Shown here piece after piece: positions 1 to 64,000 of a stretch of DNA of 64,000 nucleotides. Each line of letters opens with the position of its first letter. Position 1 is the first letter of the stretch. The translations under genes were made by a program, and so were the position numbers. This DNA is from Sulfitobacter noctilucae (lineage in GTDB: Bacteria; Pseudomonadota; Alphaproteobacteria; Rhodobacterales; Rhodobacteraceae), in assembly GCF_000622365.1 (NCBI RefSeq), contig NZ_JASC01000014.1, positions 1,240,001-1,304,000 on the forward strand. The letters run 5' to 3'. A model generated the notes under the pieces. It made no database searches. It was given only the letters and a program-made list of their open reading frames with translations, and was not told the origin of the DNA.

Positions 1-45
1 CTCGATGGTCTATCTGCCTATGGTTTCGGGCCCGGCACAGGCTGA
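1..45 (+). other. Possible 3' end of an upstream gene (window edge)
   Basis: Frame 1 stays open from the window edge to a TGA at 43-45 and would encode a C-terminus ending in GFGPGTG. The piece is too short to assign to a family, and the other two forward frames are also open here. It is recorded only because it could be the tail of a neighbouring plus-strand gene. Confidence 0.2.
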
Positions 46-70
46 CAGACGCCTATCGTGTTCCTATATA
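42..70 (+). promoter_or_regulatory. Probable sigma-70-type promoter of the retropepsin-like protease gene
   Basis: The sequence shows CTGACA at 42-47, a 17-base spacer and TATATA at 65-70. This is a close match to the -35/-10 consensus, and it lies 26 bases upstream of the ATG at 96. An inverted repeat straddles the -10 element, which may add regulation. Confidence 0.5.
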
Positions 71-88
71 ACAGGGACAGCCGATAGG
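52..88. repeat. Inverted repeat flanking the -10 box
   Basis: CCTATCG at 52-58 and CGATAGG at 82-88 are perfect 7-base inverted copies separated by 23 bases, enclosing TATATA and the likely transcription start. It could be a protein operator or a 5'-leader stem just before the ribosome binding site (AGGAG at 86-90). Its function is inferred from position only. Confidence 0.3.
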
Positions 89-95
89 AGCGCCA

Positions 96-677
96 ATGGC
101 CAATCTCGACACCGGAAACCTGATTTACCTTATTGTGCTGCTGGCCATGGTCGGCGGTTGGTTTCTCATGCAAAGCCGTGATGGGCTGAACAAAACCCTG
201 CAATATGCCGCCGTTTGGGGCATGATCTTTGTCGGTGGTGCCGCTGCCGTGGGCCTGTGGCAAGACATCAGCCGCGACGCCCGCAGCCCTCAGATCAGCG
301 TGAACGGGAGCGACCAGGTGATCGTCCCCCGCGCACGGGATGGGCATTACTATCTTGATCTGCGCATCAATGACGTGCCTTTGCGCTTTGTCGTCGATAC
401 GGGTGCGACCGATATGGTACTGACCACCGCCGACGCCGCGCGCGCCGGTGTCGACACTGAAAACCTGTCCTATCTGGGCCGTGCGAATACCGCCAATGGC
501 GAGGTCCGCACCGCTTTCGTCCGTCTTGACGCGGTGCAACTGGGCAATGTGACGGACCGCAATGTACCCGCCGTTGTCAACGAAGGCGAAATGCGGCAAA
601 GCCTTCTGGGCATGGGCTATCTGCAACGCTGGGGCCGGATCGAGATTGCGGGTGGTGAACTGATCCTGACGCGATAG
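96..677 (+). CDS. Membrane-anchored retropepsin-like aspartic protease
   Basis: This 193-residue protein has two predicted membrane segments (about residues 8-25 and 37-55). A periplasm-side clan AA aspartic protease domain follows, with the active-site motif FVVDTGATDM; the catalytic aspartate is D101. There is one such motif, as in retropepsins that act as homodimers. The architecture matches the TIGR02281-type family common in alphaproteobacteria. The physiological substrate is unknown. AGGAG sits just before the ATG, and a good promoter lies upstream. The gene is convergent with holC, with 22 bases between the two ends. Confidence 0.85.
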   Translation: MANLDTGNLIYLIVLLAMVGGWFLMQSRDGLNKTLQYAAVWGMIFVGGAAAVGLWQDISRDARSPQISVNGSDQVIVPRARDGHYYLDLRINDVPLRFVVDTGATDMVLTTADAARAGVDTENLSYLGRANTANGEVRTAFVRLDAVQLGNVTDRNVPAVVNEGEMRQSLLGMGYLQRWGRIEIAGGELILTR

Positions 678-699
678 AGACGGGTTGCCTACGGCTCCG

Positions 700-1158
700 T
701 CAGGTCTCCGCTTTCTTTTCCCACCGGCCTGATTCCTCGGACCAGTACTGCGCCTTTGCACTTGCGTTTTTCAACGCCTTCCATTGGCTCCGCGCTGTAT
801 CGAGTGCCATTGGGTCGTTTCCATCGAACAGCACACAAACACGTTCCAAACGCCCGACTTCCTCTGACGAGACCTGCGCGCCGTCCACAGACATCACGCA
901 ATGCGGGTCGTTCGCCGCCGCCGTGTCCAGGGTAAGAAGGACAGGCTGCTCCGCATCCGCAGGTCCACCCGCGATACCATGAGGCAAGAACCCGTCCTCC
1001 GGCCCCAGCCACAGCGCACGGTCGAGAGCCTCAAGCGCGGCACCCTCCGTGCCGCGCACCGCAACGCGCCAGCCGTTCTCCAGTGATTTGCCCAAGAGCA
1101 TCCGCAGGGTATCCGCCTGTGAGCGTTGCGTCAGGTGGTAGAAATAGGCAGCGCCCAT
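700..1158 (-). CDS. holC: DNA polymerase III chi subunit
   Basis: This is a 152-residue protein with the HolC fold signature: an N-terminal AYFYHLT strand followed by a region that processes LLGKSLENGWRVAVR. In the replisome, chi pairs with psi in the clamp-loader complex and binds single-strand binding protein during lagging-strand synthesis. The usual length of the family is about 140-155 residues. The gene starts 6 bases after the pepA stop on the same strand, so the two are co-transcribed. This pepA-holC linkage is also seen in enterobacteria. Alphaproteobacteria usually lack a recognisable psi, and none is seen here. Confidence 0.9.
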   Translation of the reverse strand: MGAAYFYHLTQRSQADTLRMLLGKSLENGWRVAVRGTEGAALEALDRALWLGPEDGFLPHGIAGGPADAEQPVLLTLDTAAANDPHCVMSVDGAQVSSEEVGRLERVCVLFDGNDPMALDTARSQWKALKNASAKAQYWSEESGRWEKKAET

Positions 1159-1164
1159 GGGGTC

Positions 1165-2637
1165 TTAGTCCTTTTCAAACATATCGGCCACCAAGCGGTT
1201 CAGCGAAGCCACACCCCATCCCGTGGCACCCACCGGTGCCAGCGCGGTTTCGGACTTAACCGAGGCCACGCCGGCGATATCGAGGTGGATCCAGGGTGTA
1301 CCGTCCTTTACAAACCGCTGCAGGAACTGCGCGGCGGTAATCGACCCGGCAGCGCGGCCACCGATGTTCTTCATATCCGCAATCCGGCTTTTGAGCAGTT
1401 TGTCATAGGCGTCACCCAGCGGCATCCGCCACGCGCCTTCACCCTCTGCACCGGCGGCCTTCAAGAAAGCGTTGCAGAGCGTATCGTCATTTGAAAACAC
1501 ACCTGCGTTTTCATGTCCGAGCCCTACGATGATCGCGCCCGTCAATGTCGCCAGATCAATCATCGCGGCGGGCTGGAACCGGTCCTGCGCGTACCACATC
1601 ACATCGCACAGCACCAAGCGTCCTTCGGCATCGGTGTTGATCACCTCAACCGTGTCGCCCTTCATCGAGGTGATCACATCACCGGGGCGCACCGCATTGC
1701 CCGATGGCATATTTTCAACCAGACCAACCAGTCCCACGACGTTGGCCTGCGCCTTGCGCAGCGCAAGCGCGCGCATCACGCCCGCGACCACGCCGGCACC
1801 GCCCATGTCCATTGTCATATCTTCCATACCGGCGCCGGGTTTCAGACTGATGCCGCCGGTGTCAAAGACCACGCCCTTACCGACCAGTGCCAGCGGTGCG
1901 TCGTCCTTGTCGCCGCCCTCCCAACGCATGACCACTACTTTGGACGGGCTGTCAGAGCCTTGTCCGACACACAAAAGTGTGCGCATGCCGAGGCTTGAAA
2001 GCTCCTTCTCATCCAGCACTTCAACCTTGAGCCCCAGCTTTTCCATCGCGGCCAACTGATCCGCGAATTCTGTCGTCGTCAGCACATTGGCAGGCGCATT
2101 GGTCAGATCGCGCGTCATAAAGGCCCCTTCGGCCACGGCCATCAGGGGCGCGGCGGCGGCCTGCGCTTCTTCGGGTTTGTTGGACATGACGGTGACACTG
2201 CCTGCCCGTTCTGCCGGTTTGCTTTTGTGATCCTCGAACCCGTAATCGCGCATGGCAATGCCAAAGGCGACCTCGGCCACATGCCGCGTGGACCCCGCCA
2301 GCACCAGCAGGTCATCGCGCGCACGCACTTTGGCTAATGCGGCCCCCGCCTTGCGGGCCTCATGCACCGAGGCTGTGCGCGGCAGGCAAATGACATCGAC
2401 GGCCTCTGCCGCCATGCCAACAGGATAGGCCAAAACGCTCCGGTCACCGGGTTTCAATTTGCCAAAGCTTTCGCTCTCCGTCAGGCGTGCAACCGCCCCG
2501 CGGGTCAGCTTGTTGACCCGCCGCGCACCGGTATCCAGTCGCCCCTCAGGGTCGACAAAAATCGCGACGCGCCCCGCATGCTCTGCAATACGGTCGATAT
2601 CGGTCTCTTCAAAGGAAATGGGTGTCACTGTTGTCAT
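1165..2637 (-). CDS. pepA: Leucyl aminopeptidase (M17 family)
   Basis: This 490-residue cytosolic metallo-aminopeptidase removes N-terminal amino acids from peptides using two divalent metals. The catalytic half shows the M17 signatures: GKGVVFDTGGISLKPG, the metal-binding region MTMDMGGAG, and the hallmark NTDAEGRLVL, followed by IDLATLTGA. The N-terminal roughly 170 residues form the variable macro-like domain. The length fits the family (480-500). It is the first gene of the pepA-holC minus-strand unit and is divergent from lptF. The start at 2637 leads directly into the conserved N-terminus MTTVTPISF. Confidence 0.96.
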   Translation of the reverse strand: MTTVTPISFEETDIDRIAEHAGRVAIFVDPEGRLDTGARRVNKLTRGAVARLTESESFGKLKPGDRSVLAYPVGMAAEAVDVICLPRTASVHEARKAGAALAKVRARDDLLVLAGSTRHVAEVAFGIAMRDYGFEDHKSKPAERAGSVTVMSNKPEEAQAAAAPLMAVAEGAFMTRDLTNAPANVLTTTEFADQLAAMEKLGLKVEVLDEKELSSLGMRTLLCVGQGSDSPSKVVVMRWEGGDKDDAPLALVGKGVVFDTGGISLKPGAGMEDMTMDMGGAGVVAGVMRALALRKAQANVVGLVGLVENMPSGNAVRPGDVITSMKGDTVEVINTDAEGRLVLCDVMWYAQDRFQPAAMIDLATLTGAIIVGLGHENAGVFSNDDTLCNAFLKAAGAEGEGAWRMPLGDAYDKLLKSRIADMKNIGGRAAGSITAAQFLQRFVKDGTPWIHLDIAGVASVKSETALAPVGATGWGVASLNRLVADMFEKD

Positions 2638-2670
2638 GGCTTGGGCCCCTGCATCTGATTTCCTACCAGA

Positions 2671-2685
2671 CCTAGCGCGGCTAGG
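2671..2685. promoter_or_regulatory. Perfect dyad between pepA and lptF
   Basis: CCTAGC-GCG-GCTAGG is a 6+3+6 palindrome in the 137-base divergent region between pepA and lptF. It lies between the pepA start and the likely lptF promoter, so it could be an operator for either gene. No known regulator motif is recognised. Confidence 0.25.
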
Positions 2686-2698
2686 TGCCGGTGACCAG

Positions 2699-2726
2699 TT
2701 AGCAGTTTTCCTGAACCGGATAATGC
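2699..2726 (+). promoter_or_regulatory. Candidate promoter for the lptF-to-lipoprotein operon
   Basis: TTAGCA at 2699-2704, a 16-base spacer and TAATGC at 2721-2726 give a plausible -35/-10 pair. It lies about 50 bases upstream of the GTG start of lptF. It would drive the long overlapping gene chain up to 10.8 kb. The match is only moderate. Confidence 0.3.
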
Positions 2727-2774
2727 TTTAGACATCCTTAAAACAGCTCAACCGGGCATCTTCGAGGAACGCGA

Positions 2775-3905
2775 GTGGCCAGATTAGACCGCTATATGCT
2801 GTCGCAGCTTTTGTTGCTTTTCGGCTTCTTCGCTTTGGTCCTGGTGGCGTTGTTCTGGATCAATCGGGCTGTGGTGCTGTTTGACCGGCTGATCGGAGAC
2901 GGGCAATCCGCCCTTGTTTTCCTTGAGTTCACAGCCCTTGGCCTGCCCCGCCTGATCACCACGGTCTTGCCCATCGCGACCTTTGCGGGGGCCGTCTATG
3001 TCACCAACCGCATGTCGCAGGAATCAGAAATGACGGTCCTGCAATCCACTGGCTCCAGCCCCTGGCGGCTGGCGCGACCCGTGCTGGTCTACGGTCTGTG
3101 CGTGGCATTGATGATGAGCTTGCTGAGCCATTTTCTGGTGCCGATGGCGCAATCGCAGCTGACCCAGCGCGAAAGCGAAATCTCGCAGAACGTGACCGCA
3201 GGCTTGCTACGCGAAGGCCGGTTCCTGCACCCGACAGAGAAAGTCACCTTCTACACCCGCGTCATTGATGCGGACGGTGTTCTGCGCGATGTCTTCCTGT
3301 CGGACCGGCGCAACGCCGCCGAAGGTGTTATCTATACCGCAGCCGAAGCCTATCTGGTACGCAACGGCACCGGCACGACGCTGATCATGGTGGACGGTTT
3401 GGCGCAAAGGCTGAACCAGACGGACAAACGGTTGGCTACCGCCAAGTTTCGCGACTTTTCATTTGATATTTCGACCCTCGTCAGCAGTGATGCGCCCGGC
3501 AGCACCGCGATACCTGATCTGACCACACCGCAGTTGATTACGGGTTGGCAAGCATTGACCAAGCGCGGCGAAGTCGCAGCGGGCGTGATCGCAGAGGAGC
3601 TAAATTCGCGCTTCGCACAGTCGCTTTTCTGTATCATCGCTGCTTTGGTCGGCTTTTCCACACTTTTGACGGCCGGGTTCTCGCGGTTCGGGGTCTGGCG
3701 CGAGATCGCCATCGCTTTTGCACTGCTGATCGCCATCGACGGCTTTCGCGGCACGCTGGTTGAAAGTGTGCGCAGCGACGCTGGCCTCTGGCCTCTGCTA
3801 TACCTGCCCTCGCTCGTCGGGGCTGTGCTGGTAACACTGATGCTGGCCCATGCGGCGCACCCGGGCTGGCTGGCCCGGCTGAAACGCAAGAGGGCAGTCG
3901 CATGA
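2775..3905 (+). CDS. lptF: LPS export permease LptF
   Basis: This 376-residue inner-membrane protein is one of the two permeases of the LptB2FG ABC transporter. That complex extracts lipopolysaccharide from the inner membrane and feeds it to the LptC-LptA bridge. Hydrophobic segments lie near residues 10-32, 53-75 and 98-122. A periplasmic jellyroll-like region (about 125-285) and three C-terminal membrane segments follow, which is the YjgP/YjgQ layout. The start is GTG at 2775 with GAGGA ten bases upstream. The stop overlaps the lptG start by four bases (ATGA), indicating translational coupling. It is the first gene of the chain. Confidence 0.93.
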   Translation: MARLDRYMLSQLLLLFGFFALVLVALFWINRAVVLFDRLIGDGQSALVFLEFTALGLPRLITTVLPIATFAGAVYVTNRMSQESEMTVLQSTGSSPWRLARPVLVYGLCVALMMSLLSHFLVPMAQSQLTQRESEISQNVTAGLLREGRFLHPTEKVTFYTRVIDADGVLRDVFLSDRRNAAEGVIYTAAEAYLVRNGTGTTLIMVDGLAQRLNQTDKRLATAKFRDFSFDISTLVSSDAPGSTAIPDLTTPQLITGWQALTKRGEVAAGVIAEELNSRFAQSLFCIIAALVGFSTLLTAGFSRFGVWREIAIAFALLIAIDGFRGTLVESVRSDAGLWPLLYLPSLVGAVLVTLMLAHAAHPGWLARLKRKRAVA

Positions 3906-4999
3906 TCTTGCATGTCTATTTTGCACGCCGCTTTGCCATGGCATTTGTGGGGATTACGGCGGTGCTGTTCGCCTTGGTCGTCTTGATTGACGCCGTGGAA
4001 CAGGCCCGCAAGTTCGGCGGTCTGGGCATCGGCTGGCAAGAGATACTGGGTCTGACCCTGCTTAGCGCCCCGCAGACCATCAATCTGATCCTGCCGCTGA
4101 TTGTTATTCTGGCAACGATCACTTTGTTCATTTCGCTGTCACGGTCATCCGAGCTTGTGGTGACCCGGGCGGCGGGGCGCTCTGCCATCCGGGCGCTAAT
4201 CGCGCCGGTTTTTGTAGCTTTGGTAATCGGTGTGCTGGCGGTCAGCATGCTGAACCCGATCGTGGCGGCCACTGGCAACCGTTATTTGCAACTGTCCGAA
4301 AGCTACCGCGCCGGCGGTGCATCGGCGCTGTCAGTGAGTGATGAGGGCCTCTGGCTGCGCCAAGGCACCGCTGAGGGGCAAACGGTGATCCGCGCCTGGC
4401 GCTCGAATGCCGATGCTTCTGTGCTGTATGACGTGACTTTCATCTCGTATGACAGCCAGAACGGCCCCGTGCGCCGGATCGAGGCAGGCAGTGCCGCGCT
4501 TCAGGACGGTGCATGGTCACTGCGCAACGCCAAAGCCTGGCCCTTGCGCGCGGGTCTAAACGCCGAAGCCAACGCTGAGATGTTTGAAACGCTTGAAATC
4601 CCGTCGACCCTGACGCTGGAGCGCATACGCGAAAGCATCGGCAAACCGGCAGCGGTGTCGATCTATGAATTGCCCACCTTCATCCGCCAGCTGGAGCAGG
4701 CCGGATTCAGCACGCGGCGTCATTCGGTCTGGCTGCAAACCGAATTCGCGCGGCCCCTGTTCCTCATCGCAATGGTCCTTGTCGCCAGCGCCTTTACCAT
4801 GCGCCATGCGCGGGGGGGCGGCACCGGCGTGGCTGTTCTCAGTGCTGTGCTGCTGGGCTTTGGTCTCTATTTCATCCGCAGCTTTGCGCAGATCCTCGGC
4901 GAGAACGGCCAGATCCCCGTTCTTCTGGCGGCCTGGGCCCCGCCGGTGGCAGCCATTTTGCTTGCCATAGGCCTGTTGCTGCATATGGAGGACGGCTGA
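3902..4999 (+). CDS. lptG: LPS export permease LptG
   Basis: This 365-residue partner of LptF in the LPS-exporting ABC transporter has the same YjgP/YjgQ organisation. Three membrane segments lie in the first 125 residues, then a periplasmic beta-rich domain, then three C-terminal membrane segments ending in LLLHMEDG. It starts inside the lptF stop (4-base overlap), and its own stop shares one base with the lptD ATG (TGATG). Production of the two permeases and the outer-membrane translocon is therefore coupled. The ATPase gene lptB is not in the window. Confidence 0.93.
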   Translation: MILHVYFARRFAMAFVGITAVLFALVVLIDAVEQARKFGGLGIGWQEILGLTLLSAPQTINLILPLIVILATITLFISLSRSSELVVTRAAGRSAIRALIAPVFVALVIGVLAVSMLNPIVAATGNRYLQLSESYRAGGASALSVSDEGLWLRQGTAEGQTVIRAWRSNADASVLYDVTFISYDSQNGPVRRIEAGSAALQDGAWSLRNAKAWPLRAGLNAEANAEMFETLEIPSTLTLERIRESIGKPAAVSIYELPTFIRQLEQAGFSTRRHSVWLQTEFARPLFLIAMVLVASAFTMRHARGGGTGVAVLSAVLLGFGLYFIRSFAQILGENGQIPVLLAAWAPPVAAILLAIGLLLHMEDG

Positions 5000-7152
5000 T
5001 GCGACGTCTGATCCTTGTTCTCACATTCGTCTTTACCCTGCCCGGCCTGTTGTATGCTCAGCAAATTGACGCATCCGGTGCCGCGATGCTGATCGCGGAT
5101 GAAGTCTTTATCACCGCAGAGCGCGAGCTGGTTGCCGAGGGCAACGTCGAGGCATTCCAAAACGGGGCCCGTCTACAGGCCAGCGCCGTGCGCTACCGGC
5201 AGGATGATGGCCGCTTGATCATCGAAGGACCGATCACGCTGACACAAGGCGACCAGACGCTGATCTTTGCCGATGCAGGGGAACTGGACGCGGACCTGCG
5301 CAATGGCATCCTGACGGGTGCGCGGCTGATCCTGAACCGCCAATTGCAGATCGCGGCGGCACAGGTGGACCGTGTCGAAGGTCGCTATGACCAACTGTCC
5401 AAAGCCTCTGTCACCTCGTGCAAAGTCTGTGAAGACGGGCGTGCGCCCCTTTGGCAGATCCGCGCCCGGCGCGTGATCCATGATCGGGTAGACCAGCAGC
5501 TTTATTTTGACGAGGCGCAGTTTCGTATTCTGGACGTGCCGGTATTCTATCTGCCGCGGCTGCGCCTGCCCGGGCCCGGCCTGGCCCGCTCCAGCGGCTT
5601 TCTGGTGCCGAAAATCCGCACCACATCGCAGCTGGGCACGGGCGTCAAAATTCCTTACTTCATCAAACTGGGCGATCACCGCGACCTTACCGTCACCCCC
5701 TATCTGTCGGGTGTAACCCGCACGCTGGAACTGCGTTACCGGCAGGCATTCCAGCGCGGGCGCATCACCGTAGACACCGCCGTCACCCGCGATGACCAGC
5801 GCCCCGACAAGACCCGGGGATACCTTTTTGCCAATGGGGCTTTCGAACTGAACCGCGGTTACCGCCTGACATTTGACATCGAGGCGACAACAGATCGCGG
5901 CTATCTCACTGAGTACGACTATTCCGACAAGGACCGACTGGAAAGCAACATCAGCGTCAGCCGCGCCCAGCGTGATCAGTTTGTGCGCGGCACGTTCTAC
6001 AACTTTGAAAGCCTGCGCGCGGACGACATCAACGACAACCTGCCCACCGTGGTGCTGGACGGCGAATACGAGCGCCGGTTCTTCCCTTCCGCACTGGGCG
6101 GTGAACTGCGCTTGCGGCTTGAGGCGCACAGCCACCGGCGCAATTCGGACAGCGATATCGACGGACCCGATGATGATCTGGTGACCGACGGGCGCGATGT
6201 AGCCCGTCTGAATGGCCGGGCAGATTGGCTGCGTCGTTTTACCTATGGCAACGGTCTGGTTGCGGATGTGCAGGCAGGCGTCAGCTTCAACTTCTTTGAT
6301 ATCACGCAAGACGCCAGCTTCGACCAGAACCACGCCGATATCGCACCCCAAGCTGCTGTCGCCTTGCGCTATCCGATGGTGCGGCGCGACGCGGATGGTG
6401 TGACCCAGGTGCTTGAGCCTGTGGCGCAGATCGGCTGGGTGCGTGGCAGCAGGCTTGATATCCCGAACGACGAAAGCACGCGGGTTGAGTTTGACGAGGG
6501 CAATCTGCTGGCGCTGTCCCGCTTTCCGCGGCCCGACAGACGCGAGCGGGGTGTCATCGCGGCGATCGGGGTGAACTGGGCGCGCACCAATCCGACTGGG
6601 TTCGACACGCAACTGACATTTGGTCAGGTTTTTCGGGACGAAGCTGACCCCGATTTCTCACTATCCTCCGGGCTGACGGGCAAATCCTCCAACTATCTGG
6701 TTGCGGCCCAGATCAAGACCACGAACGGGCTGACGCTTAGCGGACGCACCCTGTTTGACAAACAATTCGAGCTTGCCAAAGCCGAGCTGCGCGGAAACTG
6801 GGGTTTTGCCAAGGGGGGCATCGGCGGCTCTTATGTCTGGCTTGACGCAGATGAAGCCGAAGAACGCGATGCGGCGGTCTCCGAAATTTTTCTGGCGGGC
6901 AACTACGACATCAACACCCATTGGCGGGTGAATGCAGATTGGCGTTTCAACTTGGCCGATGACCGTGCAGCGACGGCTGGTATCGGCCTGAACTACACCA
7001 ATGAATGTGTCGACGTGGATATGCGCGTTGCGCGAAGCTATTCTTCCTCTACAGCGGTTGAGCCTACGACCAATTTCGGCTTTAACATCGGTCTCAGAGG
7101 CTTTGCCGCCTCATCGGGCGACCAACAATTCATCCGCTCTTGCAAAAGGTGA
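4999..7152 (+). CDS. lptD: LPS-assembly protein LptD (outer-membrane translocon)
   Basis: This 717-residue outer-membrane beta-barrel inserts LPS into the outer leaflet together with the lipoprotein LptE. The signal peptide covers residues 1-20 and ends LLYA. The OstA/LptA-like periplasmic domain covers about 30-150, and the barrel region starts near 190. Four cysteines stand out: C141 and C144 (CKVC) in the periplasmic domain, C670 in the last part of the barrel and C715 at the C-terminus. This layout parallels the interdomain disulfides of E. coli LptD. The downstream surA is the chaperone needed to fold it. Length is normal for alphaproteobacteria. Confidence 0.95.
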   Translation: MRRLILVLTFVFTLPGLLYAQQIDASGAAMLIADEVFITAERELVAEGNVEAFQNGARLQASAVRYRQDDGRLIIEGPITLTQGDQTLIFADAGELDADLRNGILTGARLILNRQLQIAAAQVDRVEGRYDQLSKASVTSCKVCEDGRAPLWQIRARRVIHDRVDQQLYFDEAQFRILDVPVFYLPRLRLPGPGLARSSGFLVPKIRTTSQLGTGVKIPYFIKLGDHRDLTVTPYLSGVTRTLELRYRQAFQRGRITVDTAVTRDDQRPDKTRGYLFANGAFELNRGYRLTFDIEATTDRGYLTEYDYSDKDRLESNISVSRAQRDQFVRGTFYNFESLRADDINDNLPTVVLDGEYERRFFPSALGGELRLRLEAHSHRRNSDSDIDGPDDDLVTDGRDVARLNGRADWLRRFTYGNGLVADVQAGVSFNFFDITQDASFDQNHADIAPQAAVALRYPMVRRDADGVTQVLEPVAQIGWVRGSRLDIPNDESTRVEFDEGNLLALSRFPRPDRRERGVIAAIGVNWARTNPTGFDTQLTFGQVFRDEADPDFSLSSGLTGKSSNYLVAAQIKTTNGLTLSGRTLFDKQFELAKAELRGNWGFAKGGIGGSYVWLDADEAEERDAAVSEIFLAGNYDINTHWRVNADWRFNLADDRAATAGIGLNYTNECVDVDMRVARSYSSSTAVEPTTNFGFNIGLRGFAASSGDQQFIRSCKR

Positions 7153-7157
7153 TCCAG

Positions 7158-8381
7158 ATGACGTTTTTTACTCAGTTTCGCGGTCTCGCGCTGGCCGGTG
7201 TGCTTGCCTTTGGCGGCACTGCGACGCTGGCTCAGAATCTTTTTGCCCCGGCAGCAAGGGTCGATAATGCGGTTGTCACCGAATTCGAAGTACAGCAGCG
7301 CCAACGCTTTTTGCAGCTCTTGAACGCACCGGGCACCGACCGCGACAGCGCGCTGCAAAGCCTGATAGACGACCGCCTGCGCGCACGGGTTGTCGCCGCT
7401 GCGGGCCTTGTGCTGACCCCTGAAGGACTGGCTGAAGGGGTGACCGAATTCGCCGCCCGCGCCAACCTGAGCCGCGAGGAATTCATCACCGCTCTGGGGC
7501 GTGCCGGCGTCGATGAGGAAACGCTGAACGACTTTGTATCAAACTCGCTCAGCTGGCGCGAACTGATCCGTGCGCGTTACCTCAGCCGTGTGGACATCTC
7601 AGAAGACGAGATTGATCGCGCGCTTGGCAACACACGCTCGAACGGCGACGGCATCCGTGTCCTTCTGTCCGAGATCATCATCCCCGCGCCGCCGCAAAAC
7701 GCCGCCCGTGTGGCAGCACTTGCCGAACGCATCGCCCAGTCCCAGACCGAGGCAGAGTTTTCGCGCTTTGCCAGCCAGTACTCCGCCACCGCGTCGCGCG
7801 GTCGCGGCGGGCGCATGCCTTGGACACCGCTGGAAAAGCTGCCGCCCGCCTTGAAGCCCATTCTGCTGGCGCTTGGCCCCGGTGACGTGACAGCGCCATT
7901 GCCCATCACCAATGCGGTTGCCCTGTTCCAACTGCGCGGGATCGAAGAAACCGGCGTTCCTGCGCAGGTCTATTCCAGGATCGAATATGCCGCCTATTAC
8001 ATGGCGGGAGGCCGCAGCCCCGAAACACTGGCCCAAGCGGCCAAGCTGCGCACCCAAGTCGATACCTGTGACGACCTATACGGCGTGGCGAAAGGCCAGC
8101 CCGAAGAGGTGCTGGACCGTGCCACCCAAGCGCCCGGCGAAATCAGCCAGGACTTTGCCATCGAACTGGCCAAGCTAGATCCGGGTGAGGTGTCGACCGC
8201 ACTGACCCGTGCGGACGGTCAAACGCTGGTGTTCCTGATGCTGTGCAAACGCACCGCCGAGGCCAATGCAACTGCGAGCCGCGAGCAGGTCATCACCGCC
8301 CTGCGCCAGCGCAAACTGCAAGGCTATGCCGATGTGCTGATGGCCGAGTTGCGTGCGAACGCCCGTATCTCGCGGCCATGA
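7158..8381 (+). CDS. surA: Periplasmic peptidyl-prolyl isomerase/chaperone SurA
   Basis: This 407-residue periplasmic chaperone delivers outer-membrane proteins, notably LptD, to the BAM complex. Residues 1-26 are a signal peptide ending ATLAQ. A SurA N-terminal domain follows (about 30-145), then a parvulin-like PPIC domain (about 160-265) and a C-terminal helix region. The ATG at 7158 is chosen because AAGG lies 10-12 bases upstream and the signal peptide starts cleanly there. A TTG at 7140 would add six residues inside lptD. The stop overlaps the pdxA start by four bases. There is a single parvulin domain, as usual in Rhodobacterales. Confidence 0.9.
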   Translation: MTFFTQFRGLALAGVLAFGGTATLAQNLFAPAARVDNAVVTEFEVQQRQRFLQLLNAPGTDRDSALQSLIDDRLRARVVAAAGLVLTPEGLAEGVTEFAARANLSREEFITALGRAGVDEETLNDFVSNSLSWRELIRARYLSRVDISEDEIDRALGNTRSNGDGIRVLLSEIIIPAPPQNAARVAALAERIAQSQTEAEFSRFASQYSATASRGRGGRMPWTPLEKLPPALKPILLALGPGDVTAPLPITNAVALFQLRGIEETGVPAQVYSRIEYAAYYMAGGRSPETLAQAAKLRTQVDTCDDLYGVAKGQPEEVLDRATQAPGEISQDFAIELAKLDPGEVSTALTRADGQTLVFLMLCKRTAEANATASREQVITALRQRKLQGYADVLMAELRANARISRP

Positions 8382-9352
8382 AGCCACCAACCGTTCCGGT
8401 CGTTATATCCTGCGGTGAACCTGCCGGGATCGGCCCCGAAGTCGCAGCCCGCGCTTGGGCCGCCCTTGCGGGCGAAGTGCCGATGGTCTGGCTGGGTGAT
8501 CCGCACCACCTGCCGGAAGGCTTCGCGCATCAGGTGATTTCAAAACCGCAAGAGGCCGCAGATCTGAGCCCGGATGTCCTGCCGGTCATTGCGCGCGATT
8601 TTGGCTCTACCGCCGTTGCAGGCGTCCCCGACCCTGCCCATGCCGCGCATGTGATCGATATGATCGCCCTTGGGGTGTCACTTGTGCGCGACGGTGCGGC
8701 ATCTGCGCTCTGCACGGCACCCATCCACAAGAAAGCGCTGAAAGAGGGTGCCGATTTCGCCTATCCCGGACATACAGAGTACCTTGCCGCCTTGGGCGGC
8801 GTGGATGATGTGGTGATGATGCTTGCCTCTGACCAGCTGCGCGTGGTGCCTGCCACGATCCATATCGCGCTGGACCAAGTGCCGCTGCAACTGACGCCTG
8901 ACAGCCTGCGCCGGGTGATCGAGATCACCCATGCGGGCCTGCGCGACCGCTTTGGCATCGCCGCGCCCCGTCTGGCTATTGCGGGCCTGAACCCTCACGC
9001 GGGCGAAGGCGGTACGATGGGTCTGCAGGAACTCGCTTGGATGACCCCGTTGATTGAGAGCATGCGCGAGGAGGGATATGACCTGACCGGCCCCCTGCCC
9101 GCCGATACGATGTTCCACGCCGCCGCCCGCACCCGCTATGACGCGGCGGTGGCGATGTACCACGATCAGGCGCTGATCCCGATCAAGACGCTGGATTTCG
9201 ATCAGGGCGTGAACGTCACGCTGGGCTTGCCTTTCATCCGCACCTCGCCCGATCACGGCACTGCCTTTGACATCGCCGGCAAGGGTCTCGCCAATCCCAC
9301 CAGCATGATCTGCGCGATCCGCATGGCCCATCAGATGGCCAGCGCCGCGTGA
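8378..9352 (+). CDS. pdxA: 4-hydroxythreonine-4-phosphate dehydrogenase
   Basis: This 324-residue cytosolic NAD-dependent enzyme oxidises 4-phosphohydroxy-L-threonine in the DXP-dependent pyridoxal phosphate pathway. The three metal-ligand regions of the family are present: [20 protein letters not shown] and [14 protein letters not shown]. The ATG at 8378 overlaps the surA stop (ATGA) and gives the conserved N-terminus [14 protein letters not shown]. The open frame extends further upstream but only inside surA. The stop overlaps the GTG of rsmA. The surA-pdxA-rsmA order is conserved across proteobacteria. Confidence 0.96.
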
Positions 9353-10191
9353 GCGCCATCGACAGCCTGCCGCCCCTGCGTGACGTCATTGCGTCTCATG
9401 AACTGTCCGCGCGCAAATCATTGGGCCAGAACTTTCTGCTGGACTTGAACCTGACAGCCAAGATTGCCCGCCAAGCCGGTGATCTGAGCGGCTGCGATGT
9501 GCTTGAGATCGGCCCCGGCCCCGGCGGGCTGACGCGCGGATTGCTGTCCGAAGGGGCGCGGCATGTGTTGGCGATTGAAAAAGACCCCCGCTGCTTGCCT
9601 GCGTTGGCCGAAATTGCGGTGGCCTATCCCGGCCAGTTGACAGTGGTCGAAGGCGACGCGCTTGAGGTTGATCCGCTGGCGCATCTCACGCCTCCCATCC
9701 GTGTGGCCGCAAACCTGCCGTACAATGTCGGCACCGAATTGCTGGTGCGCTGGCTGACGCCGCGGGATTGGCCGCCTTTTTGGGAAAGCCTGACGCTGAT
9801 GTTCCAGCGCGAGGTGGCTGAGCGCATCGTGGCGCAACCGGGTTCCAAGGCTTATGGGCGGTTGGCGCTGTTGGCGCAGTGGCGGGCTGATGCACGGATC
9901 GTCTTGCATCTGCCGCCCGAGGCTTTCACCCCGCCGCCCAAGGTTTCCTCTGCTGTTGTCCATCTGACCGCCCTGCCCGAACCGCGCTTTCCGGCGGATG
10001 CTGCCGTGTTGAACCGCGTGGTCGCCGCGGGCTTCAACCAGCGGCGCAAGATGCTGCGGGCCTCGCTGAAGGGCGTTGCCCCGAATATCGAAGACCGCCT
10101 GATCGCTGCCGGGATCAAACCCACTGACCGCGCAGAGCAAGTGCCACTTGAAGGGTTCTGTGCCTTGGCACGGGAAGTCGCGAAGGGATGA
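9349..10191 (+). CDS. rsmA: 16S rRNA (adenine-1518/1519-N6)-dimethyltransferase
   Basis: This 280-residue enzyme (KsgA) dimethylates two adjacent adenines near the 3' end of 16S rRNA during late 30S assembly; loss gives kasugamycin resistance. The SAM motif [15 protein letters not shown] lies near residues 52-66 and the adenine-binding NLPYNV near 123-128. The N-terminus [10 protein letters not shown] is typical. The start is GTG at 9349, overlapping the pdxA stop by four bases. The stop overlaps the next ATG in the same way. Confidence 0.97.
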
Positions 10192-10775
10192 TACGGACGG
10201 CCGTTCTACTGCTTGGTCTGTTGGCATTGACCGCCTGTGGCGTTCGCCCGCCGCCGCCCGGCGACCCGCGGGATGTAGCAGCCCTGGCCGCCGAAATACG
10301 AGGCCTTTCACCCAACATCGACCCCGCAGAGGCCGCCCGTGCGGCTCAGGTCGCCTATCGCGCCAGTTTCGACCTTTCACGGGCCTATGGCATCACCGAC
10401 CCGCCGCTGGTGCATAATGCAAAAGTGAACGCCGGCACACGGCCACGCGGGCTGTGTTACCACTGGGCCGAAGACCTACAGGCTTTGCTGGATGCGGAGG
10501 GTTTTGCGACGTTGCAAACCGCGCGGGCTATTGCAAACTCTGACAGACGTTTCTTTATCGAACACAGTACTACTGTGATCACGCCCAAAGGCGCGCCGAT
10601 GCAGGCTGGTATTGTTGTGGATCCCTGGCGTGATGGCGGCAGGTTGTTCTGGTCAAAAGTACCTGATGACCCCCGCTATGTTTGGGTGCCGCGAAAACAG
10701 GTGCTGAAAGAGACTGGCCGGATCAGATATGTACAGCGTACGGCGGGGTCGCTGGTGCCACTCCCGATCGAGTGA
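10188..10775 (+). CDS. Lipoprotein with a transglutaminase-like Cys-His-Asp triad
   Basis: This 195-residue protein has a lipobox LTAC, so C17 would be lipidated after export. The mature part contains [11 protein letters not shown] (C90), EHSTTV (H126) and VVDPWRDG (D145). These appear in the order and spacing of the catalytic triad of transglutaminase/papain-like folds. It is therefore a candidate periplasmic cysteine peptidase or amidase, but this is inference from the residue pattern. It is the last gene of the lptF chain, with its ATG inside the rsmA stop, where enterobacteria carry apaG-apaH. No specific family is recognised. Confidence 0.7.
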
Positions 10776-10812
10776 CGCCAATTCTCTCTAAATAACAGGT
10801 GCTTACGCTGGT

Positions 10813-11466
10813 TTATTCAGCCGCTTCCGGCTGATCCCCATTGTTTTTACCAGCCGCGTCGCTGCTCTCCGCCTCGGGCTTGGGCTTTGGCTTGCGGCGG
10901 GGCGCACGCTTGGGCTTCGGTTTGCTTTCCGGTGTCTCAACCAACCCGCTGTCCGCCTCTTGCTGCGCAGGCTCTGCGATAAAGTCGGGCAGCGTGGTTT
11001 CTGCGGGATCAGACGCAGGCTGCTGCCCCCCATCGGCGTTGCCGCTCTGGTTGGACCGCTTTTGGTTGCCATCGTTCTGATCGTTGTTGTTTTGCTGGTT
11101 GCCGCCTTGGTTGTTGCCTTCGCGTTCCTGACGCTCGGCCCGTTCGCGATCGCGCTCGGCCTGACGTTCACGGTTCACGCGCTCTTGTTCCTCGCGGCGC
11201 TGGTCCTGTTCGCGCTGCGCTTCTGACAACATCCGCAGATAATGCTCTGCATGCTGCTGAAAGTTTTCCGCCGCAACGCGGTCATTGCTCAGTTGTGCAT
11301 CCCGGGCAAGTTGGTTGTACTTTTCGATCACCTGACTCGGCGTCCCACGCACCTTGCCCTCGGGGCCGGAGCTGTCGAACACGCGGTTGACGACATTACC
11401 ACCGCTGTTTTGTTGGTTGCGGTTACGATTATTCTTCGACCGGGACCGGGATCTCGTAGATTTCAT
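10813..11466 (-). CDS. DUF4167 domain protein (basic N-terminus, disordered C-terminus)
   Basis: This 217-residue protein starts with a very basic SRSRSKNNRNRNQQN tract. A conserved helical DUF4167 core follows (about residues 26-75, including GTPSQVIEKYNQLARDAQ and NFQQHAEHYLRML). The rest is a long Arg/Glu/Gln/Asn-rich low-complexity region and a Lys/Pro-rich tail. The basic N-terminus suggests nucleic-acid or ribosome binding. Its function is unknown. It lies downstream of prfA-prmC on the same strand, separated by 211 bases, a neighbourhood kept in many alphaproteobacteria. Confidence 0.85.
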   Translation of the reverse strand: MKSTRSRSRSKNNRNRNQQNSGGNVVNRVFDSSGPEGKVRGTPSQVIEKYNQLARDAQLSNDRVAAENFQQHAEHYLRMLSEAQREQDQRREEQERVNRERQAERDRERAERQEREGNNQGGNQQNNNDQNDGNQKRSNQSGNADGGQQPASDPAETTLPDFIAEPAQQEADSGLVETPESKPKPKRAPRRKPKPKPEAESSDAAGKNNGDQPEAAE

Positions 11467-11677
11467 GAGGGGATATCAGCCTTTGGTGCTGTTTTGCATG
11501 TTGGAACCGATATGCGCAAAGCGCGGGCAGCATCGGTTAATCAATCGTTTATCAATTGTTGGGCATAACGCCGCGCGGGACCGTCAAAGACATCCACCGC
11601 TGCAACACCCCTGAATAAGCACGGGCAAGCCGGTTGAGCAAGTCTAAAACCGCAATAATTGTTGGAAACTGGCCAAA

Positions 11678-12514
11678 TTACGCAGGTTGCGCGGCGCAAA
11701 CCACACGCGCACGTCCGTCAAGGTCTTGTGCAAGGTCGATTCCAGCCCAGCCTGCGGCGCGGAAGATATCGCACACGGCCTCGCCCTGTTGCCAGCCGAT
11801 TTCGACCAACACACGACCTTCAGCGCTCAGATACCCCTGCGCCTGCGACGCGATGATGCGGTAGGCCGACAACCCGTCCAGCCCGTCGGTCAGGGCCATC
11901 TTGGGTTCATGGTCGCGCAGTTCAGGTGCGACATCAGCCATCTCTGTGGCGGCCAGATAGGGCGGGTTCGCGACGATCAGATCAAAGCGCCCCTCGACCC
12001 GGTTGAACCAGTCGGACTGGTGGATTTCGGCCCGCCCTGCCACACCATGCAACACGGCATTGGCGCTGGCCTGCAAACACGCCCCTTCGGACAGATCAAC
12101 GCCCACACCGAGCGCCGCTTCGCGCTCGGCCAGCAAGGTCACAAGGATGCAGCCCGAACCGACACCAAGATCCAGCACCCTGTCGAAAGGCGCGCTCAAA
12201 GCCAGATCGATCAGCGTTTCGGTTTCAGGACGCGGGTCCAGCACCTCGCGGCTGATCTTGAAATCACGGCCATAGAAAGCGCGGCTACCCACGAGATGCG
12301 AGACCGGGACCCGCACGGCCCTGAGTGCGACAAGATGATCAAAACGCTCGGCAATCTCGGGTGCAATTTCTTCGGGCGCGATCAGCGTGACCCGCGCGGC
12401 ATCGACCGACGCCGCATGGGCCAGCAAGAGCCGCGCATCGCGTGCCGGGTCCGGCACACCCGCAGCCCTCAGACGTGATGCGGCAGCGGCCATGGCTTGC
12501 GCTGCCGTGCTCAC
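11678..12514 (-). CDS. prmC: Release factor glutamine methyltransferase
   Basis: This 278-residue SAM-dependent enzyme (HemK) N5-methylates the glutamine of the GGQ motif in release factors. An N-terminal helical domain (1-75) binds the release factor. The Rossmann methyltransferase domain has LDLGVGSG (115-122) and the substrate-glutamine motif NPPY at 183-186. The start overlaps the prfA stop by four bases, so enzyme and substrate are made from one transcript. The length is normal. Confidence 0.96.
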
Positions 12515-13566
12515 AGGTTCATCGCCGCCATCTGCTGCGCCTGCGCATCGGCAGTCAGCGCATCTACGATCTCGTCCAGATCGCCCTGCATGATCGCATC
12601 AAGACGATAGAGCGCCAGGTTGATCCGGTGATCCGTCATACGCCCCTGCGGGAAGTTATAGGTGCGAATCCGCTCCGACCGGTCGCCCGACCCCACCTGC
12701 GATGCCCGATCGGCAGAGCGTTCGCCATCAATGCGCGAGCGTTCCATGTCATAAAGCCGCGCCTTAAGCACCTGCATGGCCTTGTCGCGGTTGCGGTGCT
12801 GGGATTTCTCGGAGCTTGTCACCACGATGCCGGTGGGTAAATGCGTGATGCGCACAGCAGAATCAGTGGTGTTGACATGCTGACCACCTGCCCCCGAGGA
12901 CCGCATCGTGTCGATGCGCAGATCATTCTGGTTGATCTCGATGTCCACATTCTCGGCCTCTGGCAGCACAGCCACCGTCGCGGCGGAGGTGTGAATGCGC
13001 CCTCCCGATTCCGTACTGGGCACGCGCTGCACCCGGTGCACACCGCTTTCGTACTTCAACCGGGCAAAGACATTCTGGCCAGTGATATGCGCCACGACTT
13101 CCTTGACGCCGCCCAATTCGGTCATCTGCTCTTCGATCAGGTCAAAGCCCCAGCCCCGCGCCTCGGCGTAGCGTTGGTACATGCGCAAAAGATCGGCGGC
13201 AAAAAGTGCTGCCTCATCTCCGCCGGTGCCGGGGCGAATTTCCAGCATGGCGGGTTTGGCATCCGCCGCATCACGCGGCAAAAGGGAGATCTGCAAAGCG
13301 GCCTCGACCTTGGGCAGCTCCGCTTTGAGCGTTGGCAGTTCCTCGCGGGCCAGTTCGGCCATCTCGGGATCGGTTAGCATGGCTTCGGCCTCGGCCACAC
13401 CAGAGACCAATTGTTTATAAAGTGTGATCTGATCCACGACAGGCTTGAGGTCTGCGTATTCCTTGGCCAGGGCCGCAAAGTCAGCCCCATCCGAACCAGC
13501 AGACATCGACGCTTCCAGAAACTGAAATCGCTGCGAAATCTGCTCAAGGCGGTCCATTGGTATCAT
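12511..13566 (-). CDS. prfA: Peptide chain release factor 1
   Basis: This 351-residue factor terminates translation at UAA and UAG. The ribosomal catalytic motif GGQ is at residues 227-229, inside [10 protein letters not shown]. The stop-codon-recognition tripeptide position reads PST (183-185, within [10 protein letters not shown]), a variant of the PxT consensus. The ATG at 13566 gives the conserved N-terminus MIPMDRLEQ and follows an AGGGTGGG tract. A GTG at 13572 would add two residues. It is the first gene of prfA-prmC, and the 61-base gap to the divergent 13628 gene must hold both promoters. Confidence 0.96.
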
Positions 13567-13627
13567 GCCCACCCTGTCGCCGATAGAAAGGCTTTGGTCA
13601 AGGGCCGCTGCATGCTATGGTGTCGTC

Positions 13628-13915
13628 ATGAAACACGCTGTTTTACTGGCCAGCCTGTTGGCCCTGCCCGCCGCCGCCGATCAAACCTATCCGGGCGGCA
13701 AGACGGTTGACTGCTATTGCACCGACCGTAATCACAACCGGATCGAGTTGGGCGAGACGATATGCCTGAACGTGGACGGGCGGATGTTTATGGCGCAATG
13801 CCAGATGTCGCTGAACGTGCCAATGTGGCGCGAGGTCCAGAAGGGCTGCCTGTCATCCTCCCTCGACGCTCCCCAGCCAACGCTTGATCCGCTGGGTGTT
13901 TACCCCAAGATCTGA
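13628..13915 (+). CDS. Small secreted cysteine-rich protein
   Basis: This 95-residue protein has a signal peptide at residues 1-18 (ending LPAAADQ). The mature part of about 77 residues holds five cysteines (DCYCTD, ETICL, AQC, KGC), suggesting periplasmic disulfides. ATG 13628 is chosen because the signal peptide begins there; the open frame extends upstream to 13565 without coding character. Its last 63 bases overlap the 3' end of the convergent DUF1499 gene. No function is recognised. It resembles conserved hypotheticals of roseobacters. Confidence 0.7.
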   Translation: MKHAVLLASLLALPAAADQTYPGGKTVDCYCTDRNHNRIELGETICLNVDGRMFMAQCQMSLNVPMWREVQKGCLSSSLDAPQPTLDPLGVYPKI

Positions 13916-14293
13916 AGAGCCAAACCGCGCGCGGCCATAGACCTCAAGGTAGGTTTCGCCCTCGGCTGTCTGATAGATGCCCATTGTCGTGTAGTCGGGA
14001 AATCCGAAGAACGCAGAGCGCGTTACAAAGGTCAGTTGTTGCTCCTGTACCGATCCTGCCAAAAGAGAAGTGCGCGGTGCGGCCTCTGCTACATCGGCCA
14101 GGGCTTGCAACTTGGCGGTGGCATCGCCCTCAATTTCATCCCGCCAGATATAGCCGTTGGGCCGTGTCCGCGTGCCGGTGCCCACCGGCTCTGCACGCGT
14201 GTTCCATTGCGCCGGGTCACTTGGGGCAAGGCGGACATAGGCCATACCTGCCACCACCACGATCACAATCAGCCACAACAACATCCGCAACAT
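13853..14293 (-). CDS. DUF1499 family protein
   Basis: This 146-residue protein has one N-terminal membrane anchor (about residues 3-20, LLWLIVIVVVAGMAYV). The DUF1499 domain follows, containing VTRSAFFGFPDYTTMGIY and a C-terminal ARFGSSDLGVNTQRIKRWL, the most conserved stretch of the family. The biochemical role is unknown. Its stop lies within the last codons of the convergent 13628 gene. A 33-base gap separates it from the guanidinobutyrase stop on the same strand. Confidence 0.8.
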   Translation of the reverse strand: MLRMLLWLIVIVVVAGMAYVRLAPSDPAQWNTRAEPVGTGTRTRPNGYIWRDEIEGDATAKLQALADVAEAAPRTSLLAGSVQEQQLTFVTRSAFFGFPDYTTMGIYQTAEGETYLEVYGRARFGSSDLGVNTQRIKRWLGSVEGG

Positions 14294-14326
14294 GCTCCCT
14301 CATTTCATATCTCAGGCACTTTGACC

Positions 14327-15274
14327 TCAGCGATATGCCACACCCGGCAGGACGCACAACATCTCATACAGGATATTCGCCCCCGTCAGCGCAGTATTGC
14401 CACTGGTGTCATAGGGTGGGGAAACCTCGACCAGATCACCGCCTACGATGTTGAGGCCTTTGAATGCACGGATCAGCTCAAGCGCCTGTGGGGTGGTCAG
14501 CCCGCCAATTTCCGGCGTGCCGGTGCCGGGCGCATAGGCCGGGTCAAGGCTATCGATATCGAAGGTGATATATACAGGCGCATCCCCGATATCGCGGCGG
14601 ATTTCGGCGCCCAGCGTCGACAGGCTGCGCCCCCAAAGCTCCTGCGCCAAAAACTGCTGAAAGCCCCAGCCCGCCGCTTCACTGAAGTCCTCTGACGAAT
14701 AGCCGGTACCGCGCAGCCCGATCTGATAGGTCTTGGCCGGCTGGATCAGTTCTTCCTCATAGGCGCGGCGGAACACGGTGCCATGCGCCTCGCGTTCGCC
14801 GAACATCTCGTCGTTCACATCCGCATGGGCATCCACATGAACAAGCGCCATCGGGCCGTGCCGTTTGGCCATCGCCCGCAGGATCGGCAAGGTGATCGAA
14901 TGATCCCCGCCAATCGCCAGCGGCATCGCATCCGACGTGAGGATCATGTCGTAACTCTCTGCTATAATGCGCAAACTATCGCTGAGAGAGAACGTATTGA
15001 TCGCCAGATCGCCGATGTCCGCGACCTGCAGACTGTCAAAAGGTGCCGCCCCTGTGCCAAGGTTATAGGGCCGCAGCATGGCTGACTCCGCCCGCACTTC
15101 CTTTGGGCCGAACCGTGTGCCGGACCGCCAGCTTGTCCCGATGTCCAGCGGGATGCCCAGCACCGCTACGTCGAGCCCCTTCAGGTCATTGACCGAAGGC
15201 AGCCGCATGAAGGTGTTCGGCCCGGAGAAACGGGCCAGATCATTGCCACTGATCGGTTGGTTCTTGGTATTCAT
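14327..15274 (-). CDS. gbuA: Guanidinobutyrase-like ureohydrolase
   Basis: This 315-residue member of the arginase/agmatinase family hydrolyses a guanidino group to urea. The manganese ligands are visible in GGDHS, DAHADV and FDIDSLDP. The ends of the protein (ARFSGPNTFMRLP and LLYEMLCVLPGV-type C-terminus) and the block SGTRFGPKEVRAES match Pseudomonas GbuA closely. 4-Guanidinobutyrate is therefore a better substrate guess than agmatine. Guanidinopropionase is an alternative. ATG 15274 overlaps the speB stop by four bases and is preferred over an upstream start at 15304. Confidence 0.85.
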   Translation of the reverse strand: MNTKNQPISGNDLARFSGPNTFMRLPSVNDLKGLDVAVLGIPLDIGTSWRSGTRFGPKEVRAESAMLRPYNLGTGAAPFDSLQVADIGDLAINTFSLSDSLRIIAESYDMILTSDAMPLAIGGDHSITLPILRAMAKRHGPMALVHVDAHADVNDEMFGEREAHGTVFRRAYEEELIQPAKTYQIGLRGTGYSSEDFSEAAGWGFQQFLAQELWGRSLSTLGAEIRRDIGDAPVYITFDIDSLDPAYAPGTGTPEIGGLTTPQALELIRAFKGLNIVGGDLVEVSPPYDTSGNTALTGANILYEMLCVLPGVAYR

Positions 15275-16236
15275 GTAGTCCTCATCCGGTGGCCCAACAG
15301 GCATAGGATTTCCGTCGCGATATGCGCGCCGGCAATCGCAGTGGCACCACTGGTGTCAAACGGCGGCGAAACCTCGACCACATCACCGCCGACGATGTTG
15401 ATCCCCGCCAGATCACGCAGCATGATCGCGGCCTGTGCGGAGGTCAGACCACCCCAGACCGGCGTGCCCGTGCCGGGAGCAAAGGCAGGATCAAGCGCAT
15501 CAATGTCCCAGGTCAGATAGCAAGGCCGGTCGCCCAACACCTGTTTGATCTTGGCCACCGCCGCCTGTGGTCCGGCCTCATGCACCTCACGCGCATCAAT
15601 CGTTGTCACGCCTAGGGTATCGGGGTTCGTTGTCCTGATCCCCACCTGTACCGAGGTGGCCGGATCAACGATGCCCGATTTCACAGCCTTGTAGAACATC
15701 GTCCCATGATCGATCCGCTCCATATCATCATCGGGCCATGTATCGGAATGAGCATCGAACTGTAACAGACTGATCGGACCGTATTTTTCGGCATAGGCCT
15801 TCAGGATCGGAAAGCTGATGTAATGATCGCCGCCCAGCACGACCGATGCCGCACCCGCGTCCAGTATCCCCTTGATATGCGCCGTCAGCGCGGCCGGAAA
15901 TTTGGCCACATGCCCATAATCAAAGGCCAGATCGCCATAGTCAGCGATGGCAAATTCGCTCAGCACATCAAAGTCCCAGCCATAGGGCGGATCATAGGGT
16001 TGCAAAGTGCTTGCCTCGCGGATCGCCCGCGGCCCCAGCCGTGTGCCGGTGCGATTGGTCACGGCTTGGTCAAAGGGTACACCGGTCACGGCGATGTCCA
16101 CGCCGGTCAGGTCTTTGGTATACTTCCGCCGCAAAAACGACGTCGCGCCGCCAAAGGCATTCTCGAAACTCTGCCCTTTCAGATCATCACGCGTAAAGGC
16201 CTGATCCACCTGGCTTGCTGCATCCTCTAGCGCCAT
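15271..16236 (-). CDS. speB: Agmatinase
   Basis: This 321-residue ureohydrolase should convert agmatine to putrescine and urea. Metal ligands appear in LGGDHY, FDAHSDTW and WDIDALDP. Several blocks match E. coli SpeB: GVPFD, DHGTMFYKAV, VQVGIRT and LDPAFAPGTGTPVWGGLTS. It sits 4 bases after the M20 amidohydrolase stop, and its own stop is coupled to gbuA. The three genes form one transcription unit. Substrate specificity is inferred from similarity only. Confidence 0.88.
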   Translation of the reverse strand: MALEDAASQVDQAFTRDDLKGQSFENAFGGATSFLRRKYTKDLTGVDIAVTGVPFDQAVTNRTGTRLGPRAIREASTLQPYDPPYGWDFDVLSEFAIADYGDLAFDYGHVAKFPAALTAHIKGILDAGAASVVLGGDHYISFPILKAYAEKYGPISLLQFDAHSDTWPDDDMERIDHGTMFYKAVKSGIVDPATSVQVGIRTTNPDTLGVTTIDAREVHEAGPQAAVAKIKQVLGDRPCYLTWDIDALDPAFAPGTGTPVWGGLTSAQAAIMLRDLAGINIVGGDVVEVSPPFDTSGATAIAGAHIATEILCLLGHRMRTT

Positions 16237-16240
16237 GGGA

Positions 16241-17410
16241 TCATGCCCCCGTCACAGGCTGCGCCCGCTCGACAAGCCGCGCAAAGAACGACGCACCAAT
16301 CGGGGCAATCTCGTCGTTGAAGTTATAAAGCGGATGGTGCACGCCTGCGCCGTCACCCTGCCCCAACATTAGATAGGCTCCGGGCCGCGCCTCCAGCATA
16401 TAAGAAAAATCCTCGGCCCCCATCACAGGCGCGAAAGCCGTCTCCACCCCCGCCTCCCCCGCGACTTCGCCCGCCACCTCGGCCGCGAAATCCGTCTTTG
16501 CGGCATCGTTCACCGTTGGCGGATAGCCAAACTCGAAATCAAGGTCCGCCTGAAGATCATAGCTCGCCGCATGGCCATCGACGATGGCTTGCATCCGGCG
16601 CACGACCATGGCCTGCACCTCCTTGTCAAAGGTACGCACGGTCCCGTTGATATAGACCTCTTCCGGGATGACGTTGTCGGTCGTGCCTGTATGGATTTGC
16701 GTGGTCGAGATCACAAGCTGCGCGGCAGGATCGGTGTTGCGGCTGACAATCGTTTGCAAGGATTGCACAATCGCGCAGGCCGCCACCACCGGATCAACGC
16801 ATTCATGAGGGCGTGCGCCGTGCCCGCCCTTGCCCGTCAGGTTGATCGTGAAGGTATCTGCCGCAGCCATAATCGGCCCCGGCGTCGTATGAAACCGCCC
16901 GAAATCAAGGCCGGGCGCATTGTGGATGGCATAGACCTGATCGATGTCGAACCGCTCCATTACGCCTTCCTGCACCATCACCTCACCGCCGCCGCCAGCT
17001 TCCTCGGCAGGTTGGAACAGCAGCGCCACACGGCCTTTGAAATTCCGTGTCTCGGCCAGATATTTCGCAGCACCCAGCAGCATCGCGGTATGTCCGTCAT
17101 GGCCGCAAGCGTGCATCTTGCCCGGATGCGTGCTGGCATAGGCCACACCCGTTTCCTCGGTGATCGGCAGTGCATCCATATCCGCCCGCAACCCCATCGT
17201 GGGCCCCGCACCTTGTCCGTTGATGATCGCCACGATGCCCGTCTTGGCGATCCCCTCGTGCAATTCATCCACACCGAATTCGCGCAAGCGTTCGGCGACA
17301 AATGCTGCCGTCTGGTGACATTCCAACCCCAATTCAGGGATCGTGTGCAGATGCTGCCGCCACGCTGTCATATCAGCGCTGAAATCGGCAATGCGGTTGA
17401 CGACGGGCAT
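16241..17410 (-). CDS. M20D family amidohydrolase
   Basis: This 389-residue zinc amidohydrolase belongs to the hippurate hydrolase/N-acyl-amino-acid deacylase family. The catalytic region reads GLRADMDALPI and MHACGHDGHTAMLLG, followed by LLFQPAEEAGGG. The dimerisation domain lies between about residues 185 and 300, and a late metal ligand lies in MGAEDFSYM. Linkage to speB and gbuA suggests that it deacylates an N-acylated amino acid or guanidino compound in the same route. The exact substrate cannot be read from the sequence. Confidence 0.9.
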   Translation of the reverse strand: MPVVNRIADFSADMTAWRQHLHTIPELGLECHQTAAFVAERLREFGVDELHEGIAKTGIVAIINGQGAGPTMGLRADMDALPITEETGVAYASTHPGKMHACGHDGHTAMLLGAAKYLAETRNFKGRVALLFQPAEEAGGGGEVMVQEGVMERFDIDQVYAIHNAPGLDFGRFHTTPGPIMAAADTFTINLTGKGGHGARPHECVDPVVAACAIVQSLQTIVSRNTDPAAQLVISTTQIHTGTTDNVIPEEVYINGTVRTFDKEVQAMVVRRMQAIVDGHAASYDLQADLDFEFGYPPTVNDAAKTDFAAEVAGEVAGEAGVETAFAPVMGAEDFSYMLEARPGAYLMLGQGDGAGVHHPLYNFNDEIAPIGASFFARLVERAQPVTGA

Positions 17411-17473
17411 GGGGTGGACTCCTGTTGCGGGCTAAATCAGGGTGCATCTGACACCAGACAGGACCGGGCTGCA

Positions 17474-18301
17474 ATGGCTGACACGCTGATACACGACCAA
17501 GACGCGGGCATTAAGCGCCTGCTTGAAATCATGCGCCGCTTGCGTGATCCGGACACGGGATGCCCTTGGGATATCGAACAGGATTTTGCCAGCATCGCGC
17601 CCTATACCATTGAAGAAGCTTACGAAGTCGCCGATGCCATTGAACGGCAGGACTGGCCCGAGTTGGAAGGCGAGCTGGGTGATTTACTGCTCCAGACTGT
17701 CTATCACGCCGCCATGGGGCAAGAGGTCGGGCACTTTGATTTTCAGTCCGTGGTACGGAACATTTCCAACAAGATGGTTGCACGCCACCCCCATGTCTTT
17801 GGCGACGAGAGCCGCGACAAATCTGCCGAACAGCAGACCGCCGACTGGGAGGCGATCAAGGCGCAAGAACGTGCAGGCAAGGCCCAACAAGGCACGCTAG
17901 AAGGTGTTGCGGTGGGCCTCCCCGCACTCCTGCGTGCTTATAAGCTGCAAAAACGCGCGGCCCGTGTAGGGTTTGACTGGCCCGACACCGGGGATGTGAT
18001 CGCCAAAATCACCGAAGAAGCCGCCGAACTGGTCGAAGCCCGCGACACGCTCACCCAAACGGAGGTCGAAGAGGAATTCGGCGACCTGATGTTCGTGATG
18101 GCCAATCTGGGCCGTCACCTTGGCCTTGACCCCGAAGCGGCACTGCGCCGCGCCAACGCCAAGTTCATCCGGCGGTTCAGCGGGGTCGAAACCCGCCTCG
18201 CAGCTATGGGCAAAACACCAACCGACAGCGATCTGGCCGAGATGGACGCCCTGTGGGATGCAGTCAAAGCGGATGAGCGTGGCCCTGCCGACGCAAACTG
18301 A
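17474..18301 (+). CDS. mazG: Nucleoside triphosphate pyrophosphohydrolase MazG
   Basis: This 275-residue enzyme hydrolyses NTPs and dNTPs to the monophosphate and pyrophosphate, moderating nucleotide pools and (p)ppGpp responses. There are two all-alpha MazG domains. The first contains CPWDIEQDF and EELEGELGDLLLQ-like metal ligands (about residues 25-115), the second ITEEAAELVEA and EEEFGDLMFV (about 170-225). ATG 17474 has AGGA twelve bases upstream and gives the family N-terminus. The same frame stays open far upstream, but only antisense to the amidohydrolase. Confidence 0.95.
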   Translation: MADTLIHDQDAGIKRLLEIMRRLRDPDTGCPWDIEQDFASIAPYTIEEAYEVADAIERQDWPELEGELGDLLLQTVYHAAMGQEVGHFDFQSVVRNISNKMVARHPHVFGDESRDKSAEQQTADWEAIKAQERAGKAQQGTLEGVAVGLPALLRAYKLQKRAARVGFDWPDTGDVIAKITEEAAELVEARDTLTQTEVEEEFGDLMFVMANLGRHLGLDPEAALRRANAKFIRRFSGVETRLAAMGKTPTDSDLAEMDALWDAVKADERGPADAN

Positions 18302-18358
18302 GCGCACCCTTTTGTTCGCCCCCATCATGGCCTATCTGACAGGCAAAGAGGAAAACCC

Positions 18359-19300
18359 ATGCAGCCCAAAAAGATCATCATCGACACGGACCCCGGACAG
18401 GACGACGCGGTGGCGATCCTGCTGGCGTTGGCCAGCCCTGCAGAGATTGATCTGCTGGGAATAACCTGCGTCGCGGGCAACGTCCCGCTGGATCTGACAA
18501 CGCGAAATGCCCGCATTGTCTGCGAGTTAGCGGGCGAAACTGATGTAAAGATCTATGCCGGCTGCGACCGCCCTTTGGGTCGTGATCTGGTTACTGCAGA
18601 GCATGTGCACGGCAAAACCGGCCTCGATGGCCCCGACCTGCCCGAACCTACGATGTCCCTGCAGGATGGCCATGCCGTTGATTTCATTATCGAACAGCTG
18701 CGCGAATATGCTCCCGGCACGGTCACCCTTTGCCCGCTCGGACCGCTTACAAACATCGCGACGGCGTTCGAGAAAGCCCCCGATATTGTGCCGCGTGTTG
18801 CAAAGATCGTGCTGATGGGAGGCGGCTATTTCGAAGGTGGCAACATCACGCCCGCTGCCGAATTCAACATTTATGTCGACCCACAAGCTGCTGATATTGT
18901 ATTCAGATCAGGCGCTCCTATTGTGGTCATGCCGCTGGATGTTACGCACAAGGCGCTGGTGACCAAATCCCGCAACGACGCCTTTCGGGATCTTGGTACG
19001 CCCGTTGGAATCGCCGTTGCACAGATGACCGATTTCTTCGAACGCTTTGACAAAGAAAAATATGGCTCCGAAGGTGCGCCGCTGCATGATCCTTGCGTCA
19101 CTGCCTATCTGATAAATCCCGATCTGTTCACGGGCCGCCACATCAACGTGGAGATTGAAACCCAATCTGAACTGACCATGGGAATGACCGTTGCCGACTG
19201 GTGGCGCGTATCAGGGCGCGAACCCAACGCGACTTTCATGGGTGACATCGACGCGGACGGATTCTTTGACTTGCTTACCGAACGGTTGGTTCGGTTATGA
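18359..19300 (+). CDS. Inosine-uridine-preferring nucleoside hydrolase
   Basis: This 313-residue enzyme cleaves the N-glycosidic bond of ribonucleosides to base and ribose. The calcium-binding signature DTDPGQDDAVA is at residues 9-19. Further family motifs are ITCVAGN, VLMGGGYFEGGN, AEFNIYVDP and the catalytic histidine region LHDPCVTAYL. The RBS is AGAGGA. Its stop overlaps the following GNAT start (ATGA), so nucleoside hydrolase, GNAT and selO read as one unit. The preferred nucleoside is not predictable. Confidence 0.92.
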   Translation: MQPKKIIIDTDPGQDDAVAILLALASPAEIDLLGITCVAGNVPLDLTTRNARIVCELAGETDVKIYAGCDRPLGRDLVTAEHVHGKTGLDGPDLPEPTMSLQDGHAVDFIIEQLREYAPGTVTLCPLGPLTNIATAFEKAPDIVPRVAKIVLMGGGYFEGGNITPAAEFNIYVDPQAADIVFRSGAPIVVMPLDVTHKALVTKSRNDAFRDLGTPVGIAVAQMTDFFERFDKEKYGSEGAPLHDPCVTAYLINPDLFTGRHINVEIETQSELTMGMTVADWWRVSGREPNATFMGDIDADGFFDLLTERLVRL

Positions 19301-19746
19301 GCGCTGCTCTAACCCTCGGCAAACCCGAGCATCTGGACCGCGTCTGTAGCCTTTGCGAGGCTTTTCATGCAGAAGCCGGCATCACCTCGACCGATGAGGC
19401 CCGCTACGCCGGGATCGCGCCCCTGCTCGAAGGCTCGCCCTACGGGGCCATCTACCTGATCGGACCGCCCCGGGCACCCATCGGATATATGGCGATCTGC
19501 TTTGGCTGGTCCGTCGAATTTGGTGGTCTTGATGCCATCATTGATGAACTCTACGTCCGTCCGGGTGTACGCGGACGTGGCATTGCAACTGAAGCGTTGA
19601 TCGCCTTGCCGCGCGCTTTAGCCGAGGGTGGATTACGGGCTGTCCACCTTGAAGTAGACCGCGAGAATACCGCTGCTCGCAAGCTCTATTCCCGCGCCGG
19701 ATTTGCCGCGCGCGAAAACAATATCTTTATGTCACGCAGGCTTTGA
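19297..19746 (+). CDS. GNAT family N-acetyltransferase
   Basis: This 149-residue single-domain acetyltransferase has acetyl-CoA binding motif A as DELYVRPGVRGRGIATEAL. A late motif B region reads ENTAARKLYSRAGF. The substrate is unknown. It overlaps the nucleoside hydrolase stop by four bases and ends at or just before the selO start, so it is probably co-expressed with both. Confidence 0.85.
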   Translation: MSAALTLGKPEHLDRVCSLCEAFHAEAGITSTDEARYAGIAPLLEGSPYGAIYLIGPPRAPIGYMAICFGWSVEFGGLDAIIDELYVRPGVRGRGIATEALIALPRALAEGGLRAVHLEVDRENTAARKLYSRAGFAARENNIFMSRRL

Positions 19747-19751
19747 CCCAG

Positions 19752-21161
19752 ATGCATATCCCCTTCGATAACACATACGCCGCTTTGCCCGACAGCTTCT
19801 ACACCCGGCTGGAGCCCACCTCCGTTAAAGACCCCAAGCTCTTGGCATACAACGAGGATCTGGCAGAGTTGTTAGGGATTGAAGCAGGTGATTTGACTGA
19901 AGCCGTGCAAGTATTTGGGGGTAACAAAATACCCCAATCTGCCGAGCCCATCGCCCAACTCTATGCCGGCCACCAGTTCGGGAACTATAACCCGCAATTG
20001 GGCGATGGCCGTGCACTTCTGCTTGGTGAGGTCGTTGGCCGCGATGGTATCCGACGTGATATCCAGCTGAAAGGTTCCGGCCCGACGCCCTATTCCCGTA
20101 TGGGCGATGGCCGTGCGTGGCTGGGTCCGGTGCTGCGCGAATATGTGGTGTCCGAGGCCATGCATGCGCTTGGCATCCCGACCACCCGGGCGCTGGCTGC
20201 CGTTTCAACGGGCGAGCCGATCTGGCGCGAACAAGGTGCATTACCGGGCGCGATCCTGACCCGCGTCGCACAAAGCCATTTGCGCGTGGGTACTTTTCAA
20301 GTCTTTGCCCACCGCGGCGAAACCGAGAACCTCAAAACACTCACCAAATACGCCATTGAACGCCATTATCCGGATGCTGAAGGCCCGATGGACCTGCTGC
20401 GCAAAGTCTGCGCCGCGCAAGCCGATCTGGTGACGCGCTGGATGGCCGTCGGGTTCATCCATGGCGTGATGAACACAGACAATTGTGCGATCTCTGGCGA
20501 GACCATCGACTATGGACCCTGCGCATTTATGGATGCCTTCAACCAGAATCAGGTGTTCAGTTCGATAGATCAACAGGGCCGCTATGCTTTCGGGGCGCAG
20601 CCGGGAATCGCCGTTTGGAATATGGCACAGCTTGCCACCAGCCTCATTCAGCAGCTGGAAGATCGTGACGCAGCGGCCGAGGAAGCGACCGAAATCGTAC
20701 ACGCCATGCCGCAAATGCTGGAAGACGGTTGGCTAAAGCGCTTCGCGGCCAAGATTGGCATTGCTGATCCATCTAAGGACGACACTGCGTTGATCGAAGA
20801 GCTGCTCGCGCTTATGCAAACGGATGGGGCTGACTTTGCAAATACGTTTCGAGCACTTTGCAAAGGATCAGCGCGAGATCAGTTTGCAAATCGGGAAGCC
20901 TATGATGCTTGGGATGAAAGCTGGAAAAACCGTGTGAGCCAAGAAGCGAATCCCGAAGCCGTTATGCAAACTGCAAACCCTGCCGTTATTCCGCGCAACC
21001 ACCGGATTGAACAGATGATCGAAGCCGCAGTCTCGGGTGACATGGCACTTTTTGAGCGGTTGAACACGGCGCTGGCCAATCCTTTTGAAGACACGGGCTC
21101 TGACTTGACCCGACCGCCCACCCATCAGGAAATTGTGCCAGCAACCTTCTGCGGCACCTAG
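19752..21161 (+). CDS. selO: Protein adenylyltransferase SelO
   Basis: This 469-residue pseudokinase of the SelO/YdiU (UPF0061) family transfers AMP to Ser, Thr or Tyr of target proteins, with ATP bound in a flipped orientation. The conserved blocks are GDGRALLLGEVV, QLKGSGPTPYSRMGDG, HGVMNTDN and DYGPCAFMD, which hold the nucleotide and metal ligands. The protein ends TFCGT, with the antepenultimate cysteine occupying the position of selenocysteine in animal SelO. ATG 19752 is preferred. A TTG at 19743 overlapping the GNAT stop would add three residues. Confidence 0.92.
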   Translation: MHIPFDNTYAALPDSFYTRLEPTSVKDPKLLAYNEDLAELLGIEAGDLTEAVQVFGGNKIPQSAEPIAQLYAGHQFGNYNPQLGDGRALLLGEVVGRDGIRRDIQLKGSGPTPYSRMGDGRAWLGPVLREYVVSEAMHALGIPTTRALAAVSTGEPIWREQGALPGAILTRVAQSHLRVGTFQVFAHRGETENLKTLTKYAIERHYPDAEGPMDLLRKVCAAQADLVTRWMAVGFIHGVMNTDNCAISGETIDYGPCAFMDAFNQNQVFSSIDQQGRYAFGAQPGIAVWNMAQLATSLIQQLEDRDAAAEEATEIVHAMPQMLEDGWLKRFAAKIGIADPSKDDTALIEELLALMQTDGADFANTFRALCKGSARDQFANREAYDAWDESWKNRVSQEANPEAVMQTANPAVIPRNHRIEQMIEAAVSGDMALFERLNTALANPFEDTGSDLTRPPTHQEIVPATFCGT

Positions 21162-21164
21162 GCT

Positions 21165-22043
21165 TCAGGCGATCACGCGCACGGGCGGTTTGCGGTTGAT
21201 CAGGTAGATCCCGCTTGCCACCAGAACCAGCGCGCCCCAGACCGAGGGGGCGACGTCTTCGGACAGCAGCACCCAGCCAAAGATGACCGAGAACACCGGG
21301 GACAGAAAGCTGAACGAAGCCACCGAAGAAGACGGGTAGATCGACATCAGCCAGAACCAGACAAGAAAGCCAAGGCTGGCGATGGCAACAATCTGGAACA
21401 GCAGCGCCGCGATATGGATCGGCTCGACCTCGCGGAAAAGCGGCCCCATGAAAGGGGCCAGCACCAATAATATGGGCGCGGATACCAGCACCTGAAACAT
21501 CAATTGCTGCGCCGGGGGGACATCGGACAATGGTGTGAGCCGGACGCAAACCACAATCCCCGCCCAGCACAGGGCCGATGTCAGCGCGAGCAAGTCTCCC
21601 GTCCAGCTGGCCTGTCCGCTGCTTCGATCTGCCAGTGCAATGGCCACACCTGTCACCGCAAGCACCAACCCGACAACCTTGCGCCGGGTCAAGCGCTCTC
21701 CCGGGAAAAACTGATGGGCGATGAGTGACAGCCAAACAGGCATCGTGTAGAAAATGACCGAGGCGCGGCTGACTGTCGTAATGTCGAGCGCGATAAATAG
21801 GCACATGAATTCAAGGCTGAAGAACAGGCCCGCCAGTATTCCACCGACCCATGCATTGCGCGGCACCTGAAAGCTGACCCCGCGCAGGCGCATCCAGATC
21901 AACAGCACAATGACCGCCCCGGCAGAGCGCAACCCAGCTTGAAACACCGGGGCGAACCCGCCCGAGGCAACCTTGATCACCACCTGATTGAACGCCAGAT
22001 GCAACGCAAAGGCGATCAGCGCCAGAGCGCCGAAGAGGTCCAT
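21165..22043 (-). CDS. EamA/DMT family transporter
   Basis: This protein of about 292 residues has roughly ten hydrophobic segments in two homologous EamA halves, the layout of drug/metabolite transporters. The second half contains SFLSPVFSVIFGWVLLSEDV, a typical family stretch. The substrate cannot be predicted. ATG 22043 is chosen because AAGGA lies about 8 bases upstream. A GTG at 22061 would add six charged residues. It converges on selO with 3 bases between the stops. Confidence 0.85.
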   Translation of the reverse strand: MDLFGALALIAFALHLAFNQVVIKVASGGFAPVFQAGLRSAGAVIVLLIWMRLRGVSFQVPRNAWVGGILAGLFFSLEFMCLFIALDITTVSRASVIFYTMPVWLSLIAHQFFPGERLTRRKVVGLVLAVTGVAIALADRSSGQASWTGDLLALTSALCWAGIVVCVRLTPLSDVPPAQQLMFQVLVSAPILLVLAPFMGPLFREVEPIHIAALLFQIVAIASLGFLVWFWLMSIYPSSSVASFSFLSPVFSVIFGWVLLSEDVAPSVWGALVLVASGIYLINRKPPVRVIA

Positions 22044-22196
22044 ATGATCCTTGCGTTCCACGCCTCACAAACGCGCAGGCATCCGGTCCTGTCAATGCGA
22101 ATTTAACCGCTCATGGTTCGGCGCGCTGGAAATTCCCCTCGTTCTTGCGGGGAAACCTGTCACATTGAATCTAACGATTCACCGAAAGGATACGAC

Positions 22197-23021
22197 ATGA
22201 GTTTGATGAAAACATTGGCCAAAGTGGCCGTGGGTGTGGCCGTGGCCAAAGGGGCCAGCGCCATGATGCGCAAATCCGACAACACCTCCAGCGCTGGTGC
22301 GGGCGGTGGTTTGGGTGGCTTGCTGGGCGGTCTGACTGGCGGCGGCAGCGGAGCGTCCAAAGGCGGCGGTCTTGAAGGCATGCTGGGCGGTTTGCTTGGT
22401 GGGTCAGGTGGCAGTTCGGCTGGCGGCGGCATGTCCGGTGGTCTGGGTGGTCTGCTGAACCAACTGGGTGGTAGCAGCGGCGCATCGAGCGGTGGATTGG
22501 GTGGCCTTTTGGGCGGTCTGGCAGGAGCTGCGGGAGCCGGTGGTCTTTTGGGCGGAGCGTCAGCGGCAGTGAACAAGCGCCCGGCGACCAATGACCACGA
22601 CTTTGGCGCAGTGCTGAACTCGCAATTCGATTCTACGCCTGAGCCGGCGATCGAACCTTCGCAGGAGCAAGAAGCCGCTGCGGGTCTGATGCTGGCCGCG
22701 ATGATTCAGGCTGCCAAATCGGACGGCACTTTTGATGAGGCCGAAAAAGAAAAGCTGCTGCAGCATCTTGGCGACGTCGATGCGGAAGAAGCCGCATTTG
22801 TTCAGGCGCAATTGCAGGCTCCTGTCGATGTGGACGCACTGGTGAAGGAAACGCCAGAAGGCATGGGCGGGCAGGTTTATGCCATGTCGCTCTTGGGCAT
22901 TGATCTGGATACACAGCAGGAGGCGCAGTATCTGCACAAGCTTGCACAGGGCTTTGGCATGAAACCAGCCGAGGTCAACGACATTCACGCGCAGATGGGT
23001 GTGCCCTCGCTTTACACCTGA
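22197..23021 (+). CDS. DUF533-like protein: glycine-rich segment plus TerB-like domain
   Basis: This 274-residue protein has three parts. A short basic/hydrophobic N-terminus (MSLMKTLAKVAVGVAVAKGAS) comes first. A low-complexity segment follows at about residues 40-120, built from repeats of the type GGLGGLLGG with Ser/Ala. The C-terminal helical acidic domain (about 145-270) includes AAGLMLAAMIQAAKSDG and DEAEKEKLLQHLGDVD, resembling TerB/DUF533 proteins. AAGGA precedes ATG 22197 by 8 bases. A Rho-independent terminator follows. Its role is unknown; the glycine-rich part may associate with membranes. Confidence 0.75.
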   Translation: MSLMKTLAKVAVGVAVAKGASAMMRKSDNTSSAGAGGGLGGLLGGLTGGGSGASKGGGLEGMLGGLLGGSGGSSAGGGMSGGLGGLLNQLGGSSGASSGGLGGLLGGLAGAAGAGGLLGGASAAVNKRPATNDHDFGAVLNSQFDSTPEPAIEPSQEQEAAAGLMLAAMIQAAKSDGTFDEAEKEKLLQHLGDVDAEEAAFVQAQLQAPVDVDALVKETPEGMGGQVYAMSLLGIDLDTQQEAQYLHKLAQGFGMKPAEVNDIHAQMGVPSLYT

Positions 23022-23047
23022 GCGCTGAAACAGCCCTGAAATGCAAC

Positions 23048-23080
23048 ACGCCCCGAATGAACTTCGGGGCGTTTCTTATT
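23048..23080 (+). terminator. Rho-independent terminator
   Basis: ACGCCCCGAA and TTCGGGGCGT form a perfect 10-bp stem with a 5-base loop, followed by TTCTTATT. It lies 26 bases after the DUF533-like stop. On the minus strand there is no T-run, so it serves mainly the plus strand. Confidence 0.8.
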
Positions 23081-23099
23081 CATATGGTTAGCTAATAAC

Positions 23100-24410
23100 T
23101 CAGGCCGCTTGTTGACCGCCGGGCTTGCCGCCCCCGCCGCCGCGACGCCGTCTGCGTCCAGCGCCGGGCTTGCCAGCACCCTGCCCGCCGCCGCCTTGCG
23201 GACGGCCACCGCCGCCACCGGGCTTGCCACCCCGACCCCGGCCACGCTGTTGCTTGGGCTTTTCTTCAATCTCCGCGCCTTCCCAGGGACGGCCCGAGGC
23301 CACGGGGATACGGATCTTCATCACCTTCTGAATGGCGATCAACTCGCCCATCTCGTCAGGTGCGCAGAACGCTACTGCAGCGCCGTCTTTTCCCGCACGC
23401 GCAGTACGGCCGATCCGGTGCACATAATTGTCCGGCACGTTGGGCAGATCAAAGTTATAAACGTGCTTTACGTCCGGGATATCCAGACCCCGTGCAGCCA
23501 CATCCGTGGCCACCAGCACGGTGATCTCACCCGATTTGAAGCCCGCAATGGCGCGGTCGCGCTGGCCCTGCGACTTGTTGCCGTGGATCGACGCGGCATC
23601 AAAACCCGCTTTCACGAGTGTTTTCATCAGCTTTTCAGAACCATGCTTGGTGCGGCCAAAGACCAGCGCCCGCTCGCCCTTATGCTTGGCCAACAGCTCC
23701 TGCAACAGCGATGTCTTCTCCGCTTTCGCGATGAAGTGCACCTCTTGGGTCACCTTGTCTGCCGCCTTGCCCGGAGGCGAAACTTCGATGCGGATCGGGC
23801 TGTTGAGGTAGCTATTCGCAATCTCGTTCATCAGCTTGGGCATGGTGGCCGAGAACAGCATCGTCTGGCGGTTTTTCGGGATCATGGCCGAGATTTTGCG
23901 CAGGTCATGGATGAAGCCCATGTCGAGCATCTGGTCCGCCTCGTCGAGCACCAGAAAGGTTGTCGCATCTAGGCGCACAGCCTTGCGGTCAAGCAGATCC
24001 AGCAAACGACCCGGTGTCGCCACCAACATATCGACGCCCTTCGACAAACGGTTGATCTGCGGATTGATCGACTGACCACCAACCACCATTTGTGCTTTAA
24101 GTGCAGTGCCTTCGCAGAAACCCTTGAGGTTCTGCATGATCTGTTGCGCCAATTCGCGCGTCGGTGCCAACACCAGCGCACGTACATGTTTCGGCGCGGG
24201 GCGCTGGGGGTCTTCCAGCATCTGCGCCACCAGTGGCACACCAAAGGCCGCTGTCTTGCCCGTGCCGGTCTGGGCCAGACCCATCACATCACGCCCATTC
24301 AGCGCATGGGGAATCGCCTGTTTCTGGATCGGTGTCGGGTCTTTCAGACCCATTTCATGCAGCCGTGCCACCAGTTTGGCCGGCAGGCCCATCATGTCAA
24401 AATCGCTCAT
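23100..24410 (-). CDS. rhlE: DEAD-box RNA helicase, RhlE-type
   Basis: This 436-residue ATP-dependent RNA helicase is probably involved in ribosome assembly or cold-stress RNA remodelling. The motifs appear in order: Q motif (PTPIQKQAIP), motif I (AQTGTGKT), Ia (PTRELAQQI), II (DEAD), III (SAT), V (ATDVAARGLDI) and VI (HRIGRTARAG). The C-terminal roughly 60 residues are an Arg/Gly-rich RGG-like tail suited to RNA binding. ATG 24410 has GGAAAGAAG upstream and gives the family N-terminus. The open frame continues upstream without coding features. Confidence 0.93.
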   Translation of the reverse strand: MSDFDMMGLPAKLVARLHEMGLKDPTPIQKQAIPHALNGRDVMGLAQTGTGKTAAFGVPLVAQMLEDPQRPAPKHVRALVLAPTRELAQQIMQNLKGFCEGTALKAQMVVGGQSINPQINRLSKGVDMLVATPGRLLDLLDRKAVRLDATTFLVLDEADQMLDMGFIHDLRKISAMIPKNRQTMLFSATMPKLMNEIANSYLNSPIRIEVSPPGKAADKVTQEVHFIAKAEKTSLLQELLAKHKGERALVFGRTKHGSEKLMKTLVKAGFDAASIHGNKSQGQRDRAIAGFKSGEITVLVATDVAARGLDIPDVKHVYNFDLPNVPDNYVHRIGRTARAGKDGAAVAFCAPDEMGELIAIQKVMKIRIPVASGRPWEGAEIEEKPKQQRGRGRGGKPGGGGGRPQGGGGQGAGKPGAGRRRRRGGGGGKPGGQQAA

Positions 24411-24742
24411 ATATCTTCTTTCCGCATGCGGAAGCTCCACATGCCATCGCATCGGCACGCGGCGCGCACCGTCAGGGTCACGCGAAATCGGATCGCAGGC
24501 AGGGGCCAAATGCCCAATGCCTGTCCGTCGCGCTGCGCCCCACGCGTGATTTTGGGAACATCGGCGGGCCTTGTCAGCCTGACCACTCTTGCGGGGTCTG
24601 GCACTGCTCACGCGGCAGAAGGCATCGCTTGACCTCCAGATGGGGCACCGGGGTGCAGAAGTCAACCGCCTGTGGGAAAACCTGTGGCACCTTTGGGCAA
24701 ATCTCGCTACATCCGCCCCACGACAAGATCCGGGGGTGCCGC
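24411..24742. other. 332-base divergent region between rhlE and the Fur-family gene
   Basis: This gap must hold the rhlE 5' leader and promoter and the promoter of the regulator at 24743. I see no strong sigma-70 pair. The one coding candidate is a 40-codon frame at 24510-24632, listed separately. A TTGACC at about 24626 could be a -35 element for the Fur-family gene but lacks a good -10. Confidence 0.5.
24510..24632 (+). CDS. Candidate 40-residue secreted small protein
   Basis: ATG 24510 follows AGGGG with 4 bases between, and opens a 40-codon frame ending in TGA at 24632. The product has a basic start (residues up to R12), a hydrophobic core VILGTSAGLVSLTTLAG and the cleavage-like end TAHAAEGIA. 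That is nearly a bare signal peptide, with about five residues left after AHA. It may be a genuine small peptide, a leader peptide for the downstream regulator, or the remnant of a longer gene. No family is recognised. Confidence 0.3.
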   Translation: MPNACPSRCAPRVILGTSAGLVSLTTLAGSGTAHAAEGIA

Positions 24743-25156
24743 GTGAACAGATCTATCATCAAACGCTGCGAGGACATGGGTCTGCGTATGACCGGTCAGC
24801 GCCGTATCATCGCGCAGGTGATCGAAGGCAGCGAAGACCACCCCGATGTCGAAGAGCTGTATGCCCGCGCGTCAGGGCGCGATAGCGGCATTTCTATTGC
24901 GACGGTTTACCGGACAGTGAAGCTGTTTGAAGAAGCCGGAATCCTCGACAAGCTGGAATTCGGCGATGGCCGCGCCCGTTATGAAGACGCAGAGCGCGAC
25001 CACCACGATCACCTGATCGATATGAATTCGGGCGAAGTGATCGAATTTGTCGATCCCGAGATTGAAGCTTTGCAGGAGCGGATCGCGGCCAAGCTTGGAT
25101 ACGAGTTGCGCGGGCACCGGATGGAACTTTACGGAGTGCCGGTGAAGAAGAGCTGA
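24743..25156 (+). CDS. fur: Fur-family transcriptional regulator (Fur/Mur type)
   Basis: This 137-residue metal-responsive repressor has a winged-helix DNA-binding half with LRMTGQRRIIAQVIE and ISIATVYRTVKLFEEAGIL. The C-terminal dimerisation/metal half has RDHHDHLIDMNSGEVIEF. The HHDH metal site and FVDPEIEALQERIA fit the Fur/Mur group rather than Irr or Zur. In Rhodobacterales this regulator often responds to manganese. The CxxC zinc sites of enteric Fur are absent. The start is taken as GTG 24743; ATG alternatives would cut the N-terminal helix. Confidence 0.88.
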   Translation: MNRSIIKRCEDMGLRMTGQRRIIAQVIEGSEDHPDVEELYARASGRDSGISIATVYRTVKLFEEAGILDKLEFGDGRARYEDAERDHHDHLIDMNSGEVIEFVDPEIEALQERIAAKLGYELRGHRMELYGVPVKKS

Positions 25157-25225
25157 TAGCGGCTCTCTTGTCATTGCCGCGCAAACCCTCCATCCCTGCG
25201 GTGAACAGGCCGGTAAGGAAATCAG

Positions 25226-26095
25226 ATGGACAATATGCGCGGGGCCGGCTTGATGGTGCTGGCCATGCTGGGCTTTGCCCTTGAGGACATGTTCATCAAG
25301 CTGTTGGCCGACACGATTGGTGTGGGCCAGATCCTTTTGATGCTGGGGATTGGCGGCGCTTGTGTCTTTGCTGTCGTGGTTCTGGCGCAGGGCCGCGCTT
25401 TATTTTCGCGCGACATGCTGACTTTGCCCATACTCTTGCGTGCTCTGGGCGAAATGATTGGCACGTTGTTCTTCATTTCAGCCATCGTGCTGACCCCTCT
25501 GTCCAGTGCCTCGGCCATCCTGCAGGCAACGCCGCTGGTCGTCACGCTGGGCGCGGCACTGTTTCTGGCTGAACCCGTTGGTTGGCGGCGGTGGAGCGCG
25601 ATTATCGTCGGTCTGATGGGCGTGATCCTGATCATCCGCCCTGGCATGGAAAGCTTTGAATTGCTGTCGCTTCTGGCCTTGGGCGCTGTCTTTTGCCTCG
25701 CCCTGCGCGATCTGGCCACACGGCGGGTGCCCGAGACGATCTCTTCTATGCAACTGAGCTTTCTTGGATTTGTGGTGATCATCCCATCAGGGCTGTTCAT
25801 GATATGGTTCACGGGCACGCCGGTGCACAACATGCCAGCGGGCAACTGGCTGTATTTTGTCTCCGCCCTGTCGATCGGGCTGTTTGCCTATTATGCGATC
25901 GTGGCGGCGATGCGCGTGGGTGATGTCAGCTTTGTCACGCCCTTTCGCTATGCGCGCCTGCTTTTCGCGCTGGTGATCGGCGTGAGCGTCTTTGGCGAAA
26001 CGCCGGACGCGATGACATTATTGGGCGCGGCAATCATCGTGGCATCAGGCATCTACACGGTCTGGCGTGAACGCAGGGTCAAGGTGATCCTCTAA
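25226..26095 (+). CDS. EamA/DMT family transporter
   Basis: This 289-residue integral membrane protein has about ten hydrophobic segments in two EamA repeats. They include LTPLSSASAILQATPLVVTLGAALFLAEPV, split here as the end of the first repeat, and VTPFRYARLLFALVIG in the second. It resembles S-adenosylmethionine/riboflavin-type EamA transporters of roseobacters, but the substrate is open. It lies 69 bases after the Fur-family gene on the same strand and may be read from its promoter. Confidence 0.85.
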   Translation: MDNMRGAGLMVLAMLGFALEDMFIKLLADTIGVGQILLMLGIGGACVFAVVVLAQGRALFSRDMLTLPILLRALGEMIGTLFFISAIVLTPLSSASAILQATPLVVTLGAALFLAEPVGWRRWSAIIVGLMGVILIIRPGMESFELLSLLALGAVFCLALRDLATRRVPETISSMQLSFLGFVVIIPSGLFMIWFTGTPVHNMPAGNWLYFVSALSIGLFAYYAIVAAMRVGDVSFVTPFRYARLLFALVIGVSVFGETPDAMTLLGAAIIVASGIYTVWRERRVKVIL

Positions 26096-26139
26096 CGGGA
26101 TCCCTCGAACGGCTTTTCAACTCCGCCTGCCCGCGCTAG

Positions 26140-27450
<1,311 letters not shown>

Positions 27451-27465
27451 GGCATCGCCCCTAGC

Positions 27466-27981
27466 ATGATCAAAGCGACCCTGCATCAGGTGACAGCCGC
27501 CGCCGATCTCGCGGCTGTCCGCACCCTATGCTGGGCCTATCGCGACTTTCTGCTGGGCAATTCAGCAATAGATCGGGAGATTACCGAGACCTTTTATCCG
27601 GTGGATACCTACACCGCGTTGATGGACGACCTGCCTCGCCTTCACGCACGGCCCACGGGGATTATCCTCCTCGCCCGAGGCGCAGAGGGCACCCCCTTGG
27701 GTTGCGGCATGACACATGCGCTTGATGCGCAAACCTCTGAGATCAAGCGCGTTTTCGTGTCCGATGCGGCACGTGGCAGAGGCGTGGCGGCCGATATTTG
27801 TACGGCCCTGATCGCGCAGGCCAAGACTGATGGGTATAAGCGGGTCGTGCTCGACACGTCCAAGTCCCTGCATGCGGCGCAACGGCTTTATACCCGTCTC
27901 GGTTTTACGGCCTGCGGTCCGTATCAGCCCATCCCCTCCGAAGTTCTGCCCGAGCTTTTGTTCTATGCGCGCGCGTTGTAA
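27466..27981 (+). CDS. GNAT family N-acetyltransferase
   Basis: This 171-residue acetyltransferase has motif A as IKRVFVSDAARGRGVAADICTALI and a C-terminal block DTSKSLHAAQRLYTRLGF. The N-terminal half contains CWAYRDFLLGN. It follows eno by 15 bases and precedes the desaturase by 5, so a shared transcript is likely. The substrate is unknown. Confidence 0.85.
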   Translation: MIKATLHQVTAAADLAAVRTLCWAYRDFLLGNSAIDREITETFYPVDTYTALMDDLPRLHARPTGIILLARGAEGTPLGCGMTHALDAQTSEIKRVFVSDAARGRGVAADICTALIAQAKTDGYKRVVLDTSKSLHAAQRLYTRLGFTACGPYQPIPSEVLPELLFYARAL

Positions 27982-27986
27982 CGGAC

Positions 27987-28877
27987 ATGGATCACACCGC
28001 GTTCATCGCCAAGCTTAGTCCCGACGAGAAAGAGGCGCTGCACGCGCGGTCAAACCTGAAAGGGTTGTGGCATCTGGCGGGGCACCTTGGCGCGATTGTC
28101 ATTATGGCGCTCTGGATCGTATTCGCACTGCCCTTTTGGGGGCTGATGCTGCTGCCCTACGGCATCGCCATGGTGTTCCTGTTCACGCTGAGCCATGAAT
28201 GCACCCATGCCACACCTTTTGCATATCGGCCGTTGAACGATTGGGTGGGGCATCTGGTATCGCTCCCGCTGCTATTGCCCTTCACCTGGTTTCGGTACTT
28301 CCACCTTGCGCACCACAAATGGACCAATGATCCGGACCGTGATCCCGAAATCGCGGGCGGTGGCCGGCCTGAAACCTGGCGCAGCTATCTGACCTATCTC
28401 AGCGGCTGGGGGTATTGGAGCGCGAATGCCCGTATCACATGGCGCAACGCCTTCAGCACCATTGATGCGCCCTACCTGCCACCTCGCAAACATGGTGCAA
28501 TGCGGCGCGAGGCGCGGGTACTGCTGGCGTGCTACGCCCTGCTGGGCCTATCCTTGCTGTTCAGCCCGCTTGTGCTTTGGCTGCTAATTGTCCCCGCGCT
28601 GATCGGACAGCCGCTTCTGCGGCTCTATCTTCTAGCCGAACACGGCCACTGCCCACCCGTCGCCAACATGTTGGAGAATACCCGCACCACCATGACCAAC
28701 CGTCTGGTGCGTTTTCTGGCGTGGAACATGCCCTTTCACGCGGAACACCACGCCATGCCGATGGTGCCGTTTCACGCTTTACCGAAGTTGCACGAAAGTA
28801 TGCAGCCGCATCTGAAGTCTGTGAGCAACGGGTACGCAGAGTTTTCCGGCGACTACGTCAAATCTCTATCACGGTGA
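27987..28877 (+). CDS. Membrane fatty acid desaturase/hydroxylase family protein
   Basis: This 296-residue integral membrane di-iron protein carries the three histidine boxes of the family: HECTH (about residue 71), HLAHH (about 107) and HAEHH (near 251). Hydrophobic segments lie before and between the boxes. Such enzymes insert double bonds or hydroxyls into acyl chains or related lipids. The exact lipid target is not readable, and carotenoid or ornithine-lipid hydroxylation are alternatives. Its 3' end overlaps the convergent anmK by 9 bases. Confidence 0.85.
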
Positions 28878-29978
28878 AGGCAGGCTGACCGTGCCGCCCC
28901 CCACAGCTGCACGTACGCCCGTCGTGCCGGGACAGGACGTGGGCAACCCGCGCGCCACCCGTACCGCAAGATAGGCAAAGGCCTGCGCCTCAAGCATGTC
29001 GCCATCCAGCCCGATCTCTTCAATAGGCACCACCGGGCAATCAAGGCTGACACTCAGCATCTGCATCAGCACCGGATTGTTGCGCCCGCCCCCTGTCACA
29101 AAGACACGGGACGGCAGTTGGGGGCAGTGCTGCATCGCTTCGGCCACGCCTGCGGCACACATCGCAGTCAGGGTCGCGGCGGCATCGGCGTCGGACAACT
29201 CACCCACAAGCGCCACCATCTCGGCAAAATCGTTGCGGTCCAGTGACTTTGGCGGGATTCGCGCGAAATATGGCTCGGCCAGAAACAACTCCAACGCGCC
29301 CTGCTCTACATCGCCGCGTGCTGCCAATTGGCCGCCGTCGTCGTAAGGCAGACCAAGGCGGCTCTGCATCAGATCGTTCAGCGGCGCATTCGCGGGCCCT
29401 GTATCAAAAGCCAGCAAAGCGCCTTCCTGTTCTGGCGCGGCTTTGGTCGGGTCGACCCAGGTCAAGTTGCCCACACCGCCAAGGTTCAGAAACCCGACCG
29501 GTGCCGTCAGCCGCGCGTATCTCGCGCAGGCGTGGTGAAAGAACGGGGCCAGCGGAGCGCCCTCGCCGCCCAGCTCCACATCAGCGCTCCGGAAATCCCA
29601 GACCACCGGGCAGCCCAGCGTTTCGGCCAACAACGCGCCGTCGCCCACCTGCAATGTGCCTTGCATCCGCGGCGCATGGGCCAGTGTCTGGCCATGAAAC
29701 CCGATAAGTTCAGGGCGCGGCATCGGATCCAGCAAGGCGATATGCGCCTCCTCAACCACCTTTGCCGCCGCCTCTACCTCTGGCCCATGCCATTTGCCGA
29801 ATCCCGCAGCAATCGTGGCGCGTTCCTGCACCGTATAAGGCCGGTAATCAGTTTCCCCAAAGCTGACAATACCGCGACCATCCGTGACCAGCACGGCCGC
29901 ATCCACGCCGTCGAGCGAGGTGCCCGACATCGCGCCCAAAGCCCGCACCGGTCCCTCTTTACCAATCGCACTGCCCAT
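28869..29978 (-). CDS. anmK: Anhydro-N-acetylmuramic acid kinase
   Basis: This 369-residue cytosolic kinase opens the 1,6-anhydro ring of anhydroMurNAc and phosphorylates it, a peptidoglycan recycling step. The ATP-binding [12 protein letters not shown] motif is at residues 15-26. Further conserved blocks are [32 protein letters not shown] and [11 protein letters not shown]. It is functionally linked to nagZ at 43.2 kb, which releases anhydroMurNAc peptides. It is divergent from tyrS across an 86-base gap. Confidence 0.95.
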
Positions 29979-30064
29979 TTACTGCCTGCCTTGCTTGCGG
30001 GCCTTTCCCTTGGCCCCTCTTTGGGCCTATAGATGCCCCGCAAACCAAGCCTGAGGCAAGTGAT

Positions 30065-31315
30065 ATGACGTACCACCCCAAATCGGAGTTCATCGCGGTG
30101 ATGACGGAGCGCGGCTTTCTGGCCGATTGCACCGATTATCAAGGGCTGGATGACGCCTTTGCTGCCGGGGTTGTACCCGCCTACATAGGCTATGATGCTA
30201 CGGCAAAATCACTGCATGTGGGTCACCTGATGAATATCATGGTGCTGCGTTGGCTGCAAAAATGCGGGCACAAACCCATTACCCTGATGGGCGGCGGCAC
30301 AACAAAGGTCGGCGACCCCTCTTTCCGCAGTGACGAGCGTCCCTTGCTCGGGCCAGAGCAGATTGACGCGAACATTCAGGGCATGCAGCAGGTTTTTGAA
30401 AAATATTTGCAATACGGCGATGCAAAGACCGATGCGTTGATGCTGAACAATGCCGAATGGCTTGATACACTTAACTACCTCGATTTCTTGCGCGACATTG
30501 GGCGACATTTCAGCGTGAACCGGATGCTCAGCTTTGAAAGCGTGAAATCCCGGTTGGACCGCGAACAGTCGCTCTCGTTTCTTGAGTTCAACTACATGAT
30601 CCTGCAGGCCTATGATTTTCTGGAATTGAACCGCCGTTACGGTTGCTTGCTGCAAATGGGCGGATCGGACCAATGGGGCAATATCGTCAACGGCATCGAT
30701 TTGACACGCCGGGTGCTCGATAATCAGATATTCGGGCTGACGACGCCGCTCTTGACCACCTCTGACGGGCGCAAGATGGGCAAATCCCAAGGCGGCGCGA
30801 TCTGGCTCAATGGCGATATGCTGAGCCCTTATGAATTCTGGCAGTTCTGGCGCAACACCACTGATGCCGATACGGGCAAGTTCCTGAAATTGTTCACGGA
30901 ACTTCCGGTAGACGAATGCAAACGGCTGGGTGCTTTGGAAGGCTCTGAAATCAATGCCGCCAAGATTATTCTCGCTAATGAGGTCACCACCCTGTTGCAC
31001 GGCGCTCAAGCGGCGCAGGCGGCCGAAGCCACGGCGCGGGAGGTGTTCGAAAAGGGCGGCGTAGGTGATGATCTGCCAACCCTAACGCTGAGTACGGAAG
31101 AGGTCGGCGATGGCATCTCGATCGTGCAGCTTCTGGTCAAAACCGGGCTTGCCGGGTCGGGCAAAGAGGCAAAGCGTTTGATTTCTGAAAATGGTGCCAA
31201 GCTGGACGATGCGCCGCTGACGGACGCGGGGCGGATGATCGACGCCGCTACGCTTTCCAGCCCGATCAAACTGAGCGCGGGCAAGAAGCGCCATGCATTG
31301 GTTCAACTCGGCTAA
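30065..31315 (+). CDS. tyrS: Tyrosyl-tRNA synthetase
   Basis: This 416-residue class I synthetase charges tRNA-Tyr. The HIGH-type motif is HVGHLMN (about residue 50). The tyrosine pocket shows [26 protein letters not shown], split at the usual place, and the KMSKS loop reads KMGKS. The C-terminal S4 RNA-binding domain starts near residue 350 ([22 protein letters not shown]). The length matches the bacterial TyrRS type. Confidence 0.98.
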
Positions 31316-31322
31316 GCCGACC

Positions 31323-31337
31323 TTAACGTCACCTTAA
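31323..31337 (+). promoter_or_regulatory. Full CtrA-type box
   Basis: TTAA-CGTCACC-TTAA is an exact match to the alphaproteobacterial CtrA consensus TTAA-N7-TTAA, and a C follows the second half. It lies in the 46-base gap after tyrS, ending 24 bases before the ATG at 31362. A promoter here would start transcription close to that ATG. Binding is inferred from the consensus. Confidence 0.5.
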
Positions 31338-31361
31338 CCAACGTCAGGCTTCATCGGACCT

Positions 31362-32186
31362 ATGTTCGATGTAGCCCGCCTGCCCGATCGGGCGCTGATG
31401 CAGGATCCCGCGTTTGCGCGGGCATTGCAGTTGTGCGGACAAGAGCCGCTGCACCTGCCCTGCGGTTTAATGTTGCTGCAAAGGCGCATTGCGGGTGTGA
31501 GGGTACTGATGCTGCCCCGCGCCATTCCGCCGCCTGATCTGCCTAACCAGCTTGCCGCGATTAGCCTGCAGCGCTGTCCGGTGATCTTGTCCCCCGACAC
31601 CCCCTGCGCCCTGCCGCGCAGCTTGCCGGTGCTGCAGCCCCGTGAAGTCTGCGTGCTTAGTCTGACGGGCAGCAAAGCGGGCAGCCGGGCACGGATGCAC
31701 CCCAAATGGCGTAACCAGTTAAGACGCGCCGAAACCTTTGACCTTACCGTGACGCGCACGCCTTTAGAGGCCAATCCGGATGGCGAGGTTCTGGCGCTCG
31801 AGAGCAATCAGGCAAAGCAGCGCGGCTACGCCAATTGGCCTCCACCGCTCACCGCCGCCTTTGCCGCAGCTGCCCCGGCGCAAACGCATGTGTTTCGGGC
31901 AAGCCATGCGGGTCGCTCAATTGCTCATATGGTGTTTTTCACTCATGGCACGGCGGCGACATATCATCTGGGTCACATCACGACTCAAGGCCGCAGATTC
32001 TGTGCTCACAACCTTCTTTTGTGGCGAGCAGGCCAGTACCTTGCGCATGAAGGGTATAGGGAATTGCATCTGGGGGTCTTGGACAACCGCACACCCGGAC
32101 TTGACCGTTTCAAGCTGCGCAGCGGTGGCCTGCGCCGGAACACCGGCGGCACCCATCTTTACTGGGCACCCTTTGCCCGGCGTTAG
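31362..32186 (+). CDS. GNAT-fold acyltransferase-like protein
   Basis: This 274-residue protein has a C-terminal half that resembles the FemAB/GNAT-type Acetyltransf_6 fold. The stretch HMVFFTHGTAATYHLGHIT is followed by CAHNLLLWRAGQYLAHEGYRELHLGVLDNRTPGLDRFKLRSGG, read here as separate conserved pieces. The N-terminal half is unassigned. The substrate is unknown. It has no clear Shine-Dalgarno sequence and sits right after a CtrA-type box, so cell-cycle or motility-linked control is possible. It overlaps the uup stop by four bases convergently. Confidence 0.65.
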   Translation: MFDVARLPDRALMQDPAFARALQLCGQEPLHLPCGLMLLQRRIAGVRVLMLPRAIPPPDLPNQLAAISLQRCPVILSPDTPCALPRSLPVLQPREVCVLSLTGSKAGSRARMHPKWRNQLRRAETFDLTVTRTPLEANPDGEVLALESNQAKQRGYANWPPPLTAAFAAAAPAQTHVFRASHAGRSIAHMVFFTHGTAATYHLGHITTQGRRFCAHNLLLWRAGQYLAHEGYRELHLGVLDNRTPGLDRFKLRSGGLRRNTGGTHLYWAPFARR

Positions 32187-33994
32187 CTTTCGGCTTTTTC
32201 TTCCAGCAAAAGCCACTCTTCTTCCGAAGCGGCCAGCTTTTCCTGACGCTCTACAAGGGCTTGCGTGGCTTTGTTGAACTTGACCGGAGAGGCCGTGAAT
32301 AGTTCAGGATCGGCCAAAAGCTCTTCGAGCTTGCCAATCTCTGCCGTCAACCGTTCCATCTCAGCGGGCAAGGCTTCCAAACGGTGTTTTTCGGTAAAGC
32401 TCAGGCCCTTCTTCTCGGCCTTCTTCGGCTCCGCTTTGGCCACGGCAGCCTTTTTGGTCTCTGTCACACTTTCCGCGAAATCGTCCTGTCCGCGCTGTGA
32501 CAGGTAATCGGACCACCCGCCCGCATAGACCGTGGCCCGCCCGTCACCCTCCATCGCGATGGTGGTGGCCGCGACCCGGTCCAGGAAATCCCGGTCGTGG
32601 CTGACAAGGATTACGGTGCCGTCATATTGGCCCAGAAGTTCCTGAAGCAAATCAAGGGTTTCTACGTCAAGATCGTTGGTCGGTTCGTCCAGCACCAGCA
32701 GGTTGCTCTCGCGTGCCATGATCTTGGCCAGCAACAGCCGAGCCTTTTCGCCGCCTGAAAGGGACCGCACAGGTGCGCGCGCCTGTCCTTCGTCGAACAG
32801 AAATTCCTTGAGGTAGCCAACCACGTGTTTGGGCTGACCGCGCACAAGGATCTGGTCCGCCTTGCCCGACACCCGCATTTCCGGGTCGCCCGTCAGCGAT
32901 TCCCAAAGTGTCATGTCGCCATCCAACTGCGCGCGCGCCTGATCGAACAGCGCCAGCGCCAGATTGGTGCCAAGGCTTACGGTTCCCGTGTCGGGCTCTT
33001 CCTTGCCAATCAGCATGTTGAGCAGCGTGGTTTTACCAACGCCATTCGGTCCCACCAATGCGATCCGGTCGCCGCGCTGCACCTTGAGGGAGAAGTCGCG
33101 CAGGATCACCTTGTCGTCGAACCGCTTGCTGATGCCGACGGCTTCCATCACCTTGCGGCCCGATTTCGGGCCTGCGTCCAGCGCCATCGCGGCGGCACCC
33201 TGTCGGTTAATCTGGCTAGCCCGTTCCGCGCGTAAATCCTGCAACGCGCGCACCCGGCCCTGATTGCGCTTACGCCGCGCCGAGATACCCTCGACCGCCC
33301 ACCGCGCCTCGGCCTTGATCTTGCGGTTCAGCTTGTGCCGCTGGGTGTCTTCCTCTTCCCAGACCTGATCGCGCCAGGCCTCAAAAGCGCCAAATCCCTT
33401 TTCCTGCCGCTTGACTATTCCCCTGTCGATCCAAAGGGTTGCGCGGGTAAGCTCACGCAAAAAGGCGCGGTCGTGGCTGATGATCACAAAGGCCGTGCGG
33501 GTGCCCTTCAACTCGTCTTCCAGCCAGCGGATCGCTTCGATGTCCAAGTGGTTTGTGGGCTCGTCCAGCAGCATCAGTTCAGGCTCTTCCGCCATCAGCC
33601 GGGCCAAGGCGGCACGCCGCCGTTCGCCACCGCTGGCGGTGTCTACGGGGCGATCGGGGTCAAACTTCAGCCCTTCGCCCGCGCGCTCCACCTTATACAT
33701 CTCTGACGGCTCGAGCGTGGCGGACGCAAACTCGCCCAATGTCTCATAGCCGCTTAAATCGGGGTCCTGTTCCATGTAGCCGACCGAAACACCCGGCCCT
33801 GCAATGACGTCACCGCTGTCGGGTTCGACCAGACCGGCCATCACCTTCATCAGTGTCGATTTGCCCGATCCGTTGCGGCCCACCAGCGCCACCCGGTCAC
33901 CCGGCTGGATCACCAAAGACAGACCGTCAAAAACGGGATCGCCCCCGAATGTCAGGGAAATTTCGTTGAGTTGTAAAAGAGGTGCGCGTGCCAT
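32183..33994 (-). CDS. uup: ABC-F family ATPase (Uup-type)
   Basis: This 603-residue soluble protein has two ABC domains and no membrane segments. Walker A motifs are GRNGSGKST (about residue 38) and GPNGVGKTT (about 310). Signature motifs are SGGERRRAAL and LSGGEKARLLLA, each followed by LLDEPTNHLD or VLDEPTNDLD. A charged linker of about 80 residues joins the domains, and a C-terminal coiled-coil (EMERLTAEIGKLEELL) marks the Uup subgroup. It acts on ribosomes or DNA structures and is not a transporter. Confidence 0.92.
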   Translation of the reverse strand: MARAPLLQLNEISLTFGGDPVFDGLSLVIQPGDRVALVGRNGSGKSTLMKVMAGLVEPDSGDVIAGPGVSVGYMEQDPDLSGYETLGEFASATLEPSEMYKVERAGEGLKFDPDRPVDTASGGERRRAALARLMAEEPELMLLDEPTNHLDIEAIRWLEDELKGTRTAFVIISHDRAFLRELTRATLWIDRGIVKRQEKGFGAFEAWRDQVWEEEDTQRHKLNRKIKAEARWAVEGISARRKRNQGRVRALQDLRAERASQINRQGAAAMALDAGPKSGRKVMEAVGISKRFDDKVILRDFSLKVQRGDRIALVGPNGVGKTTLLNMLIGKEEPDTGTVSLGTNLALALFDQARAQLDGDMTLWESLTGDPEMRVSGKADQILVRGQPKHVVGYLKEFLFDEGQARAPVRSLSGGEKARLLLAKIMARESNLLVLDEPTNDLDVETLDLLQELLGQYDGTVILVSHDRDFLDRVAATTIAMEGDGRATVYAGGWSDYLSQRGQDDFAESVTETKKAAVAKAEPKKAEKKGLSFTEKHRLEALPAEMERLTAEIGKLEELLADPELFTASPVKFNKATQALVERQEKLAASEEEWLLLEEKAES

Positions 33995-34045
33995 GTGCGG
34001 CTGCTACCTGCCTCGCTGGTCCGGGTCAATCACCCTTCGGCCCAG

Positions 34046-34771
34046 CTAGACCAAAGCGCGCAGCAGTCGTTTGCGGTTTTCGGGGATCGCGGCAATCTCG
34101 AGCCCGGTAAAAACATGCAGTGTGTTCATTTGCCGGTCCACCACCGCATGGTCGCTGACCCACCCGCCCATCAGCAAGTAGGTGCGCAACAGAGGCGGCA
34201 TCTTGAGCATCGCCCTGCGCAGATCAGGTTTGCGCCGCAGCCGTGCGGCATAGCGAAAGACATCGGGTGCCTTGACTCGCGGCAACCAGCGGCTTGGTGC
34301 CAGATGGCGGGCGCGCAGCATCGCAAAGGCGTCTAGATAGCTTTCCGTTTCGGTGCCCGCAAAGGACGAACAGCCAAATAGCAGCTTTATATCGCGCCGG
34401 TCCACATAATCGGTCAGTGCAGCCCATGCGGCCCGCACAATATCGGGGTCGCACCGCTCGGGAGCGACGCAAAAACGGCCCAGCTCCAACATTTTGCCCT
34501 CAAAGCGCGCCAATGCGCTCAGTTCATAAAATTGGGCGGCATAACTTTGGGCAAGGCTGCGGCCCTCCAGCGCCTGCACACGATAGCAACAGACCAAGGC
34601 CCCGTCGGTCCGGTCATGAACCAGCATATGCGTGCTGCGGGCGTCAAAGGTATCCTGGTCACGGGGCTGCGGCAGTCCAAAGCAGCGTGCGCGTAGTGCT
34701 TGAGCTTGGGCGATTTCCTCGGCCGTTTCAGCCTGCCGCACAGAATAGCGGCCTAGTGCGGCAACGCTCAT
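34046..34771 (-). CDS. olsB: Ornithine N-acyltransferase-like protein (OlsB family)
   Basis: This 241-residue protein shows the Acetyltransf_5/OlsB pattern. The N-terminal part contains AQALRARCFG and FDARSTHMLVHD. The centre has LELGRFCVAPE, where acyl-ACP binding is expected. A DIKLLFGCSSFAG stretch is typical of the family. OlsB makes lyso-ornithine lipid from ornithine and 3-hydroxyacyl-ACP. The usual partner olsA is not adjacent here. It lies between the BamE-like gene and uup on the same strand. Confidence 0.75.
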   Translation of the reverse strand: MSVAALGRYSVRQAETAEEIAQAQALRARCFGLPQPRDQDTFDARSTHMLVHDRTDGALVCCYRVQALEGRSLAQSYAAQFYELSALARFEGKMLELGRFCVAPERCDPDIVRAAWAALTDYVDRRDIKLLFGCSSFAGTETESYLDAFAMLRARHLAPSRWLPRVKAPDVFRYAARLRRKPDLRRAMLKMPPLLRTYLLMGGWVSDHAVVDRQMNTLHVFTGLEIAAIPENRKRLLRALV

Positions 34772-34808
34772 CGTGCCTCAGCCTACAAGGTGCCGTCGGC
34801 CCACCCGA

Positions 34809-35273
34809 TCAGCCCCCAAGACCCGCTGGATTGAAGCGGCCCAGGTTGCCCAGAAGTTGGCGCAGGAAGGATTTGTCGACCACCGCAGAATCGGTCACCC
34901 GACGCGATAGCGGAACCACCCGGCCCCGTTCCAACCCGAAGCGTTCTATATTTTGCACCACACCGCTTTCGCTAAAGCTGATCGCCAGCACTTCGCGCTC
35001 GATCTCTTGCGGGGCCAGCGGCCCGATGGTGCGCTTTCGGGTGCTGACGTAGTAATAGCCACCGGAATTCAGAACGCCCGATGACGCTGGCACGCCGACT
35101 TTTTCCGCAACCGTTTCGCGCGTATCGCGTCCGACAACGAGTTGCTCCAACTGATCTTCGGGTGGGATATACCCGTGATTGCTGTACTGCGGCGCACAGC
35201 CCGACAGCATCATGCCGACAGCCAATGTACCAGCAAGCGCAGTCCTGCTAAGAGAGCTTTGGATGATCTTCAT
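34809..35273 (-). CDS. bamE: BamE/SmpA-OmlA family outer-membrane lipoprotein
   Basis: This 154-residue protein has a signal peptide and lipobox LSGCAP, giving a lipidated cysteine near residue 27. The BamE fold region covers about residues 40-125 and includes QLEQLVVGRDTRETVAEKVGVP and GGYYYVSTRKRTIG. BamE stabilises the BAM complex that inserts outer-membrane proteins. ATG 35273 is chosen since the lipoprotein signal starts there; the frame extends 20 codons upstream. It is divergent from yceD. Confidence 0.85.
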   Translation of the reverse strand: MKIIQSSLSRTALAGTLAVGMMLSGCAPQYSNHGYIPPEDQLEQLVVGRDTRETVAEKVGVPASSGVLNSGGYYYVSTRKRTIGPLAPQEIEREVLAISFSESGVVQNIERFGLERGRVVPLSRRVTDSAVVDKSFLRQLLGNLGRFNPAGLGG

Positions 35274-35364
35274 TTGGTCTGCCCTCTTGCCCTTGGAACT
35301 CACGGCTTTTATCTCGCATACACCATGCTGCACCTTGTGTTCAAGAAACGAAAGTAGACCAGAT

Positions 35365-35916
35365 ATGGCACAACTGCCCCCAAGTGATACCGCCCTGCGC
35401 GTCTCGGAGCTTTCTCAGACAGATGAGAACGGCTTTGCCCTGCGTCCTGAAGCCGGTCAGATGAAGATGATTGCGGATGAGTTGGACCTGCTGGGTCTGC
35501 GTAAACTGAGCTTTCAAGGCAGTATCCGGCCTTTGGGGGCTACCGATTGGACCTTGGAAGCCCAACTGGGTGCTACGGTGACACAGCCCTGCGTTGTGAC
35601 GCTTGAGCCGGTCACGACCCGCATTGACGTTAATGTGACCCGCCAGTTTGTCAGTGACTGGAGCGATCCGGATGATCCCGAAGTCGAAATGCCCGAGGAT
35701 GATACCGTCGAGCCGTTGCGCACCTGGATTGATCCTGCCGTTGTCATGCTGGAAGCACTGGCGCTGGCCGTGCCGGACTATCCGCGCAAGGACGATGCCG
35801 AGCTGGGCCAGCTCGTTTATACCAAGCCGGGCGAAAAGCCGATGACGGATGAAGACGCCCGTCCCTTTGCAGGCCTCGCCGCACTAAAAGACAGCCTTGA
35901 TCCGGATAAGGCGTGA
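35365..35916 (+). CDS. yceD: DUF177 (YceD) family protein
   Basis: This 183-residue protein is of the DUF177 family, with the conserved block QPCVVTLEPVTTRIDVNVTRQF near residues 75-96 and an acidic C-terminal half. It lies directly upstream of rpmF, as in most bacteria, and is linked to 23S rRNA and ribosomal large-subunit biogenesis. ATG 35365 is the natural start; the frame runs upstream into the bamE gap without support. Its exact activity is not established. Confidence 0.88.
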   Translation: MAQLPPSDTALRVSELSQTDENGFALRPEAGQMKMIADELDLLGLRKLSFQGSIRPLGATDWTLEAQLGATVTQPCVVTLEPVTTRIDVNVTRQFVSDWSDPDDPEVEMPEDDTVEPLRTWIDPAVVMLEALALAVPDYPRKDDAELGQLVYTKPGEKPMTDEDARPFAGLAALKDSLDPDKA

Positions 35917-35993
35917 TACACGGTGAAAGGGCCCACTATCGGCTTGCCTTCGCTCTGTTTCGCAGTATTTTGCGCTTCTCATCCCAATTAAGG

Positions 35994-36028
35994 TTGGACA
36001 TCGTCCGCTGCTTTGCCTAAAGCGGCGA
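35994..36028 (+). promoter_or_regulatory. Candidate rpmF promoter with overlapping hairpin
   Basis: TTGGAC at 35994-35999, a 17-base spacer and CTAAAG at 36017-36022 form a weak -35/-10 pair about 90 bases before rpmF. The same bases form a stem, CGCTGCTTT pairing with AAAGCGGCG (36006-36028, one wobble, loop GCCT). There is no T-run, so it is not a terminator. It may be an RNA element in the yceD-rpmF transcript. Confidence 0.3.
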
Positions 36029-36109
36029 CACACCCGACCCGGGGTACATCGAAACACGGGGCCTGTTGCCTATTGCGCCTGCGCCCCCCGAATAACAAAG
36101 GCACCAGTC

Positions 36110-36316
36110 ATGGCTGTCCAGCAGAATAAAGTCTCCAAGTCGCGCCGCAACAACCGCCGTGCGCACGATTCGCTTACCGCTGCGAACCCGAACGAATGTT
36201 CCAACTGCGGTGAACTGAAGCGTCCACACCACATCTGTGCGTCTTGCGGTCACTATGACGAAAAAGAAATCGTCGCACTGACAGAAGAAATCGACCTGGA
36301 AGACGACGCGGCGTAA
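36110..36316 (+). CDS. rpmF: 50S ribosomal protein L32
   Basis: This 68-residue ribosomal protein has the basic N-terminus [20 protein letters not shown] (20 residues). The zinc-ribbon cysteines C30 and C33 (CSNC) and C43 and C46 (CASC) make it the zinc-binding L32 form. It begins 193 bases after yceD and precedes plsX, the conserved order. The start is unambiguous. Confidence 0.98.
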
Positions 36317-36361
36317 GCTGACGCACACGTCTTTCGCAGATCATAAGAGGCATTCGCACCC

Positions 36362-37453
36362 ATGACGGCCCAGACCGATCATCGATCCGCGAACGCCCCT
36401 GCCCGATCCAACGGGCGCACTTTGATTTCTGTCGACGCCATGGGTGGCGACGAAGGACCGGCAGCCGTGGTTGCCGGTTGTGCTTTGTCTGCCCGCATCA
36501 ATGCCGATATCGCTTTTGTGCTGCACGGGGATCAAGCCTCGCTTGAACCCCTTGTCGCTAAAAGCCGTGAGCTTGCTGGCCGCTGCGAAGTGCGTCACGC
36601 CAGTGGTGTTGTCACGATGGATGACAAGCCGAGCGCCGTAGTGCGCAGTGGCAAGGAAACCTCCATGTGGTCCGCCATCGAATCCGTTCGTGCCGGAGAG
36701 GCCGCTGTCGCGGTGTCTTGCGGCAATACGGGCGCGTTGATGGCGATCTCCATGATTCGTCTGCGCAAGCTGCCGGGGGTGAACCGCCCTGCGATCGCGG
36801 TGCTATATCCGTCCGCCAACAAACAGGGCTTTAATGTCATGCTGGACGTCGGTGCCGATATCCGCGCCGATGCCGATGATTTGCTGCGCTTTGCGTTGAT
36901 GGGCGTGTCCTATGCCCGCAACGGGATGGACATCGCCAGCCCGCGTGTTGGTCTTTTGAATGTCGGCACCGAAGAACACAAAGGCCGGACCGAGCTGAAA
37001 GAAGCCCATGATCTGATTCGTTCGCACGAGGCAGATGCGGGCTATGAGTTCGTCGGCTTTGTCGAAGGAGGTGACATCTCGGGTGACAGTGCGGATGTCA
37101 TCGTGACCGATGGCTTTACAGGTAATGTCGCGATCAAAACCGGCGAAGGCACTGCCAGCCTGATCGGCCAACGCCTGCGCGAAGCCTTCAAATACTCATT
37201 CCTGTCTCAACTGGCCTCGCTGCTGGCCTATACATCGCTTGTGCGGCTGCGCCAGAAGATCGACCCGCGCCGCGTGAATGGCGGCGTTTTTTTGGGGTTG
37301 AATGGTACAGTGGTTAAATCCCATGGTGCAGCGGATGCTACCGGCATTTCAGCGGCGATCAAACTGGCCGCGCAATTGTCGGAGAACCAATTCAATGACA
37401 AGCTCGCTGCCCGCGTCGCCGCGACCCTGCCTGCCGAAGAGACACCTGAATGA
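36362..37453 (+). CDS. plsX: Phosphate acyltransferase PlsX
   Basis: This 363-residue enzyme makes acyl-phosphate from acyl-ACP for PlsY-dependent phospholipid synthesis. Diagnostic regions are SVDAMGGDEGP (about residues 23-33), SCGNTGALMA, MLDVGADIRADADDL, LLNVGTEEHKG and VTDGFTGNVAIKTGEG. An extra hydrophilic N-terminus of about 20 residues precedes the fold. Its stop overlaps the fabH start by four bases, coupling it to fatty acid initiation. Confidence 0.96.
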   Translation: MTAQTDHRSANAPARSNGRTLISVDAMGGDEGPAAVVAGCALSARINADIAFVLHGDQASLEPLVAKSRELAGRCEVRHASGVVTMDDKPSAVVRSGKETSMWSAIESVRAGEAAVAVSCGNTGALMAISMIRLRKLPGVNRPAIAVLYPSANKQGFNVMLDVGADIRADADDLLRFALMGVSYARNGMDIASPRVGLLNVGTEEHKGRTELKEAHDLIRSHEADAGYEFVGFVEGGDISGDSADVIVTDGFTGNVAIKTGEGTASLIGQRLREAFKYSFLSQLASLLAYTSLVRLRQKIDPRRVNGGVFLGLNGTVVKSHGAADATGISAAIKLAAQLSENQFNDKLAARVAATLPAEETPE

Positions 37454-38433
37454 CAGCCACCTTCCCTCCCCGCGCCGTTGTTGTTGGCAGCGGTCATTAC
37501 CTGCCCCAGCGTGTTGTCGAGAATGTCGAGTTCGAGGCAACGCTCGACACCAATGACGAATGGATCAGAAGCCGGTCCGGCATCGAGCGGCGTCATTTCG
37601 CCTCTGACGGCGAGACGACATCGACCATGGCCACAGCCGCCGCAACCGCTGCACTGAACGATGCGGGATTGGAAGCCGATGACATCGACGCCATCATTCT
37701 AGCGACGTCGACTGCTGACTTTACCTTCCCCTCTGCCGCGACGATGGTGCAGGACCAATTGGGCATGACACGGGGCTATGCCTTTGATGTGCAAGCCGTT
37801 TGTGCAGGGTTTGTCTTTGCGCTCAGCAATGCCAACGCGCTCATCGCTTCGGGTCAGGCGACCCGCGTTCTGGTGATCGGGTCCGAGACGTTCAGCAAGA
37901 TTATGGACTGGTCCGATCGTTCGACTTCCGTCCTGTTCGGGGACGGCGCAGGCGCGCTTGTGCTTGAGGCGCAGGACAGCACCGGCACGCCCGCAGATCG
38001 CGGAATTCTGGCTACCGACCTGAATTCAGACGGGCGCCACCGCGAACTGCTCTATGTCGATGGCGGCGTCAGCACGGGCACCACGGGCTATCTGCGCATG
38101 CAGGGCAATCAGGTGTTCCGCCACGCGGTCGCCAAACTGGCCGCAACGGCGAGCACCGCGATGGAACGTGCAGGTGTCACAGCCGCGGACGTCGATTGGA
38201 TCGTGCCGCATCAGGCAAACATCCGCATCATTCAGGGCACGGCCAAGAAGCTTGATCTGCCAATGGACAAGGTTGTGGTGACTGTGCAGGACCACGGCAA
38301 CACCTCTGCCGCCTCGATCCCGCTGGCGCTGTCCGTGGGACGCGACCGCGGCCAGATCAAACCCGGTGACCTGATCGTGACCGAAGCCATCGGCGGCGGG
38401 CTTGCCTGGGGCGCGGTGGTGCTGCGCTGGTGA
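37450..38433 (+). CDS. fabH: Beta-ketoacyl-ACP synthase III
   Basis: This 327-residue enzyme condenses acetyl-CoA with malonyl-ACP to start type II fatty acid synthesis. The catalytic cysteine is in VQAVCAGFVFAL (about residue 117). The histidine is in VPHQANIRI and the asparagine in DHGNTSAASIP, giving the Cys-His-Asn triad of the KAS III class. It is coupled to plsX by an ATGA overlap. The length is typical. Confidence 0.97.
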   Translation: MTATFPPRAVVVGSGHYLPQRVVENVEFEATLDTNDEWIRSRSGIERRHFASDGETTSTMATAAATAALNDAGLEADDIDAIILATSTADFTFPSAATMVQDQLGMTRGYAFDVQAVCAGFVFALSNANALIASGQATRVLVIGSETFSKIMDWSDRSTSVLFGDGAGALVLEAQDSTGTPADRGILATDLNSDGRHRELLYVDGGVSTGTTGYLRMQGNQVFRHAVAKLAATASTAMERAGVTAADVDWIVPHQANIRIIQGTAKKLDLPMDKVVVTVQDHGNTSAASIPLALSVGRDRGQIKPGDLIVTEAIGGGLAWGAVVLRW

Positions 38434-38494
38434 TCAGCTACAGGGCCTAACCCCTTCAAGCGAAGCATAAAGACGCCGTCGCAAGCCGTTAACA

Positions 38495-38523
38495 TTGACT
38501 CTGAATTTTTTGCACGTCTATGG
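38495..38523 (+). promoter_or_regulatory. Probable ihfA promoter
   Basis: TTGACT at 38495-38500, a 17-base AT-rich spacer and CTATGG at 38518-38523 lie 24 bases upstream of the ihfA ATG. This suggests that ihfA-merR has its own promoter besides read-through from fabH. Confidence 0.45.
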
Positions 38524-38547
38524 TGTCTCAAATACTTGGGGGACGTT

Positions 38548-38850
38548 ATGTCGAATAAAACACTCACGCGGATGGACCTGAGCGAGGCCGTCTTCCGCGA
38601 AGTCGGACTGTCGCGCAACGAAAGCGCACAGCTTGTCGAATCCGTGCTGGACCACATGTCGGACGCACTTGTGAGCGGTGAGCAGGTCAAAATCTCCTCT
38701 TTCGGTACCTTTTCCGTGCGCGATAAAACGGCTCGTGTTGGCCGCAACCCCAAGACCGGTGAAGAGGTTCCGATCAACCCACGCCGCGTCCTGACGTTTC
38801 GGCCCTCTCACCTGATGAAGGACCGGGTCGCCGACGGCAACAAGTCCTGA
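38548..38850 (+). CDS. ihfA: Integration host factor subunit alpha
   Basis: This 100-residue DNA-bending protein of the HU/IHF family forms a heterodimer with IhfB. The beta-arm signature is [22 protein letters not shown], read as two halves around the arm, followed by [20 protein letters not shown] compacts DNA and assists transcription and recombination. ATG 38548 has GGGGGA upstream. A TTG four codons earlier is unlikely. merR follows after 4 bases. Confidence 0.96.
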
Positions 38851-38854
38851 TCTG

Positions 38855-40132
38855 ATGGGCAAGTCGCCAGACGCCTTTCGCACGATCTCCGAAGTTGCTG
38901 ATTGGCTGGGCATCCAGGCCCATGTCCTGCGCTTTTGGGAGAGCAAATTCACCCAAGTCCGACCCGTCAAACGTGCCGGCGGGCGCCGATATTACCGGCC
39001 CGGCGATATGCTGCTGCTGGGCGGCATCAAGCAATTGCTGCACGAAGATGGTCTGACCATCAAAGGCGTTCAGAAAATTCTGCGCGAGGAAGGCATGAGC
39101 CATGTTTCTGCCTTGTCGCAACCCCTGGATGAACTGACCCAGTCCCAAATGGAAGACGTACCCGAGGCAACCTTTATCGACGTTCCCGAAGAACCCGCCG
39201 AAGAAACCGGCGTCGTCCTGAGCTTTGAAAGCCCGCCGCAGAAAACCGAAGCCGCGTCAGCGCCCGAAGCTCCGGCTGAGGTTGTGGTAGAGGACGTGGT
39301 GGAGCCTGTTAAGACCGAAGCACCTGCTGCAGCGCAGCCGGATGAACCAATATCTGCGCCCATCGAGACTGCCACGCCCGAAGCTGAACCGGTTTCCGAT
39401 GGGGGCGACAAAACAACTGTCCCTGAAGCCGAGAATATTCAGATCGCAGAACCGGCCCCGCAACCGCCTGTGGATGAGGTGCCGTCAGAGCCGGAAATTA
39501 CCGCAGCCGAGCCTGAACAGGATGAACCAGAAGCCGCAGAGTCTGTTGAACCAGCCGAGACCGCCCCTCGGGAAATGATCGCAGAAGACAAGAGTGCAGA
39601 AGAAGCGCTTGAACCACCGGTGGCTGCCGCAACGGATGAAGAAGTAGAATTAACGCAAGAGACAACGGAGACGGCCCCGCTGGAGCCAGACTTGCAACAG
39701 GCAAGAGCTGAGCCATCGCCCGAACCAACAGAGCCTGCCGAACAGGGCGAGAAGGCCGAGCCGGAAGAGCCAGATGAAAGCGACGGCGCGTCCTTACCCG
39801 CCTTCCTGCGACGCCTCATGCCGGACCAACCTGTGCCTGAGGACAACACTCCGCCTGCTGCCGAGGCAGAGACCGAGACAGAAAGCGAATCGACGCAAGT
39901 TGAACCGACAGAACCTGCACCTCCCCCTGCCCCTGTGCCGCGTGTCATCGACGTGCCTCCCCTCACGCCACATGACCAGATCGCCGCTGCGCCTTCGATC
40001 CTCAGCACGGTGCACGCCACCCGCCACCTGAACCACGAACAGGCCCGCAAAATCGCCCCGCTGCTCGACAAACTGGTGATCTTGCGCGATTCGATGGCTG
40101 CGCGGCGCAAAGGCGGCGGGCCAAACGCCTGA
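38855..40132 (+). CDS. MerR-family regulator with long acidic disordered linker
   Basis: This is a 425-residue protein. Residues 8-75 are a MerR-type winged helix: [22 protein letters not shown] and [21 protein letters not shown]. From about residue 100 to 365 the chain is almost entirely Glu, Pro, Ala and Thr, with hardly any hydrophobic residues except a short [13 protein letters not shown] patch. The last roughly 45 residues are a conserved helix, [21 protein letters not shown]. There is no metal-binding cysteine. The family regularly accompanies ihfA in Rhodobacterales; its targets are unknown. Confidence 0.85.
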
Positions 40133-40159
40133 TCCCGTGTTATTGCATCGACTTATCTC

Positions 40160-40187
40160 TTGCACGCCTGCCAAGATCAGGTATGAA
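40160..40187 (+). promoter_or_regulatory. Probable tRNA-Pro promoter
   Basis: TTGCAC at 40160-40165, a 16-base spacer and TATGAA at 40182-40187 lie 11 bases before the mature tRNA 5' end. This is the usual distance for a stable RNA promoter. Confidence 0.45.
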
Positions 40188-40198
40188 CGCCCCCATGT

Positions 40199-40275
40199 CG
40201 GGCTATGGCGCAGCCTGGTAGCGCGTCCGTCTGGGGGACGGAAGGTCGCAGGTTCGAGTCCTGCTAGCCCGACCA
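40199..40275 (+). tRNA. tRNA-Pro (anticodon GGG)
   Basis: This 77-base cloverleaf has acceptor stem CGGGCTA/TAGCCCG, D-stem GCGC/GCGC and anticodon stem TCCGT/ACGGA. The seven-base loop CTGGGGG gives anticodon GGG. The T-arm is GCAGG-TTCGAGT-CCTGC and the discriminator is A. The 3' CCA is encoded. It reads CCC and CCU proline codons. It has its own promoter and a terminator just downstream. Confidence 0.97.
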
Positions 40276-40289
40276 ACCGACATATATCC

Positions 40290-40328
40290 AACGCCCGCTG
40301 CCCTCTGGGCCAGCGGGCGTTTGGTTTT
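40290..40328 (+). terminator. Rho-independent terminator after tRNA-Pro
   Basis: AACGCCCGCTG pairs perfectly with CAGCGGGCGTT (11 bp, 10-base loop) and is followed by TGGTTTTT. It lies 14 bases after the tRNA and ends 16 bases before the dcd start. Confidence 0.85.
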
Positions 40329-40343
40329 TGAAAGGCAGCACAG

Positions 40344-41417
40344 ATGCAGGGCGTGATCCCCAACCAGTTGATCTCGGAGATGATCACAAAAGGCGAGATT
40401 GCCGCCAGCCCCGCCGTGACCGATGCGCAAATTCAGCCTGCCAGCCTTGATTTGCGGCTCGGTACGCGTGCCTTTCGCGTCCGCGCGTCCTTTCTGACCG
40501 GCAAATCCGCGACGGTCGCCGACCGCCTGGACGAGTTTCAGATGCACGAGGTCGATCTGACCGGCGGCGCAGTGCTGGAAAAAGGCTGTGTATATGTGGT
40601 CCCGCTGATGGAATCACTGGCCCTGCCCGCCGATGTTTCAGCCGTCGCCAATGCCAAAAGCTCGACCGGGCGGCTTGATCTGCTGACCCGTACGATTACC
40701 GATGGCGGCACCGAATTTGACCGCATCGGCGCGGGGTATTCAGGACCACTTTATGCTGAAATTTGCCCGCGCTCTTTTTCCGTTCTGGTGCGTCCGGGGA
40801 TGCGGCTCAACCAGATTCGGTTTGGGCAAGGCGATGCAGTACTGGACGACGCTGCACTGCATGAGCTGCACGCTGAAACCCCGCTGGTCGATGGCGATGC
40901 GGTGATCGACGATGGTCTCGGCTTCTCCGTTGATTTGCGCCTTCCCGGCACCACGCTGGTCGGTTACCGCGCGAAACCGCATACCGGTGTCATCGACCTT
41001 GATAACATTGGGCACTATGACCCCCGCGAGTTTTGGGAAGAGGTGCATACGACCAACGGTCAGATCATCCTCGACCCCGGTGCCTTTTATATCCTTGTCA
41101 GCCGCGAAGCGGTCACGATCCCGCCCGCCTATGCCGCCGAGATGGCTCCCTATCTTGCGATGGTGGGTGAGTTCAGAGTGCATTACGCGGGCTTTTTCGA
41201 TCCCGGTTTCGGCTATGCGAAGGCGGGCGGCGCCGGATCACGCGGTGTGTTGGAAGTCCGCTGCCACGAAGCGCCCTTTGTGCTGGAGCATGGGCAGGTT
41301 GTCGGACGGTTGGTCTATGAACGTATGATCGACGCCCCGACACAGCTTTACGGTGCCGACCTTGCATCGAATTACCAAGGACAGGGGCTTAAACTGTCCA
41401 AGCACTTCAAGTCCTAG
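40344..41417 (+). CDS. dcd: 2'-deoxycytidine 5'-triphosphate deaminase, double-length type
   Basis: This 357-residue enzyme is expected to deaminate dCTP to dUTP for thymidylate synthesis. It is nearly twice the length of E. coli Dcd (193 residues) and looks internally duplicated. The first half keeps AKSSTGRLDL, which corresponds to the RSS catalytic region, and LVRPGMRLNQIRF. The second half has AGFFDPGFGY and VLEHGQVVGRLVYERM, equivalent to the GxxDPGF and C-terminal motifs. This long form is normal in alphaproteobacteria. Confidence 0.88.
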   Translation: MQGVIPNQLISEMITKGEIAASPAVTDAQIQPASLDLRLGTRAFRVRASFLTGKSATVADRLDEFQMHEVDLTGGAVLEKGCVYVVPLMESLALPADVSAVANAKSSTGRLDLLTRTITDGGTEFDRIGAGYSGPLYAEICPRSFSVLVRPGMRLNQIRFGQGDAVLDDAALHELHAETPLVDGDAVIDDGLGFSVDLRLPGTTLVGYRAKPHTGVIDLDNIGHYDPREFWEEVHTTNGQIILDPGAFYILVSREAVTIPPAYAAEMAPYLAMVGEFRVHYAGFFDPGFGYAKAGGAGSRGVLEVRCHEAPFVLEHGQVVGRLVYERMIDAPTQLYGADLASNYQGQGLKLSKHFKS

Positions 41418-41429
41418 ATGAAGTTCGCC

Positions 41430-41687
41430 TCAGAAGCGACTGATCTTACGCATCGCTTTCAACGATTGCTTGCCGCGTCCAGCGGTCTGTTGCGCCTGTC
41501 GCTTCTGTTGCCGCTCGGCCTGGGTCATCTGCGGTTGCACCGGATTGCCGTTGTCATCCAGCGCATCCGCCGGCTGATTGTTCCCCTTGCGGGACCCATT
41601 GCCCATTCGGTCAAAACCGGCGCTTATGCCGCGGCGGATTACCTGGTTCATCACCTGACGGATGATCATATTGATGATCTGGTTCAT
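41430..41687 (-). CDS. Small conserved hypothetical protein
   Basis: This 85-residue basic protein has an amphipathic N-terminal helix (MNQIINMIIRQVMNQVIRRG). A GNGSRKGNNQPADALDDN linker follows, then a Gln/Arg/Lys-rich C-terminal helix ending KAMRKISRF. There are no cysteines and no signal peptide. It resembles short proteins conserved in Rhodobacterales. It could bind nucleic acid or membranes. It is convergent with dcd (12 bases) and lies 78 bases upstream of the scpB stop's neighbourhood on the same strand. Confidence 0.6.
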   Translation of the reverse strand: MNQIINMIIRQVMNQVIRRGISAGFDRMGNGSRKGNNQPADALDDNGNPVQPQMTQAERQQKRQAQQTAGRGKQSLKAMRKISRF

Positions 41688-41765
41688 TGACTGATCCTCT
41701 TCTGCCTCAAACCTCTATATAGCATGGAATGAGGCGTTTTTCAGGCCCCCGCAGCGATTGCTCAC

Positions 41766-42431
41766 TTAATCTTCGAATAATTCCGACTGGCCTTCTGTGG
41801 CTTCTTCCTCGTCCTCGCCGTCGCCCACCTGTGGCCCAAGGCCCGGCGGTGGACGGTTTTCCAGCAAGCCCGCGGAGCGCAATTCCTTCAACCCCGGCAG
41901 ATCGCGGGCATTTTCCAGCCCGAAATGATCAAGGAAAGTCTGCGTAACCACGAAGGTCACAGGCCGCCCCGGCGTCATCTTGCGGCGCCCAAAGCGGATC
42001 CATTCCATTTCCAGCAATTGGTCCACCGTGCCGCGCGACACGGAAACGCCCCTGATTTCCTCGATCTCGGCACGGGTGACCGGCTGGTGATAGGCAATGA
42101 TCGCGAGTGTCTCGATCGCGGCACGGCTGAGTTTGCGCACCTCGACGGTCTCTTTCTGCATCAGGAACCCCAGGTCGGCCGCGGTCCGCATGGCATAGCC
42201 GTCACCGATCCGCGCAACCTGCACGCCGCGCCCTTCGTAGCGTTTGCGCAGATAAACCATTGCCTCGGCAGCATCGCAGCCATGGGGCATCCGCGCTTCC
42301 AGTTCCTTCAACGTGATCGGCTCTGACGTGGCGAACAGTACCGCTTCGATCATGCGCTCTTGTTCGGCCAGTGGCGGGGCTTCAAAGAGGCTTTCTTCCG
42401 TGTCTTCAATATCATCCGCCACGCGGCTCAT
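41766..42431 (-). CDS. scpB: Segregation and condensation protein B
   Basis: This 221-residue kleisin-associated protein of the SMC-ScpAB condensin has two winged-helix domains. The conserved block is [26 protein letters not shown] (here starting AIETLAII), and a later one is [18 protein letters not shown]. Acidic tails flank the core. ATG 42431 lies inside the end of scpA (20-base overlap), giving coupled synthesis. The frame continues upstream only within scpA. Confidence 0.94.
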   Translation of the reverse strand: [221 protein letters not shown]

Positions 42432-43209
42432 CCCTTTTTCGAAGCTGGATCGGGGCAAAAGTCTCCGACTGCCGGATTTCCAGATGCCCCTCTTTAACCA
42501 GTTCCAATGACGCCGCAAAGGTTGCTGCCGTGGCAGAGCGGCGCCGCACTGGATCGGCCTCCCAGCCTTCGGGCAGAAAGCTCATCAGATCGCCCCAATC
42601 GCCGGCATAGCCAATCAGCCCGCGCATGCGATCCAGCGCCTGTTCCATGGTAAAGACTGCATCGCGGTCCATCACGAACGGGCGAAATTCGTCCTTGGTT
42701 CTGATCCGCGCATAGCCTTGCATCAGATCCAGCAGGGTTGCGGTATAGGTCACCTTGCGCACGCGTTCGACTTCATGGGTTTGACCACGAGCAAAGAAAT
42801 CGCGGCCCAATTGGTCGCGGGCCATCAACCGCGCGGCGGCATCGCGCATTGCCTGCAAACGCTCCAGCTGGAAGGCGAGATGCGCAGCCAGTTCCTCGCC
42901 GGATGGCCCCTCTTCGGTCGGATCGGGCGGCAGCAGCAGGCGGGATTTCAGGAAGGCAAGCCACGCCGCCATCACCAGATAGTCGGCGGCCAGTTCCAAC
43001 CGCAGCGCCTTGGCTTTTTCCACAAAAGCCAGATATTGCCGCGCCAGCTGTAGAACAGATATTTTGCGCAGGTCTACCTTCTGCGTGCGGCTGAGTGTCA
43101 GCAACAGGTCCAGCGGCCCTTCAAAGCCGTCAACGTCGATGATCAGCGCCTCGGCGGCAACCCGTTCGGCGACGGAAACGCTATCTTCCTCGAATGTGGT
43201 CTCAGCCAT
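42412..43209 (-). CDS. scpA: Segregation and condensation protein A
   Basis: This 265-residue kleisin bridges the SMC heads. The N-terminal signature is FEGPLDLLLTLSRTQKVDL (about residues 28-46), followed by LAADYLVMAAWLAFLKSRLLLP. The C-terminal winged-helix piece is ATAATFAASLELVKEGHLEI. ATG 43209 overlaps the nagZ stop by 8 bases and starts a sensible N-terminus. Upstream codons in frame lie within nagZ. It works with scpB in chromosome organisation. Confidence 0.94.
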   Translation of the reverse strand: MAETTFEEDSVSVAERVAAEALIIDVDGFEGPLDLLLTLSRTQKVDLRKISVLQLARQYLAFVEKAKALRLELAADYLVMAAWLAFLKSRLLLPPDPTEEGPSGEELAAHLAFQLERLQAMRDAAARLMARDQLGRDFFARGQTHEVERVRKVTYTATLLDLMQGYARIRTKDEFRPFVMDRDAVFTMEQALDRMRGLIGYAGDWGDLMSFLPEGWEADPVRRRSATAATFAASLELVKEGHLEIRQSETFAPIQLRKRDEPRGG

Positions 43210-44206
43210 GCACCGCCCCGCCCAAAAGCGCTTCAAGTTCGCGCTCAAGGGCCGGAATGTCAACGTCATCGGGGGTTTTGCGCATCCCAAGCGCCCGTTC
43301 AGCACGGATTTGCGCGGCATCTGTCATGGTGCCTGCGGCCTCGGCCACCGCACGGCGGTCTTCCAGTGTAGCGTTGCACAGAAGCACAACGTCGCATCCG
43401 GCAGCCAGCGATCCGGTGGCGTTCTCGACCATCGACCCCGACAGCGCCTTCATCGAGATGTCATCGGTCATGATCAGGTTGTCAAAGCCGATATCCTCAC
43501 GGATCACCTGCATCACCTTCGGCGACAGGGTCGCGGGCGCATCGTCGAGCGCGTCATAGACCAGATGTGCAGTCATGCCCATTGGCAGGTCTGACAGCGC
43601 CTTGAAGGGCGCGAAATCGACAGCGCGCAGATCCTCCAGCGCCGCGCCTACACGGGGCAAATCAAAATGACTGTCCATCGTGGCGCGACCATGTCCGGGA
43701 ATGTGCTTGACGATCGGCAGCACACCGCCCGCCAGCATTCCCTGCGCCGCAGCACGGCCCAGTTCCGCCACCCGCATCGGATCACTGCTGTAACACCGGT
43801 TGCGCAAGAATTCGTGGGTTTGGGCCCCCGCCACATCAACCATGGGCGCACAGTTGCTGTCCACACCCGCATCGCGCAGTTCGGCTGCGATAATGCGGTA
43901 CATCAGATACATGGCGCGCGGTGCCTGAGCACCTGCAATCGCGACGAAATCGAGCGGTGGTGCCCATTCACGCCAGGTCGGTGCCCGCATGCGCTGCACC
44001 CGTCCTCCTTCCTGATCAATGGTAATGATTGCTTCGCGCCCGACAGCCTCTCGCATTTCGGAACACAGGGCATGAACCTGTTCCGGCGTGTCGATGTTGC
44101 GCGCAAACAGGATGAACCCGAAAGGATCGACTTCGCGAAACAGCGCTTTTTCATCCGCCCTCAGCCGTAAGCCATCCGCGTCGATGATCGTGGCACCGAA
44201 TGCCAT
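43202..44206 (-). CDS. nagZ: Beta-N-acetylhexosaminidase NagZ
   Basis: This 334-residue cytosolic glycoside hydrolase family 3 enzyme removes GlcNAc from anhydromuropeptides during peptidoglycan recycling. The family signature KHIPGHGRATMDSHFDLP carries the catalytic His/Asp. The nucleophile region is LIMTDDISMKAL. The N-terminal block DPFGFILFARNI and the ITIDQEGGRVQR substrate loop are clear. ATG 44206 shares one base with the SPOR-gene stop. Its products feed anmK at 28.9 kb. Confidence 0.95.
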   Translation of the reverse strand: MAFGATIIDADGLRLRADEKALFREVDPFGFILFARNIDTPEQVHALCSEMREAVGREAIITIDQEGGRVQRMRAPTWREWAPPLDFVAIAGAQAPRAMYLMYRIIAAELRDAGVDSNCAPMVDVAGAQTHEFLRNRCYSSDPMRVAELGRAAAQGMLAGGVLPIVKHIPGHGRATMDSHFDLPRVGAALEDLRAVDFAPFKALSDLPMGMTAHLVYDALDDAPATLSPKVMQVIREDIGFDNLIMTDDISMKALSGSMVENATGSLAAGCDVVLLCNATLEDRRAVAEAAGTMTDAAQIRAERALGMRKTPDDVDIPALERELEALLGGAVHG

Positions 44207-45240
44207 CAGCGCGTTACGACCGGGATGCAATCGGCGTTTGCCGCCACCAGGGCCGAGCAGAACCGCCGCGCGTCTGCGATATCTTCAAACCCCATTGCCC
44301 GCAGACGGTAGAACACCCGCCCGCCACTTGTCGCTTTCTGCACGATCCGCTTTTTGCCGGTCAGATAGGCATCAAAACGTGTGTGCAACTGGTCCCATTG
44401 CTCGCGGGCAACCGCTGCGCTCTCGAAAGCCCCCAACTGCGCGAGGCGGGTGCCTGACGGCAAGCTGTTGGCGTCGATTTCTTCAGAAGACGTGGCCGCA
44501 ACATTTGTTCCGGACGTGAAGGCTACAGGCGTTGCCGTTGCAAGGTTCGAAGGCCGTTTCTTGGGGCGAGCCGATTGCCGGACGCCAGGTTCGGTGCGCA
44601 GCGCGGCGATCTGGCGCTCGACTTCGGTCACTTCGGCAACGGCTGTTTCGGTGATGGCTGCAACCACCTCGTTCTCTTTGGCCTCGCTCAGATCAGACAT
44701 CGGGGCCACGCCGTTGGTCAGTTCCGCCACCAAGGCGTCGACATTGCCACTCTCAAGCGCTGCGGTCACCTCGTCAGCGTTCAATACCGGCATTGCCGCC
44801 TCGGACACGTCGCTGGAGCTGTCTGCCCCGGAAACCTGTGGCTTGGATGTCACCATCGCGGCGGGCATCACGCTATCTTCTTCAGTCAAATCAATCGGAC
44901 GCGGGGCCAGGATCAACCGGTCCGCAGGTGCCGCAGCACTGCCCACCGCAGCCACAGCATTAACCGAAAGCCCCTGATGATTGGCCTGCGAGCCGCCCGG
45001 CTCTTCGGGTCTGATGCGCATCTCGCCACTGGCGGCGCGGACCACGGGAATGCCGCTCACGTCCCGCAGCAACAGTTTATAACCCCAAACACCAATCCCC
45101 ACGATCAACGCCAAAGACACCACCGCGCCGGCGATGTTGGTCAATGTTGTCAATTGATTACGAGGTTCACCTAATCCAAACTCAAAGCCGGATTCGTCAA
45201 ATGAACTCCCCGCCATCGGGGAAGACGTATATTCTGCCAT
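44206..45240 (-). CDS. SPOR-domain membrane protein
   Basis: This 344-residue bitopic inner-membrane protein has a short cytoplasmic N-terminus and one membrane helix at about residues 35-57 (NIAGAVVSLALIVGIGVWGY). A long low-complexity Ala/Glu/Ser/Thr periplasmic linker follows. The C-terminal SPOR domain covers about 262-340, with RLAQLGAFESAAVAREQWDQL. SPOR domains bind denuded peptidoglycan at the division septum. ATG 45240 has GAGGC upstream. It is the gene between argS and nagZ. Confidence 0.85.
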   Translation of the reverse strand: MAEYTSSPMAGSSFDESGFEFGLGEPRNQLTTLTNIAGAVVSLALIVGIGVWGYKLLLRDVSGIPVVRAASGEMRIRPEEPGGSQANHQGLSVNAVAAVGSAAAPADRLILAPRPIDLTEEDSVMPAAMVTSKPQVSGADSSSDVSEAAMPVLNADEVTAALESGNVDALVAELTNGVAPMSDLSEAKENEVVAAITETAVAEVTEVERQIAALRTEPGVRQSARPKKRPSNLATATPVAFTSGTNVAATSSEEIDANSLPSGTRLAQLGAFESAAVAREQWDQLHTRFDAYLTGKKRIVQKATSGGRVFYRLRAMGFEDIADARRFCSALVAANADCIPVVTR

Positions 45241-45318
45241 CTTTGCCTCATTGCCCAGCGGATACATTGCCCGGCGGGTCTGGTCTTGGGGTTGCCTGTC
45301 GATCGGCGGGGTGGCGCG

Positions 45319-47061
45319 TTATCGCATCTCTTCCGCCGGATTGACCCCAAGAATACCAAGACCGGCAGCAATTACAATCGCCGTGGCCCGTGCCAAGGCG
45401 ATTTTTGCCTGAGAGATCGCCGCATCGTCTTGAATGAAGCGCAGGGAGGTCACCTCGTTGCCCTTGTTCCACAGCCCGTGCAGGTCTGCGGCCAGTTCAT
45501 AGAGGTAAAAGGCCACGCGGTGCGGCTCGTTTGTGCGGGCTGCCGTTTCTACCAGCCGCGGCCATTCGGCGAGCTTGCGCAAGAGACCCAATTCGCTGTC
45601 ATGATCCAGAAGGCTCAGGTCTGCGGCGGCCAGTGTTGCATCATCCGCCGTGATCCCCGCTTCGGCCGCTTTGCGCAGCACCGATGCCACCCGCGCATGA
45701 GCGTATTGCACATAAAACACGGGGTTCTCGCGGCTCTGCTCCAGCACTTTGTCGAAATCAAAGTCGAGCATCGCATCGTTCTTGCGCGTCAGCATGTGAA
45801 AACGCGTGACGTCCGGGCCGACCTGATCGACCACATCGCGCAGGGTGACAAACGTCCCTGCCCGTTTAGACATTTTGAACGGCTCACCGTTCTTAAACAG
45901 CTTCACCAGCTGCGTCAGCTTGACATCCAGTGGCACCTTGCCATCGGACAGCGCCGAGACCGCCGCCTTCATCCGTTTGACATAGCCGCCGTGGTCCGCG
46001 CCGAAGACGTCGATCAACTGATCAAAGCCGCGCTGCACCTTGTCATAGTGATAAGCAATGTCGGGCGCGAAATAGGTCCATCCGCCATCGGATTTCATCA
46101 CCGGACGGTCCACATCATCGCCGTGTTCGGTGGATTTGAACAGCGTCTGCTCACGCGGCTCCCAATCTTCAGGCTTCTTGCCTTTGGGCGGCTCCAGCAC
46201 GCCCTCATAGATCAGACCCTTGTTCTTGAGGTCTTCCAGTGCGGCCTCGATCCGGCCCGTGCCATAGAGCGACTTTTCGGAGTAAAACACATCCATCTCG
46301 ACGCCCAAGGCTTTGAGATCGCTGCGTATCAGCACCATCATCTGCTCGGTCGCAAAGTCGCGGATGTCTTCCATCCAGAACTGCTCACCCTTGTCGAGAT
46401 AGGCGTCACCGACCTTGTCTTTCAGCGCCTCACCCACCGCGACCAGATAGTCACCGGGGTATGTGCCGTCAGGAAAGGCGACCTCCTGGCCATGCGCCTC
46501 GCAATACCGCAGATAGACGGAGCGTGCGAGCACGTCCACCTGCGCGCCGCCATCGTTGATGTAATATTCCCGCGTCACGTCATAGCCTGCGAAATCCAGC
46601 AGCGACGCCAAAGCATCGCCAAAGACCGCGCCGCGCGTGTGGCCCACATGCAAAGGGCCGGTTGGATTGGCCGAGACATATTCAACATTGACTTTTTGGC
46701 CCTGTCCCAAAGAGCCGCGCCCGAAATCGGTGCCTTCGTCCAGCACCTTTCCTGCGACCGCCTGCCAGACCGACGGGGCCAGCCGCAGGTTCAAAAACCC
46801 CGGCCCCGCCACATCGGCAGCGGTGATCCGTGCATCCGCCAGCAGTTTTGCCGCCAGCGCATCGGCGATGTCACGCGGTTTCATCTTGGCAGGTTTGGCC
46901 AGCACCATTGCAGCATTGGTTGCCATATCTCCGTGGGCCGCATCGCGTGGCGGCTCTGCGGTGATCGGGTCAAAATTCAGCCCCGCAGGCAGGTCGCCAT
47001 CGCGGACCATGCTGTCAAGCGTATCGATAATCAGGCTGCGAATTTGGGCAAAAATGTTCAT
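45319..47061 (-). CDS. argS: Arginyl-tRNA synthetase
   Basis: This 580-residue class I synthetase has the HIGH-type motif in [15 protein letters not shown] (about residue 125). The N-terminal Add-1 domain lies before it. [15 protein letters not shown] is its KMSKS region, and the anticodon-binding domain is at the C-terminus. ATG 47061 gives the typical N-terminus [11 protein letters not shown]. The longer frame lacks support. A 78-base gap separates it from the SPOR gene. argS followed by a SPOR gene is a known Rhodobacterales arrangement. Confidence 0.97.
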
Positions 47062-47142
47062 GGCAGGGTTCCTTCGTTCCGGCCCGTGTATCATTTGGGC
47101 GGGGGCAGTCAATTGCATGCAGACCTGAAGGCGCGGACCAGT

Positions 47143-48282
47143 CTAGCCGATCAGCCGTGCATGCTCTGCATAGGCAAAACGGTCCGTCATTCCGGCGATA
47201 TAGTCACAGACCATCCGCGCCAGTGTGGTCCTGTCTTGTGCCGCCTGCTCGATCTCGCGCGCCCAATGGCGGGGCAGCATATCCGGGTTTTCCAAGAACA
47301 GCGGAAACAGGTCTTCGACAATCTGTGTCACCTCGGCCCGCTTTTCCATGACCGACGGGGCGCGATACATGTGTTTGAACAAAAACGCCCTGATCTCGCG
47401 GATATCTCGCCACATCTGGTCGGAAAAGGCGATCACAGGCCGCCCCAGATGGCGGATGTCCTCGGCTGATGCCGCCCCTGAACCCTCAAGCAATGCCCGC
47501 GAGGTGTCGATCACATCCGCGACCATCACACCAAAGACCCGCCGCAAAGCCTCATGCCGGCGGCGGTAGCTGTCAGTATCGGGATAGAGCGTATCCACCT
47601 GCATATAGGCCGCACCCACCAAAGGCAGATCCATGATGTCGGCATCGGTAAACAGCCCCGCCCGCAGCCCATCGTGCAGATCGTGATTGTTATAGGCAAT
47701 GTCATCGGACAATGCCGCCACTTGCGCTTCTGCACTCGCATGGGTGTGCAGTTCGAGATCATGCGCTGCGTCATATTCCTCTAGCGCATAGGGCAAGTCG
47801 CCCGTCACCGGGCCGTTGTGTTTGGCGATGCCTTCCAGCGTGTCCCAGGTCAGGTTCAACCCGTCAAAAGCCGCATAATGCCGCTCAAGCGAGGTCACGA
47901 TCCGCAGCGCCTGTGCGTTGTGATCGAACCCGCCGTAGGGCTGCATCATGGCATGCAGCGCATCCTCTCCAGTATGACCAAAAGGCGTGTGGCCCAGATC
48001 ATGCGCCAAAGCGACGGCTTCTGTCAGCTCTCCGTTCAGGCCCAAAGCCCCGGCGATTGTGCGCGCCACCTGCGCAACCTCAATCGAATGGGTGAGCCGC
48101 GTGCGGTAATAATCGCCCTCGTGTTCCACAAAGACCTGCGTCTTATGTTTCAGCCGCCGAAAGGCGCTGGCATGGATAATCCTGTCCCGGTCCCGCTGAT
48201 AGCAGGAGCGAAAGGTACTTTCCTCTTCCCACACGCGCCGTCCCCGGGCACGGGCAGGATCAGAGGCATATGAAGCGCGCAT
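47143..48282 (-). CDS. dgt: Deoxyguanosinetriphosphate triphosphohydrolase-like protein
   Basis: This 379-residue HD-domain enzyme hydrolyses dNTPs to deoxynucleosides and triphosphate. The motifs are RTRLTHSIEVAQVAR, AHDLGHTPFGHTGE (metal-binding HD) and SDDIAYNNHD. The length fits the short Dgt type 2 form of alphaproteobacteria. It lies 81 bases upstream of argS on the same strand and is divergent from the Fe-S carrier gene. Confidence 0.94.
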   Translation of the reverse strand: MRASYASDPARARGRRVWEEESTFRSCYQRDRDRIIHASAFRRLKHKTQVFVEHEGDYYRTRLTHSIEVAQVARTIAGALGLNGELTEAVALAHDLGHTPFGHTGEDALHAMMQPYGGFDHNAQALRIVTSLERHYAAFDGLNLTWDTLEGIAKHNGPVTGDLPYALEEYDAAHDLELHTHASAEAQVAALSDDIAYNNHDLHDGLRAGLFTDADIMDLPLVGAAYMQVDTLYPDTDSYRRRHEALRRVFGVMVADVIDTSRALLEGSGAASAEDIRHLGRPVIAFSDQMWRDIREIRAFLFKHMYRAPSVMEKRAEVTQIVEDLFPLFLENPDMLPRHWAREIEQAAQDRTTLARMVCDYIAGMTDRFAYAEHARLIG

Positions 48283-48294
48283 TGCGGCTGGTCC

Positions 48295-48323
48295 TTGTGG
48301 CCTGTCCTTGGGACTTCTATATT
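48295..48323 (+). promoter_or_regulatory. Probable promoter of the A-type Fe-S carrier gene
   Basis: TTGTGG at 48295-48300, a 17-base spacer and TATATT at 48318-48323 lie 42 bases before the erpA ATG. It is a good sigma-70 match in the short divergent gap with dgt. No clear iron-responsive box is seen. Confidence 0.5.
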
Positions 48324-48365
48324 GTAGTCACGCCGCGATGAAAACAGACCCTTCGGAGCACTGCC

Positions 48366-48689
48366 ATGAACCTGCCCCCCCAAGTCACCCCCCGTGCGTT
48401 TGAGCGCCTTGCCGAAATCGGTGCCGCCGATCAGGGCAAGGCCCTGCGCGTCGCGGTTGAAGGGGGCGGATGTTCGGGATTTCAGTACGAGATTGACCTC
48501 GATACACCCAAGGACGACGATCTGGTGCTGGAAGGCGCGGGGCAGCGGGTTGTGGTCGATGCCATATCCCTGCCGTTCCTGACCAACGCGGTGATCGACT
48601 TTTCCGAAGAGCTGATCGGCGCGCGGTTCGTGATCGAAAACCCCAACGCGACTTCTGCCTGCGGCTGCGGTACGTCTTTCTCCATGTAG
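48366..48689 (+). CDS. erpA: A-type iron-sulfur cluster carrier
   Basis: This 107-residue protein of the IscA/ErpA/SufA family carries Fe-S clusters to apo-proteins. The three ligand cysteines are present in GGCSGFQY and in the C-terminal CGCGTSF. The ErpA versus IscA assignment is based on its stand-alone position and is not certain. It is convergent with the 362-residue protein gene (8 bases). Confidence 0.88.
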   Translation: MNLPPQVTPRAFERLAEIGAADQGKALRVAVEGGGCSGFQYEIDLDTPKDDDLVLEGAGQRVVVDAISLPFLTNAVIDFSEELIGARFVIENPNATSACGCGTSFSM

Positions 48690-48697
48690 GCCGGGCG

Positions 48698-49786
48698 TCA
48701 GCCTGACTGCACACCACGCGTCATGCCCGCGCGGGCGAACCCTTCGAAAAATGCGTCGAATTTGTCGGTAGATTGCTCTGCCGCCTGTAAAACTTCGCGG
48801 CTGTGTTGGGGCATCTGAGCAATCACCCGGCCCCGCATCCCGCCCCAATCGGCAGATCGTTGTTTGCCAAGGTCGAAAAGACACGTCGACAAAGGCCGCA
48901 GAGCGCCAGCCAAGACTTGCGGCATCGCGAAATGCAGCATGTAGTTTTCCGGTACATTTTGGTCAAATACCTTGGTGCCCCGCACCAATTGCGCCCAGCC
49001 AGATACCAGAAAAAGGTGGTATCCATCCACCGCGCGGGCCGCATCTGCCTGTCCGGTCAGGGTGATTGCGTGATGCACCCGCGCGACCGCGTCGGTCCAA
49101 ACCGCACTGGGTGTCTTGCCTGCAAAGGTCAGGGCTGTGCAAATCTCGGCCAGCAAATCAATATTCTGATCCAGATAGGCCAGGACCCCGGCAAACTCGA
49201 GACTGTTCAGCGCCGCATCGCTTAACTGGGGATCATAACGCCCATACCCTGACAGGTAGAATACGATATGAGTAAGCTCATAGGCGGCCTTTTTATTGGG
49301 CAGCGCAAAGGTTTCAGCGCGCTCGGTAAAGGCCCGCAATCTGGTGTCTAACGCACTCTGGCCCAAGGGCAAAACAGCCCCCCTGCGGGACAGCAAATAT
49401 TGCGCTTCTGCCCGCTGCAAATCCGAAAGCTCAGCCTCCGGCAAACCTGCCTGCGCGACCCAACGGCACAAGGCAGCACCTTTGTTCGCGCCCATACCAA
49501 GGTCTTCGAGATCCAGACAGATCGACAGGAAAAACCTGTAATACTGTGGGAAAAACCGCAGCTTTTCTTCGATCTGGGCGTAGAAGTCGGCATAGACAGC
49601 CAGCGTTTCCGGATTAAGGATTTGGCCGGTCGCAGCCAGAACGCCCAAAAGCTCGGCGTTCTCTTTCAGCCAGAACACATCATCCGGGGCGTGCCGCCGG
49701 TTTGCCACAGCGTCGATCAGCAGGCTAACGCTTCCGGCGGGGTCTTGCAGCGCGGACGGCTGGGGGAAAGAGATCACATTGGACAT
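48698..49786 (-). CDS. Unrecognised 362-residue helical protein, partner of the repeat peptide
   Basis: This protein starts MSNVISFPQP and appears mostly alpha-helical. Segments such as FPQYYRFFLSICLDLEDLGM, KAAYELTHIVFYLSGYGR and LDQNIDLLAEICTAL suggest an alpha-solenoid. There are no membrane segments, signal peptide, Walker motif or metal-binding Cys cluster. ATG 49786 follows AAGAACC weakly; an upstream open frame would enter the hairpin. It is the second gene after the 20-residue-repeat peptide, with a perfect stem-loop between. It may belong to a Rhodobacterales DUF such as DUF6902, from memory and unverified. Confidence 0.7.
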   Translation of the reverse strand: MSNVISFPQPSALQDPAGSVSLLIDAVANRRHAPDDVFWLKENAELLGVLAATGQILNPETLAVYADFYAQIEEKLRFFPQYYRFFLSICLDLEDLGMGANKGAALCRWVAQAGLPEAELSDLQRAEAQYLLSRRGAVLPLGQSALDTRLRAFTERAETFALPNKKAAYELTHIVFYLSGYGRYDPQLSDAALNSLEFAGVLAYLDQNIDLLAEICTALTFAGKTPSAVWTDAVARVHHAITLTGQADAARAVDGYHLFLVSGWAQLVRGTKVFDQNVPENYMLHFAMPQVLAGALRPLSTCLFDLGKQRSADWGGMRGRVIAQMPQHSREVLQAAEQSTDKFDAFFEGFARAGMTRGVQSG

Positions 49787-49815
49787 TAAAGAACCTCGCG
49801 ATGGAGCGGCAAAGT

Positions 49816-49844
49816 CGAAGGTCCGGCGGTGTACCGGACCTTCG
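49816..49844 (-). repeat. Perfect intercistronic hairpin
   Basis: CGAAGGTCCGG and CCGGACCTTCG are perfect 11-bp inverted copies around a 7-base loop. The element begins 7 bases after the repeat-peptide stop and ends 29 bases before the next start. No T-run follows, so it is more likely an mRNA-stabilising or attenuating element than a full terminator. It would allow more of the upstream peptide than of the downstream protein. Confidence 0.7.
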
Positions 49845-49851
49845 CGGTGGA

Positions 49852-50127
49852 TCACACGGATGTTGTGAACAACTCGGTCCGGTCGCCTGCTGCGACTTCT
49901 GATGTCGTGCTCAGCACAGATGTTGTGAACATCTCCACGGCATCACCCGCAGCCATGTCACATGCAGTCGGCGCAGAGCCGGAACTGAACATCTCGATGG
50001 CGTCTCCGGCCATCATGTCAGTGCCCGCCGCGATGGAGCCTGAGCTGAACATTTCAAGGCCGGCACCATTCTCGATGCTGGTTGTGAGAGAGACTTCGGA
50101 AGCAGGTGTCAGTGCAAGTGCGATCAT
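49852..50127 (-). CDS. Acidic Ser/Thr-rich peptide with 20-residue tandem repeats
   Basis: This 91-residue peptide has no Lys, His, Tyr or Trp, a single Cys (C56) and a single Arg (R83). After a 20-residue N-terminus (MIALALTPASEVSLTTSIEN) it consists of repeats with an exact 20-residue period. Motif E-[ML]-F recurs at residues 25-27, 45-47, 65-67 and 85-87, followed by SSGS, SSGS, TTSV and TTSV. Each later unit opens with [MA]AGD. ATG 50127 has AAGGA at the right distance; a TTG six codons earlier lacks one. No known family is assigned. The build resembles multi-core precursor peptides, but no modifying enzyme is recognised nearby. Confidence 0.7.
   Translation of the reverse strand: MIALALTPASEVSLTTSIENGAGLEMFSSGSIAAGTDMMAGDAIEMFSSGSAPTACDMAAGDAVEMFTTSVLSTTSEVAAGDRTELFTTSV
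49855..50067 (-). repeat. 60-bp coding tandem repeat (3.5 copies)
   Basis: Codons 21-40, 41-60, 61-80 and 81-91 of the peptide gene are successive 60-base units without any length change. At DNA level, GATGTTGTGAACA occurs twice and GAACATCTC-type blocks recur at the EMF positions. Adjacent units pair by similarity (units 1-2 and 3-4), pointing to duplication of a 120-base block. Confidence 0.75.
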
Positions 50128-50480
50128 TGTCAGTTTCCTTTTCAAACAAGTCTGAATGCAATCAAAAGTTGCATGACCATCACGATTGCCCGCTAAAAAT
50201 GAATTGAAAACTCCCTAATTTCAGAAGCCGAATTTGAGCGCGATTTGTGCACATAAGAAGGCCGTAACAAGCGGGTGACTTTTCACTTGAACCGAAGCTG
50301 TCCACAGGCGGAAATTTTTCTTACCCACATGCGGATTTTTACGGTTAGAACGGTCAATGACCCGCCAAATACCACCCTTTAGTTGAATTTTTCGAATCGA
50401 ATCGCCCTATGCGGCAGCGCCTTCTTGCCCCTCCGCCGCATATCCGCCATAGCGTGACAAAGCATAAAAGGGCCCGAAAA
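50128..50480. other. 353-base AT-richer divergent region
   Basis: This gap lies between the repeat-peptide gene and xth. It is clearly more AT-rich than its surroundings, with A/T runs near 50195-50220 and 50310-50340. A candidate xth promoter is listed separately. I see no convincing promoter pair for the peptide gene on the minus strand, no tRNA, and no open frame with coding character. TGTCCACAG at about 50300 resembles part of a DnaA box, without further support. Confidence 0.5.
50383..50411 (+). promoter_or_regulatory. Candidate xth promoter
   Basis: TTGAAT at 50383-50388, a 17-base spacer and CCTATG at 50406-50411 lie 69 bases before the xth ATG. The -35 is good and the -10 moderate. 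Confidence 0.35.
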
Positions 50481-51263
50481 ATGAAGATTGCGACCTTCAA
50501 CATCAACGGCATCAAAGCCAGGATCGAAGCCCTTCCAAACTGGCTCGACACCGCGCAGCCGGATGTGGTTTTGCTTCAGGAAATCAAGTCGGTTGATGAA
50601 GCCTTCCCGCGCGAGGTTTTCGAGGACCGCGGCTATAATGTTGAAACCCACGGTCAGAAATCCTTCAATGGTGTGGCGATCCTGTCCAAACACCCGCTGG
50701 AAGATGTCAGCCGTGGCCTGCCCGGCGACGCAGATGACGAACAGGCCCGCTGGATCGAGGCTACCGTGATGGGCAAGCAGAATGCGCTGCGCATCTGCGG
50801 CCTTTACCTGCCCAATGGCAACCCGGCCCCCGGACCAAAATTCGACTACAAACTCGCGTGGATGGAGCGTCTGCACGCCCGCGCCACGGCGCTGCTTGCC
50901 GAAGAAACGCCATTTCTCATGGCGGGCGATTACAACATCATCCCCCAGGCCGAAGATGCCGCAACACCGGATGCTTGGCGCGAAGACGCGCTGTTCCGCC
51001 CCGAGGCGCGCGCGGCCTGGCGCAAACTGCTGAACATCGGCCTGACCGAAGCCTTCCGCGCCCGCACCCAGGGGCCCGGTCATTACAGCTTCTGGGATTA
51101 TCAGGCCGGCGCCTGGAATCGCAACAATGGCATCCGCATTGATCATTTCCTGCTCAGTCCCACATGCGCTGACTTCTTGCGCGACTGTCAGATCGACAAG
51201 GACGTGCGGGGCGGCGAGAAACCTTCGGATCACGTTCCGGTCTGGGTCGAGCTCGACTTTTAA
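50481..51263 (+). CDS. xth: Exodeoxyribonuclease III / AP endonuclease
   Basis: This 260-residue DNA repair enzyme cleaves 5' of abasic sites and degrades one strand of duplex DNA. The exonuclease-endonuclease-phosphatase fold motifs are MKIATFNINGIKAR, LLQEIKS (metal Glu), GDYNIIP (catalytic Asp/Asn) and KPSDHVPVWVEL (Asp-His at the end). ATG 50481 matches the family N-terminus. The open frame continues 24 codons upstream without conservation. The RBS is AGGG. Confidence 0.95.
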   Translation: MKIATFNINGIKARIEALPNWLDTAQPDVVLLQEIKSVDEAFPREVFEDRGYNVETHGQKSFNGVAILSKHPLEDVSRGLPGDADDEQARWIEATVMGKQNALRICGLYLPNGNPAPGPKFDYKLAWMERLHARATALLAEETPFLMAGDYNIIPQAEDAATPDAWREDALFRPEARAAWRKLLNIGLTEAFRARTQGPGHYSFWDYQAGAWNRNNGIRIDHFLLSPTCADFLRDCQIDKDVRGGEKPSDHVPVWVELDF

Positions 51264-51358
51264 GCGAGCAGACCTGCCGACAATAGGTCAAGCGATACTC
51301 AGTATGGAGTCGGAACGCGTGCCCTTAGCGGAACGCCCTGGTCCCTACCGACCCGGAT

Positions 51359-51943
51359 CTATGCTTCGAGTTCTGCGTCCCAGTACAGGAAGTCCATCCA
51401 GCTTTCGTGCAGGTGGTTCGGCGGGAATTTGCGCCCCATATTGCGCAGTTCTTCCGCACCGGGTTGGCGCGGGGATTTGCGCAGATGCAGCCCCGTCTGG
51501 TGCAGCGCCTTTGATCCTTTGCGCAAGTTACAGGGTGAACAGGCCGCCACCACATTCTGCCAGGACGTCACACCGCCATTCGCCCGAGGCACCACATGAT
51601 CAAAGGTCAGATCCCCTTTCGCCCCGCAATACTGGCAGCGGAATTCGTCCCTCAGAAATAAATTAAAGCGCGTGAAGGCCACGCGCTTTTGAGGTTTGAC
51701 ATAATCTTTGAGGACAACGACCGAAGGGATTTTAAGCGCCACGGTCGGACTATGCACATAGTCATCGTATTCCGCCACGATATCGACCCGGTCCAGCCAC
51801 TTCGCCTTGATCGCATCCTGCCAGGGCCAAAGCGACAGAGGGTAGTAACTCAGCGGCCGGTAATCGGCATTGAGCACCAAGGCCGGCCGATGCTTCAGCG
51901 CCCCCGGCTGTCGGGTAAATTCGGTTCTGAAATCGCCGTCCAT
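51359..51943 (-). CDS. HNH endonuclease
   Basis: This 194-residue protein has a C-terminal half that is an HNH nuclease domain with zinc-ribbon cysteines: FRCQYCG, LTFDHVVPRANGG (catalytic His) and ACSPCNLRKGS. The N-terminal half (VLNADYRPLSYYPLSLWPWQDA) is the conserved extension of this subfamily, widespread in proteobacteria and not associated with introns or phage. The biological role is uncertain, probably DNA repair or processing. It stands alone on the minus strand, convergent with xth. Confidence 0.88.
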   Translation of the reverse strand: MDGDFRTEFTRQPGALKHRPALVLNADYRPLSYYPLSLWPWQDAIKAKWLDRVDIVAEYDDYVHSPTVALKIPSVVVLKDYVKPQKRVAFTRFNLFLRDEFRCQYCGAKGDLTFDHVVPRANGGVTSWQNVVAACSPCNLRKGSKALHQTGLHLRKSPRQPGAEELRNMGRKFPPNHLHESWMDFLYWDAELEA

Positions 51944-52058
51944 ATACTGCGCACCCCTGCCCGTTCAATGCGACTATATCTCGTGGTTTTGCTCTGGCAA
52001 GTCTTTGCGTGCCACAAGATGTCGCGGCCAAGAATAGGCGCTTAATATGACAGCGCTG

Positions 52059-52724
52059 TTACAGGCTGAGCTTGTCGCGCATAAAGGCCAGCGCCACGCT
52101 TAACCCGTCGGGGGCGATGCCATGCGCCGTGCCTTTCATGATATGGGCAAAGACATCCTGCCAGCCGGCTTCTTGCAGGGCTTCTGCGGCTTCGGGCAGG
52201 GATTGTGGCGGCACCACATCATCCTGATCTCCATGCACCAACAGGACGGGCGGACGCACCACGGCTTCTTCGGCCAGCGTTTCGGGTGACAACAGCCGTC
52301 CCGAAAAGGCGACGATTCCGGCCACCGAATCTTCGCGGCGTGGGGCCACATGCAGCGCCATCATCGTGCCTTGGGAAAAGCCGAACAACACGACCTGTTC
52401 GGGCAACACATCTTCATCCACCATCAATGCATCGAGAAAGGCGTTCAGATCGGCCACCGCCTGATCCATGCCACGCATGGATTCCTCCTCCGAAGACCCG
52501 TCAATCCAGGGGATCGGAAACCACTGATAGCCGTTGGGCATGCCCGGCACGTTTTCGGGCGCATCGGGGGCCACGAACATCGTATCGGGCAAATGTTCGG
52601 CCAGAGGATCGGCCAAACCAAGCAGATCGGCACCATTCGCCCCGTAGCCATGCAAAAAGACCACGATAGAGTGCGTTTCGCCCGATTTCGCCGCGCGGCG
52701 ATCTGCATTCAGTACCCGTGTCAT
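52059..52724 (-). CDS. Phospholipase/carboxylesterase family alpha/beta hydrolase
   Basis: This 221-residue serine hydrolase has the nucleophile elbow GFSQGTMMAL, an aspartate in VHGDQDDVVP and a histidine in KGTAHGIAPDG. The first strand with the oxyanion loop is VVFLHGYGANGADL. The length fits the carboxylesterase 2 family (YpfH/EstB-like). ATG 52724 overlaps the alkA stop by four bases, so the two are co-translated. The substrate is unknown. Confidence 0.9.
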   Translation of the reverse strand: MTRVLNADRRAAKSGETHSIVVFLHGYGANGADLLGLADPLAEHLPDTMFVAPDAPENVPGMPNGYQWFPIPWIDGSSEEESMRGMDQAVADLNAFLDALMVDEDVLPEQVVLFGFSQGTMMALHVAPRREDSVAGIVAFSGRLLSPETLAEEAVVRPPVLLVHGDQDDVVPPQSLPEAAEALQEAGWQDVFAHIMKGTAHGIAPDGLSVALAFMRDKLSL

Positions 52725-53356
52725 CCCAAACCTTCCCTGTTTTTCAAAATACGGTAGTAGGCAAAGAGTGCACGGGCCGCAACCGACCGCCACGGCGTCC
52801 AGTCGGCGGCCAGCTTTGCCAGTTCATCAGGCTTGGGCCGTTGCTTTAGCCCGAGCAGCGATTGAGCCGCCACCTGCAACGCCAGATCACCGGGCGGGAA
52901 CATATCCGCCCGCCCCAAACAGAACATGATATAGATTTGCGCTGTCCACGGGCCGATCCCCGTGAGCGCCGTTAACCGGTCATATACCTCGGTATTCTCA
53001 AGCCCTTGCAGTGCTTCGTATTCAACTTCGGCATTGGCCAACAGCAACGCATAGCGTGCCTTGTGCCGACTTAGCCCAGCCGCACGCAGTCCATCGTCCC
53101 CTGCCGCGCGCACGGCATCCTCATCGCGCAATCCTTGCTGCGCCAGACGCGCCCTGATCGCATCTGCCGACGCCACACTGACCTGCTGGCTGATGATGAT
53201 GTCCAGCAACCCCGCAAAGCCCCCCGGTTTCAGACGCAGCGGCAGCGGGCCTGTCTGTGCGAGCACGGGGGCAAAACGCGGCTCCGTCCGCGCCAACCAT
53301 GCAGCACCTTCGGCCAAATCGTCCTGCGTGCGGATCAGATGAGACGCGTCGCTCAA
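52721..53356 (-). CDS. alkA: DNA-3-methyladenine glycosylase, AlkA-like
   Basis: This 211-residue base-excision repair glycosylase of the HhH-GPD superfamily removes alkylated purines. The helix-hairpin-helix is LTGIGPWTAQIYIMF, followed by the catalytic aspartate in FPPGDLALQ. LLDIIISQQVSVASADAI is the usual N-terminal block. It lacks the N-terminal domain of E. coli AlkA, as is common in alphaproteobacteria. It overlaps cobK upstream and the esterase downstream, each by four bases. Confidence 0.93.
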   Translation of the reverse strand: MSDASHLIRTQDDLAEGAAWLARTEPRFAPVLAQTGPLPLRLKPGGFAGLLDIIISQQVSVASADAIRARLAQQGLRDEDAVRAAGDDGLRAAGLSRHKARYALLLANAEVEYEALQGLENTEVYDRLTALTGIGPWTAQIYIMFCLGRADMFPPGDLALQVAAQSLLGLKQRPKPDELAKLAADWTPWRSVAARALFAYYRILKNREGLG

Positions 53357-54090
53357 AGCTGTGCCACCCAGTCCAAAGCGTCCTGAACGGACGAGACGAC
53401 CTTCAATCCTGGCGGCAACGGCGGTCGGTCGATCAAAATCACCCGCAGACCAAGTGCAGCCGCGGCGTCAAGCTTGGGCCGGCTTGGTTTACCGCCCAGA
53501 TTCCGCGCGATGAGCGTATCCACCTTCCGCGCTTTAAAGAGCGCGACTTCTGTCTCAACGGTAAAGGGCGGGTCTCCGAACACCAGTTCGACAAAGTCAT
53601 AGGGCGCGGGGCGGTCATGCGGCACGGTCTGGCGCAGCATCAGACAAGCGCCGGGAAACGCAGCACATTCCGGCAGACTGGCCCAGCCCGTAGCAGAGAA
53701 CACCCGCGCCCCGGGCGCGATCAAAGTCATGGCCGCCCGCACAGTTGCAGCCGAAACCCAGTTCGGGTTTTCGCCCAAATCCCAGGTGGGGCGTGACAGG
53801 CTTATAAAAGGCCGAACCAGCCGTATCGCGGCGGCATAGCCCGCATGCGTCAACGCCGCATCAAAGCCGTGGCTCGCATCGATCACGGCGCTTACCCCCG
53901 CCATTGCCTGTGCCACTCTGTCCTCCGTTACTTCCGCGCAAACCTCGAAGGGGACCGGCATCGGGTTGGCCCCGCGCGGCGGCTCTGACAGCAGCGCGTG
54001 AACGCGGTGACCCAGACCCTGCAGGGCCTGCGCAATCTGGCGTGCCTCTGCACTGCCTGCCAACAAAAGAACATCTGCCTGCTGCGTCAT
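53353..54090 (-). CDS. cobK: Precorrin-6A/cobalt-precorrin-6A reductase
   Basis: This 245-residue enzyme reduces precorrin-6A to precorrin-6B in cobalamin synthesis. Family blocks are LLLAGSAEARQIAQAL (nucleotide-binding), VIDASHGFDAALTHAGYAAA and RPTWDL, and a C-terminal FKARKVDTLIARNLGG. ATG 54090 begins the conserved strand; the longer frame has no support. It is unusual here in being away from other cob genes and translationally coupled to a DNA repair gene. Confidence 0.9.
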   Translation of the reverse strand: MTQQADVLLLAGSAEARQIAQALQGLGHRVHALLSEPPRGANPMPVPFEVCAEVTEDRVAQAMAGVSAVIDASHGFDAALTHAGYAAAIRLVRPFISLSRPTWDLGENPNWVSAATVRAAMTLIAPGARVFSATGWASLPECAAFPGACLMLRQTVPHDRPAPYDFVELVFGDPPFTVETEVALFKARKVDTLIARNLGGKPSRPKLDAAAALGLRVILIDRPPLPPGLKVVSSVQDALDWVAQL

Positions 54091-54197
54091 CCACCCGACT
54101 TTAGGCACCCTTTCCCCGACCACAACCCCGCATGCGCATCGGGGGCTTGCTCCTTTCGAAACGGGGCGCTACCCCTGACGCCAAGAAGGATACCCCG

Positions 54198-55412
54198 ATG
54201 ATTGATGACAGCCGCGCCAAGCGCAACGTAGCCGTTCTGGTCGCCGCCCAAGCGTTTCTTGGCAGCCAACTTCCCATGAATTTTGTGATTGGCGGGCTGG
54301 CGGGGCAACAGCTGTCGCCCAATGTCTGTCTGGCCACGCTGCCGATCTCGATGATCGTCTTCGGCTCCATGACGACCGCGCCCTGGCTTTCGACCCTGAT
54401 GCAGAACCACGGGCGGCGTGCAGGCTTTCTGATGGGGGCCGCAGGCGGTCTTGCAGGGGCGATCATCTGTGCCTACGCCCTGAGCATCGCCAACTTCTGG
54501 GTCTTTCTGCTAGGCAGCTATCTGACAGGCATCTATATGTCTTCGCAGGGTTTTTTCCGGTTCGCGGCTTCTGATACCGCGTCGGATGCCTACCGGCCCA
54601 AGGCGATTTCCTATGTGATGGCGGGCGGATTGATCTCGGCTGTGATCGGGCCGCAGATGGTGTCCTTGCTGTCAGGGGGAGGAGACGCCACCGTGATGCG
54701 CTTTTTCCCCGTCTATGTCGCGGCGGCGGTGCTGAACCTTGTGGGTATGGCGCTGTTCTTCCTGCTCGATATCCCGAAGCCGCCGATCCCCGCGGTAGAC
54801 GCCCCCAAGGGCCGCTCGCGGTGGGAGCTTTTGACCACACCGCGCATCGCAGTCGCGGTGATTTGCGCCATGGTGTCCTATGCGCTGATGAACCTTGTGA
54901 TGACCTCCACGCCTTTAGCCGTGGTGGGCTGCGGGTTTTCCGTCGCCGATGCTTCCAACATTGTGACCAGCCATGTTCTGGCAATGTATGTGCCGTCGTT
55001 CTTCACCGGCCACCTCATCGCCCGCTTCGGGGTTGAGCGGATCATGGGGCTGGGCATTGCCATTCTGGCTGTGGCCGGACTGGTCGCGCTGCAAGACGTT
55101 GATTTGATGAACTTCTATGTCGCCTTGGTACTGCTCGGGCTCGGCTGGAACTTTGGCTTTATCGGAGCGACCAGCATGCTTGCCGGCGCCCATGCGCCCG
55201 AAGAACGGGGCCGCATGCAGGGATTGAACGATCTGTTGGTCTTTGGCGGCGTCACATTTGCCTCGCTTGCCTCAGGCGGGCTGATGAACTGCGCAGGCGG
55301 GGATGCGGCAACGGGTTGGGCGGCGGTGAACATCGCGATGATCCCGTTTCTGATGCTGGCGGGTGGATCGCTGATCTGGCTTGTGATGCGGCCCAGAACG
55401 GCTACGTCCTGA
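54198..55412 (+). CDS. MFS transporter
   Basis: This 404-residue membrane protein has about twelve hydrophobic segments. The cytoplasmic loop between segments 2 and 3 is short (MQNHGRRAGF), and that between 8 and 9 reads IARFGVERIMG. A cytoplasmic stretch near residue 200 (AVDAPKGRSRWELL) separates the halves. It belongs to the major facilitator superfamily; the substrate is unknown. ATG 54198 has AAGAAGGA upstream. It is convergent with the gene at 55415 with 2 bases between. Confidence 0.88.
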   Translation: MIDDSRAKRNVAVLVAAQAFLGSQLPMNFVIGGLAGQQLSPNVCLATLPISMIVFGSMTTAPWLSTLMQNHGRRAGFLMGAAGGLAGAIICAYALSIANFWVFLLGSYLTGIYMSSQGFFRFAASDTASDAYRPKAISYVMAGGLISAVIGPQMVSLLSGGGDATVMRFFPVYVAAAVLNLVGMALFFLLDIPKPPIPAVDAPKGRSRWELLTTPRIAVAVICAMVSYALMNLVMTSTPLAVVGCGFSVADASNIVTSHVLAMYVPSFFTGHLIARFGVERIMGLGIAILAVAGLVALQDVDLMNFYVALVLLGLGWNFGFIGATSMLAGAHAPEERGRMQGLNDLLVFGGVTFASLASGGLMNCAGGDAATGWAAVNIAMIPFLMLAGGSLIWLVMRPRTATS

Positions 55413-55414
55413 TC

Positions 55415-56191
55415 CTACCAGCGCCCGGTCAGCGCCCGAAATCCAAGCCGCACACGGTCTGCCGCCACCGGATCCATCAGCCGTCCTTCTGCCACAGCCG
55501 AAGGGTCTGCCACTGCTTGTTTCAAAACCGGCAGAGCCGCGCCCACATGCAGCAGCGCCGCACCTGCCGCGCGTGACACAGAACCGCGCTGTGCCCGCGC
55601 CTGCGTGAGCCGCGCCAGCCCTTCAAGCGCCAGTGAGGCCACGCCAGCCGGTGTCCCATCCAGCAAGGGCACACGGCCCCGCGCTTCAAGCTCGGGGATC
55701 GCCAGCAACCATGCCGCCACGCCGCTGGCAAAGGCCGCCGCGCGCACCGTGGCTTCATCCGCCTCGCCTAGATTGCGGGCCGCAACCCACGTCAGGTGCC
55801 CTGCGGTCTGGTTCAGATAGCGGGCAAAGTGGCCCTCGTCTTCAAAGGCATCTTTGTAGATATCCCAACGCCTTGCAGCGATAAGTTCATCTAGCAAGAT
55901 AGCATCGCCCGCGCCGATCACCGACGCCAGCGGCACCGTGACCTCATGCTTGCGCACCGGATCGCCTTGCGTAATTTCCTCGCAGGCATCGCGCCACCAT
56001 TGCAGGCGCATCTCGGCGATCATCGGCTCTTGGGTAACCCACGGCGCACGGGCCACTTCGACATTGAACGCATAAAGCGGAAAGAGCACGCGCCGCGCGG
56101 CCACAGGTGCCGCCATTGCCGCGCGAAAGCGCAGCGGGTCGGCCCGCTCGACCAAGGTTGCGCAGGCGTTCATGTTGTCGTCAAAGCTCAC
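55415..56191 (-). CDS. Squalene/phytoene-synthase-fold protein, NDUFAF6-like
   Basis: This 258-residue all-helical protein belongs to the isoprenyl synthase fold. Family stretches are RRVLFPLYAFNVEVARAPW and MRLQWWRDACEEI. The aspartate-rich DxxxD motifs needed for prenyl-diphosphate chemistry are not visible where the first would be (YAFNVEVAR). In this it resembles mitochondrial NDUFAF6, a complex I assembly factor, more than true phytoene synthase. No carotenoid genes lie nearby. It is coupled to the methyltransferase gene by a four-base overlap. Confidence 0.8.
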   Translation of the reverse strand: MSFDDNMNACATLVERADPLRFRAAMAAPVAARRVLFPLYAFNVEVARAPWVTQEPMIAEMRLQWWRDACEEITQGDPVRKHEVTVPLASVIGAGDAILLDELIAARRWDIYKDAFEDEGHFARYLNQTAGHLTWVAARNLGEADEATVRAAAFASGVAAWLLAIPELEARGRVPLLDGTPAGVASLALEGLARLTQARAQRGSVSRAAGAALLHVGAALPVLKQAVADPSAVAEGRLMDPVAADRVRLGFRALTGRW

Positions 56192-56913
56192 CTTGGCCGC
56201 ACGACGCTAAGCAAATAGCCGAACTCATCGCGGTGCGCCCGCCAGCAAGCCGCTTCTTCCTCGGCCTCATCCAGTACAGCAGTCAGATCCGCATCGGCAC
56301 CCGGCCGTAATGCCGCGATTCTCGCGTCGATGGGCCGAAAATACGCCTCCCACGCTGCGTCGGACAGAATTCGCGTTTCCACTGTCTCGTACCCTGCTGC
56401 AGTGATCTGCGCTGCAATGCCTGCCGCATCGGTCATGCCGGGGTATTGCGCCTCCCAAAGCGCCTTTGGTCGTTCAGAGGGGGCATCGGTGAACCAGCAG
56501 ACTTCGGAAAAGGCAACAACGCCCCCCGGCTTCAGAGATTTCCGCCATGCGCGCAGTGCCTGTTCTACGCCCATGAAATAGACCGCGCCGGCGCACCAGA
56601 TCATATCGTAGCTGTTCATGATCCGCGCCATGTCTGCTTGCAGCAGCGTGACGCGGTCGTCCTCGCGCCAGTCGCGCCGCGCCGCTGTCACGAAGGATGC
56701 GGTTTTATCCAATGCGGATACATGGCCCTTCGGGGCCGCCTGTAGCAGTGCCGCAATATCGCCACCCGGACCACAGGCCACATCGGCGATCTGGGCGGTG
56801 GGTGACAGGTTCGCAACCTTTGCCGCCCAAGCCACATCCGCCGCCTCGCCCGGCCCCTCACGGGGCAGATCGCTGTGTAAGGTAAAAAAGGCGGCCATTG
56901 GATCAGAACTCAT
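56188..56913 (-). CDS. Class I SAM-dependent methyltransferase
   Basis: This 241-residue methyltransferase has motif I as IADVACGPGGDIAAL (about residues 42-56), motif II as VSALDKT and a post-motif LLQADMARI. The C-terminal half (DAAWEAYFRPIDARI) matches small-molecule methyltransferases. The substrate is unknown. It overlaps the end of the anchored hydrolase by 11 bases and is coupled to the NDUFAF6-like gene, suggesting a shared task. Confidence 0.85.
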   Translation of the reverse strand: MSSDPMAAFFTLHSDLPREGPGEAADVAWAAKVANLSPTAQIADVACGPGGDIAALLQAAPKGHVSALDKTASFVTAARRDWREDDRVTLLQADMARIMNSYDMIWCAGAVYFMGVEQALRAWRKSLKPGGVVAFSEVCWFTDAPSERPKALWEAQYPGMTDAAGIAAQITAAGYETVETRILSDAAWEAYFRPIDARIAALRPGADADLTAVLDEAEEEAACWRAHRDEFGYLLSVVRPR

Positions 56914-57883
56914 TGAGAAAACCTTCGATGACCGCCGCTGTTTCAGGCGCGTTTACGATATCGAGATGGCCGACCCCGTCGACCAGCACATACTGGCCCT
57001 TGTCGGTGGCACCGGAAAGGCTCGCCTCGTATGCGGTGGCAACGAATGCTTCATCCGCAGTACCGGCAATCAGCACGAACGGTGGCAGTTTGGCTACATC
57101 ACCGAGGTAATCCCCGCGCGGGGCAAAGCCGGTGTTCAGGCGGTAGGAATAGCGGGTGGTCGCCGTATCGCCCAAGGGGCCGTCCAGCACCACCTGTGGC
57201 ATCCGAAACTGCATGATTGTCAGGTGGTTCAGGGCCGTGATCTTGACGGTGTTCAGCATGCTAAGTCCGATGATCCGGCGCAGCAGCGGGTTGGACCAGC
57301 CACCCGCATCGGGCCGCATGGTGGGCGCGTTGTGCTTGAGGAACGGTGCCAACAGCACCGCACCGTCAATCAGGTCGCGATGCACACCGCCTGCAAACCG
57401 AACGACCAGACCGCCGCCTGATGAATGGCCTCCCAGGATAACCTTTTGGCCCGGTTTCGCTTGCGCCGTGATCAGATCGGCCAGATCATCCTCGAACTGG
57501 TCGATATAGTCGATGTCGCCGCGCCGTCCCGGCTGCGTGCCATGACCGCGCAGATCGGGCACCACCACATCTGCAGTCGCACTGAGTTGCCGTGCCAGAC
57601 CGTCAAATTGCATCCCGTGCCAGCCGGAGCCATGCACCAAGACCAGTAGCGGCGCATCGTCTTGCAATGATGGGTAGAACCGCACCTGTACCTCGTAGCC
57701 ATCACGCATGCGAACGCTGCTCAACGCTTGGGGTTCGGGGCGATCAGTGTCCAGCGTGCCGGTGAAATTAAGCCCGTCGCCAGGCGGCAGATCGGTGGGG
57801 CGTTGCGACAGGATCAGGCCCACGGCAATAAGCAGCGTGACGAGTATCGAAGTCCCGACGAATATGAGCACTTTACCGATCAC
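56903..57883 (-). CDS. Membrane-anchored alpha/beta hydrolase
   Basis: This 326-residue protein has an N-terminal membrane helix at about residues 4-27 (VLIFVGTSILVTLLIAVGLI). The serine hydrolase domain has LVHGSGWHG, the nucleophile elbow GGHSSGGGL and the histidine in DGVGHLDIVN. It is a lysophospholipase-like enzyme on the periplasmic face, judged by the anchor. The start overlaps the cimA stop by four bases. The substrate is not predictable. Confidence 0.87.
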   Translation of the reverse strand: MIGKVLIFVGTSILVTLLIAVGLILSQRPTDLPPGDGLNFTGTLDTDRPEPQALSSVRMRDGYEVQVRFYPSLQDDAPLLVLVHGSGWHGMQFDGLARQLSATADVVVPDLRGHGTQPGRRGDIDYIDQFEDDLADLITAQAKPGQKVILGGHSSGGGLVVRFAGGVHRDLIDGAVLLAPFLKHNAPTMRPDAGGWSNPLLRRIIGLSMLNTVKITALNHLTIMQFRMPQVVLDGPLGDTATTRYSYRLNTGFAPRGDYLGDVAKLPPFVLIAGTADEAFVATAYEASLSGATDKGQYVLVDGVGHLDIVNAPETAAVIEGFLNEF

Positions 57884-59505
57884 AGCTCACGCCCCTTCAA
57901 GTCGCGGATCAGTTTCCAGCGGATTGCGTCCAGCAGCGCCTCAAAGCTCGCGTCGACTATGTTTGCACTGACGCCCACGGTGGACCAGCGCTGCCCCTGC
58001 CCGTCCTCGCTGTCGATGATGACGCGGGTCACGGCCTCGGTGCCGCCTTGGGTGATGCGCACTTTGAAGTCGACCAGCCGCATGTCCTCGATCAGCGCGG
58101 AATACTGACCAAGATCCTTGGCCAGTGCCTTGGCCAGCGCGTTCACCGGGCCACGGTCACTGCCTGCTTCGTCCATGCTTTCGCTGACGGACTGGCGCTT
58201 TTCACCATCGACTTTGACCACGACCACCGCCTCGGACAGACTGACCATCTGGTCGTATTTGTTTTTGCGGCGCTCCACGGTGACGCGGTATCGTTTGACC
58301 TCGAAATACTGGGTTAACTGCCCCAGCACCTCGCGGGCCAGCAGTTCAAAGCTCGCCTGCGCGGTGTCATAGGCATAGCCCTCCGCTTCGCGTTCCTTGA
58401 CCCGCTGCAAAATCTCGCCCAGCGCCGGATCGTCCTTGGCCACTGCCAGCCCCGCTTCGGTCAGGCGTTTGCGCAGATTAGACTGTCCGGCCTGATTGGA
58501 CATCGGGATGATGCGGGCATTGCCGACCAAGGCGGGGTCGATGTGTTCATAGGTTGTGGGATCTTTGGCAATGGCGCTGGCATGCAGACCGGCTTTATGC
58601 GCAAAAGCCGATGCGCCCACGAACCCCGCCTGTTTCTGCGGCACGCGATTGAGGATTTCATCCAGCATCCGGCTGGTGCGTGTCAGCCCTTTCAGAGCGT
58701 CTTGCGTAATGCCGGTTTCATAGCGGCTGGCATAGGGTTCTTTCAGCAGCAGGATCGGGATCAGCGCTGTCAGATTGGCATTGCCACAGCGTTCGCCCAA
58801 GCCGTTCAGCGTTCCTTGAAGCTGCCGCGCTCCTGCGTCGATGGCCGCCAGCGTGCAGGCGACCGCATTTTCGGTGTCGTCGTGGGTGTGGATGCCCAGA
58901 TGATCGCCGGGAATACCTGCGGCAATCACCTCAGCCGTAATCGCGCCTACCTCTGCAGGCAGCGTCCCGCCGTTGGTGTCGCAAAGCACGATCCAGCGCG
59001 CGCCCGCCTCGTACACAGTTTTCAGGCAGGACAGAGTATACTCAGGATTGGCCTTGTAGCCGTCAAAGAAATGCTCCGCATCAAACAGCGCCTCGCGCCC
59101 GCTTGCCACCAAATGCGCCACGCTTTCGCGCAACAGGGTGAGGTTTTCCTCCAGCGTAATACCCAGCGCAGTGGTGACGTGGAATTCATGGGTCTTGCCC
59201 ACGATACAGACCGACGCCGTGCCCGCATTCAACACAGCAGCCAGCACATCGTCGTTCTGCGCCGAAATGCCGGGGCGTTTCGTCATGCCAAAGGCGGTCA
59301 GCTTGGCGCGGGTTGCGGGTGCCGCATCAAAAAAGGCATTATCGGTAGGGTTCGCCCCCGGCCAACCGCCTTCAATGTAGTCCACGCCGAGTTGGTCAAG
59401 CGCCACCGCGATCTGCTGCTTTTCCTCGGTCGAGAATTGCACGCCTTGCGTTTGCTGCCCGTCACGCAGAGTTGTGTCATAGAGGTAAAGGCGCTCTTTG
59501 CTCAT
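57880..59505 (-). CDS. cimA: (R)-citramalate synthase
   Basis: This 541-residue enzyme condenses acetyl-CoA and pyruvate to citramalate, the threonine-independent route to isoleucine. The N-terminal TIM barrel has LYDTTLRDGQQTQGVQFS, then HTHDDTENAVA and NGLGERCGNANL. The last about 130 residues form the LeuA-type regulatory dimer domain. Citramalate is preferred over isopropylmalate synthase because of the DTTLRDGQQ-type start and overall length. ATG 59505 replaces a longer unsupported frame. Confidence 0.9.
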   Translation of the reverse strand: MSKERLYLYDTTLRDGQQTQGVQFSTEEKQQIAVALDQLGVDYIEGGWPGANPTDNAFFDAAPATRAKLTAFGMTKRPGISAQNDDVLAAVLNAGTASVCIVGKTHEFHVTTALGITLEENLTLLRESVAHLVASGREALFDAEHFFDGYKANPEYTLSCLKTVYEAGARWIVLCDTNGGTLPAEVGAITAEVIAAGIPGDHLGIHTHDDTENAVACTLAAIDAGARQLQGTLNGLGERCGNANLTALIPILLLKEPYASRYETGITQDALKGLTRTSRMLDEILNRVPQKQAGFVGASAFAHKAGLHASAIAKDPTTYEHIDPALVGNARIIPMSNQAGQSNLRKRLTEAGLAVAKDDPALGEILQRVKEREAEGYAYDTAQASFELLAREVLGQLTQYFEVKRYRVTVERRKNKYDQMVSLSEAVVVVKVDGEKRQSVSESMDEAGSDRGPVNALAKALAKDLGQYSALIEDMRLVDFKVRITQGGTEAVTRVIIDSEDGQGQRWSTVGVSANIVDASFEALLDAIRWKLIRDLKGREL

Positions 59506-59551
59506 ACATCCCTCCCGGCGGCGGGGTAGGACTGAACTTGTTGCGGCCCGT

Positions 59552-60940
59552 TCACAGCACACCCTCCAGCGCTGCGCGGTCAAATCCAGCTGGCGCGGTC
59601 AGCTTCACGCCATCCTTGCTCATCTGCACCTCAATGCCCAGCGCGATAAGCGCGGTCTTGATCCGGTCCACTTCGGAGAAATCCTTGGTCTCCATGGCTG
59701 TCACCCGCGCATCGCTCAGGAAGGCCTCAACGTCTGTCAGATCGAAAGCCTGCTCCACCGCCCAATCGGGAATCTTGCTGTCCAGCAGCCCCAGCAAGGC
59801 CAGTGAACCGCGCAGGCCAGCGATGTCATTCTCGGCACTCAGGCGGTGACATTCCGTCAACACCCCATGCGTGTTCAGATCATCGCCCAAAAGCGTCAGA
59901 ACGCTTTCAGGCGGGGTTCCGGTCTCTAGACCTGCCACCTGCGTATACCATTTGCGCAGGGTCTTTTCCGCCTCCTCGCGCTTCTTTTCGGTCCAGTCCA
60001 TCGGTTTGCGGTAATGCGTGCTGAGCATGACAAAGCGCATCACCTCGCCCGGCACGCCCTGATCCAGCAGGTCGCGCACGGTAAAAAAGTTGCCGAGTGA
60101 TTTGGACATCTTCTTGCCCTCGACCTGCAACATCTCGTTGTGCAACCAGACGTTGGCAAAGCTGTGCCCCGCGCAGGTCGATTGCGCTATTTCATTCTCG
60201 TGGTGCGGAAAGGTCAGATCGTTGCCACCGCCGTGAATGTCGAAGGCCGTGCCAAGCAACTCATGCGCCATGGCGGAGCATTCGATGTGCCAACCGGGGC
60301 GGCCTCTGCCCCACGGGCTGTCCCAGCCGGGCAAGTCATCGGGCGAAGGTTTCCACAGGACAAAATCCATAGGGTTGCGCTTGTAGGGGGCCACCTCGAC
60401 CCGCGCACCTGCGATCATGTCGTCAACAGTGCGGCCCGACAAAGCGCCGTAGTCCTTGTAGCTGTCCACAGCAAAAAGCGCGTGACCCTCAGCGGCATAG
60501 GCATGGCCCGATGCGATCAACTGCTCGATCATGGCGATCATCTGGGCAATGTACTGCGTGGCGCGGGGTTCCTGCGTGGGGCGCAGCGCCCCTACGGCGT
60601 CCATATCCTCGTGATACCAGGCGATCGTCTCGTCCGCGCGCTCTGAGATCAACTGTTCAAGCGTGCCTTCCGCCCCGGCCGCCTTGCGCTTTTGCGCGGT
60701 CTCGTTGATGCGGTCGTCTACATCGGTGAAATTGCGCACGTAAGTAACGTGATCCGGCCCATAGACATGCCGCAACAGACGGTAAAGCACGTCAAACACA
60801 ATCACAGGCCGCGCATTGCCCAGATGCGCCCGGTCATAGACTGTCGGACCACAGACATACATCCGCACATCATCCTTGGAAATCGGAGTGAAACCCTCTT
60901 TCCGGCGGGTCTTTGTGTTGGTCAGTCTGATCGGCGTCAT
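59552..60940 (-). CDS. cysS: Cysteinyl-tRNA synthetase
   Basis: This 462-residue class I synthetase has zinc-binding cysteine and HIGH motif in [17 protein letters not shown] (about residues 27-43). Further zinc ligands lie in WHIECSAM and the HHENE stretch ([11 protein letters not shown]). The KMSKS motif is [12 protein letters not shown] 60940 matches the conserved N-terminus; a TTG six codons upstream is possible. It is 46 bases upstream of cimA on the same strand. Confidence 0.97.
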
Positions 60941-61001
60941 GGCGTCTTCCTTGCGCAAAGCTGGCGCGGGCTTGCCACATATCTATCAGGATGAAAACGA
61001 C

Positions 61002-61085
61002 ATGAAGGACGACCCGCGAGATAATTCTCAGCCGGAAATGGGACAAATATTCGTACACATCATCTGGGTCATGGCGTTTTGGTAG
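61002..61085 (+). CDS. Candidate 27-residue membrane micropeptide
   Basis: ATG 61002 has AGGA twelve bases upstream and opens a 27-codon frame in the divergent cysS/aminotransferase gap. The product is charged and polar at first (MKDDPRDNSQPEMG) and then strongly hydrophobic and aromatic (QIFVHIIWVMAFW). That would be a possible tail-anchored micropeptide or a leader peptide. There is no family support. The frame also continues upstream antisense to cysS. Confidence 0.2.
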   Translation: MKDDPRDNSQPEMGQIFVHIIWVMAFW

Positions 61086-61171
61086 CCTGCCCAAGGCTGA
61101 GCGGTCAACAGTTGATTGACAATTGCAGGTCGCTCTGCGCCCCTGCGCCCAATTTGGTAAGGAGCAAGGTC

Positions 61172-62350
61172 ATGCAAGCATCACAGCGGATTGGGAACAT
61201 TCTGGGCGGTGGGTCAGATGGATGGGACGTATTCAACAAAGCCCGTGCCATGATGGCTGTTGGCACGCCGGTGACCGAACTGACCATCGGGGAGCATGAC
61301 ATCCGAACCGCAGCCCCGATCCTTCAGGACATGCACCGTGCAGCGCTGGCAGGGCACACTGGCTATGCCGCCATTCCGGGGGTGCAGGCGCTGCGCGAGG
61401 CCGTCGCGGCCCGGATACAGGCGCGGACTGGTATTGAGACAAAGCCGGAGAACGTGATGATCACACCGGGCGGTCAATCCGCGCTTTTCGCCAGCCATAT
61501 CGCAGCCTGCGACCCTGGCGACCGGGCGCTCTATATTGATCCGTTCTATGCCACCTACCCCGGTACCATCCGGGGTGCCGGTGCCGAACCGGTCTGTGTG
61601 CAGGCCCATGCAGCAGATGCCTTTCAACCGCGCAGTGCCGACATCGCTGCTGCAGCAGAAGGTGCCAAAAGCCTGCTAATCAATACGCCCAATAATCCGA
61701 CCGGGATTGTCTATTCCCGCGCCACACTAGATGGCATCGCAGAGGTCTGCAAAGACCACGACCTTTGGCTGATCTCGGACGAGGTTTACGACACCCAGGT
61801 TTGGGAGGGCGAACACCTGTCGCCCCGCGCCTTGCCTGACATGGCCGAACGGACGCTGGTTGTCGGTTCCATGTCGAAATCCCACGCTATGACCGGTTCG
61901 CGCATCGGCTGGATCGTGGGCCCCGAGCCGATGATCGATGATCTGATCAACCTCGCGACCCATACGACCTACGGCGTGCCAGGCTTTATTCAGGACGCTG
62001 CTCTCTTTGCACTGCGCCAAGGCGACGCCTTCGAAGCCGAAATTGCAGAGCCGTTCCGCCGCCGCCTTGCCCTTGCTTACAAAGTGTTGGCCGGTCAGAA
62101 CGCTGTGAGCGCTGTGCCTGCGCAGGGTGCCATGTATCTGATGCTGGATATTCGCAGCACCGGCATGAGCGGCGAGGAATTTGCGCTTGCCCTACTTGAT
62201 GCGCACCACATTGCCGTAATGCCGGGCGAAAGCTTTGGACAGGCCGCCGCGGGTCATCTGCGCGTTGCTATGACGGTCGATGATGCCGCGTTCGAAGCGG
62301 CGGTGAAGACGCTTTGCGACTTCGCCGCTGGTCTTCAGACGAAAGCCTGA
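61172..62350 (+). CDS. PLP-dependent aminotransferase (fold type I)
   Basis: This 392-residue enzyme has the AspC/MalY-like aminotransferase class I/II fold. Key residues are NTPNNPTG, SDEVYDTQVW (Asp to pyridine nitrogen, Tyr to the PLP oxygen), SMSKSHAMTGSRIGW (Schiff-base lysine) and RVAMTVDD-type arginine near the C-terminus. AAGGAG lies 11 bases before ATG 61172. The amino donor is not predictable; aspartate or aromatic amino acids are candidates. Confidence 0.9.
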   Translation: MQASQRIGNILGGGSDGWDVFNKARAMMAVGTPVTELTIGEHDIRTAAPILQDMHRAALAGHTGYAAIPGVQALREAVAARIQARTGIETKPENVMITPGGQSALFASHIAACDPGDRALYIDPFYATYPGTIRGAGAEPVCVQAHAADAFQPRSADIAAAAEGAKSLLINTPNNPTGIVYSRATLDGIAEVCKDHDLWLISDEVYDTQVWEGEHLSPRALPDMAERTLVVGSMSKSHAMTGSRIGWIVGPEPMIDDLINLATHTTYGVPGFIQDAALFALRQGDAFEAEIAEPFRRRLALAYKVLAGQNAVSAVPAQGAMYLMLDIRSTGMSGEEFALALLDAHHIAVMPGESFGQAAAGHLRVAMTVDDAAFEAAVKTLCDFAAGLQTKA

Positions 62351-62354
62351 ACCC

Positions 62355-62391
62355 AAAGAAAAAGGCCGCTGCGCTGTTGCGCAACGGCCTT
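62355..62391 (-). terminator. Rho-independent terminator of the beta-barrel gene
   Basis: AAGGCCG pairs with CGGCCTT, and TGCGC pairs with GCGCA inside the same stem, around a short loop. On the minus strand the stem is followed by a T-rich run (TTTTCTTT). It lies 26 bases after the outer-membrane protein stop and 4 bases past the convergent aminotransferase stop. It may work in both directions, though the plus side has only TGTTGTCT. Confidence 0.75.
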
Positions 62392-62417
62392 GTTGTCTAA
62401 TCTCAACGAAGCGGAGA

Positions 62418-63011
62418 TCAGAAGCGGAGTGAACCGCGCACGTTGAATGTTGTCGCATCCACATCTGCACCCGACACGTCACCGATGTCGTTGAACTGGT
62501 GGTGCAGTACTTCGGCACCGACCATGTAGCGGTCAGAGATCTTGTAAGAGACGCCGACACCTGCAAATGCACCGTCTTCGCTGTCACCGGAGACTTCTGC
62601 TGCTGCATAGCCTGCTGTTGCGTAGACCAGTGTGTTGCCGAGGTCGTAGCCGCCTTTCAGTTTCAAGCGAGCAACAGATTCAAGCTCTGCCAGACCGTCA
62701 TTCAATTCGACGTCTGTTTTGTCATAGTCGACTTCACCGCCGACGACCCAATCACCGAAATCATAGTCATAACCGGCGTGGAAACCGTAGCTGCCGTTGT
62801 CACCGTCCAGATCATCGGGACCGTCTACGTCAGCATAGCCCAACTGCAGACCAGTGTAGAAGCCGGTCCAATCACCGCTTACCACCATCGGGGCAGGCTC
62901 AATGACCGGTGTTTCTACAACTGGATCAGCCAGGCTGCCCGCATATACGGCACCGCCAAAGGATGTTGTTGCAATCACGCCAAGGGCGGTGAGTGTTTTG
63001 TAATGTGTCAT
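62418..63011 (-). CDS. Small outer-membrane beta-barrel protein
   Basis: This 197-residue protein has a signal peptide (about 1-24, ending AVYAGS). A short proline-rich segment follows (PVVETPVIEPAPMV), then an eight-stranded-type barrel of about 150 residues with alternating GFYTGLQLGYADVD-like strands. It ends in F (RGSLRF), the typical outer-membrane sorting signal. The fold matches the OmpA/Omp25-like porin family of alphaproteobacteria. AGGAG precedes ATG 63011, and a strong terminator follows. Confidence 0.88.
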   Translation of the reverse strand: MTHYKTLTALGVIATTSFGGAVYAGSLADPVVETPVIEPAPMVVSGDWTGFYTGLQLGYADVDGPDDLDGDNGSYGFHAGYDYDFGDWVVGGEVDYDKTDVELNDGLAELESVARLKLKGGYDLGNTLVYATAGYAAAEVSGDSEDGAFAGVGVSYKISDRYMVGAEVLHHQFNDIGDVSGADVDATTFNVRGSLRF

Positions 63012-63437
63012 AAGGTCTGCTCCTGTTTTTACCATTTGACTGTCGGGCAGCACTGCGATGTGCGGCCCTCATAGCGAAGTAATGCGAGAGATAGGTATTA
63101 GGTTCCGAATGCAAAGGGATCGAGTTTTCGATGGGCCAATTTTTGCGAAGCCATCATTTAATCGGCAGGAACCAGCCGACATCAAAGCGCGAAAAGCCCT
63201 TGTTTTGCTGCACTTGCATCCGTCGCAAACAGACGACCGTGGCGTAAATGGAACAGAACGGACCCTATCTGCCCGACACTATGGAACCAAAGGAACACTT
63301 GATGACGCCAGACATCTGCATCATTCGAAGGGTCAGCCGCACGATTGGCGCGGACCGAGGTCTTGCGGCACGGGGCAGACCGGAACGGCTTTGAAACCGC
63401 ACTTTTTCTATTTTCAATTTTGAACCGGATCCGACCC
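63012..63437. other. 426-base gap before the MttB-family gene
   Basis: This region holds the promoter of the beta-barrel gene and the leader of the methyltransferase gene. I find no convincing gene. The only small frame with a ribosome binding site is 63302-63394 (AAAGGA before the ATG), encoding a 30-residue Arg-rich peptide without family support. An A/T-rich run lies at 63400-63425. No clear promoter pair, tRNA or repeat is seen. Confidence 0.5.
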
Positions 63438-64000
63438 ATGACAGATCAAACCCCAATCCGCAGCGGTGGCCGTGCCGCCCGGCGCGCGGCCCGTGCCGCC
63501 CCCCTTGCCGATCATATGCGGCCTATCCGCCCAGGCATGACCGGCGGTCGCTTCAATCCTCTGAGCGATATAGATGTGCAGGCGATCCATACTGCCGCCC
63601 TTGAAGCGCTGGAAACCATCGGCTTGGCTGATGCGCCACCTTCTGGTGTGGCGTATCTGACAGGCGCAGGGGCCGTTCAAGGCACGGACGGCCGCATCCG
63701 CTTTCCCAGCGCGCTGGTGGAAGACACGATTGCGCGTGCCAACCGCTCCGTCACGCTGTGCGCCCGCGACCCTGCATATGACCTGGACCTGTCCGGCAGC
63801 CGGGTGCATTACGGCACTGCTGGCGCGGCTGTGCATCTGGTAGACGTCGCAGACAACAGCTACCGCGAATGTGGCGTGCAGGATCTGCACGATGCGGCCC
63901 GGATTGCAGACCGGCTGGACAACATCCATTTCCTGCAACGGCCCATGGTCTGCCGCGACATCCCTGACAACCGCGAGATGGACCTCAATTCGATCTATGC
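63438..64000 (+). CDS. Trimethylamine methyltransferase (MttB) family protein, 5' part
   Basis: The first 187 residues are visible; the gene runs off the window. The N-terminus is Arg-rich (RSGGRAARRAARAA). The MttB-family TIM-barrel entry follows, with AIHTAALEALETIGLADAP, GRIRFPSALVEDTIARA and YGTAGAAVHLVDV. Family members transfer a methyl group from trimethylamine, glycine betaine or other quaternary amines to a corrinoid protein. Most roseobacter members lack pyrrolysine, but that site is beyond the window. The true substrate is open. Confidence 0.88.
   Translation, partial: MTDQTPIRSGGRAARRAARAAPLADHMRPIRPGMTGGRFNPLSDIDVQAIHTAALEALETIGLADAPPSGVAYLTGAGAVQGTDGRIRFPSALVEDTIARANRSVTLCARDPAYDLDLSGSRVHYGTAGAAVHLVDVADNSYRECGVQDLHDAARIADRLDNIHFLQRPMVCRDIPDNREMDLNSIY

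Follow-up and report, generated by a model that had tools for sequence, protein, structure and literature searches.

A conserved gene pair of a multi-core repeat peptide and a DUF6902 protein in Sulfitobacter noctilucae and its relatives: a likely RiPP-type unit

The two-gene unit and its repeat peptide

The window, that is the whole stretch of 64,000 nucleotides of Sulfitobacter noctilucae DNA analysed here, carries on its minus strand a two-gene unit: a gene for a repeat peptide of 91 amino acids, an intergenic hairpin and a gene for a protein of 362 amino acids that belongs to the Pfam family DUF6902 (Table 1). The spacer between the stop codon of the peptide gene and the next ATG is 65 nucleotides long. 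In the genome collection, the closest named relatives of the window's genome belong to Sulfitobacter and allied Rhodobacteraceae. The pair is antisense and flanked by erpA and xthA (48366-51263), and this site between xthA and erpA is a conserved housekeeping neighbourhood: of the gene groups matched across 62 neighbourhoods, window included, xthA is found in 60, dgt in 43 and erpA in 42. The groups common to at least 10 of the 62 neighbourhoods were inspected by eye over their first 70 residues, and none was recognised as a transporter, a protease or a second maturase. Spread of the pair on plasmids was considered and rejected: the DUF6902 protein of the window has no match in 72,556 plasmid records (E 1e-5).

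Table 1. Positions of the genes, motifs and sites of the two-gene unit in the window
Feature	Position	Strand	Remarks
Precursor-like repeat peptide gene, 91 aa and stop codon	49852..50127	-	four motifs with a 20-residue period; start ATG at 50127, coding as far as 49855, stop 49852-49854
Core motif 1, FSSGS, residues 27-31	50035..50049	-	found by core pattern
Core motif 2, FSSGS, residues 47-51	49975..49989	-	found by core pattern
Core motif 3, FTTSV, residues 67-71	49915..49929	-	found by core pattern
Core motif 4, FTTSV, residues 87-91	49855..49869	-	found by core pattern; directly before stop codon
Intergenic RNA hairpin, 11-bp perfect stem, 7-nt loop	49816..49844	-	arms 49816-49826 and 49834-49844
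DUF6902 protein, 362 aa, probable peptide-modifying enzyme	48698..49786	-	H173, D210, E214 and H257 invariant
Degenerate DnaA-box-like site TGTGGGTAA	50321..50329	-	one mismatch; 202 nt before ATG
Box-like site TGTGGACAG	50298..50306	-	two mismatches; 179 nt before ATG; counted only for spacing
Box-like site TGTGCACAA	50245..50253	-	two mismatches; 126 nt before ATG, 76 nt from first site; counted only for spacing

The peptide had been described as carrying an exact repeat of 20 residues. The period is indeed exact, with phenylalanines at F27, F47, F67 and F87, but the copies are similar rather than identical: partial DNA copies of 21-35 nucleotides are 75-90% alike. A scan of species genomes identified 376 relatives of the DUF6902 protein, of which the best 80 were kept as loci (L102-L181). 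The core set consists of 79 precursors, namely the window and 78 of these best 80 loci; L159 and L164 were left out, and two others are cut by contig ends. The 79 precursors have 475 cores, between two and 15 each (median 6), and one precursor from outside this set (L061) has 20. The 396 spacings between cores are mostly of 21 (185), 20 (161), 8 (21) or 19 (18) residues, with 11 others. The spacings of 8 residues are found in six precursors (L139, L142, L145, L151, L169 and L180). Because cores 8 residues apart occur, a spacing of 20 residues is not required, and what repeats is apparently a short motif and not the whole 20 residues.

Solenoids can have repeats of 19-21 residues, a length found for 364 of the 396 spacings, and the peptide could in principle have a structural role, as a beta-solenoid or an amyloid-like repeat protein, with DUF6902 aiding its assembly or secretion. 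We regard this as highly improbable: the 21 spacings of 8 residues do not fit it, and modelling of the window peptide, the only one modelled, gave no confident structure. The 91-residue peptide is predicted to be disordered (pLDDT 52.0, pTM 0.21), a result that applies to this peptide and not to the long precursors.

The cores follow the pattern G-[DE]-x-[TV]-x-[ML]-F-[ST]-[ST]-[GS]-x, and Ala-Pro often comes next. The commonest are FSSGS (168), FTSGS (69), FTSGL (31), FTTSM (30) and FTTSC (28). Glycine at position -6 (95%), phenylalanine at 0 (95%) and serine or threonine at +1 (96%) dominate the consensus, percentages that lean toward the search pattern because this fixes the small and aromatic residues. 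In the next two places after the core, alanine (57%) and proline (73%, at +6) prevail among the 404 cores with following residues. A core ends the precursor exactly in 71 of the 79 cases; the other eight end otherwise.

Within one precursor the cores are nearly the same: the four residues after the phenylalanine have an identity of 0.944 over all within-precursor pairs (0.890 as the per-precursor mean) versus 0.425 between precursors. Agreeing core residues use the same codon with a frequency of 0.489 within precursors versus 0.377 between them, and agreement is 85.4% in 299 diverged repeat pairs. Since residues agree while codons often differ, the sameness of the cores is kept largely at the protein level and is thus more than the result of recent DNA copying. 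Core type also tracks the divergence of DUF6902 beyond that of xthA: when xthA distance is controlled for, core distance and DUF6902 distance have a partial Mantel correlation of r 0.38 (n=60, permutation p 0.0005), a value that shared ancestry can inflate, and the reverse partial Mantel correlation is -0.02 (n=60).

Pfam searches returned no credible family for the window peptide or five relatives (three of the five had weak matches, E >=0.32), NCBIfam has no family for the window peptide, and no open-access literature with any of the four core strings was found. The multi-core layout itself is known from other systems, for example from the precursors of graspetides, a type of RiPP. In these, as in the Kex2-processed repeat peptides of fungi (PMC7329392), one precursor likewise carries several near-identical cores between linkers. 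Their cores are different, however, and the window pair has a single partner gene, with no ATP-grasp or Kex2 gene recognised nearby.

Conservation of the pair and of the hairpin

The repeat peptide is encoded upstream of DUF6902 in all 80 named loci (the best 80 of the 376 relatives): 79 were identified by pattern search and L159, with a peptide cut by unread bases, by its reading frames. Among these best 80 relatives, the distance from the peptide stop codon to the partner gene is 36-139 nucleotides, with one exception of 342 nucleotides, and 78 of 79 partner proteins are 349-370 amino acids long, the remaining one being read as 300 amino acids. The number of motifs thus varies from two to 15 and the partner stays nearly constant, as the preliminary description had expected of a precursor/partner system. 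The window peptide was matched in 40 of 62 genomes of the genus, its own counted. In all 13 pairs of related peptides that we chose for comparison, dN/dS is low (0.042-0.243, with the highest value for the window peptide and L102): the peptide frame is under purifying selection. Together, the dN/dS values of these 13 chosen pairs and the adjacency in 80 of 80 loci place the pairing beyond chance and rule out a spurious frame.

Of 36 genomes of the genus that were searched for the peptide as well as for DUF6902, 26 have both genes, two have only DUF6902, none has only the peptide and eight have neither (Fisher p 1.5e-6). In each of the two genomes with DUF6902 only, a diverged peptide is present, as judged by eye. 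Seven of the eight genomes without the pair have a close xthA: in six of these, xthA is 68-483 nucleotides from erpA, with no match to either gene, and in the seventh xthA is at a contig edge; the eighth genome (G004) is 64% complete. Beyond the genus, 82 of 295 genomes sampled from the family have DUF6902. In a phylum sample of 299 genomes it is above cut-off in four, each from the family of the window, and none of 14 control genomes carries it. A conserved two-gene precursor/partner unit, proposed before as a candidate, is therefore well supported by the adjacency and the co-occurrence. None of the outcomes named beforehand as speaking against it (an unconserved frame, no purifying selection, separated genes) was seen.

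The perfect 11-bp stem-loop between the two genes, also described before, is confirmed: both arms have 11 nucleotides and are 100% complementary. No long T-run follows it in the window by eye. No stem as long occurred in 60 shuffles of the window gap, and the folding z-score is -3.1. Among 79 gaps, from the window and from loci of the best 80 of 376 relatives, 25 have a stem of at least eight Watson-Crick pairs and 16 have a folding z-score below -2; the median is -0.7. The 25 stem-bearing gaps are those of the window, of 16 loci that are near the window in the similarity ranking or named Sulfitobacter or Roseobacter, and of eight loci from further genera. Compensatory changes are seen in eight of nine consensus pairs, a result that speaks only for the 16 sequences aligned because all of these were chosen for having the stem. 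The hairpin of the window is real, but confined to a minority of relatives; with a stem in only 25 of 79 gaps, a universal attenuator is ruled out, and the hairpin is no constant element of the layout. In the window and in some relatives, it would keep the precursor transcript above the enzyme transcript.

Box-like sites upstream of the peptide gene

The region upstream of the window precursor has no perfect DnaA box; three degenerate sites (Table 1) keep a span of 76 nucleotides. These degenerate sites alone would mean nothing. In the relatives, the word TGTGGATAA (the other strand of TTATCCACA) is present with 88 copies in the 30.4 kb upstream of the precursors of 76 loci and with 10 copies in the remaining 1.40 Mb. 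Perfect TTATCCACA is thus about 400-fold enriched, with 2.89 copies per kb upstream versus 0.0071 per kb elsewhere in the loci. At least one perfect copy is found in 56 of the 76 upstream regions, and 87 of the 88 copies are in one orientation. With up to one mismatch allowed, 58 loci have two or more sites; the distance between the first two is 76 bp in 33 of these loci and 75-77 bp in 41. In PMC6699656, TTATCCACA is called the perfect Escherichia coli DnaA box and served to find origins in Rhodobacteraceae.

In two whole genomes the word is only somewhat commoner than its reversed control (21 versus 13 in G000 and 25 versus 16 in G225). We also considered that the boxes belong to the promoter of xthA. 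A close xthA is present in 23 of 25 family genomes that lack DUF6902, and its 5' end in 22; in these 22, there is no perfect box and one box with one mismatch in the 13.2 kb before xthA, and the explanation was rejected. The gap between xthA and erpA is larger than 700 nucleotides in eight of the 22. The six empty sites in the genus have no box at up to one mismatch. The boxes are not a common trait of DUF6895 genes (see below), because there is one perfect box in seven DUF6895 loci. A second enriched word, GCAAGCGT, is present in 30 of 77 upstream regions of 220 nucleotides, window included, and GTGCAAGCGT in 16 of 77; in L060 and L173 the second word was seen by eye between the boxes and the start codon. 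The timing of the precursor may be set by the replication regulator DnaA; another protein may read the same box sequence.

The partner protein, its DUF6895 relatives and the proposed pathway

The partner was previously described as a helical protein of 362 residues without motifs. The helical part holds: the AlphaFold2 model (pLDDT 93.2, pTM 0.91) consists of helices apart from two short strands. The absence of motifs does not: hmmscan assigns the protein to DUF6902 (PF21843; E 6.6e-141, 469.7 bits versus a gathering threshold of 27), and residues 30-242 also pass DUF6895 (PF21836; 78.5 bits versus a cut-off of 23.8). NCBIfam gave no match for the window protein, and neither database matched it to a hydrolase or ligase family. 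Foldseek with the model returned 0 of 414 matches at E <= 0.001, and a profile search of the PDB returned one match only (E 0.46).

DUF6902 and DUF6895 are separate Pfam families and are distantly related: hhalign aligns the two profiles over 184 columns with a probability of 97.4% (E 1e-11) and 16% identity. Among 65 DUF6902 sequences, the invariant columns include R31, W39, K41-E45, P80-F85, E119, S121-R125, N164, Y169-L171, H173, D210, L211, E214, W230, D254, H257 and W264. When eight DUF6895 proteins are aligned, ten columns are invariant (E75, Y206, H210, F213, D217, G219, D252, E256, Y314 and H315). Invariant Y, H, F, G, D, E and H positions of the two families correspond, and H173, D210, E214 and H257 of DUF6902 are set on H210, D252, E256 and H315 of DUF6895, which are invariant in all eight proteins. 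These four residues may form an active site. The references of PMC13352647 include a title (Shi et al. 2026, ACS Catal.) that reports a lasso-peptide epimerase from DUF6895. The earlier statement that no known modifying enzyme is visible is therefore not supported, given the relation of DUF6902 to a family with an epimerase reported in that title.

The likeness between the two families extends to their gene contexts. In six of seven DUF6895 contexts outside the window's family (L094, L095, L182, L186, L187 and L188), the DUF6895-type gene immediately follows a gene for a small peptide; the weak matches L100, L101 and L183-L185 are not among the seven contexts. L094 has two related 65-residue peptides (751-1350) ahead of its DUF6895 gene, L095 has one peptide (2407-2838) with two cores, GPWYIY and GPWFVL, ahead of its DUF6895 gene, and plasmids of Kitasatospora (L186, 6708-6905), Pseudalkalibacillus (L187, 6398-6658) and Streptomyces (L188, 6329-6685) have one small peptide each. 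So has L182 (2349-2585), a relative from the class of the window, with a DUF6895-type protein that is above the DUF6895 cut-off and just below that of DUF6902 (25.4 versus 27 bits). The seventh context, a plasmid of Streptomyces fungicidicus (L189), has two DUF6895-type genes in a row (5718-7603), the first identified by Pfam and the second by tblastn and alignment, and a small gene of 62 residues one gene farther upstream; a gene annotated as serine hydrolase domain protein follows the two, and a P450 gene lies upstream.

The peptides before DUF6895-type genes span Actinomycetota, Bacillota and the window's own phylum. By eye, a leader-like pattern L..SG[LIV][LIV][DN] seems common to them. 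They have no credible family match (one Pfam match, E 0.099), and no clear sequence likeness to the DUF6902 peptides was seen by eye. The DUF6902 precursors have many Ser/Thr-rich cores, whereas the DUF6895 peptides have aromatic motifs. DUF6895 is above cut-off in six of 200 phylum genomes (four of these being DUF6902), four of 240 class genomes and one of 100 genomes of one family. A wider DUF6895 precursor family is possible, as judged from these sequences.

A RiPP-type pathway is a likely function of the pair. On balance, we favour by a small measure a minimal RiPP-like unit of a multi-core precursor and DUF6902 as its modifying enzyme, most likely an epimerase. The precursor encoded by the first gene would be disordered and consist of a short leader and the tandem cores (2-15, or 20 in L061); DUF6902 would recognise the repeated core and modify each copy, and the cores would be released from the precursor. 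Our best guess for the chemistry, because DUF6902 is homologous to DUF6895, is that a residue within the core or at its end is epimerised by an acid/base site made of the invariant H173, H257, D210 and E214. Several observations speak against this reading: the link to an epimerase comes from a paper title and the relation is distant, with 16% identity; the model of DUF6902 matches no solved fold; the shared neighbour groups contain no recognised transporter, protease or second maturase; the DUF6902 and DUF6895 peptides have, by eye, no clear sequence in common; and eight of the 79 precursors end elsewhere than at a core.

Lasso peptides have a linked leader peptidase and an asparagine-synthetase-like cyclase as their hallmark; no lasso genes were recognised by eye in the groups common to at least 10 of the 62 DUF6902 neighbourhoods. 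The abstract of PMC10406935 describes MslH, the epimerase of the lasso peptide MS-271, as a Ca(II) protein of calcineurin-like fold that epimerises by acid/base chemistry with two His/Asp pairs. The two invariant histidines and the invariant Asp and Glu of DUF6902 are a possible analogy only: a calcineurin-like epimerase is not supported, as the DUF6902 model is helical and has no Foldseek match to a solved fold at E <= 0.001.

The same precursor/enzyme pair could serve another chemistry, with DUF6902 installing a different modification or cleaving between the cores, which we consider rather unlikely. The cores are rich in Ser and Thr and some contain Cys, the residues used by many maturases, and the Ala and Pro after the cores could point to cleavage there; since DUF6902 is a distant relative of DUF6895, its reaction may differ. 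The position of H173, D210, E214 and H257 on invariant positions of DUF6895 and the absence of any hydrolase or ligase match argue against it. It is also unlikely, and slightly more so, that DUF6902 is a non-catalytic partner (scaffold, chaperone or carrier) and the peptide a multivalent disordered ligand with the repeats as binding sites, so that extra repeats would add sites and not product. Such a role would suit the predicted disorder of the peptide, the locus among housekeeping genes and the lack of a linked exporter or protease recognised by eye, and the precisely spaced promoter sequences of the relatives would suit a function inside the cell. Elsewhere, however, DUF6895 genes follow short peptides that have one or two motifs, the invariant His, Asp and Glu suit catalysis, and a member of DUF6895 is reported as an enzyme in the title listed in PMC13352647.

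DUF6902 as a peptide-modifying epimerase, our preferred reading, allows a broader and rather doubtful proposal: an undescribed, roseobacter-wide class of RiPPs, in which a single helical epimerase would put D-residues into the many tandem cores of a precursor and two to three precisely spaced boxes would place the pathway under the timing of DnaA, making the product cell-cycle-coupled and not an ordinary secreted antibiotic. Of DUF6749, DUF6895 and DUF6902, the open-access literature searched names only DUF6895 (PMC13352647), with the word DUF6902 not found, and among the RiPP papers listed for Rhodobacteraceae or Roseobacter no title or abstract beginning mentions the gene pair. The earlier observation of the pair is confirmed and its interpretation partly supported. 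The pair resembles a family of bacterial peptide products that has yet to be studied. If this is true, many roseobacters would make multi-core modified peptides by a simple two-gene pathway, and two Pfam families, DUF6902 and DUF6895, would gain a function at once.
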